Shown here in pieces: positions 1 through 64,000 of a stretch of DNA of 64,000 nt. The stretch covers positions 372,001 to 436,000 of the forward strand of contig NZ_FNFO01000004.1 of assembly GCF_900100765.1 (NCBI RefSeq), in the 5' to 3' direction. Each line of letters begins with the position of its first letter. Position 1 is the first letter of the stretch. This DNA comes from Catalinimonas alkaloidigena. Its GTDB lineage: Bacteria > Bacteroidota > Bacteroidia > Cytophagales > Flexibacteraceae. Below the pieces are notes generated by a model. The model searched no databases. It saw only the letters and a list, made by a program, of their open reading frames with translations, and was not told where the DNA came from. A program made the position numbers and the translations under genes.

Positions 1-1173
1 CACCAACGCTTCTCCGGACTCGTGCAAGGGTGACCCTCGTTAGCCCGAGCAAAAATTTATTCCGCCCGATCAATTTATTTTTCAGTACTTCGCGATTTCA
101 CTTCCTGGCTACGCAAAAAGGCCTCAGCGATTCGTAGCCCCGGTTACGTAGTGGTTCGTTAGCACTATTTTGATGCCTTCTAATTTCGAGGCCACCTGAC
201 TTCCTCTTCGGGCCCTACTTTTCCGTATAACGCATGTAATAAATACTTGCATTGTATTACCAAATAAAGTAGTTTTGATTATTGCCCATCAACATTACCC
301 CGCTCACTTCTCTGTGTATCAAGGGGTTATTACATAAATCTTCACAACCAACCACGTTCAGTCCTTTTCAATCTGAGGTAAGTTTTCGGGCATTCATCAT
401 CATTATTCGACTTACCTCTTCATTTTTACCTTTTACCCTTTTACCTCAGGCAGATCCGTACTAGTACGCAAGCTCTTTGTAAAGAACCGGTTGCGCCAGG
501 ATTGCCCCCAAGTAGCGTCGAGAGGCTTGGTAAAACACCCAAGCGTTGTTGTTTCAGCCTCTACCCATTGCGGTTCGCCCGTTCCTCTGTACCACCACGT
601 GTAGTTTGTTCACCGTAAGGTAGTATACCACCAAGTCAAAGTATACTGATTTTAGCGTATCAATCTACGTGTTTCGTCTAGTCCCGTCACCGCCCTATTT
701 GTAGGCCCACCAGCGCTTTCGCTACCAACGTGCGAGGCCCGCGGCTAGACGCGTTCCGGCAGGCCCCTCTCGCAGGAGGCTAAGCGCGCCGGCAACTCCC
801 AGTTCTGTTGCCAGCAATGGCTACCACCCCAGTACCTTACCCCTCTGCGGGCGCTACCCGATGCCGGAAAGTGCTTCGCCAAGGGCTCTCGGCCAGTGCC
901 GCCCCATTCTGCCGCACTGCGCTCCATTACGCTTTGCTACGAAACGTTTGCCGTATGGTGTAATCCCGTTTTCCCGACTTTCCGTGTAGGTAGGCTTTGG
1001 TGTGCAGTGGGCATTCTGCCCGGTCTGCAGCATGTCGGTTGTGCAAGGGCATAACCACGGAGACGTGCTGTGCATTTCTCACCGCACCCGCCGGCTTTCC
1101 TCCAGCGTCCGGTCCGTTGCCGGCGCTGCCTTTGTTCACTGCATTTATTCCGAGATCCTATTCGACGTTTACC
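1..1173. other. gene-free leader upstream of the exopolysaccharide cluster
   Basis: No reading frame here resembles a protein. The frames that stay open are short and of odd composition, and the base composition is more AT-rich than the genes that follow. A small hairpin is visible at 525-544 (GCTTGG, 8-nt loop, CCAAGC). The stretch may be a long untranslated leader, a regulatory region or decayed DNA; no tRNA or rRNA piece was recognised. Confidence 0.5.
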
Positions 1174-1605
1174 ATGATTGCCTTTAAAAAACGAATTCTC
1201 ATCGTTGACGACAGCCCCGTGATGTGCGGACTTCTTTACATGCTTTTTTACCAACAGTATGAGGTCACGGTCGTGACCGACGGCTTCGAAGCCCTGTTGC
1301 ATTTGCAGAAGGCTCCGCCGCCGGAGTTGATCATTACGGACCTGAGCATGCCCACCCTCAACGGCTTCGACCTGATCAGAACCATCAGGGCCAGTGCGTG
1401 GCTGCACCACATTCCGATCATTGTCATTTCGGCGCTGGAGCCCCATCAGCACGACCTGGACCTACACCGATTGGGGGTCGAGTGCATTCTACAGAAGCCG
1501 TTCAAACCGGCTGGTTTGCAGGAAAAAGTCTCGTCTACGCTTGCCGAAAACGCCCCACCTGCACCCGCGTACGTACTTCGCTCACCTGTGTACAAAGCAG
1601 GGTAG
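1174..1605 (+). CDS. single-domain response regulator (receiver only)
   Basis: This 143-residue protein is a stand-alone CheY-like receiver domain. The acidic pair D12-D13, phospho-acceptor D56 in the pattern DLSMP, switch residue S86 and K108 (KP motif) are all present, so it should be phosphorylatable. No output domain follows; residues after about 125 are a short Pro/Ala-rich tail. The ATG at 1174 was chosen because the receiver fold begins right after it, while upstream codons of the same frame look non-coding. It lies 56 bp before a sugar transferase that carries a receiver-like domain of its own, which suggests control of exopolysaccharide synthesis by phosphorelay. No histidine kinase is adjacent, so its partner is unknown. 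Confidence 0.85.
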   Translation: MIAFKKRILIVDDSPVMCGLLYMLFYQQYEVTVVTDGFEALLHLQKAPPPELIITDLSMPTLNGFDLIRTIRASAWLHHIPIIVISALEPHQHDLDLHRLGVECILQKPFKPAGLQEKVSSTLAENAPPAPAYVLRSPVYKAG

Positions 1606-1661
1606 CGCCTCCGGTCCGGCATTCGGCCGGCAGTTCTCTTCCTCCTTTAAACCACAACGCT

Positions 1662-2687
1662 ATGACCGACCCTAATTACCTATTGCTTGTCGGGGCCGAC
1701 CGCAACGGCTTAGCTCCCGGCCTAGAATCCCTGGGGTATCGACTCGTTTCGCTTTACAACGCCACGCAGGCGCTTCACTGGCTCACCGACCAGGTGGCGG
1801 CCCAATGGCCCTTGCCCCAGGCGGTGCTCTGCGACGACCAACTGCCCGACGGCAATGCACGATCTCTGTTCGAGCATGTGCAACAAGCGGGCCTGACGGC
1901 GCACCTGAAATTTATTGTGGCCTCGCCCGGCAGCAGCGTAGAAGCGACCACCGACCTGCTGGCGGCAGGCATCGACGCCATGCTGCTGGACCCGATCACG
2001 GCCGAAAAAGTACACGAACGCCTGCAGCAACTTGCCCACGCGCAACCCACGCTGGCGCCGCCCCCTTCGGCTTACCACGCGGCGTTGCCCCGGACCAAAC
2101 GCCTGTTCGACATGTTGTTCGCGCTGCTGGCTCTACTGCTGCTGCTGCCCATGCTGTTGCTGATTGCCCTTATCATCAAGCTTGAATCCAGAGGGCCGGT
2201 GTTTTACGTCGCGAAGCGGGTGGGCAGGCATTACCAAACCTTCAACTTCTACAAGTTCCGGACGATGCGCAAAGATGCCGACGCTCAACGGCAGCAGCTG
2301 ATGGCGCTCAACCAATACCAGGGTTCCTTCTTCAAACTCAAAAACGACCCGCGTGTCACCCGCTTCGGGGCGTTTCTGCGGAACTACAGCCTGGACGAAC
2401 TTCCCCAACTGCTGAATGTGCTGCTGGGCGATATGTCGCTGATCGGCAACCGCCCGCTGCCGCTGTACGAAGCGGAATCGCTCACGACCGACGAGTACGC
2501 GACCCGTTTTTTTGCACCGGCCGGCATCACGGGCCTGTGGCAGGTGACGCGCCGCGGCCATGCGGACATGTCGGACCACGAGCGCCGGCAGCTCGATAAC
2601 CAGTACGCCCAGGAGACTTCTTTTTTTTTAGACCTGAAGATTTTTCTGAAAACGTTTAACGCCATCAAACAGAAAGAATCGGTGTGA
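1662..2687 (+). CDS. receiver-like domain fused to polyprenyl-phosphate sugar-1-phosphate transferase
   Basis: The C-terminal part (about residues 142-341) is a bacterial sugar transferase (Pfam Bac_transf, WcaJ/WbaP type). It has one strongly hydrophobic helix, then the signatures FYKFRTMR, DELPQLLNVLLGDMSLIGNRP and GITGLWQV. Such enzymes start repeat-unit assembly by moving a sugar phosphate onto undecaprenyl phosphate at the inner membrane. The N-terminal 125 residues resemble a CheY receiver: D58 of the DDQLP motif is kept, but the acidic pair after strand 1 (here GA) and the conserved KP lysine (here DP) are lost, so normal phosphorylation is doubtful. The start at 1662 begins the receiver-like fold. 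This is the likely priming enzyme of the downstream cluster. Confidence 0.9.
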   Translation: MTDPNYLLLVGADRNGLAPGLESLGYRLVSLYNATQALHWLTDQVAAQWPLPQAVLCDDQLPDGNARSLFEHVQQAGLTAHLKFIVASPGSSVEATTDLLAAGIDAMLLDPITAEKVHERLQQLAHAQPTLAPPPSAYHAALPRTKRLFDMLFALLALLLLLPMLLLIALIIKLESRGPVFYVAKRVGRHYQTFNFYKFRTMRKDADAQRQQLMALNQYQGSFFKLKNDPRVTRFGAFLRNYSLDELPQLLNVLLGDMSLIGNRPLPLYEAESLTTDEYATRFFAPAGITGLWQVTRRGHADMSDHERRQLDNQYAQETSFFLDLKIFLKTFNAIKQKESV

Positions 2688-2777
2688 GCCCTCCGGGGCT
2701 TCAGGCGCGCGTCCGGCCCAGCCGAACCGTGCGCCACTCAACCCACTTCGCCTTTCTGGGTCAATCCTCTTTCGCCT

Positions 2778-3839
2778 ATGCGTCTCTGCTTCCCATACAC
2801 GCCTTCCCTTCCCCGCCGGTTCCTGATGGGATCGGGTGTTGCTCTGCTCCTTTTCCTCGCGCCGGTCACCGCACGGGCCACCACCGCCGTGATGGAACTG
2901 TTCGGCACCATTACCGATGCCGCTACGGATCACCCCCTGCCGGCCACCCTGAAGTATCAGTTGCCGGACGAAGGTCAGATCGGCGAGATTGTGCCGGAAG
3001 CTGACGGCTCGTACCGTTTGCCACTGGTGATCGGCAAAACCTACCAACTGGAAGTCGCGGCGCCGGGCTACGCCCCCATCAGCGAGGCGGTTCTGACCCG
3101 CGCGGGCCGCATGGAGCGAAACTTCGCCCTGCACCAAGAAAATTCGCGCGCGTCTACCCTCTTGGGTCCGGCATCCGACACCCTGCCGACGAACCGCCCG
3201 CCGCAGGCTTCGCAACAACTGCCCAGTCTGGAAACCATCATCGACTTGTGTCTGGCGTATTCGCCGGTTCTGCGCCTCCAGGACTCGGAAGTTGAAAAGT
3301 ATTTCAACGAAGTAAAGACCCGGCGGGGCACCTGGAGCGACTTTGTGTTTGCCGACCTGGGCGCCGGCGTCACGAACCAGCCCTTTCTGTCGCAGGGGAA
3401 CGATGGCAACGTGAGCTTTCTCAATTACGACATGATTCAGTATTACCGGGCCGGCATTCTGGTGCGGATGCCCCTTTCCAGCCTGACCCACCAACACCGC
3501 GAGGTGACCGTCGCCAAAACCGCCTACCAAAGTGCTCAACTGAAACGGGAGGTCATTACACAGGAGCTCACCAATCAGGTCACGTCGCTCTACTACGAGG
3601 TGGTGGCCGACCTGCAACTGCTTAAGATCAAAAGCGAAACCCGCCAGTTCTTGTCCCTCGAAAAAACCTTGGCCGAAGAGAGTCTCAACGTCAACGGTGT
3701 AGCACCGCCTAACCTGAAGGACGTGACGCTGGAAGCCGCCGCGGCCGACATGGAGTACGAGCTTCTGCGAAAACAGCTGCTGACCCACTGGCGGCTCCTG
3801 GAAAATATGATTGGCCAGAAATTACGTCTAGACATATGA
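2778..3839 (+). CDS. outer-membrane efflux (TolC)-like protein with one repeat and an N-terminal carboxypeptidase-regulatory-like domain
   Basis: 353 residues. A signal peptide (hydrophobic run near residues 17-35, ending ATARA-like) is followed by a small beta domain of the carboxypeptidase regulatory type (about 40-115: FGTITDAATDHPLPATL, then YRLPLVIGKTYQLEVAAPGY). A linker follows, then from about residue 150 one TolC-style half repeat: helix, beta hairpin (YYRAGILVRMPLSSL) and a long pair of helices to the end. Ordinary TolC proteins are about 430-480 residues with two such repeats. The stop overlaps the start of the co-polymerase gene (ATGA), so the two are translationally coupled. It may form the outer-membrane exit for the polymer, since no Wza-like gene is seen; that is inference. 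A second possible ATG lies at 2826. Confidence 0.6.
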   Translation: MRLCFPYTPSLPRRFLMGSGVALLLFLAPVTARATTAVMELFGTITDAATDHPLPATLKYQLPDEGQIGEIVPEADGSYRLPLVIGKTYQLEVAAPGYAPISEAVLTRAGRMERNFALHQENSRASTLLGPASDTLPTNRPPQASQQLPSLETIIDLCLAYSPVLRLQDSEVEKYFNEVKTRRGTWSDFVFADLGAGVTNQPFLSQGNDGNVSFLNYDMIQYYRAGILVRMPLSSLTHQHREVTVAKTAYQSAQLKREVITQELTNQVTSLYYEVVADLQLLKIKSETRQFLSLEKTLAEESLNVNGVAPPNLKDVTLEAAAADMEYELLRKQLLTHWRLLENMIGQKLRLDI

Positions 3840-6013
3840 AAGTAGAACGACTGATCAACCTGGTGTTGCGGCACCTGTGGCTGGTGCTGGGTTTTCCACT
3901 GGCGACGGCCCTGCTCACCTTTGTGCTGGTTTTCAACAAATCGAAGTTGTACTACTCCGAGGCTTTGCTCTACACGGGCTTTGCGTCCGGGTACAACCTG
4001 GAAAGCCCCGACGCGGCCAAAGCGACCGACTACATCGTGGTCAACAGCGCGTTCGATAACCTGATCAACACCATCAAGCTGCGCAGTACGCTGGAAGAGG
4101 TCAGCCTGCGGATGCTGACGCGCCTCGCCCTGGTGCCGGACCCTACGCTCAATGCTGCCGAGGAAGACAAAGCCTACCTGGAGGAACACCTGCCGCCCGC
4201 GTACCGGCAGGCGCTGGAAACTCTGGCCGCCCCTACGCCCGACCTGGAAGCCCAACGCGATCAGCTGTTCGATTCGCTGCAAGTTCGCCTCAAAGCGGGC
4301 GATCCGCAGTTGCGCGCCATTGTCTACGCGAAAGAGTCGCCCCTCAGCGTTCACAGCCTCTCCGACAAGCTGGAAGCCGCGCGGGTGGGCAGCAGCGATC
4401 TGATCAAGCTTTCGTACGCGGCCAAAGAGCCGCATCAGGCACAAACGACGCTGAACATCCTGTTCGACACCTTCATCGAAAAATACCGCCAGACCAAAAC
4501 CGGCGAAGCGGGCTCGGTGGTCGCTTATTTCGAAAAGAAGCTGGACGAGATTTCGGCCGTGCTGGCGCGGAAGGAAGATAGCCTCAAGTTGTTCAAAACC
4601 AGCAACCAGGTATTAGACTACGAAAAAGACGGCGAGGCCGTGGTGGCTCAGCAAAGCACGATTGAAAACGAGTTGCAACAAGAGCGGTCCCGGCTGGCCG
4701 CCGCCGAAGCCGCGTTGCAGCAACTCAATACCAAGATGAACTCGAAGCAGGAACTGCAAGGCTACTCTGCCGAAGCCCGCACCTTGCGTACCCAACTAAC
4801 GACGCTCAACGATCAGCTTACCCTGTTGCAGGTCAGTCCCAACCAGGACCAGGCCAGGATCTCCCGTTTGCAACAACAGATCAGTGAGGTGGAGCGCAAA
4901 CTGGGCCAAGCCACGGCGGCGGTCAGCAACTCCTCGCGCGACGGCGTCACGTTACAGGAACTGCACACGAGTTACAACGAGGCCTCGCTGGACGTAGAAC
5001 GCAGCCGGGCGCGCATCCGGAGTTTGCAGGGCATGCAATCGACCGTGACCAACCGCTTTCAGTCGCTGGTCCCGCTGCGTACGGAGCTGAATCGCCTGGA
5101 ACGGGAAATCGAGCTGGTGAATACCCAGCGGCAGGAAGTGTTGCGCAACCTGAACGCCAGCCGCCTGCGGGAACGGAACATCACGACCAGCTCGAACCTG
5201 CGGATTCTGGACGAACCCAGCTTCCCGGACAAGCCCAGTTCGCTGAAGAACCTGCTGCTCGTCATGCTTTCGTTCATCGCCAGCGCGGGGATGATGCTCG
5301 GTTTGCTGGTCGGTAAGGAGCTACTCGACACGAAGATCAACGACGCCGCCGACTGCACCGAACGCACGGGACTGCCGTTTGCCGGCGCACTTCCTTCGCC
5401 CGGCCGCAAGGAGCAAAAGTATCCGCTGTCGGACCTGTTGCTGAACCAGTGCCTCAACCGTCTCCAAACGCATTTCAAAGGCGATGCCACGCTGGTGTTG
5501 CTGTACAGCACGCAGGCGCAGGCCAGCAAGACGTTCGTGGGTCAGCAACTGGTGCACAAGCTAAAAGAACTTGGCTACACGGCACAGCTCCTCTCTCTGG
5601 ACGAGGCCCTTGCGCAACTGCCGTACCAGGAGCGGAACGGTCAGGCTTCGCCCTCTGCTATTACCGATCCCATGACCAAAGGACGCCTCTATTTTGTGGA
5701 ATTGGAACCAGTCGCGCAGCAGGTGCTCCCCCCGGCCCTGGTGGCACGGGCCGATCTGTCGCTGGTGGTGGTCCCGGCTGGCCGGAACTGGACCCGTGCC
5801 GACGATCACATGCTGGCCATTTACCGGGAAAACGTGACGCAACCCGCATACGGCTTTCTGAACGGCATGGAATGGAACCAGGCCAGACAACTACTGGGTC
5901 GCCTGAAGCCCCAGGCTACGGCTCATCATGTCCCTCGCGTCGTCAGGGCATCGGCCCAGACCCTACCGCACGAAGTGCCCCACGTCTTGCCTTCTTTGGA
6001 AAAGACCTACTAG
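3836..6013 (+). CDS. Wzz/GumC-type polysaccharide co-polymerase with degenerate BY-kinase domain
   Basis: 725 residues in the layout of chain-length regulators of exopolysaccharide export: a membrane helix near residues 12-32, a long periplasmic part rich in coiled coil (about 215-450, with the GNVR-like region), a second membrane helix near 470-490, and a cytoplasmic C-terminal domain with the fold of bacterial tyrosine kinases. In that domain the Walker A loop has decayed to STQAQASKTF (the glycines are gone), Walker A-prime lacks its Asp pair, Walker B reads YFVELEP, and there is no C-terminal tyrosine cluster, only a final Tyr. It is therefore probably a non-catalytic regulator. It overlaps the upstream TolC-like gene by 4 bp. 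Confidence 0.88.
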   Translation: MKVERLINLVLRHLWLVLGFPLATALLTFVLVFNKSKLYYSEALLYTGFASGYNLESPDAAKATDYIVVNSAFDNLINTIKLRSTLEEVSLRMLTRLALVPDPTLNAAEEDKAYLEEHLPPAYRQALETLAAPTPDLEAQRDQLFDSLQVRLKAGDPQLRAIVYAKESPLSVHSLSDKLEAARVGSSDLIKLSYAAKEPHQAQTTLNILFDTFIEKYRQTKTGEAGSVVAYFEKKLDEISAVLARKEDSLKLFKTSNQVLDYEKDGEAVVAQQSTIENELQQERSRLAAAEAALQQLNTKMNSKQELQGYSAEARTLRTQLTTLNDQLTLLQVSPNQDQARISRLQQQISEVERKLGQATAAVSNSSRDGVTLQELHTSYNEASLDVERSRARIRSLQGMQSTVTNRFQSLVPLRTELNRLEREIELVNTQRQEVLRNLNASRLRERNITTSSNLRILDEPSFPDKPSSLKNLLLVMLSFIASAGMMLGLLVGKELLDTKINDAADCTERTGLPFAGALPSPGRKEQKYPLSDLLLNQCLNRLQTHFKGDATLVLLYSTQAQASKTFVGQQLVHKLKELGYTAQLLSLDEALAQLPYQERNGQASPSAITDPMTKGRLYFVELEPVAQQVLPPALVARADLSLVVVPAGRNWTRADDHMLAIYRENVTQPAYGFLNGMEWNQARQLLGRLKPQATAHHVPRVVRASAQTLPHEVPHVLPSLEKTY

Positions 6014-6067
6014 GCCGACATCGCCCGGCAAACGCTTTCCTTTCCAACCACAACTCCCCGCTAACGC

Positions 6068-7432
6068 ATGCGTACCTACGCTTCCGTCTCCTCGTACTGG
6101 TTTACGTCCGGCACCTACATGCTCTTGCAGCAGGTCGCATCGCTGTTCTTTGGGTTTGGTGGCTTTTACCTGCTAGTACGTACCCTGACCAAGGAAGAGT
6201 TTGGGACCTGGACCCTGTTTTACACCATCGCCGCGTTTGTAGAACTGGCCCGCAACGGGCTGGTGCAGAACGCCCAGATCAAATTCACCGCCATGCTGAA
6301 AGGCGAAGGTGGCTACGGGCGAGTGATGACCGCCTCGCTGGTGTTGAATGTGCTCTTCACCGTCCTGGTCTGTGGCCTGCTTTACCTGACCGCACCGGTG
6401 ATTGACCGGTGGACGGGGGCACCGCAGTTGAGCATCATGTTTCTGTACTTCACCCTGACGGTGGTAGCGTCTATCCCCATCAGCCAGTGCAATTACGCCC
6501 AGCAGTCGAACCTCGATCTGCGCGGGGTATTCTTCAGCAATTTTACGCGACTAGTGACATTCTTCGTAGTCATTGTCGTGGCGGTAGTGAGCGAGCTGGA
6601 AATCTCACTGTGGCAACTGGTTATAGCACAGGGGATCTGCACAGGGCTCGGCTCGGTGGTGGCGGTGCTGATTTCACGGAAGTACCTGCGCTTCTCCCGC
6701 CACATCGACTGGCCCCTGATGCTGCGGCTGTTCCATTACGGCAAATTTTCGTTCGGCACCAACGTGGGCTCCATGTTGTCCGGCATCGTGACGCAGGTGC
6801 TGTTGAGTAGCCTGCTGTCGCCGGTCGCGGTGGGCCTGTTCGGGATCGCCTTTCGGGTCAACACGCTGGTCGAAGTGCCCATCGTCACGCTGGCGACGGT
6901 CCTGTTTCCAAAAAGTGCCAAACGTGCCGAAGAGGAAGGGCTGCCCGCCGTGAAGTACCTCTACGAACGGTCGGTGGCGTGTCTGCTGGCGTTTTGCCTG
7001 CCCGCCCTGCTGCTGGTGGAGTTTTTCGCCGAGCCCATCGTCACGCTGATTGCCGGAAGCGAGTACCGAGAGGCCGCGCCCCTGCTGCGCATCTCCATTC
7101 TACTCATTCTGCTGGTGCCGTTCTCCCGCCAGTTCGGGGTCGTGATCGATTCGATCGGCAAACCGGACCTGAACTTCTATCTGCTGATTGGCCGAACCGC
7201 CCTGACCATTGCACTCTCCTACGGGTTGATCAACACCTCCGGCATTCCCGGTGCGCTGTGGGGAACGCTCCTGGCGATGGCTGTCAACGTGGTGGTAGTG
7301 CTATTTATCCTACGGAAAGAGATGCGGGTCCGGCTCAAAAACATCGTGTATTACTTCAAACAGTTTTACCGAAAGGACGTGTGGAGCATGACCCATCAGG
7401 TGTTCGGCATGGTGTTCAAACAAGCCGCTTGA
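6068..7432 (+). CDS. Wzx-like polysaccharide flippase (MATE/MOP superfamily)
   Basis: 454 residues with about 12 hydrophobic helices and no signal peptide, matching the polysaccharide biosynthesis/oligosaccharide flippase family. The N-terminal pattern (YMLLQQVASLFFGFGGFYLL, then LTKEEFGTWTLFYT) is typical of Wzx and related lipid-linked oligosaccharide exporters. Its likely role is to turn undecaprenyl-PP-linked repeat units from the cytoplasmic to the periplasmic face of the inner membrane, where the polymerase encoded at 8770 acts. It lies 54 bp after the co-polymerase gene and is followed at 47 bp by a glycosyltransferase, consistent with one operon. Confidence 0.85.
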   Translation: MRTYASVSSYWFTSGTYMLLQQVASLFFGFGGFYLLVRTLTKEEFGTWTLFYTIAAFVELARNGLVQNAQIKFTAMLKGEGGYGRVMTASLVLNVLFTVLVCGLLYLTAPVIDRWTGAPQLSIMFLYFTLTVVASIPISQCNYAQQSNLDLRGVFFSNFTRLVTFFVVIVVAVVSELEISLWQLVIAQGICTGLGSVVAVLISRKYLRFSRHIDWPLMLRLFHYGKFSFGTNVGSMLSGIVTQVLLSSLLSPVAVGLFGIAFRVNTLVEVPIVTLATVLFPKSAKRAEEEGLPAVKYLYERSVACLLAFCLPALLLVEFFAEPIVTLIAGSEYREAAPLLRISILLILLVPFSRQFGVVIDSIGKPDLNFYLLIGRTALTIALSYGLINTSGIPGALWGTLLAMAVNVVVVLFILRKEMRVRLKNIVYYFKQFYRKDVWSMTHQVFGMVFKQAA

Positions 7433-7479
7433 TTTTCACGAGACCGAAACGCATTCGCCACTTTTCACTTCGAACTTCT

Positions 7480-8739
7480 ATGAGAAACTTACCCATCATC
7501 ATGTTGTCAATGAGCCGTTGGGACGGTGCCCTCTCGTCGGCGGCCTACGCGCTGGCCAAGGAGCTGGCGAAACACAATCAAGTGTTTTACCTCGACTACC
7601 CCTATACGATTAAGGAATTTGTAGCGGAACGCCATACGGACGCTGTCAAGCGGCGGCGGGACGCCATTCTGTACCAGAAAAGCATCTACCGCCAGGTGCC
7701 GAATCTGCCCGAGAATTTCGTGGCCGTTACCCCCAGCATGACGCTCTCGTTCGATTTCCTGCCACCCGGACCGGCGTATGAGTTGGCCTCATACGTCAAC
7801 AACCAGATCCTGCATAAAACGATCAGGGCCATCCTGCACGACTACCAGCTCGACCGCTTTATCCTGTTCAATTCCTTCAACCCATTTTACGTTGCGCAGG
7901 TGCTACGGGACGTGACGCCCGACCTGTACGTCTACCAGGCACGCGACGACATCCGGGCCATCGACGCCCTGCGCAAACACGGCCCGAAACAAGAGCGCAA
8001 AGTGCTGCGCCATGCCGATCTGTTGCTGGCGACGTCGACCAACCTGAAGCGGGTACTGGAACGGGAATCAGGGCGACCGGTGCATCTGCTGCCCAACGCG
8101 GCCCAGACCGCCCTGTTTCAAACGGCGCTGCACGCGTTTCCGGTGCCGGCCGAGCTGGAAGGCAACACACGCAAAGTGATTGGCTTCATCGGAAATCTGG
8201 AAGGCAGAAACGATTTCGCGCTGCTGGAGAAGGTCATCCGGCACCATACCGACAAACTGTTCCTGTTTATCGGCCCATACGAGTACCAGCAGTCGACGTC
8301 TACCGATTTCCATGCGTTTGAGAACGTACTTTTCGTGGGACCGAAGCCGCTGGAGGCCCTGCCGCAGTACCTCCACTTTATGGACTGCACCATCATCCCG
8401 TTCCAGAAGAACGACTTCACGCGGAGCATCTATCCGCTCAAGCTCAACGAACAACTGGCCGCCGGCAAGGCCATCGTCACCACGAATTTTTCGGAAGACC
8501 TGGCCCCGTTCCGCGACGTCATCTACCTGGCCGAATCGCACGACGATTTCGTGAAGATGCTTAACGACGCGGTTGCGCCAGCCGACGAGATGCAAGTCCG
8601 GCAACGGGTGCAGCGCGCGCAGGGCAATTCCTGGGCACACCGGGTGGAGCTGTTCTGGCAGCTTGTTGAACAGACACAAGCGGTTCCCGACGTAGCCGGC
8701 CGGCCTGTGCTCGCCCCGCACGAACTCCTACCCCACTGA
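7480..8739 (+). CDS. GT-B type glycosyltransferase (family 1/4-like, TuaH-like)
   Basis: 419 residues. The N-terminus (IIMLSMSRWDGALSSAAYAL) and the C-terminal Rossmann half (VIGFIGNLEGRNDF, then IYPLKLNEQLAAGKAIVTT) match GT-B glycosyltransferases of the family 1/4 group, with the C-terminal Glu of the nucleotide-sugar site in KLNEQLAAGKP-like context. It should add a sugar to the lipid-linked repeat unit in the cytoplasm. The sugar specificity cannot be told. The ATG at 7480 is preferred because the conserved N-terminal strand starts directly there; the same frame stays open upstream only as an overlap with the flippase gene. Confidence 0.82.
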   Translation: MRNLPIIMLSMSRWDGALSSAAYALAKELAKHNQVFYLDYPYTIKEFVAERHTDAVKRRRDAILYQKSIYRQVPNLPENFVAVTPSMTLSFDFLPPGPAYELASYVNNQILHKTIRAILHDYQLDRFILFNSFNPFYVAQVLRDVTPDLYVYQARDDIRAIDALRKHGPKQERKVLRHADLLLATSTNLKRVLERESGRPVHLLPNAAQTALFQTALHAFPVPAELEGNTRKVIGFIGNLEGRNDFALLEKVIRHHTDKLFLFIGPYEYQQSTSTDFHAFENVLFVGPKPLEALPQYLHFMDCTIIPFQKNDFTRSIYPLKLNEQLAAGKAIVTTNFSEDLAPFRDVIYLAESHDDFVKMLNDAVAPADEMQVRQRVQRAQGNSWAHRVELFWQLVEQTQAVPDVAGRPVLAPHELLPH

Positions 8740-8769
8740 GCCGACCACTGACCATTTACTGACCACAGC

Positions 8770-10218
8770 ATGAAGCTTGTCGCCTGGCCCCGTACGACCC
8801 GCATCGGCCAACCGTCCGTTGACCAACAGGGAATTCTTTTCCTGCTGTGTGCGGGGGCTGCGGCAATACTGGTAGCGATTCTGGTCAGCCTGGGCGGCGT
8901 GAAAGCGGGCGTGGCACTCCTATGTCTGCCGTTGGCAGTAGGCGTGATCGTGATAAGCGTCTACCGCCCCTTCTGGGGCTTGTTCTGTTGTCTTCAGTTG
9001 AGCTTTGTGGCGGCGGGATCGCACCGCTACGTGGCCCTGCCGCTCTCCTCGGCCCTCGATCCGCTCCTACTGTTGGGGGTTGTAGCGGCCGTAACGCAGG
9101 TGAAACGTGTGGCATGGAAAAAGCTCCCTAAGGGGCTGATCTTCTTCATGCTGGGGTGGCTCATTATCACGGTGCTGGAGGTGATGAACCCGGAGGCGCA
9201 CAGCTTTTCAGCGTGGTTTCACGCGATCCGCTCCACCTCGGTCCAGATGGTACTGTGCACCGTGCTCGCCTTTCTGTTCGTGCGTAGCCATCGCGATCTC
9301 GACCTGCTGATGCACGCGTGGTTGCTCTGGTCAGTACTGGGGGCCCTCTACGGCATGAAACAGTTGTACCTGGGACTCAACGCCTACGAAAATGCATGGC
9401 TGGCCTCGGGACCCATCAAAACCCACATGATTTTCGGACACCTCCGGGTCTTTTCATTCTACACCGACGCGGGCACGTTCGGCGCGGCGCAGGCGCAGGC
9501 GGGCATGATGGCCGGCATCTGTATGCTCAACAGCCAACGCTGGGGCGCTCGCCTGCTGTACGGGGCCACGGCAGCGATTTGCCTGTATGGCATGTTGATC
9601 TCCGGGACGCGGGGCGCCCTGTTCGTAGTCATTGCCGGAATGGGTGCCTACCTGCTGCTCAACAAAAAGATCAAAATCATCGTCCCCGGCCTCCTCCTGG
9701 GTCTGCTGCTGATCGGCCTGCTCAAGTTCACGATGGTCGGGCACAACCTCTACCAGGTCCGCCGCATGCGCAGCGCGCTCAACGTTGATGACCCGTCGCT
9801 ACAGGTACGACTCGACAACCAGAAGCGCCTCTCCGATTACCTCGCGACCCGGCCGTTCGGAGCAGGCATCGGCAGCGTCGGCTACTGGGGGGGACGTTAC
9901 AGTCCGAATACATTCCTGGGCCAGATGCCGACCGACAGTTGGTACGTCCGCATCTGGGCCGAAACGGGCTGGGTCGGACTGACCTTTTACCTCATGCTGA
10001 TGCTGTACATCAGTTGGGCAGGCGCCTGGCACCTTGCCCGAGCCCCCTCGCCGGCCCTGCGCCATAAACTCATTGCCCTGCACGCCGGGACAATAGGCAT
10101 TATCGTCGCCAGTTACGGCAACGAACTGTGGGGGCAGTTTCCCATCGCCCCCTTCATCTACTTCTCCATCGGTATGATTTTCAACGCCCCTAACCTCGAA
10201 GAAAATGATCGTTCTTAA
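8770..10218 (+). CDS. O-antigen polymerase/ligase family membrane protein (Wzy/WaaL-like)
   Basis: 482 residues with about 11-12 membrane helices and a large external loop around residues 305-400 holding the pattern RPFGAGIGSVGYWGG and a downstream PTDSWYVRIWAETGWVG. This is the signature of the Wzy_C/O-antigen ligase family, in which that loop carries functional residues. In this context it is best read as the polymerase that joins flipped repeat units in the periplasm. Its 3-prime end overlaps the next glycosyltransferase by 14 bp, showing tight coupling. A ligase role is the alternative, since sequence does not separate the two cleanly. Confidence 0.85.
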   Translation: MKLVAWPRTTRIGQPSVDQQGILFLLCAGAAAILVAILVSLGGVKAGVALLCLPLAVGVIVISVYRPFWGLFCCLQLSFVAAGSHRYVALPLSSALDPLLLLGVVAAVTQVKRVAWKKLPKGLIFFMLGWLIITVLEVMNPEAHSFSAWFHAIRSTSVQMVLCTVLAFLFVRSHRDLDLLMHAWLLWSVLGALYGMKQLYLGLNAYENAWLASGPIKTHMIFGHLRVFSFYTDAGTFGAAQAQAGMMAGICMLNSQRWGARLLYGATAAICLYGMLISGTRGALFVVIAGMGAYLLLNKKIKIIVPGLLLGLLLIGLLKFTMVGHNLYQVRRMRSALNVDDPSLQVRLDNQKRLSDYLATRPFGAGIGSVGYWGGRYSPNTFLGQMPTDSWYVRIWAETGWVGLTFYLMLMLYISWAGAWHLARAPSPALRHKLIALHAGTIGIIVASYGNELWGQFPIAPFIYFSIGMIFNAPNLEENDRS

Positions 10219-11452
10219 TGTCGCCCTGGCCGTGCTCACCGCGCTGATCTTCTTTTTTCTGGTCTTTCATTTTGCAAGCGGCATGCTCTCGCTGCTGGCA
10301 AAAGATAATCAGGTCGTGCCCGATGAGGCGGGTCCCTACCAGAATTTCGCCTGTGTCATCACGGCCTATCGCGATGCCGACGTAGCGGGTCCGCTGGTCG
10401 CCGCGCTGCTGCAACAGCACTATCCGCATTACAGGATTTACCTGGTGGCCGACGGCTGCGACGCGAAGGCATTCCGGTACAACGATCCGTCGCTTACAGT
10501 TCTGTTTCCGGAAGTGCCCCTGAACGCCAAATCCCGCTCCATTGCCTACGCTCTCGAGCATTTCACCGAAGCGCACGATGCAGTAGTGGTGTTCGACCCG
10601 GACAATCTGGTGCGCCCCGACTACCTGCGTTGCCTGAACGGCTATTTCCAGGCGGGTTACCGGGCGGTGCAGGGTATGCGAACAGCCAAAAACCTGAATA
10701 CGGCCATCGCCTGTCTGGACAGCCTCGGTGAGTTCTATTACAACTTTGTGGTGCGGCTCGTGCCGTTCCGACTCGGCTCTTCGTCCACCATTGCGGGGTC
10801 GGGCATGGCGGTGGCGACGCCCCTTTACCAAGCGCACTTGGCCAGCGAGCCCATCCGTTCGGGCAAGGTGGTCGCGGCCGAAGACAAGATCTTGCACGGG
10901 CAGTTGGTGGCGCAGGGCGTGCGCATTGCCTTCGCCCCGGAGGCGGTAGTTTACGACGAAAAAGTCGACACCAAAGAGGCTATCCAACGGCAGCGCACCC
11001 GCTGGCTGAACGGTTTCTTCAAAAGCATTCCGGCCAGCCTGGCGCTCGTCGGTCGTGGGCTGCGTCGCCTGAATTTCAACCAGCTCTACTTCGGGGTGAT
11101 GACGGTCTACCCGCCCCTGTCGGTGCTGCTGCTGGCGACGTTCGCGCTCATCGGCCTCAACCTGTTTCTTTTTCCGGGGTACAGCCTGCTGCTGGCGGGG
11201 GGCCTTGTTCTGTTCGCGCTGAACTTTCTGTTCGTTCTTAAGCGCCAGCAGGTGCCGCGCATGGTGTGGAGGGCCTTGGCCGACATCCCGTTCTTCCTCG
11301 TGAGTCAGATCAAATCGTTGCTGGGCATGAAAAAAGCCAACCGCGATTTCCTGGTGACGCGCTCCGTCCACCACCTCTCCCTCGAAGAGGTCATGCACCC
11401 AAATTCCTCCCCGTCTAAGAAAATGCATAACGGCGTCGCCAGCCGGGCGTAA
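10205..11452 (+). CDS. membrane-anchored GT2 glycosyltransferase (cellulose/hyaluronan synthase-like)
   Basis: 415 residues. An N-terminal membrane helix (about 3-28) precedes a GT-A domain with the nucleotide-binding strand (ACVITAYRDADV), a DxD-type motif in VVFDPDNLVRPDYL, an ED acid in VAAEDKILHGQLV and the QRQRTRWLNG form of the QxxRW motif, all known from processive family-2 synthases. Two or more C-terminal helices follow (about 290-350). It probably extends the polymer or its lipid-linked unit at the inner membrane. The start codon overlaps the polymerase gene by 14 bp. Confidence 0.86.
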   Translation: MIVLNVALAVLTALIFFFLVFHFASGMLSLLAKDNQVVPDEAGPYQNFACVITAYRDADVAGPLVAALLQQHYPHYRIYLVADGCDAKAFRYNDPSLTVLFPEVPLNAKSRSIAYALEHFTEAHDAVVVFDPDNLVRPDYLRCLNGYFQAGYRAVQGMRTAKNLNTAIACLDSLGEFYYNFVVRLVPFRLGSSSTIAGSGMAVATPLYQAHLASEPIRSGKVVAAEDKILHGQLVAQGVRIAFAPEAVVYDEKVDTKEAIQRQRTRWLNGFFKSIPASLALVGRGLRRLNFNQLYFGVMTVYPPLSVLLLATFALIGLNLFLFPGYSLLLAGGLVLFALNFLFVLKRQQVPRMVWRALADIPFFLVSQIKSLLGMKKANRDFLVTRSVHHLSLEEVMHPNSSPSKKMHNGVASRA

Positions 11453-11509
11453 CCCGCCAGCACTCCGTTTTTCTTCCGTTTCTCTACGCTAACCCTCGGC
11501 CCCTGCGTC

Positions 11510-12433
11510 ATGGATCTATCGATTATCATCGTCAACTGGAACACCAAAGCCTTACTACACGACTGCCTCCGTTCGCTCTACAGCGACATCCAACACCATT
11601 CGTTCGAAGTGATTGTGGTGGACAACCACTCGTCCGACGGCTCGCCCGACATGGTCCGCGAAGATTTCCCCCAAGTGGTGCTTGTCGCCAACGAAGACAA
11701 CCGGGGATTTGCCGCGGCCAACAACCAGGCCCTGCGCCGGGCGAAAGGCGACCATCTGCTACTGCTGAATCCCGATACGAAGGTGATCGACGGAGCCATT
11801 GACCGGATGCTGGCATTTTCGCAGGCGCATCCCACGGCCGGGATCATTACCTGCAAGCTGTTCAACGGCGACGGCTCGTTGCAAAAGTCGGTGAATACGT
11901 TTTACGGTTTCTGGAAGTCGTTCGTCGAGAACCGTTTCGTGATCGGGCTGTTGCAGCGGTTCCACATGCAGAAGCGCTTTTTCATGAGCTACTGGGACCA
12001 CCAGCAGACCATCGAAATCGACTGGGCCCACGGAGCGGTGATGCTGTTTTCGCGGGAAGTGTTCGACAAGGTCGGGTTACTCGACGAGCAGTTTTACATC
12101 TACGCCGAAGAGATGGACTACTTTCTGCGGGTCAGCAAGGCGGGTTTTCAATCCTGGTTCGTCGCCGATGCCCACATCATCCACTACGGTCAGTCGAGCT
12201 CGCGCCAGCGCCGGTCCGCCATGTTCATCCAGAATTACAAAAGCTTCTACTTATTCCTGAAGAAACACTACGGGCTCGCGTCGTACCGGCTCTACCGCAC
12301 CCGCGCCATCTTCTACATGCTGCTCTGGTACCTGAATTTTTCGTTTGTGCGCAGCGAAGAGGCAGGCGTACAACGCAAGATCTATTGGGAAACCCTGCGC
12401 TGGCATTTTACGAAAGACTCCGCCATCGCCTGA
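11510..12433 (+). CDS. GT2 glycosyltransferase (rhamnosyltransferase/WbbL-like)
   Basis: 307 residues with no membrane helix of note. The N-terminus (LSIIIVNWNTKALLHDCLRS, then VIVVDNHSSDGSPDMV) and the acceptor-side pattern NRGFAAANNQALRRAKGD followed by LLLNPDTKV are typical of the WbbL/rhamnosyltransferase branch of GT2, where the NPD segment takes the DxD place. The motif WAHGAVMLFSREVFDKVGLLDE with YAEEMDY supplies the catalytic acidic residue. Probably a cytoplasmic transferase for the repeat unit; the donor sugar is not known. Confidence 0.86.
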   Translation: MDLSIIIVNWNTKALLHDCLRSLYSDIQHHSFEVIVVDNHSSDGSPDMVREDFPQVVLVANEDNRGFAAANNQALRRAKGDHLLLLNPDTKVIDGAIDRMLAFSQAHPTAGIITCKLFNGDGSLQKSVNTFYGFWKSFVENRFVIGLLQRFHMQKRFFMSYWDHQQTIEIDWAHGAVMLFSREVFDKVGLLDEQFYIYAEEMDYFLRVSKAGFQSWFVADAHIIHYGQSSSRQRRSAMFIQNYKSFYLFLKKHYGLASYRLYRTRAIFYMLLWYLNFSFVRSEEAGVQRKIYWETLRWHFTKDSAIA

Positions 12434-12484
12434 TCGCCCCCTCAAATTTCATCTCACGTTCTGTTACTCCTTGTTGTCCTGGCT

Positions 12485-13657
12485 ATGCTTACGCTGCACT
12501 ACATTTTCTGGATTTCCGTTTTCATCATCGTGTACACTTACCTCGGCTACGGTCTCGTCGCTTATGGCATGGTGCGCCTCAAACGCCTGCGGCTTGGTAA
12601 AAAAACGGTGTCGCCAGCGGCCGAACTGCCCGACGTTACGCTGGTCGTCCCGGCCTACAACGAGATGAGTTGCCTGGCCGAAAAGCTGGAAAATTCGTTT
12701 CAGCTCGATTACCCAAAAGGAAAGCTGCATTTCCTGTTCGTGGCCGAAGGGTCGACCGATGGCACGCAGGAGTATCTCCGTAGCATTCCGGAGATCGAGG
12801 TGGTGAGCGGCAGCACGCGCCGGGGCAAAATCGAGGCGATCAACCAGGCCATGCAGCGGGTAAAGACCCCGCTGGTCGTTTTTTCTGATACCAACACGTC
12901 GCTCAACCCCGACGCCATACGCAACCTCGTTCGCCATTACGAGGACCCTAGCGTGGGGGGCGTGGCCGGAGAGAAACGGGTGCAGGCCAGTGCCGAAGAC
13001 AATGCCGCCGGGGCGGGCGAAGGGTTGTACTGGAAATACGAATCGTTTCTGAAGCGCATCGATTCCGAACTACAAACGGTGGTAGGCGCGGCGGGCGAAC
13101 TGTTTTCCATGCGCACGCACCTGTACCAACCGGTGGAATCGGACACCATTCTCGATGATTTCATCATCTCTCTGCGGCTGACGGGGCAAGGTTACCAGGT
13201 CGTCTACGAACCGGAGGCCTATGCACTAGAGAAGCCTTCTTTCTCAGTAGCAGAAGAGATGAAACGTAAAATCCGAATCAGCGCGGGTGGGTTTCAGTCC
13301 ATCCGACGGCTGTCGCACCTGCTCAATCCGTTCCGGTACGGTCTGCTCACGTTTCAGTACGTGTCGCACCGGGTGCTGCGGTGGGCGGTGGTGCCGTTCT
13401 GCCTGATCGTGGCTTTGGTTACCAATTTCTTACTTGCACCCGCCGTCCCCCTCTACCAAGTGCTTCTGGTCGCGCAACTGGCATTCTACACCTGCGCGCT
13501 GGTCGGGTACCTGCTGGAGCAGAAGCGGTTACGCATCAAACTTCTGTTCGTGCCCTTCTATTTCAGCTTCATGAACTGGTGCGTTATGTTGGGGCTGGTC
13601 CGCTACATGAAAGGCCAGCAATCGGGCATCTGGGAGAAAGCCCGGCGGGCGGCGTGA
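12485..13657 (+). CDS. membrane-associated GT2 glycosyltransferase
   Basis: 390 residues. One N-terminal helix (about 5-28) is followed by a GT-A domain: PDVTLVVPAYNE, VVFSDTNTSLNPDAI as the DxD region, DDFIISLRL as the acid motif and the RKIRISAGGFQSI segment in place of QxxRW. C-terminal hydrophobic helices (about 300-375) complete a synthase-like membrane topology. It is the last transferase of the + strand run; a possible weak hairpin terminator (GTCTGA/TCAGAC, 13660-13674) follows directly after the stop. Confidence 0.83.
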   Translation: MLTLHYIFWISVFIIVYTYLGYGLVAYGMVRLKRLRLGKKTVSPAAELPDVTLVVPAYNEMSCLAEKLENSFQLDYPKGKLHFLFVAEGSTDGTQEYLRSIPEIEVVSGSTRRGKIEAINQAMQRVKTPLVVFSDTNTSLNPDAIRNLVRHYEDPSVGGVAGEKRVQASAEDNAAGAGEGLYWKYESFLKRIDSELQTVVGAAGELFSMRTHLYQPVESDTILDDFIISLRLTGQGYQVVYEPEAYALEKPSFSVAEEMKRKIRISAGGFQSIRRLSHLLNPFRYGLLTFQYVSHRVLRWAVVPFCLIVALVTNFLLAPAVPLYQVLLVAQLAFYTCALVGYLLEQKRLRIKLLFVPFYFSFMNWCVMLGLVRYMKGQQSGIWEKARRAA

Positions 13658-14191
13658 GGGTCTGATCTTCAGACGATTTCTGTACAGTTTTGCCTGCACG
13701 GCATGCACTTTTTTGATCCAGATCGTGTTACGCCGTTACACTCACTACGGCTAAGTTATTTTTCGATTTTTTATATAAAAAGTACATAAAATGTGCTTCG
13801 CGATTTTTACGCACCGCTATAGGCCTAAAATTTGAATCTTGACACTCAAAATTGCACAAAACTCATTCATTTCTGAGCACGCCTGAGGACCCGACGTTAC
13901 TTACTAAACTATTCCACAGAAATTAAAGATCGAAAAAACCTTCTATTTCAACCGAATAGGGATTTCACACTTTTATTTGCTCACGATATGCTAATCAGGG
14001 TTGTGTAGTTCACTTTTATTTGCTTTAAGTTTGCTGGTAAAACATTTCGGTTGATGTCATTTTTCTAAGACAGCCTTTCATCTTTTGACGCACTGTCCCA
14101 TTAGTACATTTTTACGAACAATTAGCTAGATACCAGCAACTTAGCTACGACAAAAAACCAGATCATTTTTTCTTTCTCTCACTCTTCCGGC
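13658..14191. other. AT-rich spacer with direct repeat and possible promoter
   Basis: No gene is seen in this 534-bp gap, which is clearly more AT-rich than both neighbours. It holds a 14-bp exact direct repeat, CACTTTTATTTGCT, at 13968-13981 and 14011-14024. A box TAAGTTTG at 14026-14033 fits the Bacteroidota -7 consensus TAnnTTTG, although the -33 element upstream is weak. The acyltransferase that follows may therefore have its own promoter. Confidence 0.45.
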
Positions 14192-15259
14192 ATGAAAGAT
14201 AAATATTACGGATTACAGATTTTGCGTGCCCTTGCTGCATGGATTGTTGTGCTGCACCACGTGGTTCAGACGTTTTACACGTTTGAGGTAGACAATAAAA
14301 TCTGGCACTTTTTCGGACGTTACGGCACGATCGGAGTAGACGCTTTCTTTGTTTTGAGTGGATTTATCATGTATTACTCCCTGAATCGATCCACTAAAAC
14401 GGGCGTTAAATTTTTCTTTGACCGTTTACTCAGAATTTTTCCGGCTTACTGGGCAGCGACACTCCTGCTGTTGCTCTCGCACGAGCTCTTTCCCAGCGGC
14501 TCGTATAACACTCAGTACACAGGAGAGTCGCTTCTCCAATCGCTGTTGCTGATTCCTTCCGAAAACCCGAGCGGCCACGGCACCTATCCGTTTCTGTACG
14601 TCGGGTGGACGCTGGTCTACGAAATGTTTTTCTACACCGTACTTTCGGCCGCACTGCTGCTCGACCGCAAGCGGGCCATTGGCCTGGCGCTCATCACGCT
14701 GACCTTGCTGCCGTTGGTGCTGGAACTGCTCGACTACATGCCGCTGGGCAGCAGCAATTTCTTCCTGTATGAGTTCAACATCGGGCTGGTCATTGCGTTC
14801 GGATTCGAACGATTTGTGGCCCACTTCAAACCGAGCTGGAAGCTGGCAATGCTGGTGGCGGGCCTTGCCTTCCAGGTAGCGGTGCTGTACGTCGGCGGGT
14901 GGAATCACCCAACCAAGCTGCTGGTAGCCAGCACCTGCGTAGTGATGTTTCTCCTGGCCGAACCGTTCTTCAAAATCCAGTCCGCGGGGATTCGGCTGTT
15001 GGTGCATCTGGGGAACCTTTCGTATTCGACGTATCTGTTGCACCCGGTCCTGCTGGGCTGGTTCAAGCTCACGTACAAAAGCGCGGCTTCTCCCTACGTT
15101 GAAGCGGTGCTCTTTACCAGTTTTGTGGTTCTGTTGTACCTGCTGTCGTACTGGAGTTACCAGTTGATCGAAGTGAGTCCTCACATCAACACGTTCAAAA
15201 AGTACGTAGTGCGGAAGCTGAGCGCTCCGCAGCCCGTGCCTACGTTGGCTTCCAAGTAA
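14192..15259 (+). CDS. acyltransferase family 3 (OafA/YrhL-like) membrane protein
   Basis: 355 residues with about 10 membrane helices. The N-terminus has the family hallmark: LQILRALAAWIVVLHHVV with the conserved His pair, then the GTIGVDAFFVLSGFIMYY motif and an Arg-rich loop (FFDRLLRIFPAYWAA). Members of this family put O-acetyl or other acyl groups on surface polysaccharides, so it likely decorates the polymer made by the cluster upstream. The beginning of the gene is somewhat more AT-rich than the cluster genes, and it is set off by a 534-bp spacer, so it may be separately regulated or acquired. Confidence 0.88.
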   Translation: MKDKYYGLQILRALAAWIVVLHHVVQTFYTFEVDNKIWHFFGRYGTIGVDAFFVLSGFIMYYSLNRSTKTGVKFFFDRLLRIFPAYWAATLLLLLSHELFPSGSYNTQYTGESLLQSLLLIPSENPSGHGTYPFLYVGWTLVYEMFFYTVLSAALLLDRKRAIGLALITLTLLPLVLELLDYMPLGSSNFFLYEFNIGLVIAFGFERFVAHFKPSWKLAMLVAGLAFQVAVLYVGGWNHPTKLLVASTCVVMFLLAEPFFKIQSAGIRLLVHLGNLSYSTYLLHPVLLGWFKLTYKSAASPYVEAVLFTSFVVLLYLLSYWSYQLIEVSPHINTFKKYVVRKLSAPQPVPTLASK

Positions 15260-15269
15260 ATTAGCGCCC

Positions 15270-15322
15270 CTACAAACGAAACGTCACTGCCGGAGTCTGC
15301 GGCAGTGACGTTTCGTTTGTAG
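15270..15322. terminator. 22-bp perfect hairpin between convergent genes
   Basis: Arms 15270-15291 and 15301-15322 are exact reverse complements over 22 bp with a 9-nt loop (GGAGTCTGC). The arm begins CTACAAACGAAACGTCACTG. It lies between the stops of the acyltransferase (+) and the secreted glycosidase (-), so it can act as a two-way terminator. No T-run follows on either strand, which is unusual for an intrinsic terminator. Confidence 0.75.
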
Positions 15323-15332
15323 AGCGCCTTGA

Positions 15333-18300
15333 TCAGTTGATCACCACGCGTGTCTGCCACACCTTCGCCCCGCTCTGTACCTGTAGGATGTATACCCCCG
15401 CGGGCACGCCCTCTACCCGAAGCACGCCGCCCCCCTGCGCAGAAGTGGCCTTGCCGGTTTTGACGGCTCGACCGTTCAGGGTCAGGAACGTATAGGTAGC
15501 CTCGGCCGGGAACGCTTCCTGCGTCTTCAGGTGAACTTCCACAGTACCCACACCCGGATTGGGATAGACTTCCAGTTCACTTTCCTCGGCGGTCACAGCC
15601 GTTTCCGTCATCGCCTCAGGCGAGCGCAACGCCTGCGCCGTGGTCCCGTAGGCGACGACGAAGAGGGGCCGTTCGCTGACATTTACGCGTACGCGGCCGC
15701 CGCTTAGCGTCAAGGCCGATGGGGTCCCCGTTTTGCGGTTGGGCACCGCTTTGACCTGTTGGACTGAGGCAGGATTTCCTTCCAACGCCAGCTCAAAATC
15801 GTCGACCGTCACGGCGTTGCTCGTGGGGCACCACACCGCGTAGATGTCCTGCTTGGCAGAGGCATTCCTGAACTTGTACACCTTCACCTGGCTGTTTTTC
15901 GAATTGATTTCTTTCACAAACCGCGCGCCGGTCAGCAGATTTTTCATGGTGTAGGTGTAATACCAGGAGATTTTCGGCTTGTGTCCGTGGTTTTTGTCAC
16001 TTACCAGGCCGCTGGTCGAATACTGGGTGCCGCTGGTAGTGTTGTGGTCGCGGATCATGTACATGGTGGCCCGGTCGATGCCCGAAGCGGCAATTTCCAG
16101 GTAGCTCCGCATCAGCCATTGCCCCTGCACCTCCTCGGCCGAGAATCCCTTGAAGGCCGGAGCGCGCTGGGGCGAGTCCTTGTGCGTATCGTAGCCGAAT
16201 TCGGTCAGCCAGATCTCCACGCCGGGCAGAAACTGATCGCGGTAGGTCACCAGGTTTTTGAGCAGTTCTTTCAGGTTTCCCTCCTCGGGACTCACGCCGT
16301 GGCCGTACCACCGGTCGCCCGTATTGCAGTAGTGGTGGAAATTGAGCACATCGGCCGGGAAGCTTCCGCCCCGGTAGTGGTCGGCCCAGGCCTTCATGGT
16401 CTTTACGTATTCCAGGTTGAGCGAGGTCAGCCCCCCCATCACCATCTTGGCGTTGGGATCAGCATTTTTCACGCCGAATGTTTTACCCATTTTCTGCTGA
16501 TGCCCGTCGTAGTCGGCGCTGGCCATTGCGGCATATTCATACGGCGAAAATTCCGCATCCGCGCCCCGCCACCACTTGTCCTGTTCGTTCCAGTCTTCAA
16601 AATAGGTCAGCAGATTCAGGCCCGTCTTTTTAGGCTGATCGGCCGCCAGTTTCAGGTGGCTTTCGTCCACCGTTTTGCTGCCGTACCGCGCCACGTACTG
16701 GTACAGGTAACTGGCGTGGGCCTGGTACGAGCGCGGATCGTCGGTGGCAGCGCCGGCGTTGCGGGGCTTATCTTCCGAATCGGGCGTCAGCCAGCTCACG
16801 CTCCCCTGCATGCAGGGCACCACCACGATGCCTTTGGACTTGCGCAGGGCATAATATTCGTCGAACAGCCACTTGTAGCTCGGATAGCTGGGGTTGACTT
16901 TGATGGCGTTGTTCGGAAAACCGGGGTAGGTGGTTTTGGCAGGATTGCCCCAGGGTTGGTTGCCTTCGTCCCAGTTCCAGTTGTGGTACTCGCGCACGAA
17001 CGATGCGACTTCTTCAATTTCGATCGGCACGTCGATAAACGAGTTGACGCCCATCAGGTGCTCCATGGTGGGACGCGAAGCCACCGGGGGCGTCGGCGTG
17101 GGCGCGGGAGCATTGCCGACGGGGCTCCCGTAGAGCACGATTTCCGGCGTGGTGATCAGCGGTGAGTTGAGCGTCACCCGGACGTAACGCGTCTCCACAT
17201 TGACCCGGTGCCGCTTCCATGTGTTGTATAATCGCATCGGATCAGTGAAAAGCGTCTGCCAAGCAAAGGGCGCTCCGGCCGAAATTACGATGTCGCCAAC
17301 CCGATTGGCATCGTACAGATAGACGTCGGTCAGGCGGTAGGTTCGGCCCAGGTCGATGAACGCGTGCGCGGGGTAATCGGCTTCTTCCCAACTGGCCCAC
17401 CACTCGGACGAGGGCGCCCCTCCCGATCCGCTGCGCGGATCACCGGCCAGTTCCTGTTCGTCGGCCAGCTTCGTAGCATCACCCAGGCTGGATTCGTTGA
17501 CGACCATCACGGGTTGCAGCGCAATTTTGGCCGATTCGCCACTGTTGGGGGGCGGTGTAGTGGTGCAGTTGGTAGCACTGCCGCCTGGGCCGGAAGGCGG
17601 TGTCCCTTCGTTACTCAGGTAGACCTTGTCGAGGAGCGCGCCGTCTTCGCGGAAGGCAAAATCAAGCGTGTTGGCTCCCTTGGCCAAGTTCAGCGCGGCG
17701 CTCCATTTTTTCCAGGCAAAACCGTTGGTGCCGCGCAGGCTGTTCCACTCCGTCCAGCGTCCGCCGTTCAGGCGCACCCAGAACGAATCGTCGTCGCCGT
17801 TCGGGGCATTGACCCGCGCGAAGAGGGCAAAATCGCCGGCCTCGGCCACCGAAAAGCTGAACCGCACACGATCGGCCGGAGTGGTCGGCGCGTTGCTTTT
17901 GCTGTTCATCCCCGCCTTCACCGTTGCGTACTTCCCGGCGGAAGCAGACGCCTCGTTCAGCACTTGCCAGTTGCTCCCGACCGTTGCGCACTCCGCTTCC
18001 AGCCACACCGTTTCAGGAGTTGGCGCGGGCGTCGGTTCCGGTGCGGGCGTGGGCGTCGGGCCACTTCCTTCCCCTGCGTAGAGCACCACTTCCGACACGT
18101 TGGCTTTGGGCGAAGTCATGGTGAACCGGACGTAGCGCGTCTCCACGTTGACGTCGTGCCGGTTCCACATCTGGTAATGCTCCAACGGATCAGTAAAAAG
18201 CGGTTGCCACTGCCCCGGCGCACCGTACGACACAATGAAATCACCGATGTCCTGCACGTCGTGTAAAAAAACGGCGCTCAATTTCGTTTTCTTGCCCAGG

Positions 18301-18590
18301 TCGAGGTAGATACTGGCCGGGTAGGTAGCGGGACTCCAGCCGGGATGCCACGCGGTGACGGGCTTGGCGCCGGGTTGCGTGCCGGGATCGCCCACCAAAG
18401 CCTGTTCGTCGACCAGATGCCGGGCGTTCCCTCCCCCGACGATCATCGCCGGCGTGAGGAGAAGTTTGGTATCATCTACCAAAGTGGCGGCCCGCTCAAA
18501 ACGAATGCCAACGGCTACGGCGGTCACCACCACAAATACCGAGACGAGCAAAAAAATGCTCACCGAAATTCTTTTTCTAAACATAATCAT
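15333..18590 (-). CDS. secreted multidomain glycoside hydrolase (clan GH-A-like) with T9SS sorting tail
   Basis: 1085 residues. Order: N-terminal signal/anchor helix (about 8-28); discoidin-like domain (about 45-180); Pro/Thr linker; carbohydrate-binding module starting WLEAECATVG (about 195-335); a second discoidin-like domain clearly duplicated from the first (about 355-500; both share DPxxxYxxWxRHxVNVETRYVR); a linker; a TIM-barrel-like catalytic region (about 515-900); a beta domain; and a Por secretion tail (last ~75 residues, YPNPGVGTVEVHL to VYILQVQSG). In the barrel, E669 in DWNEQDKWW and E797 in IWLTEFGYD sit where clan GH-A enzymes have acid/base and nucleophile. The exact GH family is not certain. 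Being convergent with the exopolysaccharide cluster, it may trim or degrade that or a related polymer at the cell surface. Confidence 0.85.
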   Translation of the reverse strand: MIMFRKRISVSIFLLVSVFVVVTAVAVGIRFERAATLVDDTKLLLTPAMIVGGGNARHLVDEQALVGDPGTQPGAKPVTAWHPGWSPATYPASIYLDLGKKTKLSAVFLHDVQDIGDFIVSYGAPGQWQPLFTDPLEHYQMWNRHDVNVETRYVRFTMTSPKANVSEVVLYAGEGSGPTPTPAPEPTPAPTPETVWLEAECATVGSNWQVLNEASASAGKYATVKAGMNSKSNAPTTPADRVRFSFSVAEAGDFALFARVNAPNGDDDSFWVRLNGGRWTEWNSLRGTNGFAWKKWSAALNLAKGANTLDFAFREDGALLDKVYLSNEGTPPSGPGGSATNCTTTPPPNSGESAKIALQPVMVVNESSLGDATKLADEQELAGDPRSGSGGAPSSEWWASWEEADYPAHAFIDLGRTYRLTDVYLYDANRVGDIVISAGAPFAWQTLFTDPMRLYNTWKRHRVNVETRYVRVTLNSPLITTPEIVLYGSPVGNAPAPTPTPPVASRPTMEHLMGVNSFIDVPIEIEEVASFVREYHNWNWDEGNQPWGNPAKTTYPGFPNNAIKVNPSYPSYKWLFDEYYALRKSKGIVVVPCMQGSVSWLTPDSEDKPRNAGAATDDPRSYQAHASYLYQYVARYGSKTVDESHLKLAADQPKKTGLNLLTYFEDWNEQDKWWRGADAEFSPYEYAAMASADYDGHQQKMGKTFGVKNADPNAKMVMGGLTSLNLEYVKTMKAWADHYRGGSFPADVLNFHHYCNTGDRWYGHGVSPEEGNLKELLKNLVTYRDQFLPGVEIWLTEFGYDTHKDSPQRAPAFKGFSAEEVQGQWLMRSYLEIAASGIDRATMYMIRDHNTTSGTQYSTSGLVSDKNHGHKPKISWYYTYTMKNLLTGARFVKEINSKNSQVKVYKFRNASAKQDIYAVWCPTSNAVTVDDFELALEGNPASVQQVKAVPNRKTGTPSALTLSGGRVRVNVSERPLFVVAYGTTAQALRSPEAMTETAVTAEESELEVYPNPGVGTVEVHLKTQEAFPAEATYTFLTLNGRAVKTGKATSAQGGGVLRVEGVPAGVYILQVQSGAKVWQTRVVIN

Positions 18591-19229
18591 AGCCAGGGTT
18601 GATTTTATAGCGAGGAGAACAAAAAGCCTTTTGAGGATTTTTGGGAGACGTAGTGGCGATCGAGATAACGCCGGGCAGACGGAGTGGCGGAAGCGGTCTG
18701 ATCCCCTCCAGGTACGACAGAGCGGGAGGATACAACGCGCTCAAAAGGAAGTACGAAACGATGGGCAGGGTACTGCACTGTACGACGTACCCTCGGCCAT
18801 TTTGAGAAAAACGCTTACCGACCGTACGCGTGGGAGGCGCACGTTTTACTGAAAAGATAATTCTCTAAAAAAGAGAAGGAAGCGAGATTGATTAGAAAGG
18901 CGTGGTGGACTTCACTCAAGGTAGACATTATTTCACAAATCCCCAACGCCCTCCTGCATTTTACCAAAAATGTCCCACTCTTTTATAAAATCCTATCAAT
19001 CAACCACATACCTATTACTCACCTGTACAAATTCGCCTATCCATCCCCACCAAACAGTCGCACGCCTCCACTCAAACACAGGTCAAAAATGCGTCTCAAA
19101 TCCTCTCCCAAACTTCACCTTATGGCACGTGCGCTTTGCCTTTCGCACCTCCCGGCTTTTCAGCTCAACGCCGTTTGTGAAGGTGGCTGGTAGTATCAAT
19201 CCCTCCTTTGCACCCTCTTTAAGGTAAAG
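18591..19229. other. intergenic region, divergent
   Basis: No convincing gene in 639 bp; open frames on the + strand here have no domain-like composition. It must hold the promoters for the secreted glycosidase (leftward) and the VOC protein (rightward). A purine-rich AAGG lies just upstream of the start at 19230. The part 18890-19190 is rich in A and C on the + strand. Confidence 0.5.
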
Positions 19230-19625
19230 ATGAAACAACGCCTCGGGGCCCTGACGTTGGTGGTCCGCGACTACGACGAAGCCCTGACCTATTATACCGA
19301 AGTGCTGGGCTTTGAGAAACGCGAAGACACGCCGCTGGGAGAAGGCAAGCGGTGGGTAGTTGTGACGCCGCCCGGTGCGCAGGAGACGAGCCTGCTGCTG
19401 GCGCAGGCCGCCACGCCCGCGCAGGTGGCCTCGGTCGGGAATCAGGCCGGCGGACGGGTATTTCTTTTTCTGCACACGGACGATTTCTGGCGCGATTACC
19501 ATGCCTTCCGTCGGCGAGGCGTGCAGTTTCTGGAGGAGCCGCGGCAGGAAGCGTATGGTACCGTCGCGGTCTTTGCAGATCTTTACGGCAATCGCTGGGA
19601 CCTGTTGGAGCCCATTCATCCGTAA
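19230..19625 (+). CDS. VOC/glyoxalase superfamily protein
   Basis: 131 residues forming the two beta-alpha-beta-beta-beta modules of the vicinal oxygen chelate fold: KQRLGALTLVVRDYDEAL with YYTEVLGFEKREDTP in the first and VFLFLHTDDFWRDYHAF with YGTVAVFADLYGNRWDLLEP in the second. The last segment carries the usual acidic metal ligand region. The classical first His is not obvious, so metal binding and substrate are open. It is 10 bp upstream of the PLD-like gene. Confidence 0.8.
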   Translation: MKQRLGALTLVVRDYDEALTYYTEVLGFEKREDTPLGEGKRWVVVTPPGAQETSLLLAQAATPAQVASVGNQAGGRVFLFLHTDDFWRDYHAFRRRGVQFLEEPRQEAYGTVAVFADLYGNRWDLLEPIHP

Positions 19626-19635
19626 CCCATCACCC

Positions 19636-20337
19636 ATGACGCACGACGCCCTCGAAGCCAGCCTGGCCCGAACGTTCGAAGATTACCTGCTGTCGCAGGA
19701 AGAAAAATCGGCCCTGCGGGAGGCCCTGGCCCCGTTCCGATACGATACCGCCACCCTCAATTTTGCCCGCAATCGTGCGTTCGACCTCGTCGAAGCCCAT
19801 GCGCGGACCGCTACGTTTGCGCCCGATGCCCTGCGGTGGCTGGAGCACGTGATCAAAACCATCGACACGATGCGCGAAACCGCCACCCTCCCCCTGGCCG
19901 ATGCCCATTTCAGTCCGGGCTCCGCCTGTGCCGACCGCATCATTCAACTGGTAGAACACACGCGCCTGTCGCTCGACATTTGCGTGTTTACCATCTCGGA
20001 CGACCGCATCAGCCGGGCCCTGGTCGAGGCGCACCAGCGGGGCATTGCTGTACGCATCGTTACGGACAACGACAAATCGAACGACCGGGGGAGCGACGTG
20101 TACCACTTTGCAGAAGAGGGACTGGCCGTTCGCATCGACACCAGCCCGAACCACATGCACCACAAATTTGCGATCTTCGACCAGCACACGCTCGTAAACG
20201 GCAGCTTCAACTGGACGCGCAGCGCCTCACACTACAACCAGGAAAACATTACGGTCCTGACCGACCTGAACGTGCTCAGCGCCTTCCGGGCCACTTTCGA
20301 CCGCCTCTGGACCGACTGCGTTCCCTTACTCTCCTAA
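19636..20337 (+). CDS. phospholipase D-like protein with single HKD motif
   Basis: 233 residues. The N-terminal ~95 residues are helical and unassigned. From about residue 96 there is one PLD-type domain ending in MHHKFAIFDQHTLVNGSFNW, which contains the HxKxxxxD core and the GSxNW sequence. A single HKD per chain is the pattern of the Nuc/mitochondrial-PLD group, which act as dimers on nucleic acid or phosphodiester lipids. No signal peptide is visible, so a cytoplasmic nuclease-like role is plausible. The ATG at 19636 is 10 bp after the VOC stop; upstream codons in frame belong to that gene. Confidence 0.85.
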   Translation: MTHDALEASLARTFEDYLLSQEEKSALREALAPFRYDTATLNFARNRAFDLVEAHARTATFAPDALRWLEHVIKTIDTMRETATLPLADAHFSPGSACADRIIQLVEHTRLSLDICVFTISDDRISRALVEAHQRGIAVRIVTDNDKSNDRGSDVYHFAEEGLAVRIDTSPNHMHHKFAIFDQHTLVNGSFNWTRSASHYNQENITVLTDLNVLSAFRATFDRLWTDCVPLLS

Positions 20338-20349
20338 CCTTTTCCCACC

Positions 20350-21123
20350 ATGACGATCCGTTACCTCCTCTGTACTTTGTTCATGGCCACCCACGCGCTG
20401 GCCCAAACCACGCCCCTGCCCGCCAGCGTGATTCGTTGGGACGCTCACCCGGCCGAAACGACCCGTACCGGTGCGCGGCGGCAACTGGTAGACGAGCGCA
20501 GCACTACGCCGCTGGCTTACCTAGAAATCCACGCAACGACCCTGAACCCGGGCCTGGCTCCGCATCCGCCGCACACGCACGACGACCTGGAAGAGCTGGT
20601 GATTGTGAAAGAAGGGCAACTGCGCGTGACCATCGGCGACCGGGAAAGCGTCTTGGGGCCGGGAAGCGTGGCCCTGGCACTGCCGGGCGATGCCCACGGG
20701 TTTACCAATGCGGGCACAACGCCGGTCACCTACTACATTTTTCGGTATCGGTCAAAAGCTCCGATGGACGTTGCTCGCGGGCAGAAGGCGGGCGGCTCGC
20801 TCTTGCTCGACGTCCAGGCGCTGCCGCTTCAGGCCAACGCCAACGGGGGGCGACGCGACTACTTTAACCGGGCGACGGCCATGTTTTCGCGCTTCGAAAT
20901 GCACGCCACCACACTGAAGGCCGGGTTGCAAAGCCACGCTCCTCATACCCACGCGGCCGAGGAATTCATACTTCCCCTGCGCGGCAACGTCGAAGAACAG
21001 ATCGGTGAAGAACGCGGCCCGGCCACCGCAGGCGACCTGATTTTTCTGGCGTCTCTGGTGCCCCACGCCATCACCAACACCGGCGACAGCCCCACCGAAT
21101 ACTTTGCGTTTCAGTGGGAATAG
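20350..21123 (+). CDS. exported bicupin protein
   Basis: 257 residues with a signal peptide cleaved after about residue 19 (ALAQ). Two cupin modules follow. The first has PHPPHTHDDLEELVIVKEGQ (His-His-Glu set) and GPGSVALALPGDAHGFTNAG; the second has SHAPHTHAAEEFILPLRGNV and AGDLIFLASLVPHAITNTG. Both retain metal-binding His/Glu residues. Function is not determined; bicupins include oxalate decarboxylases and quercetinases but no specific subgroup is recognisable. It converges with the LytTR regulator across a 21-bp gap with no hairpin. Confidence 0.82.
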   Translation: MTIRYLLCTLFMATHALAQTTPLPASVIRWDAHPAETTRTGARRQLVDERSTTPLAYLEIHATTLNPGLAPHPPHTHDDLEELVIVKEGQLRVTIGDRESVLGPGSVALALPGDAHGFTNAGTTPVTYYIFRYRSKAPMDVARGQKAGGSLLLDVQALPLQANANGGRRDYFNRATAMFSRFEMHATTLKAGLQSHAPHTHAAEEFILPLRGNVEEQIGEERGPATAGDLIFLASLVPHAITNTGDSPTEYFAFQWE

Positions 21124-21144
21124 AACGCTACCGCCGGGCAGTCG

Positions 21145-21885
21145 TCAGATGCCCAGCACCTCGCGTAGCCTGGGGTAACCCGTCCGGCTGATCGGCACCT
21201 GCGCACCCGACCGCAAAATGGCCACGTAGGTGTCTTTCTGGTACGGATCGATCTGGGTAATCTGCTGTACCTGCACGATGTAAGAGCGGTGTACGCGCAC
21301 AAACTGTTGGTCGGGCAGCGCGCGTTCGAAGTACTGCATCGTACGACTTTTCAAAAACGTACCGTGGTCGGTGTGGATCTTCACGAAATCGTCGCTGGCT
21401 TCCAGGTAATGTACCTGTTGCACGGGGATGATGTGGATTTTGGAGCCGTGGCGCACCACAATCCGGTCGCGCTGTCCCGGTGCCTGCGCGGCTGTTTCCA
21501 GCAGGGCCTGGGTTTGGGTGGCATCGGCCGGGGCGGCATGGTCCTGCCACTTGCGCATGGCCACGTCGAAACGTTCCCGGGTAATGGGCTTCAGCAGGTA
21601 ATCCACGGCATGTGCCTCGAACGCGCGGAGGGCGTACTCTTCGAACGCCGTGGTGAAGATCACCGCCGGGGCCTGGTCGAGCAGTTCCAGCATCTCGAAG
21701 CCGTTGATTTTGGGCATCTGCACATCCAGAAAAATCAGGTCGGGCTGGTGCTGCTGAATGGCCTTCACGCCTTCGAAGCCGTTGTTGCACTCCTGCACCA
21801 CTTCCACACCGGCGAGCGGTTGCAGGTATTCCAGGAGGATCGAGCGGGCCAGCGGTTCGTCGTCGATGATCACCACGCGTTTCAT
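21145..21885 (-). CDS. LytTR family response regulator
   Basis: 246 residues: receiver domain (1-115, acidic pair D8-D9, phospho-acceptor D54 in FLDVQMPKINGF, lysine in YLLKPI) and a LytTR DNA-binding domain (about 145-246; KIHIIPVQQVHYLEASDDFV, FVRVHRSYIVQVQQI). It should bind short direct repeats in promoters after phosphorylation by the kinase encoded directly upstream, whose stop codon overlaps its ATG by 4 bp. It is the last gene of the LiaF-DUF4288-LytS-LytR operon. Confidence 0.93.
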   Translation of the reverse strand: MKRVVIIDDEPLARSILLEYLQPLAGVEVVQECNNGFEGVKAIQQHQPDLIFLDVQMPKINGFEMLELLDQAPAVIFTTAFEEYALRAFEAHAVDYLLKPITRERFDVAMRKWQDHAAPADATQTQALLETAAQAPGQRDRIVVRHGSKIHIIPVQQVHYLEASDDFVKIHTDHGTFLKSRTMQYFERALPDQQFVRVHRSYIVQVQQITQIDPYQKDTYVAILRSGAQVPISRTGYPRLREVLGI

Positions 21886-22994
21886 AACTGAGGGATTTTA
21901 AGTAGTGTCGTAAACAGGTGTTGCTCGGCGAAGGCCGGTTCACCGTCCAGGTCCAGCACCAGTTCGTCAGGCGGGGCCGGGGCCGCGTCCGTTGGTGCAT
22001 GTACCTGCGTTTCCAGCAGGTCGTGGCGGCCGAACAACAGGTAGAGGCGGCGCTTCACCCCCCCAAGGCCGAAACCCGTGCCCTGCCGGGGGCGAGCCGT
22101 TTGCGGATCGAACGGGTTCTGTACCGTGACGCGCAGCATGCCGTCCTGCACCTCGGCCCGGAGCGAGATGGTCACCACGCCCAGCGTGTCGTACAGGCCG
22201 AATTTGATGGCGTTTTCCAGAAGGGGCTGCAACAGCATCGGCGGCAATTGGGCCGACGCGGCCGCTTCGTCGTAGTCCAAACAGGTGGCCAGGCGATGCC
22301 CGAACCGCACCTTTTCGATCTCCAGGTAAAGTTGCAGGTGCTGCAGTTCGTCGGCCAACGTGACCCATTCGACTTCGCGCGGACGCAACGTGCCCCGCAG
22401 GAAGTCCGAAAGCTGGTGCAGCATTTTGCGGGCCTCTTCGGGACGCGACCCCACGAGGGCAATCACCGAATTCAGGCTGTTGAACAGGAAGTGGGGCTGC
22501 ATCTGCTGGTGAAGTTTGAACAGTTCGGCCTCGCGGGCCAGCTTTTCGGCGTCGGTCTTGCGTTGCTCGTGCCTTTTCTGTTCCTCGTGGCTTTGCCACA
22601 GCGCCACCATCATCGCCATGCAGCCCAGAATCAACAGCGCAATTTCGAAACGGATGGGCAGTGTTTGCCAGAGAAAATCCGTAAATGCCTTTTCCTGATT
22701 ATAAAGCCCGTACAAAATGCGGTAGCTCGCCACCAGCCACAGCACATCGAGCATCAGGCACCAGCCCAGCATGTAGACAAACTGGTTGCGGCGCGGGCCG
22801 TAGTAGCGCATGTTTTTGTTGATGAGCAGGCACGCTACCGCCAGCAGCGCGCTGGAAACGCCCCCGTCGGCAATGGCCACTTCCCAGCCGAACGCCCGCA
22901 AGCCGTAGGCCTGAAAGGCCGCAATCAGCACCCACCATGCCGCAAACGACAGGTATGCCTGATAACCGGAAATGGGCGAACGGGCCAAGGTCAC
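21882..22994 (-). CDS. LytS/YehU-type sensor histidine kinase (His_kinase family)
   Basis: 370 residues. Four hydrophobic helices (about 12-135) form the sensor portion, then a short coiled coil leads to the phospho-acceptor H168 in QMQPHFLFNSLNSVIAL. The ATP-binding part follows with PPMLLQPLLENAIKFG (N box) and GTGFGLGGVKRRL (G box). The start at 22994 is a GTG 6 bp after the upstream stop; no closer ATG precedes the first helix. It phosphorylates the LytTR regulator encoded downstream. Confidence 0.92.
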   Translation of the reverse strand: MTLARSPISGYQAYLSFAAWWVLIAAFQAYGLRAFGWEVAIADGGVSSALLAVACLLINKNMRYYGPRRNQFVYMLGWCLMLDVLWLVASYRILYGLYNQEKAFTDFLWQTLPIRFEIALLILGCMAMMVALWQSHEEQKRHEQRKTDAEKLAREAELFKLHQQMQPHFLFNSLNSVIALVGSRPEEARKMLHQLSDFLRGTLRPREVEWVTLADELQHLQLYLEIEKVRFGHRLATCLDYDEAAASAQLPPMLLQPLLENAIKFGLYDTLGVVTISLRAEVQDGMLRVTVQNPFDPQTARPRQGTGFGLGGVKRRLYLLFGRHDLLETQVHAPTDAAPAPPDELVLDLDGEPAFAEQHLFTTLLKIPQL

Positions 22995-23000
22995 AACAGC

Positions 23001-23363
23001 TTAAGGGGTGAGCACTGCGCGGGGCGACGCTTCCGTCCCGGTCAGGTCCGACGCCCGGGCGCGCAGGTGACGCAAATAATGATCGGGGTCGTCGGGTGTG
23101 GTGATGCAATAGTGCAGCTCCGTGCCGTCGTGCAAATCGGCCAGCGCCTGCAATTCCGTTACGCCTACAAACTGCCACTCGACGCGCTGCTGCCGGTGGT
23201 TCAGGAAATGCTCCTGTTCCGACGTCCCCAGGTGGCGGGCCTTGGCCAGGGCTTCGGGCACGCTGTCGGCGGCGACCAGTCGCAGCTGCTCGTCGAATTG
23301 GGCCTGATGGGGTGCTTCCTCACAGACGATCTGAAAAATCAGTTTAGCCACGTACCAGTTCAT
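23001..23363 (-). CDS. DUF4288 domain protein
   Basis: 120 residues, soluble. The opening MNWYVAKLIFQIVCE and the pattern FDEQLRLVAADSVPEALAKA match DUF4288, small proteins of unknown function. It lies between a LiaF-like membrane protein and the LytS kinase with only 6 bp to the latter, so it is probably co-transcribed and may be part of the same envelope-stress response. No catalytic motif is visible. Confidence 0.75.
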   Translation of the reverse strand: MNWYVAKLIFQIVCEEAPHQAQFDEQLRLVAADSVPEALAKARHLGTSEQEHFLNHRQQRVEWQFVGVTELQALADLHDGTELHYCITTPDDPDHYLRHLRARASDLTGTEASPRAVLTP

Positions 23364-23429
23364 AAGCCTTGTGCTGAATGAAAGATGTGTCGACGGATAA
23401 ATAACCCCGAGCGGGTGCCGCTCGTACCG

Positions 23430-24200
23430 TCACGAATAGCTGAGCAGCTCGATGCCCGCAAACACCGCCGTGCCGCTCAGGACCAATACTTTTTCCTGCT
23501 GCAACCCCGCCGGTTTCTGGAGCATGCGCTTGTCTTCGATGCCGGCGAAGACCGATATCATTTCGGACGAGATGACCTGCCAGTGCGAAGGGATGATCAG
23601 CTTCGTACCTCCGAAAATCTGGACCACCTCCAGGTACACATGCCCCTGAATGTCGGCCTGACTGAGGTTAATCTCCGCCCCGCCAAACAGCGTGACGACC
23701 TCCCCGCCTTTCCAGCTTTTAGAGAGTATGTTCATCTCGCACGCGCCGAACACCGAAATGGCTTCCAGTTGGTCCTGCTTGTTCCGGTGCGCACCTGCGT
23801 CTTCGTACTGCTCCCGGAAAGTCTTGTCCCAGTGCTTCCAGTGCTCCCCTTCCGATTCGTTTCGCCAGACACGCCGCCGGCCCAGAATCATCCAGAGGGC
23901 GAAGGCAATCACCACGGCGGGCCACACAAACTTGACGATTTGCACTTCGGGATGCATCCAGTTAATCAGGTAGACGAGCCCAAACCCCGTGAAGAGCATC
24001 CACACCGGCGGGCCTTTGAACAACGTCTTGGCACCGATCACCAATCCCAGCGTCAGCGGAATCATGGGCCAACTTGTTATCCAGTCGGGCAGGTCCGTGC
24101 CTGTTTGGTCCAGCAGCAGCACCAACCCTACCATCAGGACAATCAGTCCGGCCAGGATGTCGCCCAGGCGCGTAGGAGGTGGATGCTTCGAATAATTCAT
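23430..24200 (-). CDS. LiaF-like envelope-stress membrane protein
   Basis: 256 residues. Four membrane helices in the first ~115 residues (LiaI/LiaF transmembrane type, beginning RLGDILAGLIVLMVGLVLLL) are followed by a charged linker and a C-terminal beta-helix-like domain (about 160-256) built of repeats such as ISVFGACEMNILSKSW and VVTLFGGAEINLSQADIQGH, typical of LiaF C-terminal domains. In Firmicutes LiaF inhibits a cognate kinase; here it heads the operon containing LytS/LytR genes, so a similar modulatory role at the membrane is plausible but inferred. Confidence 0.85.
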   Translation of the reverse strand: MNYSKHPPPTRLGDILAGLIVLMVGLVLLLDQTGTDLPDWITSWPMIPLTLGLVIGAKTLFKGPPVWMLFTGFGLVYLINWMHPEVQIVKFVWPAVVIAFALWMILGRRRVWRNESEGEHWKHWDKTFREQYEDAGAHRNKQDQLEAISVFGACEMNILSKSWKGGEVVTLFGGAEINLSQADIQGHVYLEVVQIFGGTKLIIPSHWQVISSEMISVFAGIEDKRMLQKPAGLQQEKVLVLSGTAVFAGIELLSYS

Positions 24201-24360
24201 CAGAATGCGCTTTTCCCAAAACTAACCCAAACCCCAGGCGCTACCAAAACCTGCACCGCCACGCCCCGGTGCATTCCGGTAAACGGCGAATAATGTCGGT
24301 AAAAAGTTAGGTTCCGCTGGTGGCGATGGGTTTCTTTGAAGGGAACCTCCCCGACGCCCC

Positions 24361-24780
24361 ATGTCCTCTACGCGCCCCATCGGCTACTGGCTGAAACGTG
24401 CCGACCAGCTCCTTACGGCCCATGCCGACCGCCTCCAGGCCCTCCACCGCGCGACCCGCCTCGAATGGCAGGTACTGAACCTGTTATACGAATCGGGTCC
24501 GAGCACGGCCGTGCAGGTGGCGCAGACGATGCAACCGTTCACAGACCGCGCAGGCCTGGACACGATGCTGGCTCGTTTTCAGGACGAAGGCTGGGCGACC
24601 CGCGACGCACAGGCGCGCTACCACCTTACCGAGGTCGGCCGGGAGCAGCACACGCGGATGCATACGACCCAACAGCAGTTGCGGACGCAGACCCTGCAAG
24701 GTATTTCGGAAGAGCAGTACGCCACGACGCTACGCGTGCTGGAGCAGATCGTGGCCAACCTGGAAGCGACTCTGGAATAG
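24361..24780 (+). CDS. MarR-like winged-helix regulator
   Basis: 139 residues. An N-terminal helix pair, a winged helix-turn-helix (about 35-95: WQVLNLLYESGPSTAVQVAQ, then AGLDTMLARFQDEGWATRD) and long C-terminal helices fit the MarR family, though the recognition helix is poorly conserved. It is transcribed divergently from the LiaF operon across a 160-bp gap and may control that operon or itself. Ligand unknown. Confidence 0.7.
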   Translation: MSSTRPIGYWLKRADQLLTAHADRLQALHRATRLEWQVLNLLYESGPSTAVQVAQTMQPFTDRAGLDTMLARFQDEGWATRDAQARYHLTEVGREQHTRMHTTQQQLRTQTLQGISEEQYATTLRVLEQIVANLEATLE

Positions 24781-24782
24781 AT

Positions 24783-24831
24783 AAAAAAAGCGTGTGAAAG
24801 CGCTATCTCCAGGGATACGTCTTTCGCACGC
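24783..24831 (-). terminator. intrinsic terminator of the radical-SAM-like gene
   Basis: Arms 24790-24800 (GCGTGTGAAAG) and 24821-24831 (CTTTCGCACGC) pair over 11 bp with one G-T wobble. On the minus strand the stem is followed by seven T residues (24783-24789). It lies downstream of the minus-strand gene ending at 24918 and just after the stop of the MarR-like gene. Confidence 0.75.
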
Positions 24832-24917
24832 TGTTGCAGTGGACCGCGGATGCGGGAGGATGTGGGAGGAAACAGGCCCACTGCGGAGGGATAAAGGCAT
24901 GCCGCGCCGGGACGATC

Positions 24918-26030
24918 CTAGCCCGCGGTGCTTCGGGCCACGAGGGTGTCGTTCCAGTTTAGCAAAGTTGGGGTTGCTTGGTGGGTTTGCTCTTGCCAGA
25001 CGTCCCGCAGAAACTGTTGCAGGTTCGGCCAGCGGTGTTGCAGGTAATGGTCGAACAGGTCAGGATGGATGTCCAGGTGCGACAGGTGACCGACCCGAAA
25101 ACGCTGCGCCACGCCGTACGCCAGCGGCATCAGATTCCCCTGTTCGTCTACGACCAGGGCGGGCAACACGTCGCTGAGGCGCGTGGGCAGGCAGGCACCG
25201 GTCGAATCCGGTCTCAAGACCGAAGCCAGGTACCCAAAGCGGGGCTGGTCGGGCACTTGCGCCACCGGCCAGAGGTCCAGCTCTACGCGCATGGCCGGCT
25301 CATACTGGCTTTTGAGGTACTGCCCAATCAGGAACGTTTTGTAGAGCAGCTCCTGCGGTTGCGCCGTCATTTTGCCGTTTTTGCGTGGCGCGACGGGCGG
25401 CCGCAGGTGTAGTTCGCGGGCACCGTGCTCGTACGCAAAATCGGCCAGCCAGAGTAACGAAGCCCAACTGGCGTCGGTCACGACGTGGACCAGGCCGAAC
25501 GCATGCCCCGCCCGATGCAGGGCCTGGAGGTTTTGCGTCAGCCGTGCAAACGAGTCGGACGGCTGCAACGGCGGCGGTCCGTCCACCCGAATTTCAGTCA
25601 GGTCGATCCACGGCAGTAGTGCCTGCACGTGCGCCAGGTCGAGCCACAGGCCGTGGGTGACTACTCGGTTCTTAAAACCCAGGCGACGTGTGTAGCGCAG
25701 AAGCGGCCCCAGGTCCGGATACAGAAACGGCTCGCCGCCCGTAAAGACGACCTCGTCGTAACCTTCCTGCCAGGCGGCCCGCAGAAAGGTTTTCAGCAGA
25801 TCGAGCGAAGGCGACGTCGGCGCATGTGGGGCGGTTGCCACATCGGCGGGAGGCGTGCAATGAAGGTGTACCACGCGGTCCTGACGGCGGTAAGGCGTGA
25901 CTAGCGCCGAACGCCCCGAAAGGTCGTTCGGCAGGTCGGTAGGGAGTTCCGACGAGAGGGGGAAATGCGGGAGGGGCCAGTCAGTGCAGGGAGGATGGAC
26001 GGGAGCGGAGGTTGACGTGTGGTACTGCAT
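24918..26030 (-). CDS. radical SAM-like fold protein lacking the CxxxCxxC cluster
   Basis: 370 residues. A MoaA/SPASM-like barrel is suggested by EVVFTGGEPFLYPDL (the GGEP motif, residues 98-101, which binds SAM in this family), by RRLGFKNRVVTHGLWLD and by a following strand with LTEIRVDGP. Where the three cluster cysteines should follow the first strand (about residues 53-75) only C58 is present, in HLHCTPPADV. The remaining cysteines (C15, one near 278) are far away. It is thus unlikely to bind a standard 4Fe-4S cluster. The gene is intact and has its own terminator, so it may have a non-radical or regulatory role. Its start at 26030 is the first ATG; the N-terminal 45 residues are Pro/Ser-rich. 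Confidence 0.65.
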   Translation of the reverse strand: MQYHTSTSAPVHPPCTDWPLPHFPLSSELPTDLPNDLSGRSALVTPYRRQDRVVHLHCTPPADVATAPHAPTSPSLDLLKTFLRAAWQEGYDEVVFTGGEPFLYPDLGPLLRYTRRLGFKNRVVTHGLWLDLAHVQALLPWIDLTEIRVDGPPPLQPSDSFARLTQNLQALHRAGHAFGLVHVVTDASWASLLWLADFAYEHGARELHLRPPVAPRKNGKMTAQPQELLYKTFLIGQYLKSQYEPAMRVELDLWPVAQVPDQPRFGYLASVLRPDSTGACLPTRLSDVLPALVVDEQGNLMPLAYGVAQRFRVGHLSHLDIHPDLFDHYLQHRWPNLQQFLRDVWQEQTHQATPTLLNWNDTLVARSTAG

Positions 26031-26387
26031 AGGGCGTCGTCGTTTAAGTCAGCGTTCAGCGGTGAGGCAGTTCCGAAGAACATAGGACAAAGGTGGCAGA
26101 ACCCGACGCCAAGTTCAAGGTAGAAAATGCCTGAAATTCGGATGATGTTTCTACCATATGTGTAGCGTAGTTCTACGCTTTCTGCCCCGTAGTTCCACCT
26201 GATTTCGAGTCCGCTTCCGCCCCACACGTCCCACAAATCGCTGAAAATTAAACCATTACCCTTCTTTATAAGAGGATTGTTCGTCAGGCGTAGTTGCATC
26301 CAGTCCCGAAGAATTATAACTTGACCAACCAAGGCAGCGTTTCGATACGCTCCTCCGCTAAAACCTATCAACCCACACTCTCCTCTC
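26031..26387. other. divergent intergenic region with operator-like inverted repeat
   Basis: No gene in 357 bp. An inverted repeat AGCGTAG-TT-CTACGCT lies at 26164-26179 (7-bp arms, 2-bp spacer). It is too tight for a hairpin and looks like a dimeric regulator site between the radical-SAM-like gene (leftward) and the hypothetical gene at 26388 (rightward). Confidence 0.45.
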
Positions 26388-26924
26388 ATGGCAGATAAAC
26401 CTCAAAAGCGGTTCGATGGCTCAGAAGGCAGCCCCATTGAACTGGACAAAGCCGCTAAATGGACGGCGAACTACCGAAAGCGTAACTCCGATCAGACGCT
26501 GGGACACTTCTTCGGGCGAAAAATCCTGGAAAAAATTTTAGGGCAACCCGACTGCGTTGGTCTGCGCATTTATTACGCCGTGGAAGACAGCACCGAAGAG
26601 GATACGCACCCCATCGCACTCGATTCGCTTTCGATGCACCAGAAGATCAAATTGTTGTTCGGCAAGAGTGACTTTATCCTGACCAAACGGCCCGGCCGCG
26701 AAAAAAGGCACTTGATCATCGCCGGGGTTACGCCCGACATGAACGACCAGCTGCCAGGTGAGGAACCCCAGCAAGCGCCGGCGCCCGCCGAAAAGAGCAG
26801 CGCTGACGACAGCACCCAAGCTGCTTCTGCAGCGGTTCGTGCTGCGCCGGTACCGTTTACGCTAGCCGAAATGGCGACTACGTGTCCCGATCAATGCGGG
26901 AAAGGCAATGCTCTCAATCGATAA
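26388..26924 (+). CDS. hypothetical protein with Ala/Pro-rich tail
   Basis: 178 residues, soluble, not recognised. Residues 1-125 look folded: a charged start (RFDGSEGSPIELDKAAKWTA), the string HFFGRKILEKILGQPDCVGL and a strand pattern LRIYYAVEDSTEEDTHPIAL. The tail from about 128 is low-complexity Ala/Pro/Gln/Glu and holds two cysteines near the end (TCPDQCGKG). It is 29 bp upstream of a membrane protein gene and could form an operon with it and the two-component pair after it. Confidence 0.65.
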   Translation: MADKPQKRFDGSEGSPIELDKAAKWTANYRKRNSDQTLGHFFGRKILEKILGQPDCVGLRIYYAVEDSTEEDTHPIALDSLSMHQKIKLLFGKSDFILTKRPGREKRHLIIAGVTPDMNDQLPGEEPQQAPAPAEKSSADDSTQAASAAVRAAPVPFTLAEMATTCPDQCGKGNALNR

Positions 26925-26953
26925 GAAACAGCTGATGCGCTAAACTTCCGTTT

Positions 26954-27586
26954 ATGTCTACTGTTCTCACCTATCTTTCTTTTCTTTCTATCTTTTTCCC
27001 GCTGATAGCGGGAATTTTTTATTACGCGCAACTTGAGCAACTCCTTAAGACATTCACGCTTTTTATCATCATATCAGCCCTATTCGACACTACTCTAACC
27101 GTTACCACTGCCTACAGAGTCCCGAATCTTCCGCTTACCCACCTGTTCCTGCTGGTGAACCTGTCCTTTTTCTGTTACATCTATTACGCGCTCTTGTCCG
27201 CTAAATGGGCGCAGTATGGCCTCCTGGTACTGGCTTCTACAACTGCGCTGCTGGTCATTGCCAATGCACTGTTGTGGGGAGGATTGGCGCATTTTCCTTC
27301 TTTACCCTTAACGCTACAGAGCATTCTGCTCACCTGCCTGGCGCTCCTGTATTACTACCAGATGCTGACGCAACAAAAAATCTTGCACATTGAAAAGCAT
27401 CCCTGGTTCTGGATCAATACAGGCGTGTTGATTTATTTTTCCGGAAACATTTTCCTTTTTATGCTACGGAATCGCATGATGGATGCGCATGCCACGGATT
27501 ACTCGGCCTATTGGGCCATCCATTCCGTTCTCAATATCATTGCTAACACGTTATTCGGCATCGGACTACTTTGCAAGAAGACTTAA
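26954..27586 (+). CDS. seven-helix integral membrane protein of unknown function
   Basis: 210 residues with about seven hydrophobic helices covering almost the entire chain and short loops; no signal peptide or soluble domain. Its end overlaps the beginning of the NarL-type kinase by 16 bp if the TTG start of the latter is right. The fusion-like arrangement suggests it could be the membrane sensor module working with that kinase, which has only one membrane helix of its own; this is inference. Confidence 0.75.
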   Translation: MSTVLTYLSFLSIFFPLIAGIFYYAQLEQLLKTFTLFIIISALFDTTLTVTTAYRVPNLPLTHLFLLVNLSFFCYIYYALLSAKWAQYGLLVLASTTALLVIANALLWGGLAHFPSLPLTLQSILLTCLALLYYYQMLTQQKILHIEKHPWFWINTGVLIYFSGNIFLFMLRNRMMDAHATDYSAYWAIHSVLNIIANTLFGIGLLCKKT

Positions 27587-28383
27587 TTCCTGTTCTGTTG
27601 GTCGGTACCGTGATGATGACGGTGCTGACGGTCTTTATTTTCCTGTTCGTGATTTTCTACCAGAAGCGCACCATCCGGTACCAACTGGAGCTGCAACGCC
27701 TTCAGGCAGAAAAACAACGGGAAATGCTCCAAGCTGTGCTCGACGCCCAGGAGGCCGAACGCCATCGCCTGGCCGAGGACCTGCACGACAGCGTGGGGCA
27801 GGTGTTGTCGGCCATGCGGCTCAACCTGCATAGGCTCCTGACCATGGCCGAACGCAACGAGGTGCCCCCCCCTCAGCGGGACCTGCTGTGCGACACGCGT
27901 CAACTGGCCGACGACTGCATCAACGAAATCCGCATGATCGTGCGCAACATCCTCCCGCCCCTCCTTTCGGATTTCGGGCTGTTTGAGGCGGTGCGCGAAT
28001 TCGCACAGAAACAGGAATCGCTGACCGGAATGCCCGTACGCCTCCGGCTGGAAGGCTCCACCCAGCGCTACGCCGCTCACCTGGAAGTGATGGTCTACCG
28101 CATCACGCAGGAGCTGTTCAACAACGCCCTCAAACACGCGCAGGCGACGGAACTGCACCTCACGCTCGCGGCCGAACCGACCCGCATTCTGCTGACGTTC
28201 GAAGACAACGGCATCGGTTTTGAGCGCGACAAAGTCGTGGCCGGCTTTGGCCTGAAAAACCTGGAGAGCCGGGTGCAACTTCTGAACGGCTCGATGCACC
28301 TCGACAGCGCCCCGCAACGCGGCACCCGGGTGGAGATAATAATTCCCACCCCGACCGACAGCAGCTTGAATTCCAGCAAATAA
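27571..28383 (+). CDS. NarL-type sensor histidine kinase (HisKA_3)
   Basis: 270 residues. One membrane helix (5-30), a coiled coil (35-65), then the HisKA_3 phospho-acceptor H72 in RHRLAEDLHDSVGQVLSAM and a HATPase_c domain with ITQELFNNALKHAQA and FEDNGIGFERDK, GFGLKNLESRV. The reading frame starts at a TTG (27571) inside the upstream gene; the first in-frame ATG at 27613 would cut the membrane helix in half, so TTG is preferred. It should phosphorylate the LuxR-type regulator 40 bp downstream. Confidence 0.88.
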   Translation: MQEDLIPVLLVGTVMMTVLTVFIFLFVIFYQKRTIRYQLELQRLQAEKQREMLQAVLDAQEAERHRLAEDLHDSVGQVLSAMRLNLHRLLTMAERNEVPPPQRDLLCDTRQLADDCINEIRMIVRNILPPLLSDFGLFEAVREFAQKQESLTGMPVRLRLEGSTQRYAAHLEVMVYRITQELFNNALKHAQATELHLTLAAEPTRILLTFEDNGIGFERDKVVAGFGLKNLESRVQLLNGSMHLDSAPQRGTRVEIIIPTPTDSSLNSSK

Positions 28384-28423
28384 CCTCCTATCTTTCAGCC
28401 CAGTCCCCAATTCCCCTCCTGCC

Positions 28424-29080
28424 ATGCCTCCCGTCCGCTTAGCCATCGCCGACGATCACCAGATTTTCCGACAAGGGCTACTCGCCTGCCTCCGCGAATG
28501 CGACGCGATCGACGTGTTGATTGAAGCCGTAAACGGCCGCGACCTGCTCGACAAGATGCAGGCCACGCCGGTCGACGTGGTGCTGATGGACATCAAAATG
28601 CCCATGATGGACGGCATGAAAGCCACCGAAGCCTTACGACAAAAGTACACCGACACGCAGGTGCTGGCCCTGTCGATGTTCGACGACGACCAGTACATCC
28701 TGAACATGATGCGGGCCGGGGCCGCCGGTTACCTCCTCAAAAACGCCGCTCCCGACGAAATCATCGAGGCCGTCACGACCGTTCAGCACAAGGGGTATTA
28801 CTTTAACGACCGCGTGTCGGTCGCGCTGATCAAGAAGCTGGTCAACCCACAAGCCCTGCCCGACCCGCCACCAGCCGCGCAGGTGGACCTGAACGAACGC
28901 GAGCTGGAGGTGCTCACCCTGATCTGCCAGGAATACACCAGTGCCGAGATTGCCGACCAACTTTGCCTGAGCACCCGTACCGTGGAAGGCTACCGCACGC
29001 GCCTGTTCGAAAAGATCGGCGCCAAAAATACCGTGGGGCTGGTGATGTACGCCATTCGCAACGGCCTGATCCACGTGTGA
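28424..29080 (+). CDS. NarL/FixJ family response regulator
   Basis: 218 residues: receiver (acidic pair D10-D11, phospho-acceptor D56 in VVLMDIKMPMMDGMKA, followed by LLKNA with the conserved Lys) and a LuxR-type helix-turn-helix (about 150-215: LNERELEVLTLICQEYTSAE, LSTRTVEGYRTRLFEKIGAK). Cognate partner of the kinase at 27571. Targets unknown. Confidence 0.93.
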   Translation: MPPVRLAIADDHQIFRQGLLACLRECDAIDVLIEAVNGRDLLDKMQATPVDVVLMDIKMPMMDGMKATEALRQKYTDTQVLALSMFDDDQYILNMMRAGAAGYLLKNAAPDEIIEAVTTVQHKGYYFNDRVSVALIKKLVNPQALPDPPPAAQVDLNERELEVLTLICQEYTSAEIADQLCLSTRTVEGYRTRLFEKIGAKNTVGLVMYAIRNGLIHV

Positions 29081-29109
29081 TTTCACTCCCAGCCGTCTCC
29101 TCTCCTCCT

Positions 29110-29925
29110 ATGTTGCGCTCCCTTGTATTCTTCTGTAGCCTGGTGCTTTTGCTCGCCCCCGTTTGCCGCCTTGGGGCAACGGCACCCGACGCTACCGGGC
29201 AGTACTTCACTTCGTTCGACGGCACCCGCATTTACTACGAAGTCGCGGGCAGCGGCGCGCCCGTTCTGCTCGTCCACGGCTTCATTGTCGATGGTACTTC
29301 CTGGAAGCGGACCGCGCTTTATCAGCAATTGCTGGACGCCGGTTTCCGGGTGATCGTGCCGGACCTGCGCGGCAACGGCCAATCGGACAAACCGCATACG
29401 CCGGAAGCGTACGCGAACGATGCCGAAGCCCGCGACCTGATGGGGCTGATGAGCGCACTGGGCATTACACATTACCGGGTGGTGGGGTATTCGCGGGGCT
29501 CGATCATCACAGCACGCCTACTGGCGTTGGATACGCGCGTCGACCGGGCGGTACTGGGCGGCATGGGAGCCGCCTTTACCAAGCCGGAATGGCCCCGCCG
29601 GGAGAAGTTTTACCACGCCCTGATGGGCGAAGACGTGCCGGAACTGGCTGGCATGGTGCGGCACGTGCAGGAAGCGGGCCTGGACCAGCGGGCCCTGGCG
29701 TACCTGCAAAAAGAACAACCGTCCACCCCACCGGACGTGCTGGGCCGCGTGCAACAACCCGTGTTGGTCATTGCCGGCGATCAGGACAACGACAACGGCA
29801 TTGCGGAAGAACTGGCCGCCCTGTTTCCGCATGCTCGGGCCGTGCGCGTGCCCGGCGAGCACAACCGTACCTACCACACCGAAGCTTTTGCCGAAAACGT
29901 GCTGGCGTTTTTGCAGGAAGACTGA
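29110..29925 (+). CDS. exported alpha/beta hydrolase
   Basis: 271 residues with a signal peptide (about 1-23) and an alpha/beta hydrolase fold: oxyanion region PVLLVHGFIVDGTSWK, nucleophile S128 in VVGYSRGSI, acid in VLVIAGDQDNDNG and His in VPGEHNRTYH. Resembles non-haem haloperoxidase/esterase-like members. It probably acts in the periplasm or at the surface on an unknown ester or amide. The ATG at 29110 starts the signal peptide, 29 bp after the regulator stop. Confidence 0.85.
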   Translation: MLRSLVFFCSLVLLLAPVCRLGATAPDATGQYFTSFDGTRIYYEVAGSGAPVLLVHGFIVDGTSWKRTALYQQLLDAGFRVIVPDLRGNGQSDKPHTPEAYANDAEARDLMGLMSALGITHYRVVGYSRGSIITARLLALDTRVDRAVLGGMGAAFTKPEWPRREKFYHALMGEDVPELAGMVRHVQEAGLDQRALAYLQKEQPSTPPDVLGRVQQPVLVIAGDQDNDNGIAEELAALFPHARAVRVPGEHNRTYHTEAFAENVLAFLQED

Positions 29926-29934
29926 GCATCGCGG

Positions 29935-29958
29935 CCGTTCGTTTAAAGAACGGATTTC
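29935..29958 (+). terminator. possible weak terminator
   Basis: CCGTTC (29935-29940) and GAACGG (29948-29953) pair around a 7-nt loop, followed by ATTTCC. It is placed 10 bp after the hydrolase stop. The T-run is short, so the call is tentative. Confidence 0.4.
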
Positions 29959-30055
29959 CCCGCTTTCGCGCACCTTCCCGCTTTTTTGCGTATCCTTCCG
30001 GCTCTGATTTTCCTTGGTTGTGTGCCGTGACCCCGGTACGCCCTACCCACTGCCC

Positions 30056-31423
30056 ATGAGAACCGTTCGCCACTTTCTGCCCTTTTTGTTCGCACTTCTG
30101 CTGCTAGCGCAGTGCCGCACGGCACCGCCGCTGCAAACCGCCCCGCCCACCAGCATGATTCCCATTGCGGACGGGTGGGCACGCAATTCCATCAACACCG
30201 TCATCTTCCGGCGGAACGCACTCGTCAGCCACAAAGGCATGCAGTACCTCGCGTTCTACGACCCGGAGGGCCGCGTGGTGCTGGCGCGTCGCCGACTGGG
30301 CACCGCCGACTGGGAAACGAAAACTACCCCCTATTCAGGCCACGTGGAGGACGCCCACAACGCCATCAGCCTGATGGTCGACGGCCGGGGATACCTGCAC
30401 CTGTCGTGGGACCATCACAACAATGCCTTGCGCTACTGCCGCAGCGTCGAACCTAACTCCCTGGAACTGACGGAGATGATGCCGATGGTCGGCATGCAGG
30501 AAGCGCGCGTTTCGTATCCGGAGTTTCACCGCCTGCTCAACGGGGATCTGATTTTTGCGTACCGCGATGGCGCATCGGGGCAGGGTAACCTGATTTTGAA
30601 CCGCTACGACGCTACACACCAAACGTGGTCGCGGCTGCACGACGTGCTGATCGACGGCGAAGGGCAACGAAATGCCTACTGGCAAATGAAAGTCGACGAG
30701 CAGAATCAATTGCACCTGTCGTGGGTCTGGCGCGAAACCAACGACGTAGCCTCTAACCACGACATGGCCTACGCCAAATCGAGCGACGGGGGCGTCACGT
30801 GGCAGAAATCGACCGGTGAAGCGTATCAATTGCCCATTACCGAAACTTCCGCCGAGTATGCATGGCGCATTCCGCAGAACAGCGAACTGATTAACCAGAC
30901 GGCCATGACCGCCGACCTGGACGGGCGTCCTTACATCGCGACGTACTGGCGCGACGCGCAGGATTCCATCCCGCAATACCGCGTGATTTACCACAACGGC
31001 ACCGCCTGGCAACAGTCACAGGTTTCGCAGCGCACCACGCCTTTTTCGCTGAGCGGCGCGGGTACCAAACGCATTCCGATCTCCCGTCCTCAGCTCGTCA
31101 TCGACGACGACCATACGGTCTACGTCGTTTTCCGGGATGCCGAACGGGGCGACCGTGTTTCGCTGGCAGCGAGTGTCAGCCTGGCCGAGAACGAATGGGC
31201 GGTGCGCGACCTGACCGAAACGTCAGTTGGCCAATGGGAACCCTGCTACGATACGGAACTGTGGGCCGCCCAACGGGTACTGCACCTGTTTTTGCAAAAG
31301 ACCGGCCAGGGCGACGGCGAGACGCTGGACGACCTGCCGCCACAGCCGGTATCCGTTCTGGAGTGGACGCCGGCTCTGACGCCTTTGGAGATCTCGCCCG
31401 CCGTACTGCCGACGGAGCCGTAA
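30056..31423 (+). CDS. BNR_4 family lipoprotein, possible polysaccharide lyase (beta-propeller)
   Basis: 455 residues. A lipoprotein signal ends at C20 (LLLLAQC). The rest matches BNR_4 propellers, with Asp-box-like blades and the segments YSGHVEDAHNAISLMVDGRG, LHLSWDHHNNALRY and SYPEFHRLLNGDLIFAYRDG. Ulvan lyases of PL24/PL25 are seven-bladed propellers of this type and use His and Tyr residues in such segments, so cleavage of a uronate-containing polysaccharide by beta-elimination is a reasonable guess. It could also be a binding or glycosidase-like protein. The uronate catabolic genes at 48-58 kb give a possible metabolic link. Confidence 0.7.
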   Translation: MRTVRHFLPFLFALLLLAQCRTAPPLQTAPPTSMIPIADGWARNSINTVIFRRNALVSHKGMQYLAFYDPEGRVVLARRRLGTADWETKTTPYSGHVEDAHNAISLMVDGRGYLHLSWDHHNNALRYCRSVEPNSLELTEMMPMVGMQEARVSYPEFHRLLNGDLIFAYRDGASGQGNLILNRYDATHQTWSRLHDVLIDGEGQRNAYWQMKVDEQNQLHLSWVWRETNDVASNHDMAYAKSSDGGVTWQKSTGEAYQLPITETSAEYAWRIPQNSELINQTAMTADLDGRPYIATYWRDAQDSIPQYRVIYHNGTAWQQSQVSQRTTPFSLSGAGTKRIPISRPQLVIDDDHTVYVVFRDAERGDRVSLAASVSLAENEWAVRDLTETSVGQWEPCYDTELWAAQRVLHLFLQKTGQGDGETLDDLPPQPVSVLEWTPALTPLEISPAVLPTEP

Positions 31424-31449
31424 CCCACGCCTGAACGAGGCATCAACAG

Positions 31450-31488
31450 CCCGCCACCCCACCCGAGCACGGTGGAATGGCGGGTTTC
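31450..31488 (+). terminator. intrinsic terminator after the BNR_4 gene
   Basis: Arms 31450-31463 and 31471-31484 pair as 7 bp (CCCGCCA/TGGCGGG) plus 5 bp (CCACC/GGTGG) around two mismatches and a 7-nt loop, followed by TTTCCTGTTTATTT. It separates the convergent genes ending at 31423 and 31493. Confidence 0.65.
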
Positions 31489-31492
31489 CTGT

Positions 31493-33640
31493 TTATTTCT
31501 CGACGACCAATTTCTGGGTCAGAACGCGGCTCGGCGTTACCAACCGCGCTAGGTAGATCCCCGCCGGATGCGCACTGGCATCCCACCGAACCTCGTAGGT
31601 CTGGTCGGTCTGCACCGCCCCGGCATACAGTTGCGTGACCTCCCGCCCCTGGGCGTCGTACACCGTCAGCGTGGCCCGTTCGTCCTGCGTCCCCTGGAAG
31701 CGCAATGTCACGTCGTCGGTAGCGGGTACGGGGTACGCCATCAGCCCATCGGCGAGAATTGCGGTACCGGACGACGGCCGCAGCAACGCCGCACTGTCGG
31801 TAATCTTGAAGAACAGCAACTTGCCGGTACCCCTTACGCCCAGCCCGTTGTCTTCGGAATACGGCGTCGCCACAACGCGGTAGTACGTAGAGCGCGGCCC
31901 CGGCACAAACGGATGGTAATCGCCGCTGTCGTCACCGGCCAGGGCATAAGGCGCTACGTTTTCCGTCCGGTAAGGATTAAAATCCAGTTCGAACAGCACG
32001 CTGCCGGTCGCGGCGTTAGCATTGGCCCGCACGTTGATCTGACTCGTGCCGAGGGCGGCGTAATCGATCGTGCTGAAATTGTACAGCGTGCCCAGGGACG
32101 CGTCGGTCGCCGCGTTAATGAGCGAGAAGTCACTGATAAAGGGCACCGCGGGCTGCGCCAGTTTCGTGAGGAAGTTGCGGTTGCTGCCGATGGAAGTGCC
32201 GCCCAACGTCAGTCCGTCGGTAAACGAATAACCCGCCAGGTAAATCCGGTCGCCGTTGTCGATCCCGATATCGCGGCTGTACTCGTCGCTGTTGCCGCCG
32301 ATCTGCTTCACCCAGAACACCTCGCCGGTGTTGTAATACTTGGCGATGAACACATCGGAGCCACTCGCCACGGGCGTCAGCACGTTGTTGTCGAACGTCG
32401 CTTCGTCGATAAAATTGCCGGTCAGGTACACCCCCCCAATCGGCCCGACTTTGATGTGGGGCGGGCTGAAATCGAATGATTCGCCTACGTATTTGCCCCA
32501 CAAGGCTGTGCCCGAGGCACTGTACTTGGCAATGAAAATGCTGCGAAACAACGCAGGAGCGACTTGCACCTCGATATCCCCGAAGGTGATGTTGCCGCCC
32601 GCCGTGCCAGTGATGTAGGCATTGCCCGACACATCGACGTCGACGTCGGCGCCTTCGTCGATTCGCGCATCCTGACCGGCCTGCCGTACCCACAGGGGCG
32701 TGCCGTCGGGTTCAAACTTGGCCAGATAGACGTTGCTGAGGTAAGCGTTGGTCGTCAGGGTTTTGCCGCTGCCAAAGTTGGCCGTTCCTTCGAACGAGCC
32801 CGTCACGTACAGGTAGCCATCGTACTTGTCCATCGCGACGGCGGTGCCTTCCATGTCGTGCACGATGTTGGTACCGCCGGCCTTTCGGCCCCACTGCAAT
32901 GCGCCCTCGGTGTCGTATTTCAACAGAAACATGCTGGTCGAACCGCTGTTGGAGAGCACGACGTAGCCGGTTCCTTTCGGAAATTGCAACGTTCCGTTGA
33001 ACCATCCCGTGACGGCCACCTCGCCCGAAAAACGATCGACGGCCAACCCCTGCGCGACGTCCGTGCCGAGGGAGGAGGTGCCGCTTTTTACCCACAGGGC
33101 GAATCCCGTCGCGTTGAATTTGGCCACGAACAGGTGCCGCCGCGTGTCGCCAGGATTGTTGAGGTAGTGTTTGAGCGTGTAGGTCGGATTGAACGTGGCC
33201 TTGCGCGTGTACTGTCCTGCGACATACACGTTGTCGTCCGCATCGACCCCAATGTCGAAGCCGTTGACCGAGCCGACCGGATCGCCCGCCTGCCGGACCC
33301 AGACCAGCGCCCCGGCGCTGGTGTACTTCGCCACGAACAGGTCGGAAGAGCCCTGGCTCGTCAGTTGTACCGGAAAATAAATGGGGAAGGTGATGCCGCC
33401 ATACATCAAATACCAGGTAAAGTAGCCGAAAGTAGCCGTGCCACTGAAGGAGCCGGTCAGGTAACTGTTGCCTGCGTTGTCCACATGAATGGCTTGTTGC
33501 GTGACGTTGGACGAAAGCACTTTGGTCCAGAGATACGATTGCGCGCGGACCGGGGCGGCCCCGCCGAGTGCGGCAGCCAGGCAAAGCCCGAACAGGAGGC
33601 GCACGATGCGCCGGGAGAGCATAGACGTTACGGTTTTCAT
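31493..33640 (-). CDS. secreted SBBP-repeat beta-propeller protein with T9SS sorting tail
   Basis: 715 residues. After a signal peptide (about 1-34, ending VRAQS) come six to seven repeats of about 60-70 residues, each with a strand set like IHVDNAGNSYLTGSFSGTAT and FVAKYTSAGALVWVRQAG, as in SBBP propellers. A region with an Ig-like feel (about 500-620) follows, and a Por secretion tail closes the chain (AYPVPATDDVTLRF to AGIYLARLVTPS). It is probably exported by type IX secretion and bound to the cell surface or released; function unknown. The ATG at 33640 starts the signal peptide; an earlier start would add an unlikely 44-residue Pro-rich piece. Confidence 0.85.
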   Translation of the reverse strand: MKTVTSMLSRRIVRLLFGLCLAAALGGAAPVRAQSYLWTKVLSSNVTQQAIHVDNAGNSYLTGSFSGTATFGYFTWYLMYGGITFPIYFPVQLTSQGSSDLFVAKYTSAGALVWVRQAGDPVGSVNGFDIGVDADDNVYVAGQYTRKATFNPTYTLKHYLNNPGDTRRHLFVAKFNATGFALWVKSGTSSLGTDVAQGLAVDRFSGEVAVTGWFNGTLQFPKGTGYVVLSNSGSTSMFLLKYDTEGALQWGRKAGGTNIVHDMEGTAVAMDKYDGYLYVTGSFEGTANFGSGKTLTTNAYLSNVYLAKFEPDGTPLWVRQAGQDARIDEGADVDVDVSGNAYITGTAGGNITFGDIEVQVAPALFRSIFIAKYSASGTALWGKYVGESFDFSPPHIKVGPIGGVYLTGNFIDEATFDNNVLTPVASGSDVFIAKYYNTGEVFWVKQIGGNSDEYSRDIGIDNGDRIYLAGYSFTDGLTLGGTSIGSNRNFLTKLAQPAVPFISDFSLINAATDASLGTLYNFSTIDYAALGTSQINVRANANAATGSVLFELDFNPYRTENVAPYALAGDDSGDYHPFVPGPRSTYYRVVATPYSEDNGLGVRGTGKLLFFKITDSAALLRPSSGTAILADGLMAYPVPATDDVTLRFQGTQDERATLTVYDAQGREVTQLYAGAVQTDQTYEVRWDASAHPAGIYLARLVTPSRVLTQKLVVEK

Positions 33641-34032
33641 AGGAGGGAAAGATTTAGGGATAGGAAAAGACATGCTGTGGCCAGGAGATGGCACAGGAAT
33701 CACCAGAGATTGTGTCAAGAAGAACTCCCGCTGCGGAGCCGGCAGGAGCAACCGTGCCACCGGGTGTGGCACTAACGTCTGAGAGTAGCCTCTGATCGCA
33801 CAGGAGCGAACGATTAGAGGTAGCGAGCGCCTAAAATTCTAAAATAAATACCTCAAAACCAACCCGTTAGTCTGTAATACAGAATAAATCCTATTGCAGA
33901 GAGATCGGTACAGGCCGTTGATAAATTCCCTCGAAGGTCGGTGAGAGCCCCCTCCTCGCCTCGGTAAAGCGGTTTCCCCCTCTCCAAAATATGCTAATAA
34001 TCCTTTTTCGGTCGCGATCGACGTGCGGGCAC
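33641..34032. other. intergenic region
   Basis: No gene is supported. Short frames on the minus strand lack any domain or start context. The region carries the promoter of the SBBP-repeat gene on its left side; nothing else was recognised. Confidence 0.5.
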
Positions 34033-34073
34033 AAAAAAATCGTGGCACCACCCGGCAAGCGGGTTGCGCCACG
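34033..34073 (-). terminator. intrinsic terminator of the peroxide operon
   Basis: On the minus strand CGTGGCGCAACCCG pairs with CGGGTGGTGCCACG (34041-34073; 12 of 14 positions, 5-nt loop), then ATTTTTTT (34033-34040). It sits 45 bp after the stop of the LLM oxidoreductase gene, the last of the ohr operon. Confidence 0.85.
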
Positions 34074-34117
34074 ACGTACCAAACCTTATTGTAAAACAGG
34101 TACTAACGGATTCGGAC

Positions 34118-35155
34118 TCAGACCGCCTGGGCCACACCGGCCGGTTTGAGGTCGAACACGTCCGCCAGTAGTTCGTACGAACGCAGTCGGTCCTGGAAAT
34201 CGTCGGTAATGGTGGCCAGCACCACTTCGTCGACTTCGTAACGGGCCGCCAGTTGTTCGATCTTTTCCTTCATCTGCTCGGGCGTACCGGCAATCATCCG
34301 CCCCCGGTTGAAGTGAATGCGCTGCAACTCGGGTTCGGTGTAGGGGTAATCTTTGATCTCCGCGTACGTTGGGGCACTGTCGCGCAGCCCTTTTTCCAGG
34401 TTCAGAATGCGGTGGTCCATCACGGCCAGCAGTTCCTGTACTTTTTCGTCGGTATCGGCACAAAACGCAAAGATGCCGACGTTGGCCTGCGGTTCGGGCA
34501 GCCGCTCCGAAGGCTGAAACCGGTGGCGATACGACTGCACCGCCTCGGGGCCGCCGCGTGGGTTGATGAAATGGGCAAACGAGAGCGCCATGCCGAAATG
34601 TGCCGCCAGCACACCGCTTTCCCCGCTCGAGGTCAGCATCCACAACGCCGGCACCGTGGCCGCATGCGGAATGGCCTTCACTTTTTCGAGCACGGTATCG
34701 GGCGTCACCGTATCGGTCAGAAAATCCTGTAACTCCGTCAGTTGCTGCACGAACGCCCGGGGGTCGAATTGATTCGACGGGTTCAGAAGGTGGGCCGTCA
34801 GGCGGTCTCCCCCCGGGGCGCGGCCAATGCCCAGGTCGATCCGTCCCGGCGACAGGGCTTCCAGCAAACGGAAGTTTTCGGCCACCTTCAGGGTGCTGTG
34901 GTTGGGCAGCATCACGCCCCCTGAGCCCAGCCGCAGGTGTTGGGTTTCGGCCGCCAGCCGGGCAATCAACACTTCCGGAGCCGGTCCGGCTAGGCCCGGG
35001 GTGTTGTGGTGCTCGGAAACCCAATAGCGCGTATAGCCCAGTTTGTCGGTCAGCCGCGCCAGTTGGATCGTTTCCTGTAACGCTTGTTCGGCCGTAGCCC
35101 CCCGCCGGACGGGCGACTGGTCGAGCACGCTCAGTTTTATTTTCTGCTCTTTCAT
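34118..35155 (-). CDS. LLM-class flavin-dependent oxidoreductase (luciferase-like)
   Basis: 345 residues of the bacterial-luciferase fold. Family marks are KLSVLDQSPVRRGATAEQAL, RYWVSEHHNTPGLAGPAPEV, LRLGSGGVMLPNHSTLKVAE and GRIDLGIGRAPGG, the set found in MsnO8/YhbW-type monooxygenases that use FMNH2. Substrate unknown. The ATG at 35155, 13 bp after the gpx stop, is preferred over a GTG seven codons earlier that would overlap gpx. It is the fifth gene of the ohrR-led operon. Confidence 0.9.
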   Translation of the reverse strand: MKEQKIKLSVLDQSPVRRGATAEQALQETIQLARLTDKLGYTRYWVSEHHNTPGLAGPAPEVLIARLAAETQHLRLGSGGVMLPNHSTLKVAENFRLLEALSPGRIDLGIGRAPGGDRLTAHLLNPSNQFDPRAFVQQLTELQDFLTDTVTPDTVLEKVKAIPHAATVPALWMLTSSGESGVLAAHFGMALSFAHFINPRGGPEAVQSYRHRFQPSERLPEPQANVGIFAFCADTDEKVQELLAVMDHRILNLEKGLRDSAPTYAEIKDYPYTEPELQRIHFNRGRMIAGTPEQMKEKIEQLAARYEVDEVVLATITDDFQDRLRSYELLADVFDLKPAGVAQAV

Positions 35156-35168
35156 GATTTCTGCGAGT

Positions 35169-35768
35169 TTAGACACTTCGATTTTTTTGCAACGCCTCCT
35201 GCACCTCCGGGCTGTCGGGGGCCACGGCCGGGCCGAAGTAATGCGTCAGTTGGCCTTTTTCGTCGATCAGGTACTTGCTAAAATTCCAGTCGGGAGCCTG
35301 CGGATTCCAGCCGTTTCGTTCGGGCTGCGAAAGCCACTGAAACACCGGATGCTGCTGTGGCCCCTTCACGACCTGCGCCTTCTTCATCAGCGGAAACGTT
35401 ACGCCAAAATTCACCTGACAGAACTGGGCAATTTCCTGGTCGTTGCTTCGCTCCTGTTCCTTAAAATCGTTCGCCGGGAATCCCACAATGACCAGGTCGT
35501 CACGCCGCCCCTGGTAGAGCTGCTGCAAGGCCTCATACTGATTGGTGTAACCGCAGTTGGAAGCCGTGTTGACCACCAGCACCTTCTTGCCGCGGAACTG
35601 CGCAAACGGCACTTCGTTCCCCCGGTTGTCGAGGGCTTTCAGGTCGTAGAACGAGGCTGCAGGCGCGATGCGTTGCCGATTCTCCAGCACTTTCCCGTTT
35701 TTCGAACGGCGGCTCAGTTTCATGATCAGCGGATAGACCGCTTTCAAAAGGCGTTGTCGGAAATTCAT
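35169..35768 (-). CDS. glutathione peroxidase family protein
   Basis: 199 residues. The thiol peroxidase core has peroxidatic C72 in VVNTASNCGYTNQYE, the GFPANDFKEQE motif with the Gln-equivalent region, and WNFSKYLID with the conserved Trp and Asn. An N-terminal extension of about 35 basic residues (RQRLLKAVYPLIMKLSRRSK) precedes the usual ~160-residue enzyme and may be a membrane-associating helix. It reduces hydroperoxides, probably with thioredoxin as in most bacterial members. Fits the peroxide operon; 7 bp after the reductase gene. Confidence 0.93.
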   Translation of the reverse strand: MNFRQRLLKAVYPLIMKLSRRSKNGKVLENRQRIAPAASFYDLKALDNRGNEVPFAQFRGKKVLVVNTASNCGYTNQYEALQQLYQGRRDDLVIVGFPANDFKEQERSNDQEIAQFCQVNFGVTFPLMKKAQVVKGPQQHPVFQWLSQPERNGWNPQAPDWNFSKYLIDEKGQLTHYFGPAVAPDSPEVQEALQKNRSV

Positions 35769-35775
35769 AAGGTCG

Positions 35776-36780
35776 TTATACGTTGGCTTCTACAATCATT
35801 TTTCCCTGGTTTTTGCCGCTAAAAAGCCCCAGGAACGCAGTGGGCAATTGCTCGAACCCGGCTACGATGGTCTCGGTAAACTGAATCCGCCCTTCTTTCA
35901 CCCAGCCGGTGAGGTGTTGCATGGCTTCCGGAAAGCGGTGCTGGTAATTGCTGACGATGAAGCCCTGCATCAGGACGCTGCGCTTGAGCAACAGCGGCTG
36001 CAACCGGGGACCCATCGGGACCGCGTCGGCATTGTAGAGGGCGATCTGCCCGCACAGGGGAACCCGCCCGAACGTGTTGATCTGTTGCAGGACCGCGTCA
36101 GAAATGTCGCCGCCTACGTTGTCGAAATACACGTCGACGCCTTCAGGACAGGCGGCTTTGAGGGCGGCGTTCAGGTCGGGCGTGGTCTTGTAATTGATGC
36201 CTTCGTCGAAGCCATAGTCTTTCAAAAGCCGGACTTTTTCGTCGGAACCGGCGATGCCGACCACACGACACCCCTGGATTTTGGCAATCTGCCCGACCAC
36301 CAGCCCTACGGCGCCGGACGCTCCCGACACCACGACCGTTTCTCCGGCCTTCGGCTGGCCGATGTCCATCAGCCCTACATACGCCGTCAGGCCCGGCATG
36401 CCCAGCACACCGAGGTAATAGTGCGCCGGAACGCCTTCGACGTCGAGTTTCCGCAGCGCTTTGGCGGGCACCACCGCCTCCGTGGCCCAGGGCAAGGTTC
36501 CCAGCACCACATCGCCCGCTTGCAACGCTTCCGACCGGCTTTCAATTACTTTTCCGATGACTCCGCCGTTGATCGGGGCGCCGATCTGGTAGGGTGGCAC
36601 GTACGATTTTGCGTCACTCATCCGGCCCCGCATGTACGGATCGACGGAATAGTACCACCCTTTTACCCGCACCTCATCCTCGACCAGGGCGGGTAACGTT
36701 ACTTCTTCGACACGAAAATGAGAGGCATCGGGCGTGCCGTGGGGACGCGACGCCAGGACAATCTGCTGGACTCCACTCAT
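35776..36780 (-). CDS. zinc-free NADP-dependent medium-chain reductase (CurA/PTGR-like)
   Basis: 334 residues. MDR-superfamily quinone/alkenal reductase: YSVDPYMRGRMSD, the cofactor loop VVSGASGAVGLVVGQIAKIQ and VDVYFDNVGGDISDAVL are typical of the leukotriene B4 dehydrogenase/CurA/YncB branch. No catalytic zinc cysteines. Such enzymes reduce alpha,beta-unsaturated carbonyls with NADPH, including lipid peroxidation products, which suits its place behind ohr. Its ATG overlaps the ohr stop by 4 bp. Confidence 0.93.
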   Translation of the reverse strand: MSGVQQIVLASRPHGTPDASHFRVEEVTLPALVEDEVRVKGWYYSVDPYMRGRMSDAKSYVPPYQIGAPINGGVIGKVIESRSEALQAGDVVLGTLPWATEAVVPAKALRKLDVEGVPAHYYLGVLGMPGLTAYVGLMDIGQPKAGETVVVSGASGAVGLVVGQIAKIQGCRVVGIAGSDEKVRLLKDYGFDEGINYKTTPDLNAALKAACPEGVDVYFDNVGGDISDAVLQQINTFGRVPLCGQIALYNADAVPMGPRLQPLLLKRSVLMQGFIVSNYQHRFPEAMQHLTGWVKEGRIQFTETIVAGFEQLPTAFLGLFSGKNQGKMIVEANV

Positions 36781-37223
36781 GCGTTCTCGGACGTAAGTTC
36801 GTCTGTCGTGACCTGCAGGTCGACGTCGATATTACCGCGTGTCGCGTTCGAGTAAGGGCAAACCGCGTGGGCCTGCCGGACCAGGGCTTCGGCCTCGGCC
36901 GGATCGATGCCGGGGATGTTGGCTACCAGCGTGACGTGCAACCCATAGCCACCGCTGCCGTTCGGGCCAATGCCGACAGAAGCTTTTACCGAGGTCGTGC
37001 CGGTTTTTAATTTGGCTTTGCTAATGATCAGGTTCAAAGCGCTATCGAAACAGGCCGCATACCCCGCCGCAAAAAGCTGTTCGGGGTTGGTATAGGCGCC
37101 GCCGGGTCCGCCCATTTCCCGGGGTACACGGACTTCCAAATCCAATACGTTGTCCGATGAGGCGACATGGCCGTTACGGCCGCCGGTTGCCGTGGCTTCG
37201 GCGGTATAGAGTGCTTTACTCAT
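36777..37223 (-). CDS. ohr: organic hydroperoxide resistance protein Ohr
   Basis: 148 residues, full length for the Ohr/OsmC family. The two redox cysteines are C58 (AAGYAACFDSAL) and C122 (HAVCPYSNATRGN), in the contexts expected for thiol-dependent organic peroxide reduction, with the catalytic Arg in the RVPREMGG segment. It lies 42 bp downstream of ohrR and starts the enzyme part of the operon. Expression should be induced when OhrR is oxidised. Confidence 0.96.
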   Translation of the reverse strand: MSKALYTAEATATGGRNGHVASSDNVLDLEVRVPREMGGPGGAYTNPEQLFAAGYAACFDSALNLIISKAKLKTGTTSVKASVGIGPNGSGGYGLHVTLVANIPGIDPAEAEALVRQAHAVCPYSNATRGNIDVDLQVTTDELTSENA

Positions 37224-37265
37224 GCTAATTATGAATGTGTGAGATTGTGAATGTGTGAATGTGAA

Positions 37266-37724
37266 TTATCGCGCGTCTTCTTCTGTACGGTCGAGCTGGC
37301 AGGTCGCGAGGGCTTCCAGGGCACGCACGGCCTGGTCGCGTAGCGCTTCCATCTGCTCGGGCGTCATGTTGCAGCGGTGCACAAACCGTTCGGGAATGCC
37401 CTCCGCTTTTTTGCGCAGGGCAATGCCTTCGTCCGTCAGAGAAATCTCCACCACCCGTTCGTCGTGCGCGGCGCGGTGGCGTCGCAACAACCCTTTCTGT
37501 TCCAGGCGCTTCAGCAAAGGCGTCAGCGTGCCGCTATCCAGGTACAACCGGTCGCCCAGCGCTTTTACCGAGAGCGACTTCTGCTCCCAGAGTACCAGAA
37601 AGACCAAGTACTGCGGATACGTCAGGTCCAGCTCGTCCAGCAAGGGGCGGTACTGCGCCGTGATTTGCCGGGAGAGTACGTAGAGCGGAAAACAAACCTG
37701 GTGGTCAAGATTCAGAAGATCCAT
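37266..37724 (-). CDS. ohrR: OhrR, organic-peroxide-sensing MarR family repressor
   Basis: 152 residues. The N-terminus LDHQVCFPLYVLSRQ puts the sensing cysteine C11 in its conserved place, followed by the QYRPLLDELDLTYPQYLVFL helix and a winged helix with LYLDSGTLTPLLKRLEQKGL. Tyr residues that hydrogen-bond the cysteine are present. A further Cys occurs near residues 118 and 141. It represses the operon including itself; a matching palindrome lies 13 bp before its start codon. Confidence 0.95.
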   Translation of the reverse strand: MDLLNLDHQVCFPLYVLSRQITAQYRPLLDELDLTYPQYLVFLVLWEQKSLSVKALGDRLYLDSGTLTPLLKRLEQKGLLRRHRAAHDERVVEISLTDEGIALRKKAEGIPERFVHRCNMTPEQMEALRDQAVRALEALATCQLDRTEEDAR

Positions 37725-37736
37725 GATGCAAAATTA

Positions 37737-37750
37737 AATTGTGCACAATT
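37737..37750. promoter_or_regulatory. OhrR operator
   Basis: AATTGTGCACAATT is a perfect 14-bp palindrome in AT-rich DNA, closely like known OhrR sites (AATTGTATACAATT type). It lies 13 bp upstream of ohrR and about 97 bp upstream of the divergent dioxygenase gene, so it can explain autorepression of the ohr operon. Confidence 0.8.
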
Positions 37751-37846
37751 AATTAAACCAGATTTCTTCCGTTTTTGTTACTCAACCGTTCAATTCTTTT
37801 ACATTTCTTGAAAAATCGGGGCCAGAGCGCTCCGTTTGCAGCATAG

Positions 37847-38677
37847 ATGGCGATGAATTCCTCCTCGTTTCGGGCGTTTGCCCAACGTTTGAAAACGGAA
37901 GCGTACGTGATGCCCGTCCTGTTTATCGGGCACGGCTCCCCCATGAACGGCATCGAAGACAATCGTTTTAGTCAACAGTGGGCGCAACTGGCCCGCGACA
38001 TCCCCACGCCCAGCGCTGTGCTCTGTGTGTCGGCTCACTGGCTGACCCGGGGCACGCACATCACCGCGATGGAGCAACCGCGCACCATTCACGATTTCGG
38101 GGGCTTCCCGCGGGCGTTATTTGACGTAGAGTATCCGGCGCCCGGTAATCCGGCCCTGGCACAGGCGGTAACCGAACTGGTGAAAAAAACGCCCGTGGGG
38201 CTCGATCACGAATGGGGACTCGACCACGGTACCTGGACGGTCGTGCGGCACATGTTTCCGGAAGCGAACGTGCCGGTACTGCAACTGAGCCTGAATTACC
38301 ACCAGCCGCTGGCGTACCATTACGAGCTGGCGAAAGAGTTGTATGCGTTGCGAAAAAAAGGGGTGCTGATCATCGGCAGTGGCAACATGGTGCACAACCT
38401 GCGCCTGGTGTCGTGGGAGATGATCCACGGCGGCGGGTACGACTGGGCACTGCACATCAATGAGACGTTCAAGGGGCTGATCCGCGAACGCGACCACCAC
38501 GCGTTGATCCAGTACGAAAAACTGGGCAGCGAGGCACAACTCGCCATCCCCACCCCCGACCACTACCTGCCGCTACTCTACACGCTGGGCCTACAGCAGG
38601 CTGACGAAGAAGCCACCTTTTTCAATGACCAGGCCGTCGGCGGCTCACTGACCATGACGTCGGTCAAGATCGGCTAA
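37847..38677 (+). CDS. LigB-family extradiol dioxygenase (4,5-DOPA dioxygenase/YgiD-like)
   Basis: 276 residues. The core begins MPVLFIGHGSPMNGIEDN and continues with VLCVSAHWLTRGTHI, LDHEWGLDHGTWTVVRHMF and IIGSGNMVHNLRL, the His-rich set of the DODA-type class III extradiol dioxygenases. These open catechol rings with a metal. Natural substrate in bacteria is not settled. The first ATG is used; another at 37853 is equally possible. Its stop codon overlaps that of the convergent lipid kinase (shared CTAA). Confidence 0.9.
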   Translation: MAMNSSSFRAFAQRLKTEAYVMPVLFIGHGSPMNGIEDNRFSQQWAQLARDIPTPSAVLCVSAHWLTRGTHITAMEQPRTIHDFGGFPRALFDVEYPAPGNPALAQAVTELVKKTPVGLDHEWGLDHGTWTVVRHMFPEANVPVLQLSLNYHQPLAYHYELAKELYALRKKGVLIIGSGNMVHNLRLVSWEMIHGGGYDWALHINETFKGLIRERDHHALIQYEKLGSEAQLAIPTPDHYLPLLYTLGLQQADEEATFFNDQAVGGSLTMTSVKIG

Positions 38678-39615
38678 CGGGCGGGCTTGTCGACACTGGC
38701 CTTGCGGCGAGTGCTACGCCGGACCTGTTCCAGAGGAAGCATCACCGACAGGCTGGCGTGGCGGATGTTCACGTTGATTTCGGCCGGGGTGCCCACCACT
38801 TCGCCGTCGATCTGAAATTGCGACCCATCGGGATTCAGAATGCGAGCCTCCCGGCAGGTAATCACTTTGGTATAGACCGACTCGTCGATGCTGTCGCGGT
38901 ACATGTGGTACAGAATGCCGATGCCGGCCGCTTTGGGAAACTCCTCCAGGATGCAGACCTCGAACTGCCCGTCGTCCACTTTGCCCTCCGGGTTGATCGT
39001 TGCGTTGGAGCCGAACATGTTGGCATTGGCGATGGTTACCATAAACGCCCGGCCTTTGTAGTGCTCGTCCGGCGTGATGACTTCGTAATGGGCCGGTTCG
39101 TAATCCATGTATTCTTTGACCGTATTCCAGGCGTAGGCCATCGGCCCGCGCTGATCTCCTTCGTCGAACCGCTTCACGATCAGCGCGTTGAACCCCAGGT
39201 CCGACAGGTGCAGCGAGGTTTGTCCGTTGATTTCCAGCGTGTCGATCGGCCGGGGTTGCCCCGAGGCCAGCACCGCAATGGCTTCGTCCAGGTCCTGCGG
39301 AATACCCAGGTCTTTCGAGAGACCGTTGCCCGACCCCATCGGAATAATGCCCAACGTTACCTCTTTTCCTACCAGTAGCGTCCCGACCATGTTGACCGTT
39401 CCGTCGCCCCCCACCGCCACCACCATGTCGGGCTGGCGTTCTTCGATGAGCTGACGCAACGCTTCTTCGTCGCCGTCGCCGCTCGTGGTGTAAATGTGGT
39501 AGTCGGACCAGTGCTGCTGCGCGAAGGTTTTAATCTGTGCGATACAGGCTTCTTTTTCCGTATCGCCCGAAATGGGGTTCAGGACCAGAATAACGCGTTG
39601 GGGTGATGCTTGCAT
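38674..39615 (-). CDS. diacylglycerol/lipid kinase family protein (DagK/YegS-like)
   Basis: 313 residues. The catalytic domain has VILVLNPISGDTEKEACIAQ, the nucleotide loop VVAVGGDGTVNMVG and LGIIPMGSGNGLSKDLGIP; the C-terminal beta domain includes ATINPEGKVDDGQFEV and SQFQIDGEVVG with the catalytic acidic pair. It should phosphorylate diacylglycerol or a related lipid with ATP at the inner membrane. Short Arg/Lys-rich C-terminus (RRSTRRKASVDK). Confidence 0.92.
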   Translation of the reverse strand: MQASPQRVILVLNPISGDTEKEACIAQIKTFAQQHWSDYHIYTTSGDGDEEALRQLIEERQPDMVVAVGGDGTVNMVGTLLVGKEVTLGIIPMGSGNGLSKDLGIPQDLDEAIAVLASGQPRPIDTLEINGQTSLHLSDLGFNALIVKRFDEGDQRGPMAYAWNTVKEYMDYEPAHYEVITPDEHYKGRAFMVTIANANMFGSNATINPEGKVDDGQFEVCILEEFPKAAGIGILYHMYRDSIDESVYTKVITCREARILNPDGSQFQIDGEVVGTPAEINVNIRHASLSVMLPLEQVRRSTRRKASVDKPAR

Positions 39616-39792
39616 GGATTTCTAAAAAGTTCTCAACTCCCTATACGCAGACGCCGCAAGAAAGTAGTCGTCCGTCTTTAAATCGCTGGAAAAGACCTGC
39701 TTCGTCCGTAGGCCGAGAGGCTGATCCGGGCTATTCACCACCAATCGATTTTTCATGCCGACCGCGTAGCAAATCCCGCCACTCATACAAAA

Positions 39793-39828
39793 GCTATCTT
39801 GATAGATAGCATTACTATCATACCTTTG
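39793..39828 (+). promoter_or_regulatory. Bacteroidota-type promoter with overlapping inverted repeat
   Basis: CTTG (39798-39801), 19 nt, then TACCTTTG (39821-39828) fits the -33 TTTG / -7 TAnnTTTG pattern, 45 bp before the start at 39874. An inverted repeat GCTATC-N6-GATAGC (39793-39810) covers the -33 box and could be a repressor site. Confidence 0.6.
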
Positions 39829-39873
39829 AGTCATACTTAAAAACAAAACCCAAGAACTAAACGAACCATACCC

Positions 39874-40185
39874 ATGAAAACGCGCATCTTCACCTTCGCC
39901 CTGGCCTTGTCCTTGATCGGTATTCAGACCAGCCACGCTACTTCGGTCGATCCGGAAAAGAAAAAGAAAGACACCACCGCCACTGCCGCCACCGAGCAAG
40001 CACAGCCCAGCACCATCAAGGTATACGACCTTGCCGGCGACCTGCAATTTGAGGGCACAGAACTGGTAAACCTGCCCGAAAAAAGCGAGTTTCTGTTCTC
40101 GTACGAAGGCGTTTCCTACTACATTCTGGATGAAGTCTATCAAGCACCGAACGCCGTGCAAATCGCCCAGAAACCCGATAAATAA
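39874..40185 (+). CDS. small exported protein of unknown function
   Basis: 103 residues. Signal peptide about 1-22 (ALALSLIGIQTSHA), a Lys/Thr-rich linker, then a folded stretch from about 48: IKVYDLAGDLQFEGTELVNL and FLFSYEGVSYYILDE. No family recognised; the DLAG pattern recalls short periplasmic proteins common in Cytophagales. It has a good promoter upstream and a clear terminator downstream, so it is a single-gene unit. Confidence 0.75.
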   Translation: MKTRIFTFALALSLIGIQTSHATSVDPEKKKKDTTATAATEQAQPSTIKVYDLAGDLQFEGTELVNLPEKSEFLFSYEGVSYYILDEVYQAPNAVQIAQKPDK

Positions 40186-40212
40186 CGCTCCCCTCCGGCT
40201 CTTTCGCTCAGC

Positions 40213-40245
40213 AGCGGCAATTCCCCATGGTTGCCGCTTTTTTTG
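40213..40245 (+). terminator. intrinsic terminator
   Basis: AGCGGCAA (40213-40220) pairs with TTGCCGCT (40231-40238) across a 10-nt loop, followed by TTTTTTTG. It ends the small exported protein transcript. Confidence 0.85.
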
Positions 40246-40521
40246 TGCAATAGAGAGTAAGGAAAGCCCGTGCGGCTGGCTCAAAGACCAAGTTGGGCTA
40301 TCGTGGCAGGTGGTTCCCACCGCGTTGTTCGAACTCCCGCAGGACCGGATGCCGAGATGGTGCAACGCGTTACGCAAGCCCTGAGGCAGATGAAGAAGAT
40401 CGACTTTCCGGCGTTGCAACAGGCGTCTGCCGGCGAACCGGTGGGGTGATGTGGTAAAAAAGCGTTCTGTGTGTGACGGGCGGTTCGGCCTCGGGGCATA
40501 CGCAGCAGGCGCTTCGTTTTT
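40246..40521. other. intergenic region
   Basis: Between the terminator and the stop of the OmpA-family gene no frame looks coding. Nothing else was recognised. Confidence 0.5.
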
Positions 40522-42513
40522 TTAGTCTACCTCCAGCACAATGAACTCGACCCGGCGGTTCTGCTGACGCCCCGCCTCGGTGTCGTTCCCTACCAGCGGA
40601 CGTGTCTCGCCGTAGCCGATGCTTTGCAGATTGGCTTCGGTCACGCCCTGCTTGAGTAGGTAGGCACGCACGGCGGCCGCCCGTTGTTTGCTCAACTGTT
40701 GGTTGTACGCGTCGGCACCCTGGCTGTCGGTATGGCCCGCAATTTCGACACTGATCTTCGGATTGGTCTTGAGGATGCGGGCCAGTTGGTTCAGTTCGAC
40801 GAACGACTCGGGCCGCAGTTCATATTTGTCCGTCTCGAAATAGATGTTCCGCAGGGTGATTTTCGCGCCCTTCTCAATCGGCACCAGTTCCAGATCGACG
40901 GTTTTCTCGGTGTATTGGCTGATGTTGCGCAGGTCCAGATTCTGGTACACCGACAGGTAGCCTTCCTCCTGCGCGGAAAATCCGTAGCTGTCTTCGGCCG
41001 GCAACACGATGCTGTACGCACCGGTCTGGGGATCAGAAGCGGCACGGCCCATTTCCTGCCCGTCCTGGAGTGAGTAGTAACTGATGTCGGTCGCCAGCGG
41101 CAGGCCGGTTTTCTGGTCGGACACCACGCCCGATACCAGCACGATGGGTTGCGGCCGCAGGGCCTGCGGCAGCGGGGCCCGGAAAATGTCCGCGCCGTTT
41201 TCCTTGACATCGTACGACACGTAATAGGCGTAGGCGCCGTCGGCCGTAATGGTGTAGTAGGCGTTCCAGGCCGCCGAGTTGATGGACGGCCCCAGGTTGA
41301 CCGGCTCGCTCCACTCGGCCCAGCCGTCGCCCAGCCGCCGCGTCATGAACATGTCTTTACTTCCGTAGCCGGGCAGGCCGCTGGTGGCGTAGTACAGCGT
41401 ACGGTTGTCGGAGGCCAGAAAGGGCGACGATTCATCGTCGGCGGTGTTCACCACCGGACCCAGGTTGACGGGGGCCGACCAGTGGCCGTTTTCCTGTTTC
41501 AGCGAGTAATACATGTCTTTTCCGGCCACGCCATCTTTCCGCTGCACGGTCATGATGATCACGTCGCCCGAGTTGGCCAGAGAGTACTCACCGTATTTGC
41601 TGTCGTTGTAATAATCGTCGATTTCGACGGGCTGCGGAAATCCCCACCCGTCGGCCTGTTTCCGCGAAATGGAGATGCCGTTTTCGGTAGTGCCGTCTTC
41701 TTTGTAGCGGTTGAGCAACAGCAGTGACTGGCCGTCGGGCGTCACCGATAAAACCGCGTTGTTGGCGGCTGTGTTGAGCGGAGCCGGCGCGTATTCGCTC
41801 TTTTCGAAGGTTCCGTTTTTGTAATTGGATTTCCAGATCTCCTGATTTTTTCCTTTCTCCTGCCGCACGAAGTAGAGCGTAGCGCCGTCGGGAGAAATGA
41901 CGGGCAGCAACTCCTCCACCCCCGAGTTGATGTGGTCACCCAGGTGTTCGGGTTGCAGCGCGGGAAGTTGCGCCGGCAGATTGATTGCGATCTGGTACGC
42001 CTCCTGGTGATCGGCAATGCCAATGGCATCGATCTGGTTGTAGTCGGGCACCGCTCCGGCATTCAGTTCGACCCGCACGGCATGCACGTCGAATCCGGTC
42101 CGTTCGCATCGGATCGTCAGCAACCGGCCGCCCTCTATTTTGGCGGGATTGGGCTCATAAAATACTTCCACGGACTTGCCCTTCTCGTCTTTCACGAACA
42201 CGCGCGTAATGGCCCCTGCGTTCAGGTTTTCGTTGATGAAGATCTGCTGCACCGGTTGCGGATGCGCAAACCCGACTTCGATAAATTCGGTAGCGGTCGA
42301 GTTTTTGTTGGTGAACGTCCAGGCACACCCCGACGCGCCGAAGTTGGGCATCACACTGGGTGCCCCCAATGCCTGCGTGGCGTGGTATTGCCCCGGCTTG
42401 TCTTTGTACACAAACTCTGAGGAAAAAGCGATAACGCGGCTGGCCCACTGCACGGGCTGCGCTACCGCGAGGGTTGACCACAACCCGGCGACTACGAAAA
42501 GAAGGATACGCAT
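40522..42513 (-). CDS. OmpA-family protein with PD40/WD40-like propeller
   Basis: 663 residues. Signal peptide (1-18, ending AVAQ); an N-terminal discoidin-like domain (about 22-165); a PD40 beta-propeller (about 195-460) with repeated segments such as LPVISPDGATLYFVRQ and SSPFLASDNRTLYYATSGLP; a carboxypeptidase-regulatory-like domain (about 465-545); and an OmpA peptidoglycan-binding domain (about 555-663: IYFETDKYELRPESFVELNQ, VEIAGHTDSQGADAYNQQLS, NRRVEF). Such proteins tether the outer membrane or surface complexes to peptidoglycan, and relatives (PorE type) belong to type IX secretion; whether this one does is open. Confidence 0.88.
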   Translation of the reverse strand: MRILLFVVAGLWSTLAVAQPVQWASRVIAFSSEFVYKDKPGQYHATQALGAPSVMPNFGASGCAWTFTNKNSTATEFIEVGFAHPQPVQQIFINENLNAGAITRVFVKDEKGKSVEVFYEPNPAKIEGGRLLTIRCERTGFDVHAVRVELNAGAVPDYNQIDAIGIADHQEAYQIAINLPAQLPALQPEHLGDHINSGVEELLPVISPDGATLYFVRQEKGKNQEIWKSNYKNGTFEKSEYAPAPLNTAANNAVLSVTPDGQSLLLLNRYKEDGTTENGISISRKQADGWGFPQPVEIDDYYNDSKYGEYSLANSGDVIIMTVQRKDGVAGKDMYYSLKQENGHWSAPVNLGPVVNTADDESSPFLASDNRTLYYATSGLPGYGSKDMFMTRRLGDGWAEWSEPVNLGPSINSAAWNAYYTITADGAYAYYVSYDVKENGADIFRAPLPQALRPQPIVLVSGVVSDQKTGLPLATDISYYSLQDGQEMGRAASDPQTGAYSIVLPAEDSYGFSAQEEGYLSVYQNLDLRNISQYTEKTVDLELVPIEKGAKITLRNIYFETDKYELRPESFVELNQLARILKTNPKISVEIAGHTDSQGADAYNQQLSKQRAAAVRAYLLKQGVTEANLQSIGYGETRPLVGNDTEAGRQQNRRVEFIVLEVD

Positions 42514-43011
42514 GATACGAACGACTAGAACCTAGAACCTCCGCGCGCAGGCCTCACGACACATACGCTCGGGTTTGTACTTTTCTGATGAAACACCAAG
42601 ATGGGCAAAAAGACAGGTTTCGCCACACCCACCGCCAACGGCCCATGTAAGGCAAGACGGCGGCCCGAAACCACCACACGCACTTTTGACGATTTCAAGA
42701 AGGAGTTTTCTGCACTGTGCGTGCAACCTCACCAGCGAAAGCCTAGCAGGCTCATCAGTGAACAGAGGCGGGGTAGTCACGACACGCGGCACACCGCACC
42801 CGGCGTCACAGGAAAAGTAACCAGCAGACGAAAGATGCCTCCGCCGCATGAACGGAGCTGCATTTGCGCATCGCGAGCGGACGGATGCCCCGCGGTACGT
42901 GTTGGTGCACCACAACACCAGACACTACTGACGCGCGTGCTTTTTTCGGTCGATCTTCCGTCGTGCAAGTCGCTTGAGAAAGGAGGCAACAACGCCTCAA
43001 CGCACGCGGGC
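42514..43011. other. intergenic region
   Basis: No gene is supported in this 498-bp stretch. A + strand frame entering the neighbour gene has irregular composition (many Arg/Pro/Ser/Thr) and no start context. The promoter of the OmpA-family gene is expected at its left end. Confidence 0.5.
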
Positions 43012-43638
43012 TTAACGGGGCATTTCCTGACGCCGGATGCGGTAGGCACACCGTCGCCCGCCCTGCATCAGGTGCTCGACCCGCTCGACCCGCACGCCCT
43101 CGCCCAGCAGATCACGGAAAGTATTGAGTTCTGAACGACAAAATCCCTGGCAGTGCGTAGCCGCCGCGCAGATGGGACAGTGGTTTTCGATCAGCAGAAA
43201 AGCGTCTTCTTCTTCCTGTACTTCGGCCATGTAGCCCTCCCGGTTGCGCGCCTCGGCCAGGGCCATCACCTGACTTCTCAGGTCCGCCTTGCCTTGCAGG
43301 GTGGTCCGGTACCGCTGGTGAATGGCGTGCTCGCGGGCTTCGATTACTTTGTCGAGCGCTGCCTCACCCAACACACGTTTGATCGACTCGATCAGTTGCA
43401 GCGTCAGGTCCGCGTGCGTATCCGGAAAACGGGCGTGTCCGGCGGCGGTCAGGCTGAACCACTGCCGCGGCCGCCCTACCCCTTTCGTTTCCATAGCCAC
43501 TTTCACCAAGTCGGCTTCCACCAACTGATGGAGTTGCAGGCGGGCCCCTTCGCCCGTCATGCCCAGTTCCTGTGCCAGTCCCGGAATGGTCATCGCGCCA
43601 CGTGTCTTCAATAAAAGCAGGATCTGTTCGGTTCGCAT
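43012..43638 (-). CDS. SufR-like iron-sulfur transcriptional regulator
   Basis: 208 residues. An N-terminal DeoR/ArsR-like winged helix (about 5-70: MTIPGLAQELGMTGEGARLQ, GVGRPRQWFSLT) is joined to a C-terminal domain with the cysteine set C154, C157, C163, C167 and C197 in NHCPICAAATHCQGFCRSE and GGRRCAYRI. This is the layout of SufR-type regulators that hold an Fe-S cluster and respond to oxidative stress or iron. It is divergent from Mn-superoxide dismutase with 102 bp between the two starts, which strongly suggests redox control of that gene. The ATG at 43638 begins the HTH; upstream codons are in the shared promoter region. Confidence 0.85.
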   Translation of the reverse strand: MRTEQILLLLKTRGAMTIPGLAQELGMTGEGARLQLHQLVEADLVKVAMETKGVGRPRQWFSLTAAGHARFPDTHADLTLQLIESIKRVLGEAALDKVIEAREHAIHQRYRTTLQGKADLRSQVMALAEARNREGYMAEVQEEEDAFLLIENHCPICAAATHCQGFCRSELNTFRDLLGEGVRVERVEHLMQGGRRCAYRIRRQEMPR

Positions 43639-43656
43639 CGGAAAAAAATCAATATT

Positions 43657-43672
43657 ACAAGTAACCACTTGT
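43657..43672. promoter_or_regulatory. operator-like inverted repeat between regulator and sod genes
   Basis: ACAAGT-AACC-ACTTGT (6-bp arms, 4-bp spacer) lies 18 bp before the regulator start and about 68 bp before the superoxide dismutase start. It is a fair candidate for the binding site of the SufR-like protein; no experimental pattern for this family in Bacteroidota was used. Confidence 0.5.
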
Positions 43673-43740
43673 TTAATTATTCGTAAATAGCGGTAACAAG
43701 GTTTTGAAATCCTTTTTTCTAACTTAAAATATACAAGATT

Positions 43741-44349
43741 ATGGCTTTTGAATTGCCCTCCCTCCCCTATGCGTACGATGCACTCGAACCCCACATCGAC
43801 GCTAAAACCATGGAAATTCACCACACCAAGCACCACGGCGGCTACACCACGAAGCTGAACGGTGCGTTGGAAGGAACCGACGGTGCCTCGAAATCGATCG
43901 AAGACATCCTGAAAAATATTTCGCAGTACTCAGGTGCGGTGCGCAACAACGGCGGTGGCTACTACAACCACGCGTTGTTCTGGCCGACCCTTTCGCCCAA
44001 CGGCGGAGGTCAGCCCAGCGGTAAACTCGCCGACGCCATCAACGCGGCCTTCGGCTCGTTCGACGAGTTCAAAAAGAAATTTGACGACGCCGCCGCTACC
44101 CGTTTCGGGTCCGGCTGGGCGTGGCTGATCGTGGACGGCAGCGGCAAACTGGCCGTGACGTCGACGGCGAACCAGGACAATCCGCTGATGGACATCGCCG
44201 AGACCAAAGGCACACCGATCCTGGGACTGGACGTGTGGGAACACGCCTATTACCTGAACTACCAGAACCGTCGCCCCGATTACATCAGCGCGTTCTGGAA
44301 CATCGTTAACTGGGATCAGGTCACGAAGAACTACGAAGCCGCCCTTTAA
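43741..44349 (+). CDS. sodA: superoxide dismutase, Mn type
   Basis: 202 residues, full length. Metal ligands are H27 (MEIHHTKHH), H77 ([11 protein letters not shown]), D164 and H168 ([20 protein letters not shown]). The Gln that tunes the metal is Q145 in TANQDNPL, and the helix before H77 has Gly rather than Gln; together these point to manganese rather than iron preference. Cytoplasmic, converts superoxide to peroxide and oxygen. Divergent from the SufR-like regulator. Confidence 0.96.
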
Positions 44350-44376
44350 TCTGTAGGCGAATCGCATTATACAAAG

Positions 44377-44416
44377 GCGGCGGTAGCTTTCTGCGGAAAG
44401 TGATCGCCGCTTTTTT
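44377..44416 (+). terminator. terminator of sodA
   Basis: GCGGCG (44377-44382) pairs with CGCCGC (44405-44410), enclosing a second small hairpin (CTTT/AAAG), then TTTTTT (44411-44416). It begins 28 bp after the sodA stop. Confidence 0.75.
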
Positions 44417-44520
44417 CATATCTGTGTCTTGCCGACGGCCGTGCCCAGCTTATCCAGCAAAAATTCCGGGAATCGTGCTGATGGTGAGCGACTTATTCGG
44501 GGGTGTAACCAATCCTCCTT

Positions 44521-44534
44521 TTTTCAATTGAAAA
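44521..44534. promoter_or_regulatory. 14-bp AT-rich palindrome upstream of the TerB-like gene
   Basis: TTTTCAATTGAAAA is a perfect palindrome 49 bp before the start at 44584. It might be an operator or part of the promoter; no regulator can be assigned. Confidence 0.35.
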
Positions 44535-44583
44535 GCGGCTCGTTTGTCTGCATCTTCCCGTTTCACTAAATCACGTTTGACGC

Positions 44584-44958
44584 ATGACAGACAAAGAGAA
44601 ATTATACGAGACCCTGGGCGAGTTGATGTTTGCGGTGGCCATGGCCGACGGTATGATTCAAGACGCCGAAATGAAGACCATGCACCAGATTCTCGACCGC
44701 CACCCCTGGGCTTCTACCATCCGATGGTCGTTCGACTACGAGCGGGCCAAACAGAGTTCGGTGGAAGAAAATTACCAGAAAGCGATTGCGGTGTGCCATC
44801 GTCACGGACCGGCACCAGAGTATCATGAGTTTATCGACGTGATGCAGAAAATTGCCGAAGCGAACGGCACGGTAGCCCCGGAAGAAGCGCACCTCATCCA
44901 GTCGTTTTCTCACGACCTGACCGAACGTTTTCGGAGAGACTTGGAGCGATTCCTCTAA
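44584..44958 (+). CDS. TerB-like helical protein
   Basis: 124 residues, all-helical. The opening LYETLGELMFAVAMADGMIQ with an acidic D/E pattern and the later MQKIAEANGTVAPEEAHLIQ repeat match the TerB-like (DjlA/TerB) fold, which binds metal through such acidic helices. Function unknown; in other bacteria linked to tellurite and stress resistance. A good terminator follows. Confidence 0.75.
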   Translation: MTDKEKLYETLGELMFAVAMADGMIQDAEMKTMHQILDRHPWASTIRWSFDYERAKQSSVEENYQKAIAVCHRHGPAPEYHEFIDVMQKIAEANGTVAPEEAHLIQSFSHDLTERFRRDLERFL

Positions 44959-44970
44959 CCTATCATCAGA

Positions 44971-44999
44971 AAGAAGCCTGAAAAAGGCTTCTTCTTTTT
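44971..44999 (+). terminator. intrinsic terminator
   Basis: AAGAAGCCT (44971-44979) and AGGCTTCTT (44985-44993) form a perfect 9-bp stem with a 5-nt loop and are followed by CTTTTT. Confidence 0.88.
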
Positions 45000-45104
45000 C
45001 ATACCCTTCACGCCGCCGGATGGCCACCTCGCGTGGCGTCCACAGCAAAAACCTTCTTGAACGCGGCAGCGTTGTTCAGAAGCAATCCAATTTTTTAAGA
45101 TACC

Positions 45105-45956
45105 ATGCGCAGTTTCAAAAAAATACACGACGCCGAATACCGGCCCATTGCCGATTTGGTCACCTACTCGCCCCTCCCGACCATGTCGCTGGAAATGATC
45201 GACCCTTTTCTGTTTCTGAACCACCACGGTCCGCAGACCTACCCGTCGCACAACCGGGGACTTCCGTTCGGACCGCACCCGCACCGGGGCATGGAAACCG
45301 TCACCTTCATCCTCGACGGAGACATCATGCACAAAGATTCCGGGGGCCACGAGAGTGTGATCAACGCTGGGGGCGTCCAGTGGATGACGGCCGGGAAAGG
45401 GCTGATCCACGCGGAAGTCTCGTCCGATCAGTTCAAAAAACAGGGCGGTCCGCTGGAGATTCTGCAACTGTGGTTGAACCTGCCGGCCAAGCTCAAAATG
45501 GTGAAGCCGCGCTACATTGGCCTGCAAGCCGACCAGATTCCCCACATTCCGCTGGCCAACGGAAGCATTACCCTGAACTTGGTCGCCGGGGCATGGGAAG
45601 GCCAGGTCGGCGCGTTCGATCCGACCACGGAGCTGTTCCTCAGCACCATCGATTTTAAGAAGCTTTCGGAACTTACGCTCCGGGTCCCGACCGACCACAA
45701 CGTCTTTTTCTACGTGATCCGCGGGAAACTCCTGGTGAACCAGCAAAACGTAGAGGCCTGCCAGCTCGTCGAGTTCGAGAACGATGCGGAAGAAATCCAC
45801 GTGCAGGCACTGGACGAAAGCATCCTCCTGTTCGGGCACGCCCGCCCCTTCAACGAACCCGTCGTCGCACAGGGACCCTTCGTGATGAACACGGAAGCGG
45901 AAATCATGGAAGCGTATCAGGACTACCGGCAGGGAAAATTCGGCACGTGGCAGTAG
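45105..45956 (+). CDS. pirin family protein
   Basis: 283 residues with two cupin-like barrels. The N-terminal barrel has the pirin signature FGPHPHRGMETVTFILDGDI and VQWMTAGKGLIHAE, retaining the metal-binding His and Glu residues. The C-terminal part has FYVIRGKLLVNQ. Bacterial pirins include quercetin dioxygenases and stress-linked redox proteins; the role here is open. Single gene. Confidence 0.9.
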   Translation: MRSFKKIHDAEYRPIADLVTYSPLPTMSLEMIDPFLFLNHHGPQTYPSHNRGLPFGPHPHRGMETVTFILDGDIMHKDSGGHESVINAGGVQWMTAGKGLIHAEVSSDQFKKQGGPLEILQLWLNLPAKLKMVKPRYIGLQADQIPHIPLANGSITLNLVAGAWEGQVGAFDPTTELFLSTIDFKKLSELTLRVPTDHNVFFYVIRGKLLVNQQNVEACQLVEFENDAEEIHVQALDESILLFGHARPFNEPVVAQGPFVMNTEAEIMEAYQDYRQGKFGTWQ

Positions 45957-46168
45957 GAGGAAGGTGTGAAGTGGTGGTGAGGTGAGGTGGCGAATTTCAT
46001 TACGAATTGCACAGTATACATTACGCCCTCTCTCCTTCAGTTGATAGCCGGGACGCGTAGTCCGGGATGCGTCGGCTGAAGTCAGTAGAGTTATTACTTT
46101 TAAGACTACCTCAATCACCGTAATTCACCTCCACTCAACTCGTTCTAAACCACTTACGCTCTCAACGG

Positions 46169-46675
46169 ATGGCCTTTTTGCTGGAGAATGACATCATCGG
46201 ACTTCGTGAGGCGGAGCCGTCCGAGCTGGATTGGCTGATGATGTGGGGAGAGCACCCGGATAACCGACCGTTTGTGCTGCCCTACGACCGCCCCCGGTGG
46301 GAGCAGGCGCTGCATGCCCCCGATGAATTGCTGGTGATGATCGTGCAGAAGGCTACCGGACAGGCCGTAGGCTTCGTGTTGCTGGCAGGCCTTACCAATT
46401 CCCACCGCGCGTTGGAGTTGCGGCGCGTCATTATCGCGGAGAAAGGGCTGGGCGTGGGAAGGCAGGTGATTCGCCTCCTCAAAACCTACTGCTTCGAAAT
46501 CCTCCGGTTTCACCGCTTCTGGCTCGACGTGTATCCGTTCAACGAGCGGGCACTCCACTTGTACCGCACCGAAGGTTTTCAGTGGGAAGGCACCCTGCGG
46601 GACAGCATCCTCCGGGACGGGCAGTATTTCTCACTGCACGTATTTTCGATGTTGGCGACGGAATATGTACTGTAA
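46169..46675 (+). CDS. GNAT family N-acetyltransferase
   Basis: 168 residues. RimJ/RimL-like GNAT fold: IIGLREAEPSELDWLMMWGE at the start, strand VGFVLLAGLTN, acetyl-CoA loop region EKGLGVGRQVIRLLKTYC and LDVYPFNERALHLYRTEGFQ. Substrate unknown. It converges with the membrane protein gene across 7 bp. Confidence 0.85.
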   Translation: MAFLLENDIIGLREAEPSELDWLMMWGEHPDNRPFVLPYDRPRWEQALHAPDELLVMIVQKATGQAVGFVLLAGLTNSHRALELRRVIIAEKGLGVGRQVIRLLKTYCFEILRFHRFWLDVYPFNERALHLYRTEGFQWEGTLRDSILRDGQYFSLHVFSMLATEYVL

Positions 46676-46682
46676 AATAAAT

Positions 46683-47252
46683 TTACACGCGCTTTGCGAT
46701 CTGCCGTTCTTGCTGCAACGCCAACAGTGCCGCTCTGGCTTCAGGAACGAGATCAGTCGCCAGTCGCCGTTCGATTTCCTGATCCGACAAGTGCTCAAAT
46801 CTCGCTTTAAAAACCTGAGTCTGGTACTGTTTCTGCTGCGTTGCTTCGTGAGGTGTACGGCCGAGGCTACTTTGGTACAACCGCAGCATTTTGTGGCGTC
46901 GTTTGCTCACCAGCAGGATTAACAATCCCAGCGAAAGCACTTGAATACCGGGCGCTACCAGTCCTGAGATACCGAATTGAAATACCACGTTGATGAAGTA
47001 GGCAAAGGAAACGAGGTTGAAGAGTCCCGGCAGCAACAAAAGCAAAAGTGCGATCAGTAACTTGGGGGGGTTAAGAAAAGCAGTCAGCGTTACGATTATC
47101 AGGCCAAGAAGTCCCAGGTAATCAGACAAATACAGTTGATACTGCAGTACCAAAGCCGCTGTGTACGTCAACAATGCGATCCCCCATAGGAATGCGAGTA
47201 TACGCCATTCGAGCGTTAAGAAGTTTTTCATACGCCTTTTCAAGTTGATCAC
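46683..47252 (-). CDS. small membrane protein with four to five helices
   Basis: 189 residues: four or five hydrophobic helices in the first 125 residues, then a soluble helical tail (QVFKARFEHLSDQEIERRLA, RAALLALQQER) like the SHOCT-type C-terminal helices. Not recognised. A GTG at 47252 overlaps the stop of the symporter gene by 4 bp (GTGA), suggesting coupling; an ATG at 47231 is the alternative start. Confidence 0.65.
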   Translation of the reverse strand: MINLKRRMKNFLTLEWRILAFLWGIALLTYTAALVLQYQLYLSDYLGLLGLIIVTLTAFLNPPKLLIALLLLLLPGLFNLVSFAYFINVVFQFGISGLVAPGIQVLSLGLLILLVSKRRHKMLRLYQSSLGRTPHEATQQKQYQTQVFKARFEHLSDQEIERRLATDLVPEARAALLALQQERQIAKRV

Positions 47253-48763
47253 TGTCCCCCCTGCACAGACCGAAAGGCGTTAGGATACTGTAGTAAATCC
47301 AGGTTCCAGACGACGGGCAACAGCAGGTAGATCAGGGCGACGATGAGGAGCACGGAAGCGAGGTTTAGCCAGATGCCCGCGCGCACCATGTCCTGCATGC
47401 GGATGTGGCCGGAAGCAAACACGATGGCGTTGGGCGGCGTGGCGACCGGCAGCATGAACGCACACGACGACGCCACGCACGCACCGATCATCAGGCCGTA
47501 AGGATGTACGCCGATGGCCTGCGAGAGCGCCGCCATCACCGGCAGAATCATGGTGGCGGTAGCGACGTTGGAGGTAATCTCGGTCAGGAAGTTGACCATC
47601 AGGGTGACGGTCAGCAGGATCAACAGGAACGGAATGCCTTCCAGAACGGTCAGTCGGGTGCCGAGCCAGTCAGCCAGGCCGGTTTGCTGAAAACCGTCGG
47701 CAATGGCCAGTCCTCCGCCGAACAGCAGCAGAATGCCCCACGGCAGCGCGGACGCATCGCTCCAGTCCAGCAGCCGGTCCGAAGGGGTCGACGGGTCAGC
47801 AGCGTTTTTCGTGGAAGGCGCGGGAATCAGAAACAGGACACACGCCCCGCCGATGGCGATGACGGTATCGTTAATGCCAGGAAAAAGCTTCGCGAGCAGA
47901 AACGTACGGCTGATCCAGGCGGCCGCCATCCCCACAAATACCCAAAAGACGCGCCGCTCTTCCGGCGACATGGCCCCGAGGGCGGCTTTCTCACGTCGGA
48001 TTTCCTGTCCGGCCTGCGCCAATCCCCGCTGCGCCAGGGGAAACGCCACCCGCACCAGGTACGCCCAACAGAACAGCAACAGCAGCGCCGCCAGCGGCAT
48101 GCCGAACAGCAGCCACTGGGCAAAGGTGATTTCGACCCGAAAGAACCGCTGGACCATGCCCGCCAGGATGGCGTTGCCCGGCGTTCCGATGATGGTCCCC
48201 AGGCCGCCGATCGAAGCCCCGTAGGCAATGCCCAGCAGCAAGGCTCGCGCAAAGCGGCTCCCCTCCTCGCCCGATCCCCAGTAATTTTTCAACTGACTGA
48301 TCACCGCCAGCCCGATGGGCGTCATCATCATGGCCGTCGCCGTATTCGAAATCCAGCACGACAGAAAGCCCGTCGCCAGCATGAAGCCCAGCACCACCCG
48401 CCGGGGCTGCGTGCCGACCGCGGACACGATGGTCAGGGCAATGCGCCGGTGCAGGTTCCACTTTTCCATCGCCAGGGCCAGCACAAATCCTCCCAGAAAG
48501 AGAAAGATGATGTCGTCGCCATAGGCCGAGGCCGTCGATCCTTTCGGGACCGCTTCGGTCAGGGGAAACAGCACCAGCGGCAGTAGCGACGTGGCGGGAA
48601 TGGGGACGGGTTCGGTAATCCACCAGACGGCAATCCAGGCCGTGACGGCCAGCACGGCACGCGCCTCTTCCGTCATGCCTTCCGGATGCAGCCACAGCAG
48701 TACTCCAACAAATAAAAGCGGACCGAGAAGCAGGAAAAACGTGCGGCGAAGCGTAAGCGACAT
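47249..48763 (-). CDS. DASS (SLC13) family sodium:dicarboxylate symporter
   Basis: 504 residues with about 11-12 membrane helices. The two sodium-site hairpin motifs of the DASS family are visible: SNTATAMMMTPIGLAVISQ in the first half and SNVATATMILPVMAAL in the second. Early WWITEPVPIPATSLLPLVLF is also typical. It probably brings in succinate, malate or related acids with sodium. 176 bp downstream of dctM, so it may be part of the same acid-uptake region. Confidence 0.92.
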   Translation of the reverse strand: MSLTLRRTFFLLLGPLLFVGVLLWLHPEGMTEEARAVLAVTAWIAVWWITEPVPIPATSLLPLVLFPLTEAVPKGSTASAYGDDIIFLFLGGFVLALAMEKWNLHRRIALTIVSAVGTQPRRVVLGFMLATGFLSCWISNTATAMMMTPIGLAVISQLKNYWGSGEEGSRFARALLLGIAYGASIGGLGTIIGTPGNAILAGMVQRFFRVEITFAQWLLFGMPLAALLLLFCWAYLVRVAFPLAQRGLAQAGQEIRREKAALGAMSPEERRVFWVFVGMAAAWISRTFLLAKLFPGINDTVIAIGGACVLFLIPAPSTKNAADPSTPSDRLLDWSDASALPWGILLLFGGGLAIADGFQQTGLADWLGTRLTVLEGIPFLLILLTVTLMVNFLTEITSNVATATMILPVMAALSQAIGVHPYGLMIGACVASSCAFMLPVATPPNAIVFASGHIRMQDMVRAGIWLNLASVLLIVALIYLLLPVVWNLDLLQYPNAFRSVQGGQ

Positions 48764-48939
48764 GGAAGGTGGTTAGCGGTTAGTTGCGTTTAAAGTTCAG
48801 CGCGTAAAGCAAGGGAACATCTGTGTAGTTACCACTTTGCGCCTGAACTTAAACTTTTTACGCTATATCCCCCACGCCATTCTCTTCTTCTGTGTTTCCC
48901 ACACGTCGCTCAACTCAACGCCCTGTGCTTGGTTTCTGA

Positions 48940-50229
48940 TCAAAAGCCGAAAACCTGCGGCAGCCAGAGGCTGATTTCCGGAATGTAGGTGACCAGCATC
49001 AGGGCGGCGATCATGGCCAGGAAGATCGGCAAGAGTGGTTTGATGACCTTGTCGATGCTGACGTTCGCGACGCTACACCCGATGAACAGCACCGACCCCA
49101 CCGGCGGGGTGCACAGCCCGATGCAGAGGTTCAGCACCATCACGATGCCGAAGTGGACGGGGTTCATGCCCAGTTCCTGCACGACGGGCAAAAAGATCGG
49201 CGTGAAGATGAGTACGGCGGGCGTCATGTCCATGAAAATGCCGACGAAGAGCAGAATCAGGTTGATGATGAGCAGCACGACGATTTTGTTATCGCTCACG
49301 TTGAGCAGTACCTCCGTGACACTCTGCGGAATGTTTTCGTACGACATGGCCCACGACATGCCGATGGACGTGCCGATGAGCAGCATAACGATGGCCGTGG
49401 TCGAGACAGTTTCCAGCAGAATGGAAGGCAGGTCTTTCACTTTCACCTCACGGTAGATCAGCATCGACAGCACCAGCGTGTAGAGCACCGCCACGGCCGA
49501 GGCTTCGGTCGCCGTAAAGATGCCCGCCACAATGCCGCCGATCACCACGACCAACAGCAGCAGACTCGGTAGTGCTTCCAGGAATTTGCGCGCGGCGTAA
49601 CCCAGAGAAAAGCGGTCGCCCACCGGGAATTTTTTGCGGTAGGCCCAGATGCCCGCCACGATCATAATGAACAACCCCGCCAGAATCCCGGGCACATACC
49701 CCGCCAGAAACAGGGCCGCGATGGACACCCCGCCGCTTGCCAGCGAGTAGACGATCAGCACGTTGCTGGGCGGAATCACCAGTCCGGTTGTGGCCGACGT
49801 CACGTTGACGGCCGCGCTGAACTGCGGCGAATATCCTTCTTTCACCATCCGGCTGTTCATAAAGCCACCGATGGCCGAGGCCGCCGCCGCTGCCGAACCT
49901 GAAATGGCGCCGAACAGCATACAGGCCAGGATGTTCACGTAGGCCAACCCGCCCGGAAACATGCCCACCAGCGACTTGGCAAAGTCGATCAGGCGGGCCG
50001 CAATGCCCCCCCGGTTCATCAGTTGCCCCGCCAGGACAAAAAACGGAATCGCCAGCAGCGCAAAACTGTCCAGCCCGGTCGCCATCCGCTGCGCCAACGT
50101 CGTGAAAGCGGGCAGCGAATCGATGCTGACCAGCAACGTGAGCATGGTGGAAACGCCGATGCTGAACGCGACGGGCACACCGATGGCCAGAAGAATGACG
50201 AAACTGACAACAAGCACAAAAATTTCCAT
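48940..50229 (-). CDS. dctM: TRAP transporter large membrane subunit DctM
   Basis: 429 residues, about 12 helices, of the DctM family: LLAIPFFVLAGQLMNRGGIA, GSAAAAASAIGGFMNSRMVK, VIPPSNVLIVYSLASGGVSI and CIGLCTPPVGSVLF. It is the ion-coupled channel part of a tripartite ATP-independent periplasmic transporter and works with DctQ and DctP encoded upstream. A NUDIX gene separates it from dctQ, which is not the usual order. Substrate likely a hexuronate because of the neighbouring enzymes. Confidence 0.95.
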   Translation of the reverse strand: MEIFVLVVSFVILLAIGVPVAFSIGVSTMLTLLVSIDSLPAFTTLAQRMATGLDSFALLAIPFFVLAGQLMNRGGIAARLIDFAKSLVGMFPGGLAYVNILACMLFGAISGSAAAAASAIGGFMNSRMVKEGYSPQFSAAVNVTSATTGLVIPPSNVLIVYSLASGGVSIAALFLAGYVPGILAGLFIMIVAGIWAYRKKFPVGDRFSLGYAARKFLEALPSLLLLVVVIGGIVAGIFTATEASAVAVLYTLVLSMLIYREVKVKDLPSILLETVSTTAIVMLLIGTSIGMSWAMSYENIPQSVTEVLLNVSDNKIVVLLIINLILLFVGIFMDMTPAVLIFTPIFLPVVQELGMNPVHFGIVMVLNLCIGLCTPPVGSVLFIGCSVANVSIDKVIKPLLPIFLAMIAALMLVTYIPEISLWLPQVFGF

Positions 50230-50310
50230 GTGGGGATTGGGATTTGGGTAATGGGGTAATGTATGGTTAGATCCGCCTTCTCCGAGGGGATCTAGATGCG
50301 ATAATATCCA

Positions 50311-50712
50311 TCAGAGCAGTTCGCCGCGCTCTTTCAGATAGGCGAAAATCTTTTTGTCTACGTGCGAAACCAGGTCGAGGTCGGCGTAAGTCAACCACCG
50401 CAACTCTTCAATTTCGTTGCTGGCGGCCAGCTCGCCTTCGTACTGCGCCCGGTAACAGGTCATTTTCACCATCACACCGACCGGCTTTCCGTCTGCCTGC
50501 GCGGTGAAGGTGCCCACGTAGTCGATGGTCGACGGGATCAGGGTAACGGTCAGTTCCTCTTGCACTTCGCGGATCAGCGTTTCTTCGTCCGTCTCGTCGG
50601 CATCACGCTTGCCGCCGGGAATGTAAAATTTCGCCTTTCCCCGGGAGCGCGTGCCCAGAATTTGCCCGTCCTTCAGGTAGAGGTAAGCGATTTTGTCAAT
50701 TTCTTGTGTCAT
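50311..50712 (-). CDS. NUDIX hydrolase
   Basis: 133 residues. The Nudix box is complete as G-x5-E-x7-REVQEE (FYIPGGKRDADETDEETLIR, then EVQEELTV), with Thr at the usual Gly position near its end. Such enzymes hydrolyse nucleoside diphosphates linked to other groups. The ATG at 50712 comes one base after the dctQ stop; an alternative ATG at 50736 would overlap dctQ. Its position between dctQ and dctM is odd and no link to transport is known. Confidence 0.88.
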   Translation of the reverse strand: MTQEIDKIAYLYLKDGQILGTRSRGKAKFYIPGGKRDADETDEETLIREVQEELTVTLIPSTIDYVGTFTAQADGKPVGVMVKMTCYRAQYEGELAASNEIEELRWLTYADLDLVSHVDKKIFAYLKERGELL

Positions 50713-50713
50713 G

Positions 50714-51229
50714 TCACCGAACGGGTTCCGGGTCATCGTCCAGCATGTCGCCCTGGTGCTCTGCCGGGAAGGCCGCTTCCATCAGACTGACCACGCTGTA
50801 ATAAATAATGAGCAGACCACTGAGGGGCAACACGGCATAGACGTAGCCCAACGGTACGCCCAACGCGGGCGAGTGCTGATCGAGGTACAGGGTGATGTAG
50901 ACGAGGTTGATGCCGCCGATCACCATGACCAGCAGTGCGAATACAATGACGATGGAGTTGATGATGAGGCTCAGGCGACGCTTCCCGGCCGGTGAGGCTT
51001 TTTGCGGGACGATGTCGATGGCCAGGTGCATGCGCTGTCCGGCGGCGTAGGCGGCCCCCAGCGTACCCACCCAGATCAGCAGGTAGCGGGCCAGTTCATC
51101 GGTAAATGCGCTCGGGCGTCCGACGACGTAGCGCGAAGCGACCTGCCAGAGGACGTTGATGGTCATCGTGGCCATGAGAATAACAAGGACAATCCCAAGG
51201 ACGCGATCGACGTGGCGGCGAAATTTCAT
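50714..51229 (-). CDS. dctQ: TRAP transporter small membrane subunit DctQ
   Basis: 171 residues with four membrane helices. The opening VLGIVLVILMATMTINVLWQ with VASRYVVGRPSAFTDELARY is the DctQ signature, followed by LLIWVGTLGAAYAAGQRMHL. It couples the binding protein DctP and the permease DctM. 25 bp after dctP. Confidence 0.95.
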   Translation of the reverse strand: MKFRRHVDRVLGIVLVILMATMTINVLWQVASRYVVGRPSAFTDELARYLLIWVGTLGAAYAAGQRMHLAIDIVPQKASPAGKRRLSLIINSIVIVFALLVMVIGGINLVYITLYLDQHSPALGVPLGYVYAVLPLSGLLIIYYSVVSLMEAAFPAEHQGDMLDDDPEPVR

Positions 51230-51254
51230 TGATGCAGAAATGCGGTTCAGGTGG

Positions 51255-52262
51255 TTACAATTGAGGTGATCCGGGGTTGTCGGTCTCGACCGCCCGGATG
51301 CGCTGCACCAGATCGTACAGCGTGGGGTCGTTTTTCAGGGCGTCGTACAACGGCTGCACTTTCTCTTCGAACGGTTTTTTGTCCGGATAAATAATCTCCA
51401 CCCCCGCTTTCTGCACTTCCCGCAGCGATTCCTCTTCCGACTCGGCCCATAGCCTCCGCTCTTCCGGCACCGAGGCGTCGACAGCGGCCTGCAACCATTC
51501 CTGTTCTTCCGGACTTAGTTTGTTCCAGACTTTGGTACCGATCAGCAGCACGTCGGGCAGGGCCGTATGCTCGTCGAGCGAATAGTATTTACACACTTCG
51601 TAGTGGCGCGAGGAGTAGAAGCTCGGCGGGTTGTTCTCCGCGCCATCGACCACCCCCTGTTGCAGCGAGGTGTACAGCTCGCCGTACGACATCGGCGTGG
51701 GCGAACCGCCCATGATGCTGACCATGGCCTGGGCCGTGGGGCTTTCCATCACGCGGATCTTCAACCCCTGCAAATCGGCCGGGGTGTTGATCGGGCGATC
51801 TTTCATGTAAAAGCTGCGGCTCCCGGCATCGTAGAAGCACAGGCCGCGCAGCCAGTAATTTTCGCCGTCGCGCAGAATCTCTTCGCCAATGGGTCCGTCC
51901 TGCACGGCAAACTGGTGGGCCCGGTCGCGGAACAGGTACGGCAGCCCCAGCACCCGAAACTTGGGCGAGAAGCTTTCCATCACCCCGGCCGAGACTTTGG
52001 TCATGTCGAGGCTCCCGATCTGGAGAAGTTCGAGGGCCTCCCGCTCGGAGCCGAGTTGCTGGCTGGGGTAAATTTCGAGGGTCATCTTCCCGCCCGATAC
52101 CTGTTCCAGCTGCTGCTTCATGTAGACCATGCCTTTGTGGACGGGGTGCGTCACGTCCAGGCCATGCGCCAGTTTCAGGACGCGCGTCTGGCGGGCCTCT
52201 TCACACGAAGCGAACAAGAGGAAACTAAAGACGAGAAGAAATGCGGTGGCGTTGATTTTCAT
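51255..52262 (-). CDS. dctP: TRAP transporter solute-binding lipoprotein DctP
   Basis: 335 residues. Lipoprotein signal ending at C20 (LLFASC), then a DctP domain: LKLAHGLDVTHPVHKGMVYM, GGKMTLEIYPSQQLGSEREA, the substrate Arg in GLKIRVMESPTAQAMVSIMG and GVVDGAENNPPSFYSSRHYE. The Arg and Asn/Glu residues are those that bind the carboxylate of uronates and other organic acids in this family. The ATG at 52262 starts the signal peptide. Confidence 0.94.
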   Translation of the reverse strand: MKINATAFLLVFSFLLFASCEEARQTRVLKLAHGLDVTHPVHKGMVYMKQQLEQVSGGKMTLEIYPSQQLGSEREALELLQIGSLDMTKVSAGVMESFSPKFRVLGLPYLFRDRAHQFAVQDGPIGEEILRDGENYWLRGLCFYDAGSRSFYMKDRPINTPADLQGLKIRVMESPTAQAMVSIMGGSPTPMSYGELYTSLQQGVVDGAENNPPSFYSSRHYEVCKYYSLDEHTALPDVLLIGTKVWNKLSPEEQEWLQAAVDASVPEERRLWAESEEESLREVQKAGVEIIYPDKKPFEEKVQPLYDALKNDPTLYDLVQRIRAVETDNPGSPQL

Positions 52263-52275
52263 AAAAAATGGTTTT

Positions 52276-52758
52276 ACCACTAAGACGGTAAGAACACCAA
52301 GTAGCACTAAGACAAAGGCAAGCTCGAAAAGGCGTCTGTCACCAGCGGCACCAGGCTCTTGGTAATGTTTTCAGCGTGAAAGTTAATCAATAGACCTTTG
52401 GGCATCCCGGTTAATTTCAGATACGATAGCAACTGCGCTTTGTAGAGCGGAATGATGGTTTCTACCGCTTTCAACTCCACAATCACGGTTTCCTCGACTA
52501 CAATATCCAATCGCAGGGCACCACCCAATTCCCGCCCTTTATACTGCACAGGCACTTGTACCTGAGAATTATAAGATAAGTGGCGACGCGACAACTCCTC
52601 CAGCATACACAATTCGTACACCGACTCCAGCAATCCCGGCCCGAGGTGTTTGTGTACCTCAATCGCACAACCTACTACGTCGAATGCGAGCTGATTGACC
52701 GATTGCTGTGTAAGTCTCATCCCTGAGTGCCGCTTCGTGCCCTTACTTCCTTAGTGGT
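52276..52758. repeat. inverted repeats enclosing the GxxExxY gene
   Basis: Left arm 52276-52292 (ACCACTAAG, three bases, GTAAG) and right arm 52742-52758 (CTTAC, three bases, CTTAGTGGT) are reverse complements at 14 of 17 positions. They enclose only the gene at 52307-52720 and fill the eda-dctP gap almost exactly (8 bp to the eda stop, 13 bp to the dctP start). In the operon mRNA they could pair and loop the gene out. Confidence 0.75.
52307..52720 (-). CDS. GxxExxY protein (PDDEXK_3 nuclease-fold)
   Basis: 137 residues, standard length. The name-giving motif is in LGPGLLESVYELCMLEEL, and the nuclease-like core in LRLDIVVEETVIVELKAVET keeps the D...ExK residues. Members are small, widely scattered in Bacteroidota, Planctomycetes and Leptospira genomes, and of unknown function. 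It is transcribed with the operon but has no relation to uronate metabolism, and it is enclosed by its own inverted repeat, which marks it as an inserted cassette. Confidence 0.9.
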   Translation of the reverse strand: MRLTQQSVNQLAFDVVGCAIEVHKHLGPGLLESVYELCMLEELSRRHLSYNSQVQVPVQYKGRELGGALRLDIVVEETVIVELKAVETIIPLYKAQLLSYLKLTGMPKGLLINFHAENITKSLVPLVTDAFSSLPLS

Positions 52759-52766
52759 GAAGGTAT

Positions 52767-53441
52767 TTACTTCTTCTTCACGCGCTGCACGATGGCCATG
52801 GCTTCACGGACGCCGGCGGCCAGTTCCTCCCACTTGCCCTCTTTGATCAGGTTGGTCGGGAACAGCTTAGACCCCATGCCCACGCAAGCCACGCCCGCGT
52901 CGAACCAGGGCTTCAGGTTTTCTTCCGTCGGCTCTACCCCACCCGTCGGCATGATGCTCGTCCAGGGGCAGGGGCCTTTCACGGCCTTCACGAATTCGGG
53001 ACCGCCGACCTGCGTGGCCGGGAAAATCTTCACGACTTCGGCACCGAGTTCTTCCGCGTAGTTGATCTCCGACAGGGAGCCGCAGCCCGGTGACCAGAGG
53101 ATCTTGCGGCTGTTGCAGACCTTCGCCATGTCGGGTTTCAGGACCGGCGACACGATGAAGCTCGCGCCCAGCTGAATGTACAGCGAAGCCGTGCCCGCAT
53201 CGACCACCGAGCCCACGCCCAGCATCATCTCGGGCGTTTCTTTCGCCGCCCATTTGTTCAGTTCGCCGAACGTTTCGTGGGCGAAGTCGCCGCGGTTGGT
53301 AAACTCAAAAACGCGTACGCCGCCGTCGTAACAGGCTTTGAGTACGTTCTTGCAGGTTGCTAAATCAGCGTTATAAAAAACGGGCACCATGCCGGTCTCG
53401 GCCATTTTGAGTGCCACTTGTATGCGTGTAAATCGAGACAT
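52767..53441 (-). CDS. eda: 2-dehydro-3-deoxy-phosphogluconate (KDPG) aldolase
   Basis: 224 residues, class I aldolase barrel of the Eda family. Schiff-base lysine K138 is in AEVVKIFPATQVGG; also GVRVFEFTNRGDFA (catalytic Glu region), LGVGSVVDAGTASLYIQLGA and IMPTGGVEPTEENL (phosphate site). It splits KDPG into pyruvate and glyceraldehyde-3-phosphate, the last step of the uronate pathway. The genes on both sides of it in the operon are the two repeat-bound cassettes. Confidence 0.94.
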   Translation of the reverse strand: MSRFTRIQVALKMAETGMVPVFYNADLATCKNVLKACYDGGVRVFEFTNRGDFAHETFGELNKWAAKETPEMMLGVGSVVDAGTASLYIQLGASFIVSPVLKPDMAKVCNSRKILWSPGCGSLSEINYAEELGAEVVKIFPATQVGGPEFVKAVKGPCPWTSIMPTGGVEPTEENLKPWFDAGVACVGMGSKLFPTNLIKEGKWEELAAGVREAMAIVQRVKKK

Positions 53442-53467
53442 GTAAGTTGGGATGTCCGGAAAACCGA

Positions 53468-53885
53468 AGGACCGGAGTCCGGAGCGGTTAAAAGTGTTCT
53501 TTTCTAATTTGAATGTATTTGCTCAGCATCGCCGACACTTTGCGCGTATGCGCTATTAAGGCACCTCCCACTTCAGGTGAGAGGATGCCTATGTCGATTG
53601 CGATGTAAAGCTGGGTACGCAGTTCGCCACAGGACGCCCGGGCAATGGTCAGGAAACGAACGAAGTCCTGATTCGAATTCCGCTCAAATCCTTCCGCTAT
53701 GTTGGAAGGTACGGATACGCTGGCGCGCTGCATCTGATCCCGTAGTCCGAAATCACGACAGCCTGCCAGCGCCTTGTACATGGCGACGCTCAACTGCACC
53801 CCTTCCTTCCACACGTCCAGGTCCTCGAACCGCTGAATCTTTGCCATCTTCGTTCGTTATCCGGCCTCCGGACTCCTGTAGTCCT
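53468..53885. repeat. inverted repeats enclosing the S23 gene
   Basis: Left arm: AGGAC (53468-53472), GGAGTCCGGAG (53474-53484), CGG (53485-53487). Right arm: CCG (53861-53863), CTCCGGACTCC (53866-53876), GTCCT (53881-53885). The three blocks pair in order as 5, 11 and 3 bp with small bulges. The left arm ends one base before the S23 stop codon and the right arm begins 13 bp upstream of its start, so the repeats fit the gene tightly. Confidence 0.8.
53488..53847 (-). CDS. four-helix-bundle protein (S23/23S rRNA intervening-sequence family)
   Basis: 119 residues. RFEDLDVWKEGVQLSVAMYK, LRDQMQRASVSVPSNIAEGF and FLTIARASCGELRTQLYIAI are the classic motifs of the S23 family, proteins first seen inside 23S rRNA intervening sequences of Leptospira and Coxiella and related to the Avd protein of diversity-generating retroelements. 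The bundle has a basic face that binds nucleic acid in Avd. Here the gene stands in the kdgK-eda gap, enclosed by an inverted repeat, without rRNA or reverse transcriptase nearby. Confidence 0.92.
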   Translation of the reverse strand: MAKIQRFEDLDVWKEGVQLSVAMYKALAGCRDFGLRDQMQRASVSVPSNIAEGFERNSNQDFVRFLTIARASCGELRTQLYIAIDIGILSPEVGGALIAHTRKVSAMLSKYIQIRKEHF

Positions 53886-53904
53886 GCCTCCCCGCTAGCG
53901 CTAG

Positions 53905-54942
53905 CTAGCGCGATACCCGTCCGCTGGCGTCGCCGCTCATCAGCTTTTCTACTTCGTCGGCAGTGACGAGGTTGAAGTCGCCTTTGATCGTGTGCTTGAG
54001 GCAAGAGGCCGCCACGGCGAAGTTGAGGGCATTCTGGTCGTTTTCGGGGTAGGTCAGCAGGCCGTAGATGAGCCCCCCCATGAACGAGTCGCCCCCGCCC
54101 ACGCGGTCCACAATGTGGGTGATCTGGTAGGTCGGCGATTCGTAAAGTTTCTGGCCGTCCCACAGAACACCCGCCCATGAGTTGTGGTTGGCGTTGATTG
54201 AGCCGCGCAGGGTGATGATCACCTTCTTGGCCCGGGGGAATTTCGCCATCAGCTGCTTGCCGACCGACTCATAGGCCGCGCCTTCCACGTGTCCGGCCGT
54301 GACGTCGACGCCTTCCGGATGGATGTCAAACACCTTTTCGGCGTCTTCTTCGTTCCCCAGAATCACGTCGCAGCCTGCCACCAGTTCGGGCATGACCTCA
54401 CCGGCTTTTTTGCCGTATTTCCACAGGTTTTTGCGGTAGTTCAGGTCGGTCGATACCGTGATGCCTTTGGCGTTGGCCGCTTTGATGCCCTCCAGGCAGG
54501 CGTCGGCTGCTCCCTGAGAAATGGCGGGGGTAATGCCGGTCCAGTGGAACCACTCGGCGCCGTCCAGTACCTGATCCCAGTCGATCATGCCGGCTTTGAT
54601 TTCCGAGATGGCCGAATGCGCCCGGTCGTACACCACTTTACTGCCCCGGCTTACCGCGCCGGTTTCCAGAAAGTAAATGCCGACCCGGTCGCCGCCACGC
54701 AGGATTTTGCTCGTGTCGACGCCGTATTTGCGCAGTTGCATGATGGCCGCTTCGCCGAGGTCGTTTTTGGGCAGGCGAGTCACAAACGCCGCATCGAAGC
54801 CATAATTCGCGAGCGAAACCGCTACGTTGGCTTCGCCGCCGCCGTAGGTCGCCTCAAAGCTTTCGGCCTGGGAAAACCGCAAATATCCCGGCGTGGCCAG
54901 CCGGAGCATAATCTCACCAAAGGTGACTACTTTTTTAGACAT
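53905..54942 (-). CDS. kdgK: 2-dehydro-3-deoxygluconate (KDG) kinase, PfkB family
   Basis: 345 residues. PfkB sugar kinase with VTFGEIMLRLATPGYLRFSQ at the start, substrate loop TYGGGEANVAVSLANYG and the anion hole/catalytic base D285 in DRVGGGDSFMGGLIYG. It phosphorylates KDG to KDPG, the substrate of the downstream aldolase. The AT-rich gap upstream has a run of imperfect 8-bp repeats (54956-54987). Confidence 0.93.
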   Translation of the reverse strand: MSKKVVTFGEIMLRLATPGYLRFSQAESFEATYGGGEANVAVSLANYGFDAAFVTRLPKNDLGEAAIMQLRKYGVDTSKILRGGDRVGIYFLETGAVSRGSKVVYDRAHSAISEIKAGMIDWDQVLDGAEWFHWTGITPAISQGAADACLEGIKAANAKGITVSTDLNYRKNLWKYGKKAGEVMPELVAGCDVILGNEEDAEKVFDIHPEGVDVTAGHVEGAAYESVGKQLMAKFPRAKKVIITLRGSINANHNSWAGVLWDGQKLYESPTYQITHIVDRVGGGDSFMGGLIYGLLTYPENDQNALNFAVAASCLKHTIKGDFNLVTADEVEKLMSGDASGRVSR

Positions 54943-55258
54943 GGGTTGTGTGTATTGAGTTACTGGGTTATTAGGTTAATGCGTAATTTTAGTTTTGTTT
55001 CAGGACGCGTTATCGCCTTCGTCAAAAGCGCAGCGATCGTGCGCTGTCCCTTCTGACACAGAGCGGTGTGCCTGACACGCGAACAGGAGAAAATTTACTT
55101 CCTGATGGTGATAGCGTCCAGATTCTTCAGCGATCTTGTCGGTCATCGGCCTTGTTCTTTCTGCAAGCATTTTGGGAAGCGAAGCCTTTTCTCAACGTAG
55201 GGCTTTCTTGCTTCTCAAAACGTTTCGTCCGGAAACCGATTAACCTCTCAACCGATCA
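54943..55258. other. spacer between uxaC and kdgK
   Basis: No gene in 316 bp. Next to the kdgK start is a run of four imperfect 8-mers of the form TGAGTTAC/TGGGTTAT/TAGGTTAA/TGCGTAAT (54956-54987). A GC-rich near-palindrome GCGCAGCGATCGTGCGC lies near 55030. A separate promoter for kdgK is possible. Confidence 0.5.
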
Positions 55259-56677
55259 CTAAAATCCAAAGAACTCGTTGGCGTTTTTGTAACAGACGCG
55301 CTCGACCAGTTGGCCGATCCAGTTGATTTCGGAGGCAGGCAACAGGCCCGCTTCCACGTCGTCGCCCAACAGGTTGCAGAGGATGCGGCGGAAGTAGTCG
55401 TGCCGCGGGTACGAAAGGAAGCTGCGCGAATCGGTCAGCATTCCGACGAAGCGGCTCAGCAGTCCGAGGTGCGAGAGGGCGTTCATCTGCCACTCCATGG
55501 CCTCCTTCTGATCGAGGAACCACCAGCCCGAGCCGAACTGCATCTTGCCGGCGATGGACCCATCGTTGAAATTGCCCATCATCGTGGCGAACATGTAATT
55601 GTCCGACGGGTTCAGGTTGTAAACAATGGTCTTGGCCAGTTGGTCGTTGTTGTCCAGCCGCGAGAAGAATTTCGACATCGCCTGCGCCTGTGAAAAATCG
55701 CCGATGGAATCGAAGCCGGTGTCGGGTCCGAGCGTGCGCATCATGCGCTGGTTGTTGTTCCGCAGCGCGCCGAGGTGGAACTGCTGCGTCCAGCCTTTGC
55801 TGTGGTCGAGCAGCGCCAGTTCGAACAGGATGGCCGATTTCAACTTGCCGATCTCCTCTTTCGAGAGCGACTGTCCGCCACGCACTTTGCTGAACAACTG
55901 CCGCGCTTCGGCATCGGTGTAGTCGTCGGCATAGATCTGCTCCAGACCGTGGTCGGATAGTTTTCCGCCCATTTCGGCAAAGAAGTCGTGCCGCTTTTTG
56001 AGGGTTTCCAGCAGATCGTCGTACGACTGGATGTCCATTCCGGCGGCGGCGCTCAGCTTTTCGAGGTAGGCGTTGTAAGCCTCGGCATTTTCGACCGCCA
56101 TTGCTTTATCGGCCCGGAACGTAGGCAGCATTTTGGTGCCGAAACCGTCTTCCCTCACCTGCTTGTGGTAGTCGAGCGAGTCGGCCGGATCGTCGGTCGT
56201 GCACACCACCCGCACGTCGAAGTATTCCATGATACCCCGCGCGCGGAATTCCGGCGTCTGGAGCTTTTCGGTACACGCGTCGTAGATGCTCCGCGCCGTT
56301 TCGGGCTTCAGGATGCGTTCTACGCCAAACGGACGCTTCAGTTCCATGTGCGTCCAGTGGTAGAGCGGGTTGCGCATCGTGTAGGGAACGGTCTCGGCCC
56401 ACTTTTCGAACTTGGCGTAGTCGTCGGCATCGCCAGTGCAATAGCGCTCGTCGATCCCATTGGCCCGCATGGCCCGCCACTTGTAGTGGTCACCCGCCAG
56501 CCAGATCTGCGTCAGGTTCTTGAACTGCCGGTTTTTGGCCACTTCTTCGGGCGGCAGGTGGCAGTGGTAGTCAATGATGGGCTGCTCCTTGGCAAAGTCG
56601 TGAAACAGCGCCCGTGCCGTCTCGGTATGCAGCAGAAAATCCTCGTCCAGAAAGGCGGGGTGTAAGGTGGTATCCAT
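55259..56677 (-). CDS. uxaC: uronate isomerase
   Basis: 472 residues, normal length for UxaC of the amidohydrolase superfamily. Hallmarks: FAKEQPIIDYHCHLPPEEVA (metal-binding HxH), WTHMELKRPFGVERIL, VVCTTDDPADSLDYHKQ and near the end SYPRHDYFRRILCNLLGDDV. It converts glucuronate to fructuronate and galacturonate to tagaturonate. First intracellular step for hexuronates brought in by the TRAP system. A 26-bp palindrome lies 122 bp upstream of its start. Confidence 0.96.
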   Translation of the reverse strand: MDTTLHPAFLDEDFLLHTETARALFHDFAKEQPIIDYHCHLPPEEVAKNRQFKNLTQIWLAGDHYKWRAMRANGIDERYCTGDADDYAKFEKWAETVPYTMRNPLYHWTHMELKRPFGVERILKPETARSIYDACTEKLQTPEFRARGIMEYFDVRVVCTTDDPADSLDYHKQVREDGFGTKMLPTFRADKAMAVENAEAYNAYLEKLSAAAGMDIQSYDDLLETLKKRHDFFAEMGGKLSDHGLEQIYADDYTDAEARQLFSKVRGGQSLSKEEIGKLKSAILFELALLDHSKGWTQQFHLGALRNNNQRMMRTLGPDTGFDSIGDFSQAQAMSKFFSRLDNNDQLAKTIVYNLNPSDNYMFATMMGNFNDGSIAGKMQFGSGWWFLDQKEAMEWQMNALSHLGLLSRFVGMLTDSRSFLSYPRHDYFRRILCNLLGDDVEAGLLPASEINWIGQLVERVCYKNANEFFGF

Positions 56678-56798
56678 GGTATTGGGGTTTCAGGTCAAGC
56701 GTCGAAGGTGACTGGCGAAGGCTCCGTACGGGCCACTAGCCAAGGTTAAACCTAGGGAATCTGCGGTAAGGCTGATTCATGCGACGGTTATTTTTTTA

Positions 56799-56824
56799 TG
56801 CAAACGATCCCGGGATCGTTTGCA
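56799..56824. promoter_or_regulatory. 26-bp perfect palindrome, LacI-type operator candidate
   Basis: The half site TGCAAACGATCCC is followed immediately by its exact reverse complement, giving 26 bp with no mismatch. It lies between uxaE (stop 56899) and uxaC (start 56677). Its TGCAAACG...CGTTTGCA arms look like sites of LacI/GntR-type sugar regulators. A hairpin role is also possible, but no T-run follows. Confidence 0.7.
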
Positions 56825-56898
56825 GATTCGAGTCTCAAAGTTGCGTTTTCACTTGGTAAGAACAGCGTCAGGGCGATTCATAACCACATTTCTCCCGA

Positions 56899-58149
56899 TT
56901 ATTTTCCCAGAAACAGGGGGCGGATGTGCCGCTCCAGCAGGTTGTACGTCACCCGCTTGCCGACCGCCGTGCGGTGTTCTTTCAGCAGGCGGTAGAACTG
57001 CTCGCCCCGCTGCGCAGCCAGTTTGTAGGCCGTGTGCATCAGTTGCCGGAAACTGGAATTGAACTGAGGATGGTGGGGGTCGTGCTCCAGGGCGTGAACC
57101 ATCTGGTCGGCCGACCAGCCGCTAACTTCCTTGGGATCAGGGAGTTTATCGAGCGACACGTCGATCACGTTTGCGTAAGGTTTGGTCAGTTCTTCGTAGT
57201 GAGCGTGGGCATATTGGTACATTTCCTTCGTCATTTCCAGCGCCTCTCCGCCTGCCGCCGCCAGTCCGATCAGTTCTTCCAGCCAGGTGGTGCCGGCCGT
57301 TTTGAGGTGCACGCCGGCGTCGTGTTTCCGGATGATCCGGTGAATTTCCGGGTACAGCGAAAATTTATCGCTGCCCGTGTGGACGCTGAGTTTCAGGTTC
57401 GCGGGCAAGCCGAACTTCTTCACGGCAAAGGCAATCACCGCCACGTCGGCTTCGAATTCGAGCGCAAACTGCTCCACGTTGCCGACGTAATCGACGCCTT
57501 TGTTGAACCGGCCCGAGAATTTGGGCGCGATGGTCTGGGCTTTCACATGTTCGCGCGCCAGCATGCTGAGGATGAACAACAACTCCGGCGGCGTCTGCGG
57601 GGCGGGCACTTCGTCCATCGACACTTCTGCCACAAAACCGTCTTCGCCTTTGCGCTCTGCGAGGTAGCGGTAAATCTTGCCCGCCTCTTTGGCCGCACCG
57701 AGGTATTGCTCGGCCACCTTGCGCAGGAACGCTTCGCTAATCTCAAACGGCACTTCGATGCCCGGAATGGCCAGGTCGCCCACATACTCGAAGTGGGTCA
57801 TCACAAATTCGTCTACTTCCTGGGGCGATACCGGCTGCCCGATGTAGTCGGCCACGTCGATCGTGAAGAAGTTGGCCTGATCGACAAACGGCTCCACGTT
57901 GGTCAGGTTGATGTGGTCGGCGTCCACAAAATAAGGCGCTTCCCAGCCCAGCGCGGCGGTGGCCTCGGCGGCTTCCTGCCAGGTAGCGGCGGGCGTGGAG
58001 CCTACAGTCTGATGCTCGCGGTTCGATTTGTTCCAGACCGGCGCAATGTCGGCCCCTTCTTCTTTCGCCCGGACGACGGCCCGAAGCTGCGCTTCGCCCT
58101 GGTGGGCAAACCGGTCACCCATTCCGAACGAATACTTTGGAAGTTGCAT
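56899..58149 (-). CDS. uxaE: tagaturonate epimerase family protein (UxaE-like)
   Basis: 416 residues. The conserved opening YSFGMGDRFAHQGEAQLRAV with PVWNKSNREHQTVGSTP and the metal-site-like segments YFVDADHINLTNVEPF, LKLSVHTGSDKFSLYPEI and DAGVHLKTAGTTWLEELIGL match the UxaE family, which epimerises tagaturonate and fructuronate at C-4. This joins the galacturonate branch to the fructuronate-mannonate branch, so only one set of reductase and dehydratase is needed. The ATG at 58149 begins the conserved part; earlier in-frame codons look non-coding. Confidence 0.87.
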   Translation of the reverse strand: MQLPKYSFGMGDRFAHQGEAQLRAVVRAKEEGADIAPVWNKSNREHQTVGSTPAATWQEAAEATAALGWEAPYFVDADHINLTNVEPFVDQANFFTIDVADYIGQPVSPQEVDEFVMTHFEYVGDLAIPGIEVPFEISEAFLRKVAEQYLGAAKEAGKIYRYLAERKGEDGFVAEVSMDEVPAPQTPPELLFILSMLAREHVKAQTIAPKFSGRFNKGVDYVGNVEQFALEFEADVAVIAFAVKKFGLPANLKLSVHTGSDKFSLYPEIHRIIRKHDAGVHLKTAGTTWLEELIGLAAAGGEALEMTKEMYQYAHAHYEELTKPYANVIDVSLDKLPDPKEVSGWSADQMVHALEHDPHHPQFNSSFRQLMHTAYKLAAQRGEQFYRLLKEHRTAVGKRVTYNLLERHIRPLFLGK

Positions 58150-58528
58150 GCGGTTGAAGTTTTGTAAGTAGAGAGGAGAAAAATGCGATTCATACTCACG
58201 TACCAAAAGTGGCCCCTCCCGCTGGCAATAAAAAGCCGACCTCGCCTTTTTTGTACCGGATTCGCGACCATTCGGTGCACATATTTTCCGGTTCATCACG
58301 TGATTTACCAGGCTCCTCTTATTTCGTTTCAGGCCCATGCGGTACTGCCTTACCTTTGGGTCACTAATCTCTTTCGAAGCCATGGTCGTCTCGTTGCTGT
58401 TCTTCTTGTTAGTCGGGTTGCTGCTCCTTACCCACCTGGTGCGGCGGCCGTCCTGAGTGCAGCGACCACCCACCGCATTCCATCCCCTTCTTACGCTCTT
58501 TCGTTACCACATTGAACCTTTCTTCATC
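58150..58528. other. divergent intergenic region
   Basis: No gene in 379 bp. It separates uxaE (leftward) from the TonB receptor (rightward) and should hold both promoters. No convincing promoter boxes or operator repeats were recognised. Confidence 0.5.
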
Positions 58529-60985
58529 ATGAAACAAGTGATGTTACTCATTATGGCCCTTCTGTTCGGAGGGGCTGCTTTCGCGCAGGGAACCGCCCCC
58601 CAGGAGACACCCGGGACCGGCACCCGCGTTGCCAACCCGGCGAAAAAAGTCACGCTGAGCGGCTACATCAAAGACGCCCGCAGCGGCGAAGTGCTGATCG
58701 GCGCCACGGCCTTCATCCAGGAACTGGAAAACGGGGCCGTCACCAACGTCTACGGCTTCTACTCCCTCTCGGTCGAACCGGGCACCTACACGGTGATCTA
58801 CAGCTACGTAGGCTTCCAGAACCAGACCCGGACGGTCGACCTGACCGCCGACCTGACGGTCAACATGGAGCTGCGCGAACAGGAAACCCAACTGGACGAA
58901 GTGGTGGTATCGGCCGAACGGCTCGAAAACAACCGCGTGGAGCAGGTCGAGATGAGCACCGCGAAGCTGAGCATGCAGCAGGTAAAGAAAATGCCGCAGC
59001 TGATGGGCGAAAACGACATCATCCGCAGCATTCAGCTCCTGCCCGGCGTCAGCAGCGTGGGCGAAGGTGCCTCGGGATTCAACGTGCGCGGAGGCTCCAT
59101 TGACCAGAATCTGATTCTGCTCGACGAAGCGCCCGTCTACAGCTCGTCGCACCTGTTTGGCTTCTTCTCCGTCTTCAACGCCGATGCCATCAAAGACGTA
59201 AAGCTCTACAAAGGCGGCATTCCGGCCCCGTACGGCGGACGCCTCTCGTCGGTACTGGACGTGCGGCAGCGCGAGGGCAACATGAAACAGTTCGAAGGCA
59301 GCGGCGGCATTGGCATCATCTCCAGCCGCCTGACGCTGGAAGGACCCCTGAAGCGCGACAAGGCTTCGTTCATCGTGTCGGGACGGCGCTCGTACGGTGA
59401 CCTGTTCCTGAAACTTTCGAACGACCCGGACCTGAACAACAACACGGTGTACTTCTACGACCTGAACGCCAAGGTCAACTGGATCATGAACGACAAAAAC
59501 CGCTTCTACGTGGCGGGCTATCTGGGCAGCGACGTGCTGAAACCCGGACCTGACTTCTCGATGCGGTGGGGCAACAAAACCGGCACGCTGCGCTGGAACC
59601 ACCTGTTCAACCAGAAGCTCTTCTCCAACTTCACGGCGGTTTATTCCGACTACGAGTACAACTTCCGCATCAACAACGAGGCCCTGGGATTCGACTGGAC
59701 GTCGAACATCATCAACTACAACCTGAAGGCGGATTTCATCTGGTATCCTACCCCCAGCAACACCGTCGAGTTTGGTACCAGCACGATCTATTACACCTTC
59801 AAGCCGGGCGACTTCCAGACCATTTCGGAGGCCTCTGCCTTTACGCCATTTCAGTTAGACGATCAGTACGCGGTAGAGCCGGCCGTGTACGCCAGCAACG
59901 AACAGAAAATCGGCAACCGCCTGACCCTGCAGTACGGGTTGCGGGCCTCGGCTTTCTACCGGCTGGGCGAGGGCACCGCATACATTTACGACCCCAATCA
60001 TCCGAAGAGCGCAGAAACGATCATCGATACGGTACAGTATGGTCGCGGGGAAGTTATGTCGAAGTTCTGGGGACTGGAGCCACGCTTTTCGGCCAATTAC
60101 AAACTGAACGACCAGAGTTCGTTGAAGCTCAGCTACAACCGGATGCGGCAAAACATCCACCTGATTTCCAACACCACCGCCGCCACACCGCTCGACGTCT
60201 GGTCGCCGGCCGGGCCGCACATCAACCCGGCCCTGGCCGATCAGATCGCGGCGGGCTACGTCCGCAACTTCGACGAGAATCGCTACGAATTTTCGGTCGA
60301 AACCTACTACAAATACTTCCAGGATCTGGTCGATTACCGCGATGGCGCAGAGCTGCTTCTGAACCGGACGCTGGAGGCCGATCTGTTGCGCGGCGACGGA
60401 CGGGCCTACGGCGTGGAACTTCTCCTGCGGAAACAGGAAGGTCGCCTGACAGGCTGGATTGGCTACACGCTCTCGCGCTCCGAACGTCTGGTGACGGCGG
60501 CCATGAACGGCGACCGGGGATTCACCCCGCAGGAAAAAAAGGAAATCTCGATCAACAATGGCACCTACTACCCGTCCAATTGGGATAAAACGCACGATGT
60601 GACCGTAGTGGCGGCGTATCAACTCTCCGAAAACTGGAGCATTAACTCGAACTTCTCGTTTATGACCGGACGCCCCATTACGTTTCCTAACGGCCGAGCA
60701 GAATGGGAAGGCGTAGTATTTCCTGTGTATGACAACCGGAACGGCGCGCGCACGCCGGTCTACCACCGTCTCGACTTTGGCGCGACGTGGGAACGCCCGA
60801 ACGACGAAAACAAGCGGTTCCACAGCAGCTGGACCTTCTCGCTGTACAACGTCTACGCCCGGCGCAACCCATATTCCATCTATTTTCAGCAAGTGCCCGA
60901 CGGCGATGCGTTCCAGACCCAAGCCTACCGCCTTTCGATCTTCGGCAGTGTCATTCCTGGCATCACCTGGAACTTCAATTTCTAA
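58529..60985 (+). CDS. TonB-dependent outer-membrane receptor
   Basis: 818 residues. Signal peptide (1-19, FGGAAFAQ), carboxypeptidase-regulatory-like domain (about 42-125: LSGYIKDARSGEVLIGATAF), plug (about 135-265: LDEVVVSAERLENNRVEQVE, FNVRGGSIDQNLILLDEAPV) and a beta barrel to the C-terminal Phe (GITWNFNF). Paired with a DUF4249 lipoprotein rather than SusD, so it is not a standard Sus-type glycan importer; siderophore or other ligand uptake is possible. The ATG at 58529 starts the signal peptide. Confidence 0.95.
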   Translation: MKQVMLLIMALLFGGAAFAQGTAPQETPGTGTRVANPAKKVTLSGYIKDARSGEVLIGATAFIQELENGAVTNVYGFYSLSVEPGTYTVIYSYVGFQNQTRTVDLTADLTVNMELREQETQLDEVVVSAERLENNRVEQVEMSTAKLSMQQVKKMPQLMGENDIIRSIQLLPGVSSVGEGASGFNVRGGSIDQNLILLDEAPVYSSSHLFGFFSVFNADAIKDVKLYKGGIPAPYGGRLSSVLDVRQREGNMKQFEGSGGIGIISSRLTLEGPLKRDKASFIVSGRRSYGDLFLKLSNDPDLNNNTVYFYDLNAKVNWIMNDKNRFYVAGYLGSDVLKPGPDFSMRWGNKTGTLRWNHLFNQKLFSNFTAVYSDYEYNFRINNEALGFDWTSNIINYNLKADFIWYPTPSNTVEFGTSTIYYTFKPGDFQTISEASAFTPFQLDDQYAVEPAVYASNEQKIGNRLTLQYGLRASAFYRLGEGTAYIYDPNHPKSAETIIDTVQYGRGEVMSKFWGLEPRFSANYKLNDQSSLKLSYNRMRQNIHLISNTTAATPLDVWSPAGPHINPALADQIAAGYVRNFDENRYEFSVETYYKYFQDLVDYRDGAELLLNRTLEADLLRGDGRAYGVELLLRKQEGRLTGWIGYTLSRSERLVTAAMNGDRGFTPQEKKEISINNGTYYPSNWDKTHDVTVVAAYQLSENWSINSNFSFMTGRPITFPNGRAEWEGVVFPVYDNRNGARTPVYHRLDFGATWERPNDENKRFHSSWTFSLYNVYARRNPYSIYFQQVPDGDAFQTQAYRLSIFGSVIPGITWNFNF

Positions 60986-61075
60986 CTGCGAACCCAACAG
61001 CACGCCAGCGGGTCCCTGTTCTTTCAAGCTCACCCGTCACGCGATCCATCCCTCTACGACCTTATTGATAAAGAC

Positions 61076-61900
61076 ATGAAATTGCTTCACTATATTTTGC
61101 CGCTGGTGGCACTGACCGGCGTCGTTTCCTGCACCGACGAAATCGACCTTGACCTGCCCGAAGGCGAAACCCGCCTGGTGGTAGACGGGCACATTACGAA
61201 CGTCCTCGACTCGCAGACGGTCAAACTGACCACCACAGCCTCTTACTTTTCGGGGCAGCCCACGCCCCCCGTTACGGGAGCGACCGTCTGGCTGTCGGAC
61301 GAAACCGGTACGCGCCACAACCTGGCCGAGACCCGTTCGGGTGTTTACCAAAAGTACTTCGCGGGGGACACCAACCGGACGTATGTACTTCACATCGAAA
61401 CGGCCGAAGGACGCGTGTATGCCTCGGCACCGGAACTGTTGCACCCGGTGGCTCCGATCGATACCCTGACGTACGTGGACGAAGAAGAAGTGCCTTTTGG
61501 GGACCCAGGGTTTTACCTGATGATCAACGCTCAGGAACCTGGCCATACGCAGGATTTCTACCGCTGGCGCTACTACGTCAACGATACCTTGGTGACCGAC
61601 CCTTCCGAACAGATCTACGCGTCCGACGAATTTGTAAACGGCAATCCCATTGTAGATTTCCAGATCAGCTACGAGCCCGTACAAGTGGGCGATTACGTCC
61701 GGGTGGAACAGATGAACATCTCGCGCGCCCTTTACGAGTACCTGACCATCCTCTACCAGCAAACGTCGGGAGGCGGCCCTTTCGACACGCCCCCGGCCCC
61801 GGTGCCGAGCAACGTCCAGAACGTGAACGATCCCAACGAACGGGTCTTAGGCTTCTTCTACGCCGCGGGCATCACCGAAGCATCCACCGTAATTGAATGA
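61076..61900 (+). CDS. DUF4249 lipoprotein
   Basis: 274 residues. Lipoprotein signal ending at C19 (LTGVVSC), then the DUF4249 pattern: TRLVVDGHITNVLDSQTVKL, ATVWLSDETGTRHNLAE and YVLHIETAEGRVYASAPELL. DUF4249 proteins regularly follow TonB-dependent receptors in Bacteroidota and are thought to be their surface-exposed partners. 90 bp after the receptor gene. Confidence 0.9.
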   Translation: MKLLHYILPLVALTGVVSCTDEIDLDLPEGETRLVVDGHITNVLDSQTVKLTTTASYFSGQPTPPVTGATVWLSDETGTRHNLAETRSGVYQKYFAGDTNRTYVLHIETAEGRVYASAPELLHPVAPIDTLTYVDEEEVPFGDPGFYLMINAQEPGHTQDFYRWRYYVNDTLVTDPSEQIYASDEFVNGNPIVDFQISYEPVQVGDYVRVEQMNISRALYEYLTILYQQTSGGGPFDTPPAPVPSNVQNVNDPNERVLGFFYAAGITEASTVIE

Positions 61901-62010
61901 GGCGCGGAGCGTTGTGCGCCAGGCGTTTTCCACCTTCAGCGTCGGTCCTGTGCTTGTGTCTTCTTATGCAATTTGCCAATTTGTAATTTCTAATTCCCCT
62001 CTTCCCGCCC

Positions 62011-62778
62011 ATGCACGTGCTCCTCATTGAAGACGAGGCCATTGCCGCCGAAAAGCTGGCCCTTCTTATTCACCGCCACGACCCCACCATCACCATTCTG
62101 GCGACCCTCGATTCGGTCAAGAGTGCCGTGGTCTGGCTGCGGGCCAATCCGGCTCCCGACCTGATTTTCCTGGACATTCACCTGTCCGACGGCCAAAGTT
62201 TCGACATTTTCCAGCAGGTAGAGGTGCACGTACCGATCATCTTCACCACGGCCTATAACGAGTACGCCATCAAGGCCTTCGAGGTCAACAGCATCGACTA
62301 CCTGCTGAAGCCGATCAAGCCGGAAGATGTGGCACGGGGACTGGAAAAGTACGAGAGCATCCGGCAGGAATGGCAGCAGCAGTCGCCGTTCCACTACCAG
62401 GAGCTGGCCGAACTGATCAACAAACCGACGCAGGCGGCTTACAAACAGCGGTTTCTGGTGAAAGTGGGGACCAAGATGTTCTCGATTCACGTCGACGAGA
62501 TTGCCTATTTCTATACCGCCGACAAAACGGTCTACCTCATGACCCGCGACGGACGCCACATCCCCATCGATTATTACCTCGACCAACTGGCGAACCTGCT
62601 CGACCCGCAGGTATTCATCAAAGCCAACCGGCAGTACATCCTGCGCCACGACGCCATCGAAAGCATGCACACCTACAGCAGCAGCCGCGTCAAGGTCAAA
62701 CTCATTCCGGAAGAGCCGCGCGAAGTGATCATCAGCACCGACAAGGTGCCCCAGTTTAAAGAGTGGCTGGACATGTGA
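62011..62778 (+). CDS. LytTR family response regulator
   Basis: 255 residues: receiver (acidic residues E7-D8, phospho-acceptor D55 in LIFLDIHLSDGQSFDI, lysine in DYLLKPIKPED) and LytTR DNA-binding domain (about 150-255: KMFSIHVDEIAYFYTADKTV, FIKANRQYILRHDAIE). No kinase is next to it in the window. It may regulate the TonB receptor operon just upstream. Confidence 0.92.
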   Translation: MHVLLIEDEAIAAEKLALLIHRHDPTITILATLDSVKSAVVWLRANPAPDLIFLDIHLSDGQSFDIFQQVEVHVPIIFTTAYNEYAIKAFEVNSIDYLLKPIKPEDVARGLEKYESIRQEWQQQSPFHYQELAELINKPTQAAYKQRFLVKVGTKMFSIHVDEIAYFYTADKTVYLMTRDGRHIPIDYYLDQLANLLDPQVFIKANRQYILRHDAIESMHTYSSSRVKVKLIPEEPREVIISTDKVPQFKEWLDM

Positions 62779-62790
62779 GCCAACACGACG

Positions 62791-63333
62791 ATGTCACTTC
62801 TGCTGCACGGCACCGACATTGCACTGCGCCCCGCTACCCGGCAGGACAGGCACCCTATTTTCGAGTGGCTGGCGCACTCCGACCTGACGCCGCTGATGCT
62901 CGGCCCTCCGACCTTTCCTGAGAATCCGGCCCCTACGTGGGTCGAGTTTGTGCACGATTATGCCGCCTCGTACTTCGACGACACCGCGCCTTTGCAGGGG
63001 CGTTGTTTTGTGATCGAACGGAATGGCGAAGCCATCGGGCAAATCAACTACAACGCGATTGACCCGGAACGCCGGGCGACTGAGCTGGACATCTGGCTGG
63101 CACACAGCCGGCACGCCGGAAAAGGATACGGCCCAGATGCGATCCAGACCCTTTGCACTTACCTCGCTGAAACGTTCGGTTGCCGGGATGTCTACCTCGC
63201 ACCTTCGCGTCGCAACGCGGGGGCCGTGCGCGCTTACGCAAAAGCGGGATTTGCGGAAACGCCCGAAGCGCCGCCCTGGTTCGTACCGGACTATCCGGAC
63301 ACCGTTGTGATGGTCAAACGCCTCCTGCCTTAA
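62791..63333 (+). CDS. GNAT acetyltransferase, AAC(6')-like
   Basis: 180 residues. LLHGTDIALRPATRQDRHPI opens the fold; ELDIWLAHSRHAGKGYGPDA is the acetyl-CoA loop and VYLAPSRRNAGAVRAYAKAG the C-terminal helix. The layout is close to the AAC(6')-Ib/RimJ-like group, but substrate cannot be read from sequence. 12 bp after the LytTR gene. Confidence 0.85.
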   Translation: MSLLLHGTDIALRPATRQDRHPIFEWLAHSDLTPLMLGPPTFPENPAPTWVEFVHDYAASYFDDTAPLQGRCFVIERNGEAIGQINYNAIDPERRATELDIWLAHSRHAGKGYGPDAIQTLCTYLAETFGCRDVYLAPSRRNAGAVRAYAKAGFAETPEAPPWFVPDYPDTVVMVKRLLP

Positions 63334-63351
63334 CGTTACCGTCCACACGCC

Positions 63352-63822
63352 ATGCCCCACGAACACCCTCTGGTCAGTCAGGATTACCTTTTGGAAAAGT
63401 TTCCCGGCAAAGGCGGCTGGACCTATGCCGCCATTCCGGAGATTGCGCCGGACCCACACGCGCATTTTGGGTGCGTTCACGTCCGGGGCAGCATCGACGC
63501 CTTGCCCATTCCGAACGCGCACCTTATGCCCCTCGGCGACGGGCGGTTGTTTTTACCGGTGCGGCTGGCCATTCGGAAAAAGATCAGGAAGGAAGCAGGC
63601 GACTGGGTACGCATCGTGCTGTTTCTGAACGAAACGCCCCTGGAAATTCCCGAAGAATTGCGACAATGTCTGGAAGATGTACCCGAGGCCTACGAGGCAT
63701 TTCAACGCTGCACCGACCGCGAAAAGAAAGCGTACCTGGACTGGATTTACAGCGCCAAACACGAAGACACGCGCGTAGCGCGCATCGTGCAATTGATCGA
63801 TCAACTGACACCCGCGTGGTAA
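63352..63822 (+). CDS. DUF1905/YdeI-OmpD-associated family protein
   Basis: 156 residues. An N-terminal DUF1905 barrel (GGWTYAAIPEIAP, FGCVHVRGSIDALPIPNAHL, GRLFLPVRLAIRKKIRKEAG) is followed by the YdeI-type helical piece (LRQCLEDVPEAYEAFQRCTD, EKKAYLDWIYSAKHEDTRVA). Members are small cytoplasmic proteins linked in some species to peptide resistance; function is not known. Confidence 0.82.
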   Translation: MPHEHPLVSQDYLLEKFPGKGGWTYAAIPEIAPDPHAHFGCVHVRGSIDALPIPNAHLMPLGDGRLFLPVRLAIRKKIRKEAGDWVRIVLFLNETPLEIPEELRQCLEDVPEAYEAFQRCTDREKKAYLDWIYSAKHEDTRVARIVQLIDQLTPAW

Positions 63823-63940
63823 CCGCACCAGGGTCCGGCTTCGGTCCACGCTTGTTTAGCTCCGGTTCCCTTTACGCGCGTATGCTTTTTGTTTTGCCGA
63901 CGTGTCTTCTAACTTGCCGGCTTTCCTCTCCGATTCTCTG

Positions 63941-64000
63941 ATGAACACCTACATTGCTATTTTGCGCGGCATCAACGTAAGCGGGTCGCATAAGCTCAAA
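63941..64000 (+). CDS. DUF1697 family protein, 5-prime end only
   Basis: Twenty codons before the window edge read MNTYIAILRGINVSGSHKL plus K, the highly conserved opening of DUF1697 proteins (usual length about 180 residues). The rest lies beyond the window. Function of the family is unknown. Confidence 0.8.
   Translation, partial: MNTYIAILRGINVSGSHKLK

Follow-up and report, generated by a model that had tools for sequence, protein, structure and literature searches.

An S23 gene lies between inverted arms in the kdgK-eda spacer

The window (the whole 64-kb stretch of DNA that was analysed) carries a gene of the S23, or 23S rRNA-intervening-sequence, family between the sugar kinase gene kdgK and the KHG/KDPG aldolase gene eda. 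Genes of this family are widespread and have no assigned function; in rRNA they have been treated as part of parasitic intervening sequences, which RNase III cuts from the RNA without ligation. The features of the locus are the following.

52266-52311, minus strand: 3' arm of the GxxExxY gene (inverted score 20)
52307-52720, minus strand: GxxExxY gene (TIGR04256; PF13366, PD-(D/E)XK), the sole match in this genome, adjoining eda
52723-52768, minus strand: 5' arm of the GxxExxY gene, with CACTAAG-like units (inverted score 20)
52767-53441, minus strand: eda (KHG/KDPG aldolase), downstream of the S23 cassette and on the same strand as S23
53469-53491, minus strand: 3' arm of the S23 gene, with an exact core at 53474-53484, extending to the S23 stop codon (53488-53490)
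53488-53847, minus strand: S23 four-helix-bundle gene, 119 aa (ORF call, profile search, predicted fold)
53857-53884, minus strand: 5' arm, ahead of the S23 start codon, with an exact core at 53866-53876 and an outer AGTCC at 53880-53884
53905-54942, minus strand: kdgK (sugar kinase), upstream of the cassette and on the same strand as S23

An earlier note, made from the sequence, had placed the S23 gene here, and we confirmed this by ORF calling and by profile searches, in which the protein matched PF05635 (E 2.3e-33, 115 bits against a curated cut-off of 33.8), TIGR02436 (106.9 against a cut-off of 24) and also NF008912. The gene is 57 nt from kdgK and 46 nt from eda, within a kdgK-eda spacer of 463 nt, and thus has these two genes as neighbours and lies outside any rRNA gene. 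Judging by its neighbours, the locus resembles an operon for hexuronate catabolism. The TRAP transporter genes dctM, dctQ and dctP (48940-52307) are found downstream of eda and the GxxExxY gene, and uxaC (55259-56677) upstream of kdgK.

The same note had described arms of 5, 11 and 3 bp, and all three parts are present. The core CTCCGGACTCC at 53866-53876 has its exact 11-bp reverse complement at 53474-53484. The inner CGG of the 3' arm ends at 53487, abutting the S23 stop codon, the inner CCG of the 5' arm (53861-53863) lies 13 bp from the start, and the outer parts, GGAC(C)/AGTCC, are set off from the core by a bulge. There is no third exact copy of the 11-mer in the 64-kb window. Markov shuffling of the two intergenic pieces produced an exact inverted match of at least 11 in 3 of 1000 shuffles; the window arms have an alignment score of 13, which 17 of 2000 shuffles equalled or exceeded. 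When 160-nt flanks were used instead, the corresponding counts were 5/1000 and 54/2000. Pairing with flanks swapped from other S23 loci gave a score of at least 13 in 7 of 152 cases. Taken alone, the window arms are therefore only modestly significant. Folding of the 463-nt spacer RNA gave a z of -6.0 against shuffles. In the minimum free energy fold the arms pair elsewhere in the spacer, and only in the centroid do the two arms close the gene, in a 15-bp stem with a bulge. RNAduplex gave -70.7 kcal/mol for the two flanks of the window S23 gene (z -1.8 against shuffles). Rfam detected no family in nine loci at the gathering threshold, nor in window positions 50000-58000 at E up to 1, and the phage records held no match to the window S23 at E 1e-3. 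The cassette, as read from its sequence, has no transposase gene.

The cassette interrupts a conserved gene pair

kdgK and eda are adjacent in many Bacteroidota, and they run in the same direction in 69 of the 80 kdgK loci that we fetched. The gap between them is 7-246 nt in 68 of these loci and 559 nt in one; eda was not found in the other 11, some of which are cut off by contig ends. None of the 80 loci was matched by the window S23 in tblastn. Gaps of 7-246 nt are too short for an S23 gene, which supports the view that the window cassette was inserted into an operon that is otherwise conserved; these 68 loci represent the empty state that the earlier note had proposed to look for in genomes lacking the gene. 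The closest fully named kdgK, that of Flexithrix dorotheae, shares 86% protein identity, and no empty allele is near enough for an alignment of the spacers.

Complementary arms are a general feature of S23 loci

The genome of the window has eight PF05635 matches, and 40 of the 59 sampled genomes of relatives, this one included, have matches. We scored each locus by reverse-complement alignment of the 160 nt before the start codon with the 160 nt after the stop codon, and as a control swapped flanks, pairing the 5' flank of one locus with the 3' flank of another. In a first set of 77 loci, which are part of the matches listed, the own flanks had a median score of 18 and the swapped flanks 10. 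A second set of 86 loci, again part of the matches listed, came from one genus, in which 37 of 40 genomes had S23 matches. Together these make 163 loci, with best-scoring matches favoured, at 85 sites, a number at least one too high, as L172 is counted separately although its flank and arms put it at the site ahead of lpd. L059, which has masked bases, was left out of the comparison with ordinary genes, of the RNAduplex comparison and of the threshold comparison (84 sites, 162 loci) and kept in the swapped-flank and lag-7 array counts; L191 and L194 repeat loci already in the set and were not used.

Over all 163 loci the median complementarity was 19 for own flanks against 10 for swapped flanks, with 105 loci, or 50 of the 85 sites when one locus is taken per site, above the 95th percentile of the swapped pairings. 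A score of at least 16 was found at 54 of 84 S23 sites, compared to 15 of the 482 ordinary genes that the kdgK loci provided. At least one of three thresholds (inverted score, lag-7 array or lag-8 array) was passed by 140/162 loci and 72/84 sites. Six of the other seven S23 copies in the genome of the window score 18-24 and one 14. The window copy, at 13, passes none of the three thresholds, like 12 of the 84 sites in all; it is therefore taken as a worn or atypical copy that is assigned to the class on the strength of the other loci. By RNAduplex energy, only 30 of 84 sites fall beyond the 5th percentile of the swapped pairings.

The sequence of the arms is not shared. The 11-bp arm, which had been proposed as something to look for around other S23 copies, occurs in 4 of 391 loci, three of them containing the window's own copy, ruling it out as a common end sequence. 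The arms agree within one locus and not between sites, so that there are no conserved terminal inverted repeats of the kind that define IS elements or MITEs. The concern in the earlier note that the arms might not be conserved around other copies therefore holds for their sequence and fails for their architecture, which is general. One contig of a relative (G058 contig 10, 60-68 kb; L019, L048, L053 and L066) has five S23 matches within about 7 kb, and among those read, the three loci with an inverted score of at least 14 differ in their units.

The arms are built from seven-base units that vary by site

Mean identity across the 77 loci of the first set was 0.464 at lag 7 and 0.433 at lag 14, compared to 0.26-0.30 at the remaining lags; lag 8 reached 0.32, because some loci have 8-nt units. 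Lag-7 arrays above the 99th percentile of shuffles were found on the 3' side of 46 of the 85 sites, L059 with its masked bases among them, and at 44 on the 5' side, with median lengths of 41 and 36.5 nt, respectively, or about five or six units. Only 4.9% of the flanks of ordinary genes were above the same cut-off. The unit varies by site, examples on either strand being GTACTTN, TGGTTNA, CAGTNNN, CCAATAA and AATTCAT.

When the 7-nt units of one arm were permuted at 93 period-7 loci, complementarity fell from 20.5 to 17.4, and the own order of units beat 95% of the permutations in 18 of the 93, a count biased towards the own order, in which the arm had been selected. The effect is small, indicating that complementarity comes mostly from one unit used by both arms in mirror orientation, and it gives no support for selected pairing beyond the shared units. 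Precise base pairing as a conserved feature thus finds no support in the permutations; it is the shared units that are kept more than the pairing. For pairs of loci at the same site with S23 identities of 0.5-0.65, own pairing exceeded cross pairing in 120 of 132 pairs, while the counts were 54/100 at 65-80% identity and 31/71 above 80%. The two arms of one locus change together at S23 identities of 50-65%, and the arms of same-site pairs above 0.65 are interchangeable. The lower-identity pairs may include cases in which one cassette has replaced another.

In 400 kb of the genome of the window, 24 period-7/8 segments were found compared to 33 in a Markov control, showing no enrichment, and only two of them have an inverted partner, the stronger being at the sole S23 gene there. 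The window itself has 12 periodic segments (control, 1), none with an inverted partner. Elsewhere in the same genome (L291 14121-14165, contig 3) there is a near-perfect TCTGAAC heptamer array with no S23 match near it; an inverted partner was not found within 2.5 kb downstream.

S23 cassettes lie mostly in the sense direction within operons

Taking one locus for each of the 85 sites, both neighbours are in the sense direction relative to S23 at 56 sites, both antisense at 8, mixed at 16 and uncallable at 5, and the bias of 56 to 8 has a p of 3e-10. The neighbours' strands were called by a longest-ORF rule that was wrong in 2 of 16 cases on repetition (downstream of L005 and upstream of L007), and the counts are therefore approximate. 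The next gene of L005 is lpd and the upstream gene of L007 half of a pump, both sense, making both loci sense on both sides.

Fifteen sites are common to two or more genomes, and the site ahead of lpd is occupied in the genome of the window and in three other families. With respect to both flanks, S23 has opposite orientations in the two members of 10 locus pairs, five of which we examined; these fall on two sites. The S23 proteins of these five pairs are 68% and 25-31% identical, which makes independent insertion likelier than inversion for at least one flip.

One candidate for a cassette acting inside a coding sequence was dropped. In L007 (contig 2 of the same genome, 1-3306) an S23 cassette lies between two halves of an RND pump gene, which match ACR_tran 2-416 and from 418 on, and we had considered it an intervening sequence cutting the mRNA of that gene. 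Nine further loci with close pump homologues also have the gene broken into two frames at this point, and S23 separates the frames in just one of the nine (G178); a long frame of 1051 aa was seen in one (G119) among the 28 matches listed. Because close homologues are split at this place, mostly with no S23, the split of the pump is older than the cassette.

The same sites occur filled, empty and with hairpins that have no gene

At one site (L050) we compared 30 loci of one genus, from 40 genomes with a match. S23 is present in 8, the spacer is 16-42 nt in 12, and spacers of 77-237 nt with no S23 match make up the other 10, some of which hold S23 relics or arms. The 8 comprise two unrelated S23 types, one with ATGGACT-like and the other with CCAATAA-like units; one of them is 5'-truncated.

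The site ahead of lpd was compared in 30 loci from 38 genomes with a match, one of which had no flank, leaving 29. S23 is present in 10 of these. Four have array hairpins with no gene, in which spacers of 145-150 nt contain inverted TACTTGA-like arrays, and one of the four is in a genome (G076) that has no S23 match at all. The other S23-free spacers are 92-116 nt long in 13 loci and 35 nt in one, and a 249-nt spacer (G061) is an internal deletion of an S23 cassette. On folding, one of the four array hairpins had a z of -4.3 and the others -1.4 to -1.9; of the 18 gene-less spacers folded at this site, only two had a z below -2. Six lpd-site loci of one genus (L348, L351, L355, L357, L362 and L368) have spacers of about 100-116 nt with a GGGCTG...CAGCCC-like hairpin, in most cases with period-7 stretches alongside. 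Rfam gave no match in the two spacers of this kind that were searched (L344 and L351).

Similar arms flank other genes and plasmid copies

The window contains two unrelated genes with arms, S23 and GxxExxY, one on each side of eda. Among 26 GxxExxY loci the median score was 20 for own flanks and 10 for swapped flanks, and 16 of the 26 were above the 95th percentile. Period 7 as a rule was not borne out for these arms, in which only lags 8 and 9 are weakly raised (0.316 and 0.304).

We also took ten plasmid S23 loci from 26 records with a match. Inverted scores were 24-34 in Nostoc (two loci), Geminocystis, Azospirillum and Riemerella, and 14-16 in Stanieria, Aulosira and Calothrix, the 5' arm of the last being more than 100 nt upstream. 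The Pseudanabaena copy has long arrays on both sides and a score of 7. The Gemmatirosa copy scored 36, a value that is uncertain because the match is long and gappy and the gene ends are unannotated. Similar arms thus flank most of the ten plasmid S23 genes examined, which are mainly cyanobacterial, and many GxxExxY genes.

The S23 protein is mostly under purifying selection and occurs in genomes with no reverse transcriptase match

The AlphaFold2 model of the window S23 protein has four helices (pLDDT 97.3). Foldseek matched it to the S23 structures 2gsc and 2rld and, more weakly, to the diversity-generating retroelement (DGR) accessory protein Avd (4dwl; probability 1.00, TM about 0.73-0.86, E 0.02-0.07). 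Median dN/dS of S23, from unsaturated pairs (91/252), was 0.09-0.18 at four sites and 0.53 at a fifth, indicating purifying selection at all but the last.

The idea that each S23 sequence determines its unit found no support: in a Mantel test on 29 sites of one genus, the relatedness of the S23 proteins and the similarity of the units gave a rho of 0.046, and 234 of 1000 permutations were as high. The Xanthomonas S23 protein is a homopentamer (excerpts of PMC4990558), and it is tempting to speculate that arrays of five to six units match the pentamer.

In DGRs a reverse transcriptase gene is expected beside the accessory gene, and there is none beside the window S23. The one RVT_1 match in this genome lies beyond the window at about 157 kb on the same contig, roughly 270 kb away from S23. 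RVT_1 matches occur in 19 of 40 S23-bearing and 5 of 19 S23-free genomes. The 21 S23-bearing genomes with no RVT_1 match led us to reject a reverse transcriptase partner as a requirement.

A possible intervening sequence in mRNA

Across the class, cassettes are inserted between conserved genes, with arms that match within and not between sites; they lie mostly in sense within operons, are present or absent at the same site in different genomes, and have counterparts at a shared site in array hairpins with no gene. We propose, with a probability of roughly 0.45, that the window cassette is a worn member of this widespread class and that it works in mRNA as the intervening sequences do in 23S rRNA. 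The S23 gene and its arms would form one insertion cassette, an ORF between inverted arrays of short degenerate units, which would be co-transcribed with the operon. Its arms could then pair into a long, imperfect stem that has S23 in its loop. This stem may be cut by an RNase specific for double strands, RNase III being an example. Such a cut would part the kdgK and eda sections of the transcript and release a short S23 RNA. The S23 protein, a predicted four-helix bundle with an Avd-like fold, would bind the nucleic acid of the element, and a reverse transcriptase in the same genome would be unnecessary for carrying the cassette. The direction of the cassette, which is that of the operon, together with its pairable arms fits an intervening sequence in mRNA.

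A serious rival, though a less probable one, is that the cassette is an insertion element acting at the level of DNA. The arrays would then be iterated ends to which S23 or a trans-acting recombinase would bind as double-stranded DNA, RNA pairing would be incidental, and the sense bias would reflect the need of S23 for the promoter of the operon. Units shared in mirror orientation rather than precisely paired favour such an element, and the two unrelated S23 types that each bring their own units to one intergenic site, the presence/absence polymorphism and the S23 genes flipped at shared sites are all consistent with it. However, the terminal sequence is not conserved between sites, the cassette has no transposase gene, and the low Mantel correlation argues against a simple code by which S23 would recognise its unit.

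We consider it improbable that the host has the heptad arrays as hairpin elements in their own right, whether regulators or products of slippage and hairpin correction, with S23 landing in them as a passenger. The S23-free array hairpins at the lpd site, including that of the genome with no S23 match, and the lone array elsewhere in the genome of the window would fit this, as would the heptamer arrays of other bacteria, described with no mention of S23 in the main texts (excerpts of PMC4679880, PMC4692102), and the stems of 7-nt units in a Nostoc trnL intron (excerpts of PMC4476775). Against this, the 400 kb examined contain just the two segments with an inverted partner, with the stronger at the S23 gene, and one gene-less spacer at the lpd site clearly derives from an S23 cassette by internal deletion. 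Finally, although the window copy falls below every class threshold and its score recurs in swapped pairings, it is very unlikely that an ordinary small gene merely happens to lie within inverted repeats formed by chance, given the rarity of the exact core in shuffles and the scores of the other seven copies in the genome.

The reading of the cassette as an intervening sequence in mRNA can be extended, more tentatively, to a broad class of small cassettes whose ends are set by unit period and mirror orientation with no fixed sequence. This class might carry at least two unrelated cargoes (S23 and the nuclease-like GxxExxY), occupy mainly operon spacers in several phyla, alternate at the same sites with gene-less hairpins and act on the transcript, with the 23S rRNA intervening sequences as a special case. 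If the arms are general, S23 and GxxExxY genes gain a definable element with ends, so that insertion and loss can be counted, S23 becomes linked to scattered reports of heptamer repeats, and there is a concrete test for intervening sequences in bacterial mRNAs. Sites that hold a gene-bearing version in one species and a gene-less one in a relative offer natural test material.

Relation to known systems

Heptamer arrays have been described with TAACTGA units in Beggiatoaceae, Cyanobacteria and Bacteroidetes, with GGGAATC in Xanthomonas, partly as inverted pairs, and with GGGGA(T/C)T in Nostoc (excerpts of PMC4679880, PMC4692102). They resemble the arms in their 7-nt units, their largely intergenic location and, in Xanthomonas, their inverted pairs, and these studies differ in following one chosen unit each; the terms S23 and four helix do not occur in the main texts as excerpted. 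We found no description of unit-array arms around S23 or GxxExxY genes in the excerpts of the open-licence literature, those of PMC5524665 and PMC8700078 included. The P6b element of the Nostoc trnL group I intron is also an RNA stem of degenerate 7-nt units in which units switch and the structure is kept, but it lies within an intron and its loop apparently holds no gene (excerpts of PMC4476775).

Avd shares the fold of the window S23 model, whereas S23 has no adjacent reverse transcriptase. To our knowledge, the Correia or NEMIS elements of Neisseria carry no S23 gene. These elements are similarly small, with inverted repeats that RNase III can bind and that may be cleaved or protected, controlling adjacent genes, but unlike the cassettes they have a conserved core (excerpts of PMC2649163).

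The likeness drawn in the earlier note, that to the geometry of 23S rRNA intervening sequences, is borne out across the class, in which complementary flanks enclose an S23 ORF. The 23S rRNA intervening sequences likewise have complementary ends with an S23 (PF05635) ORF inside, a location that tolerates interruption and a patchy presence (excerpts of PMC4990558), and CPR bacteria are reported to have an S23-type ORF within insertions in 16S and 23S rRNA, which makes the family known at several rRNA sites (excerpts of PMC11270868). The cassettes differ in lying between the protein-coding genes of an operon and in having arms that are arrays of units varying by site.
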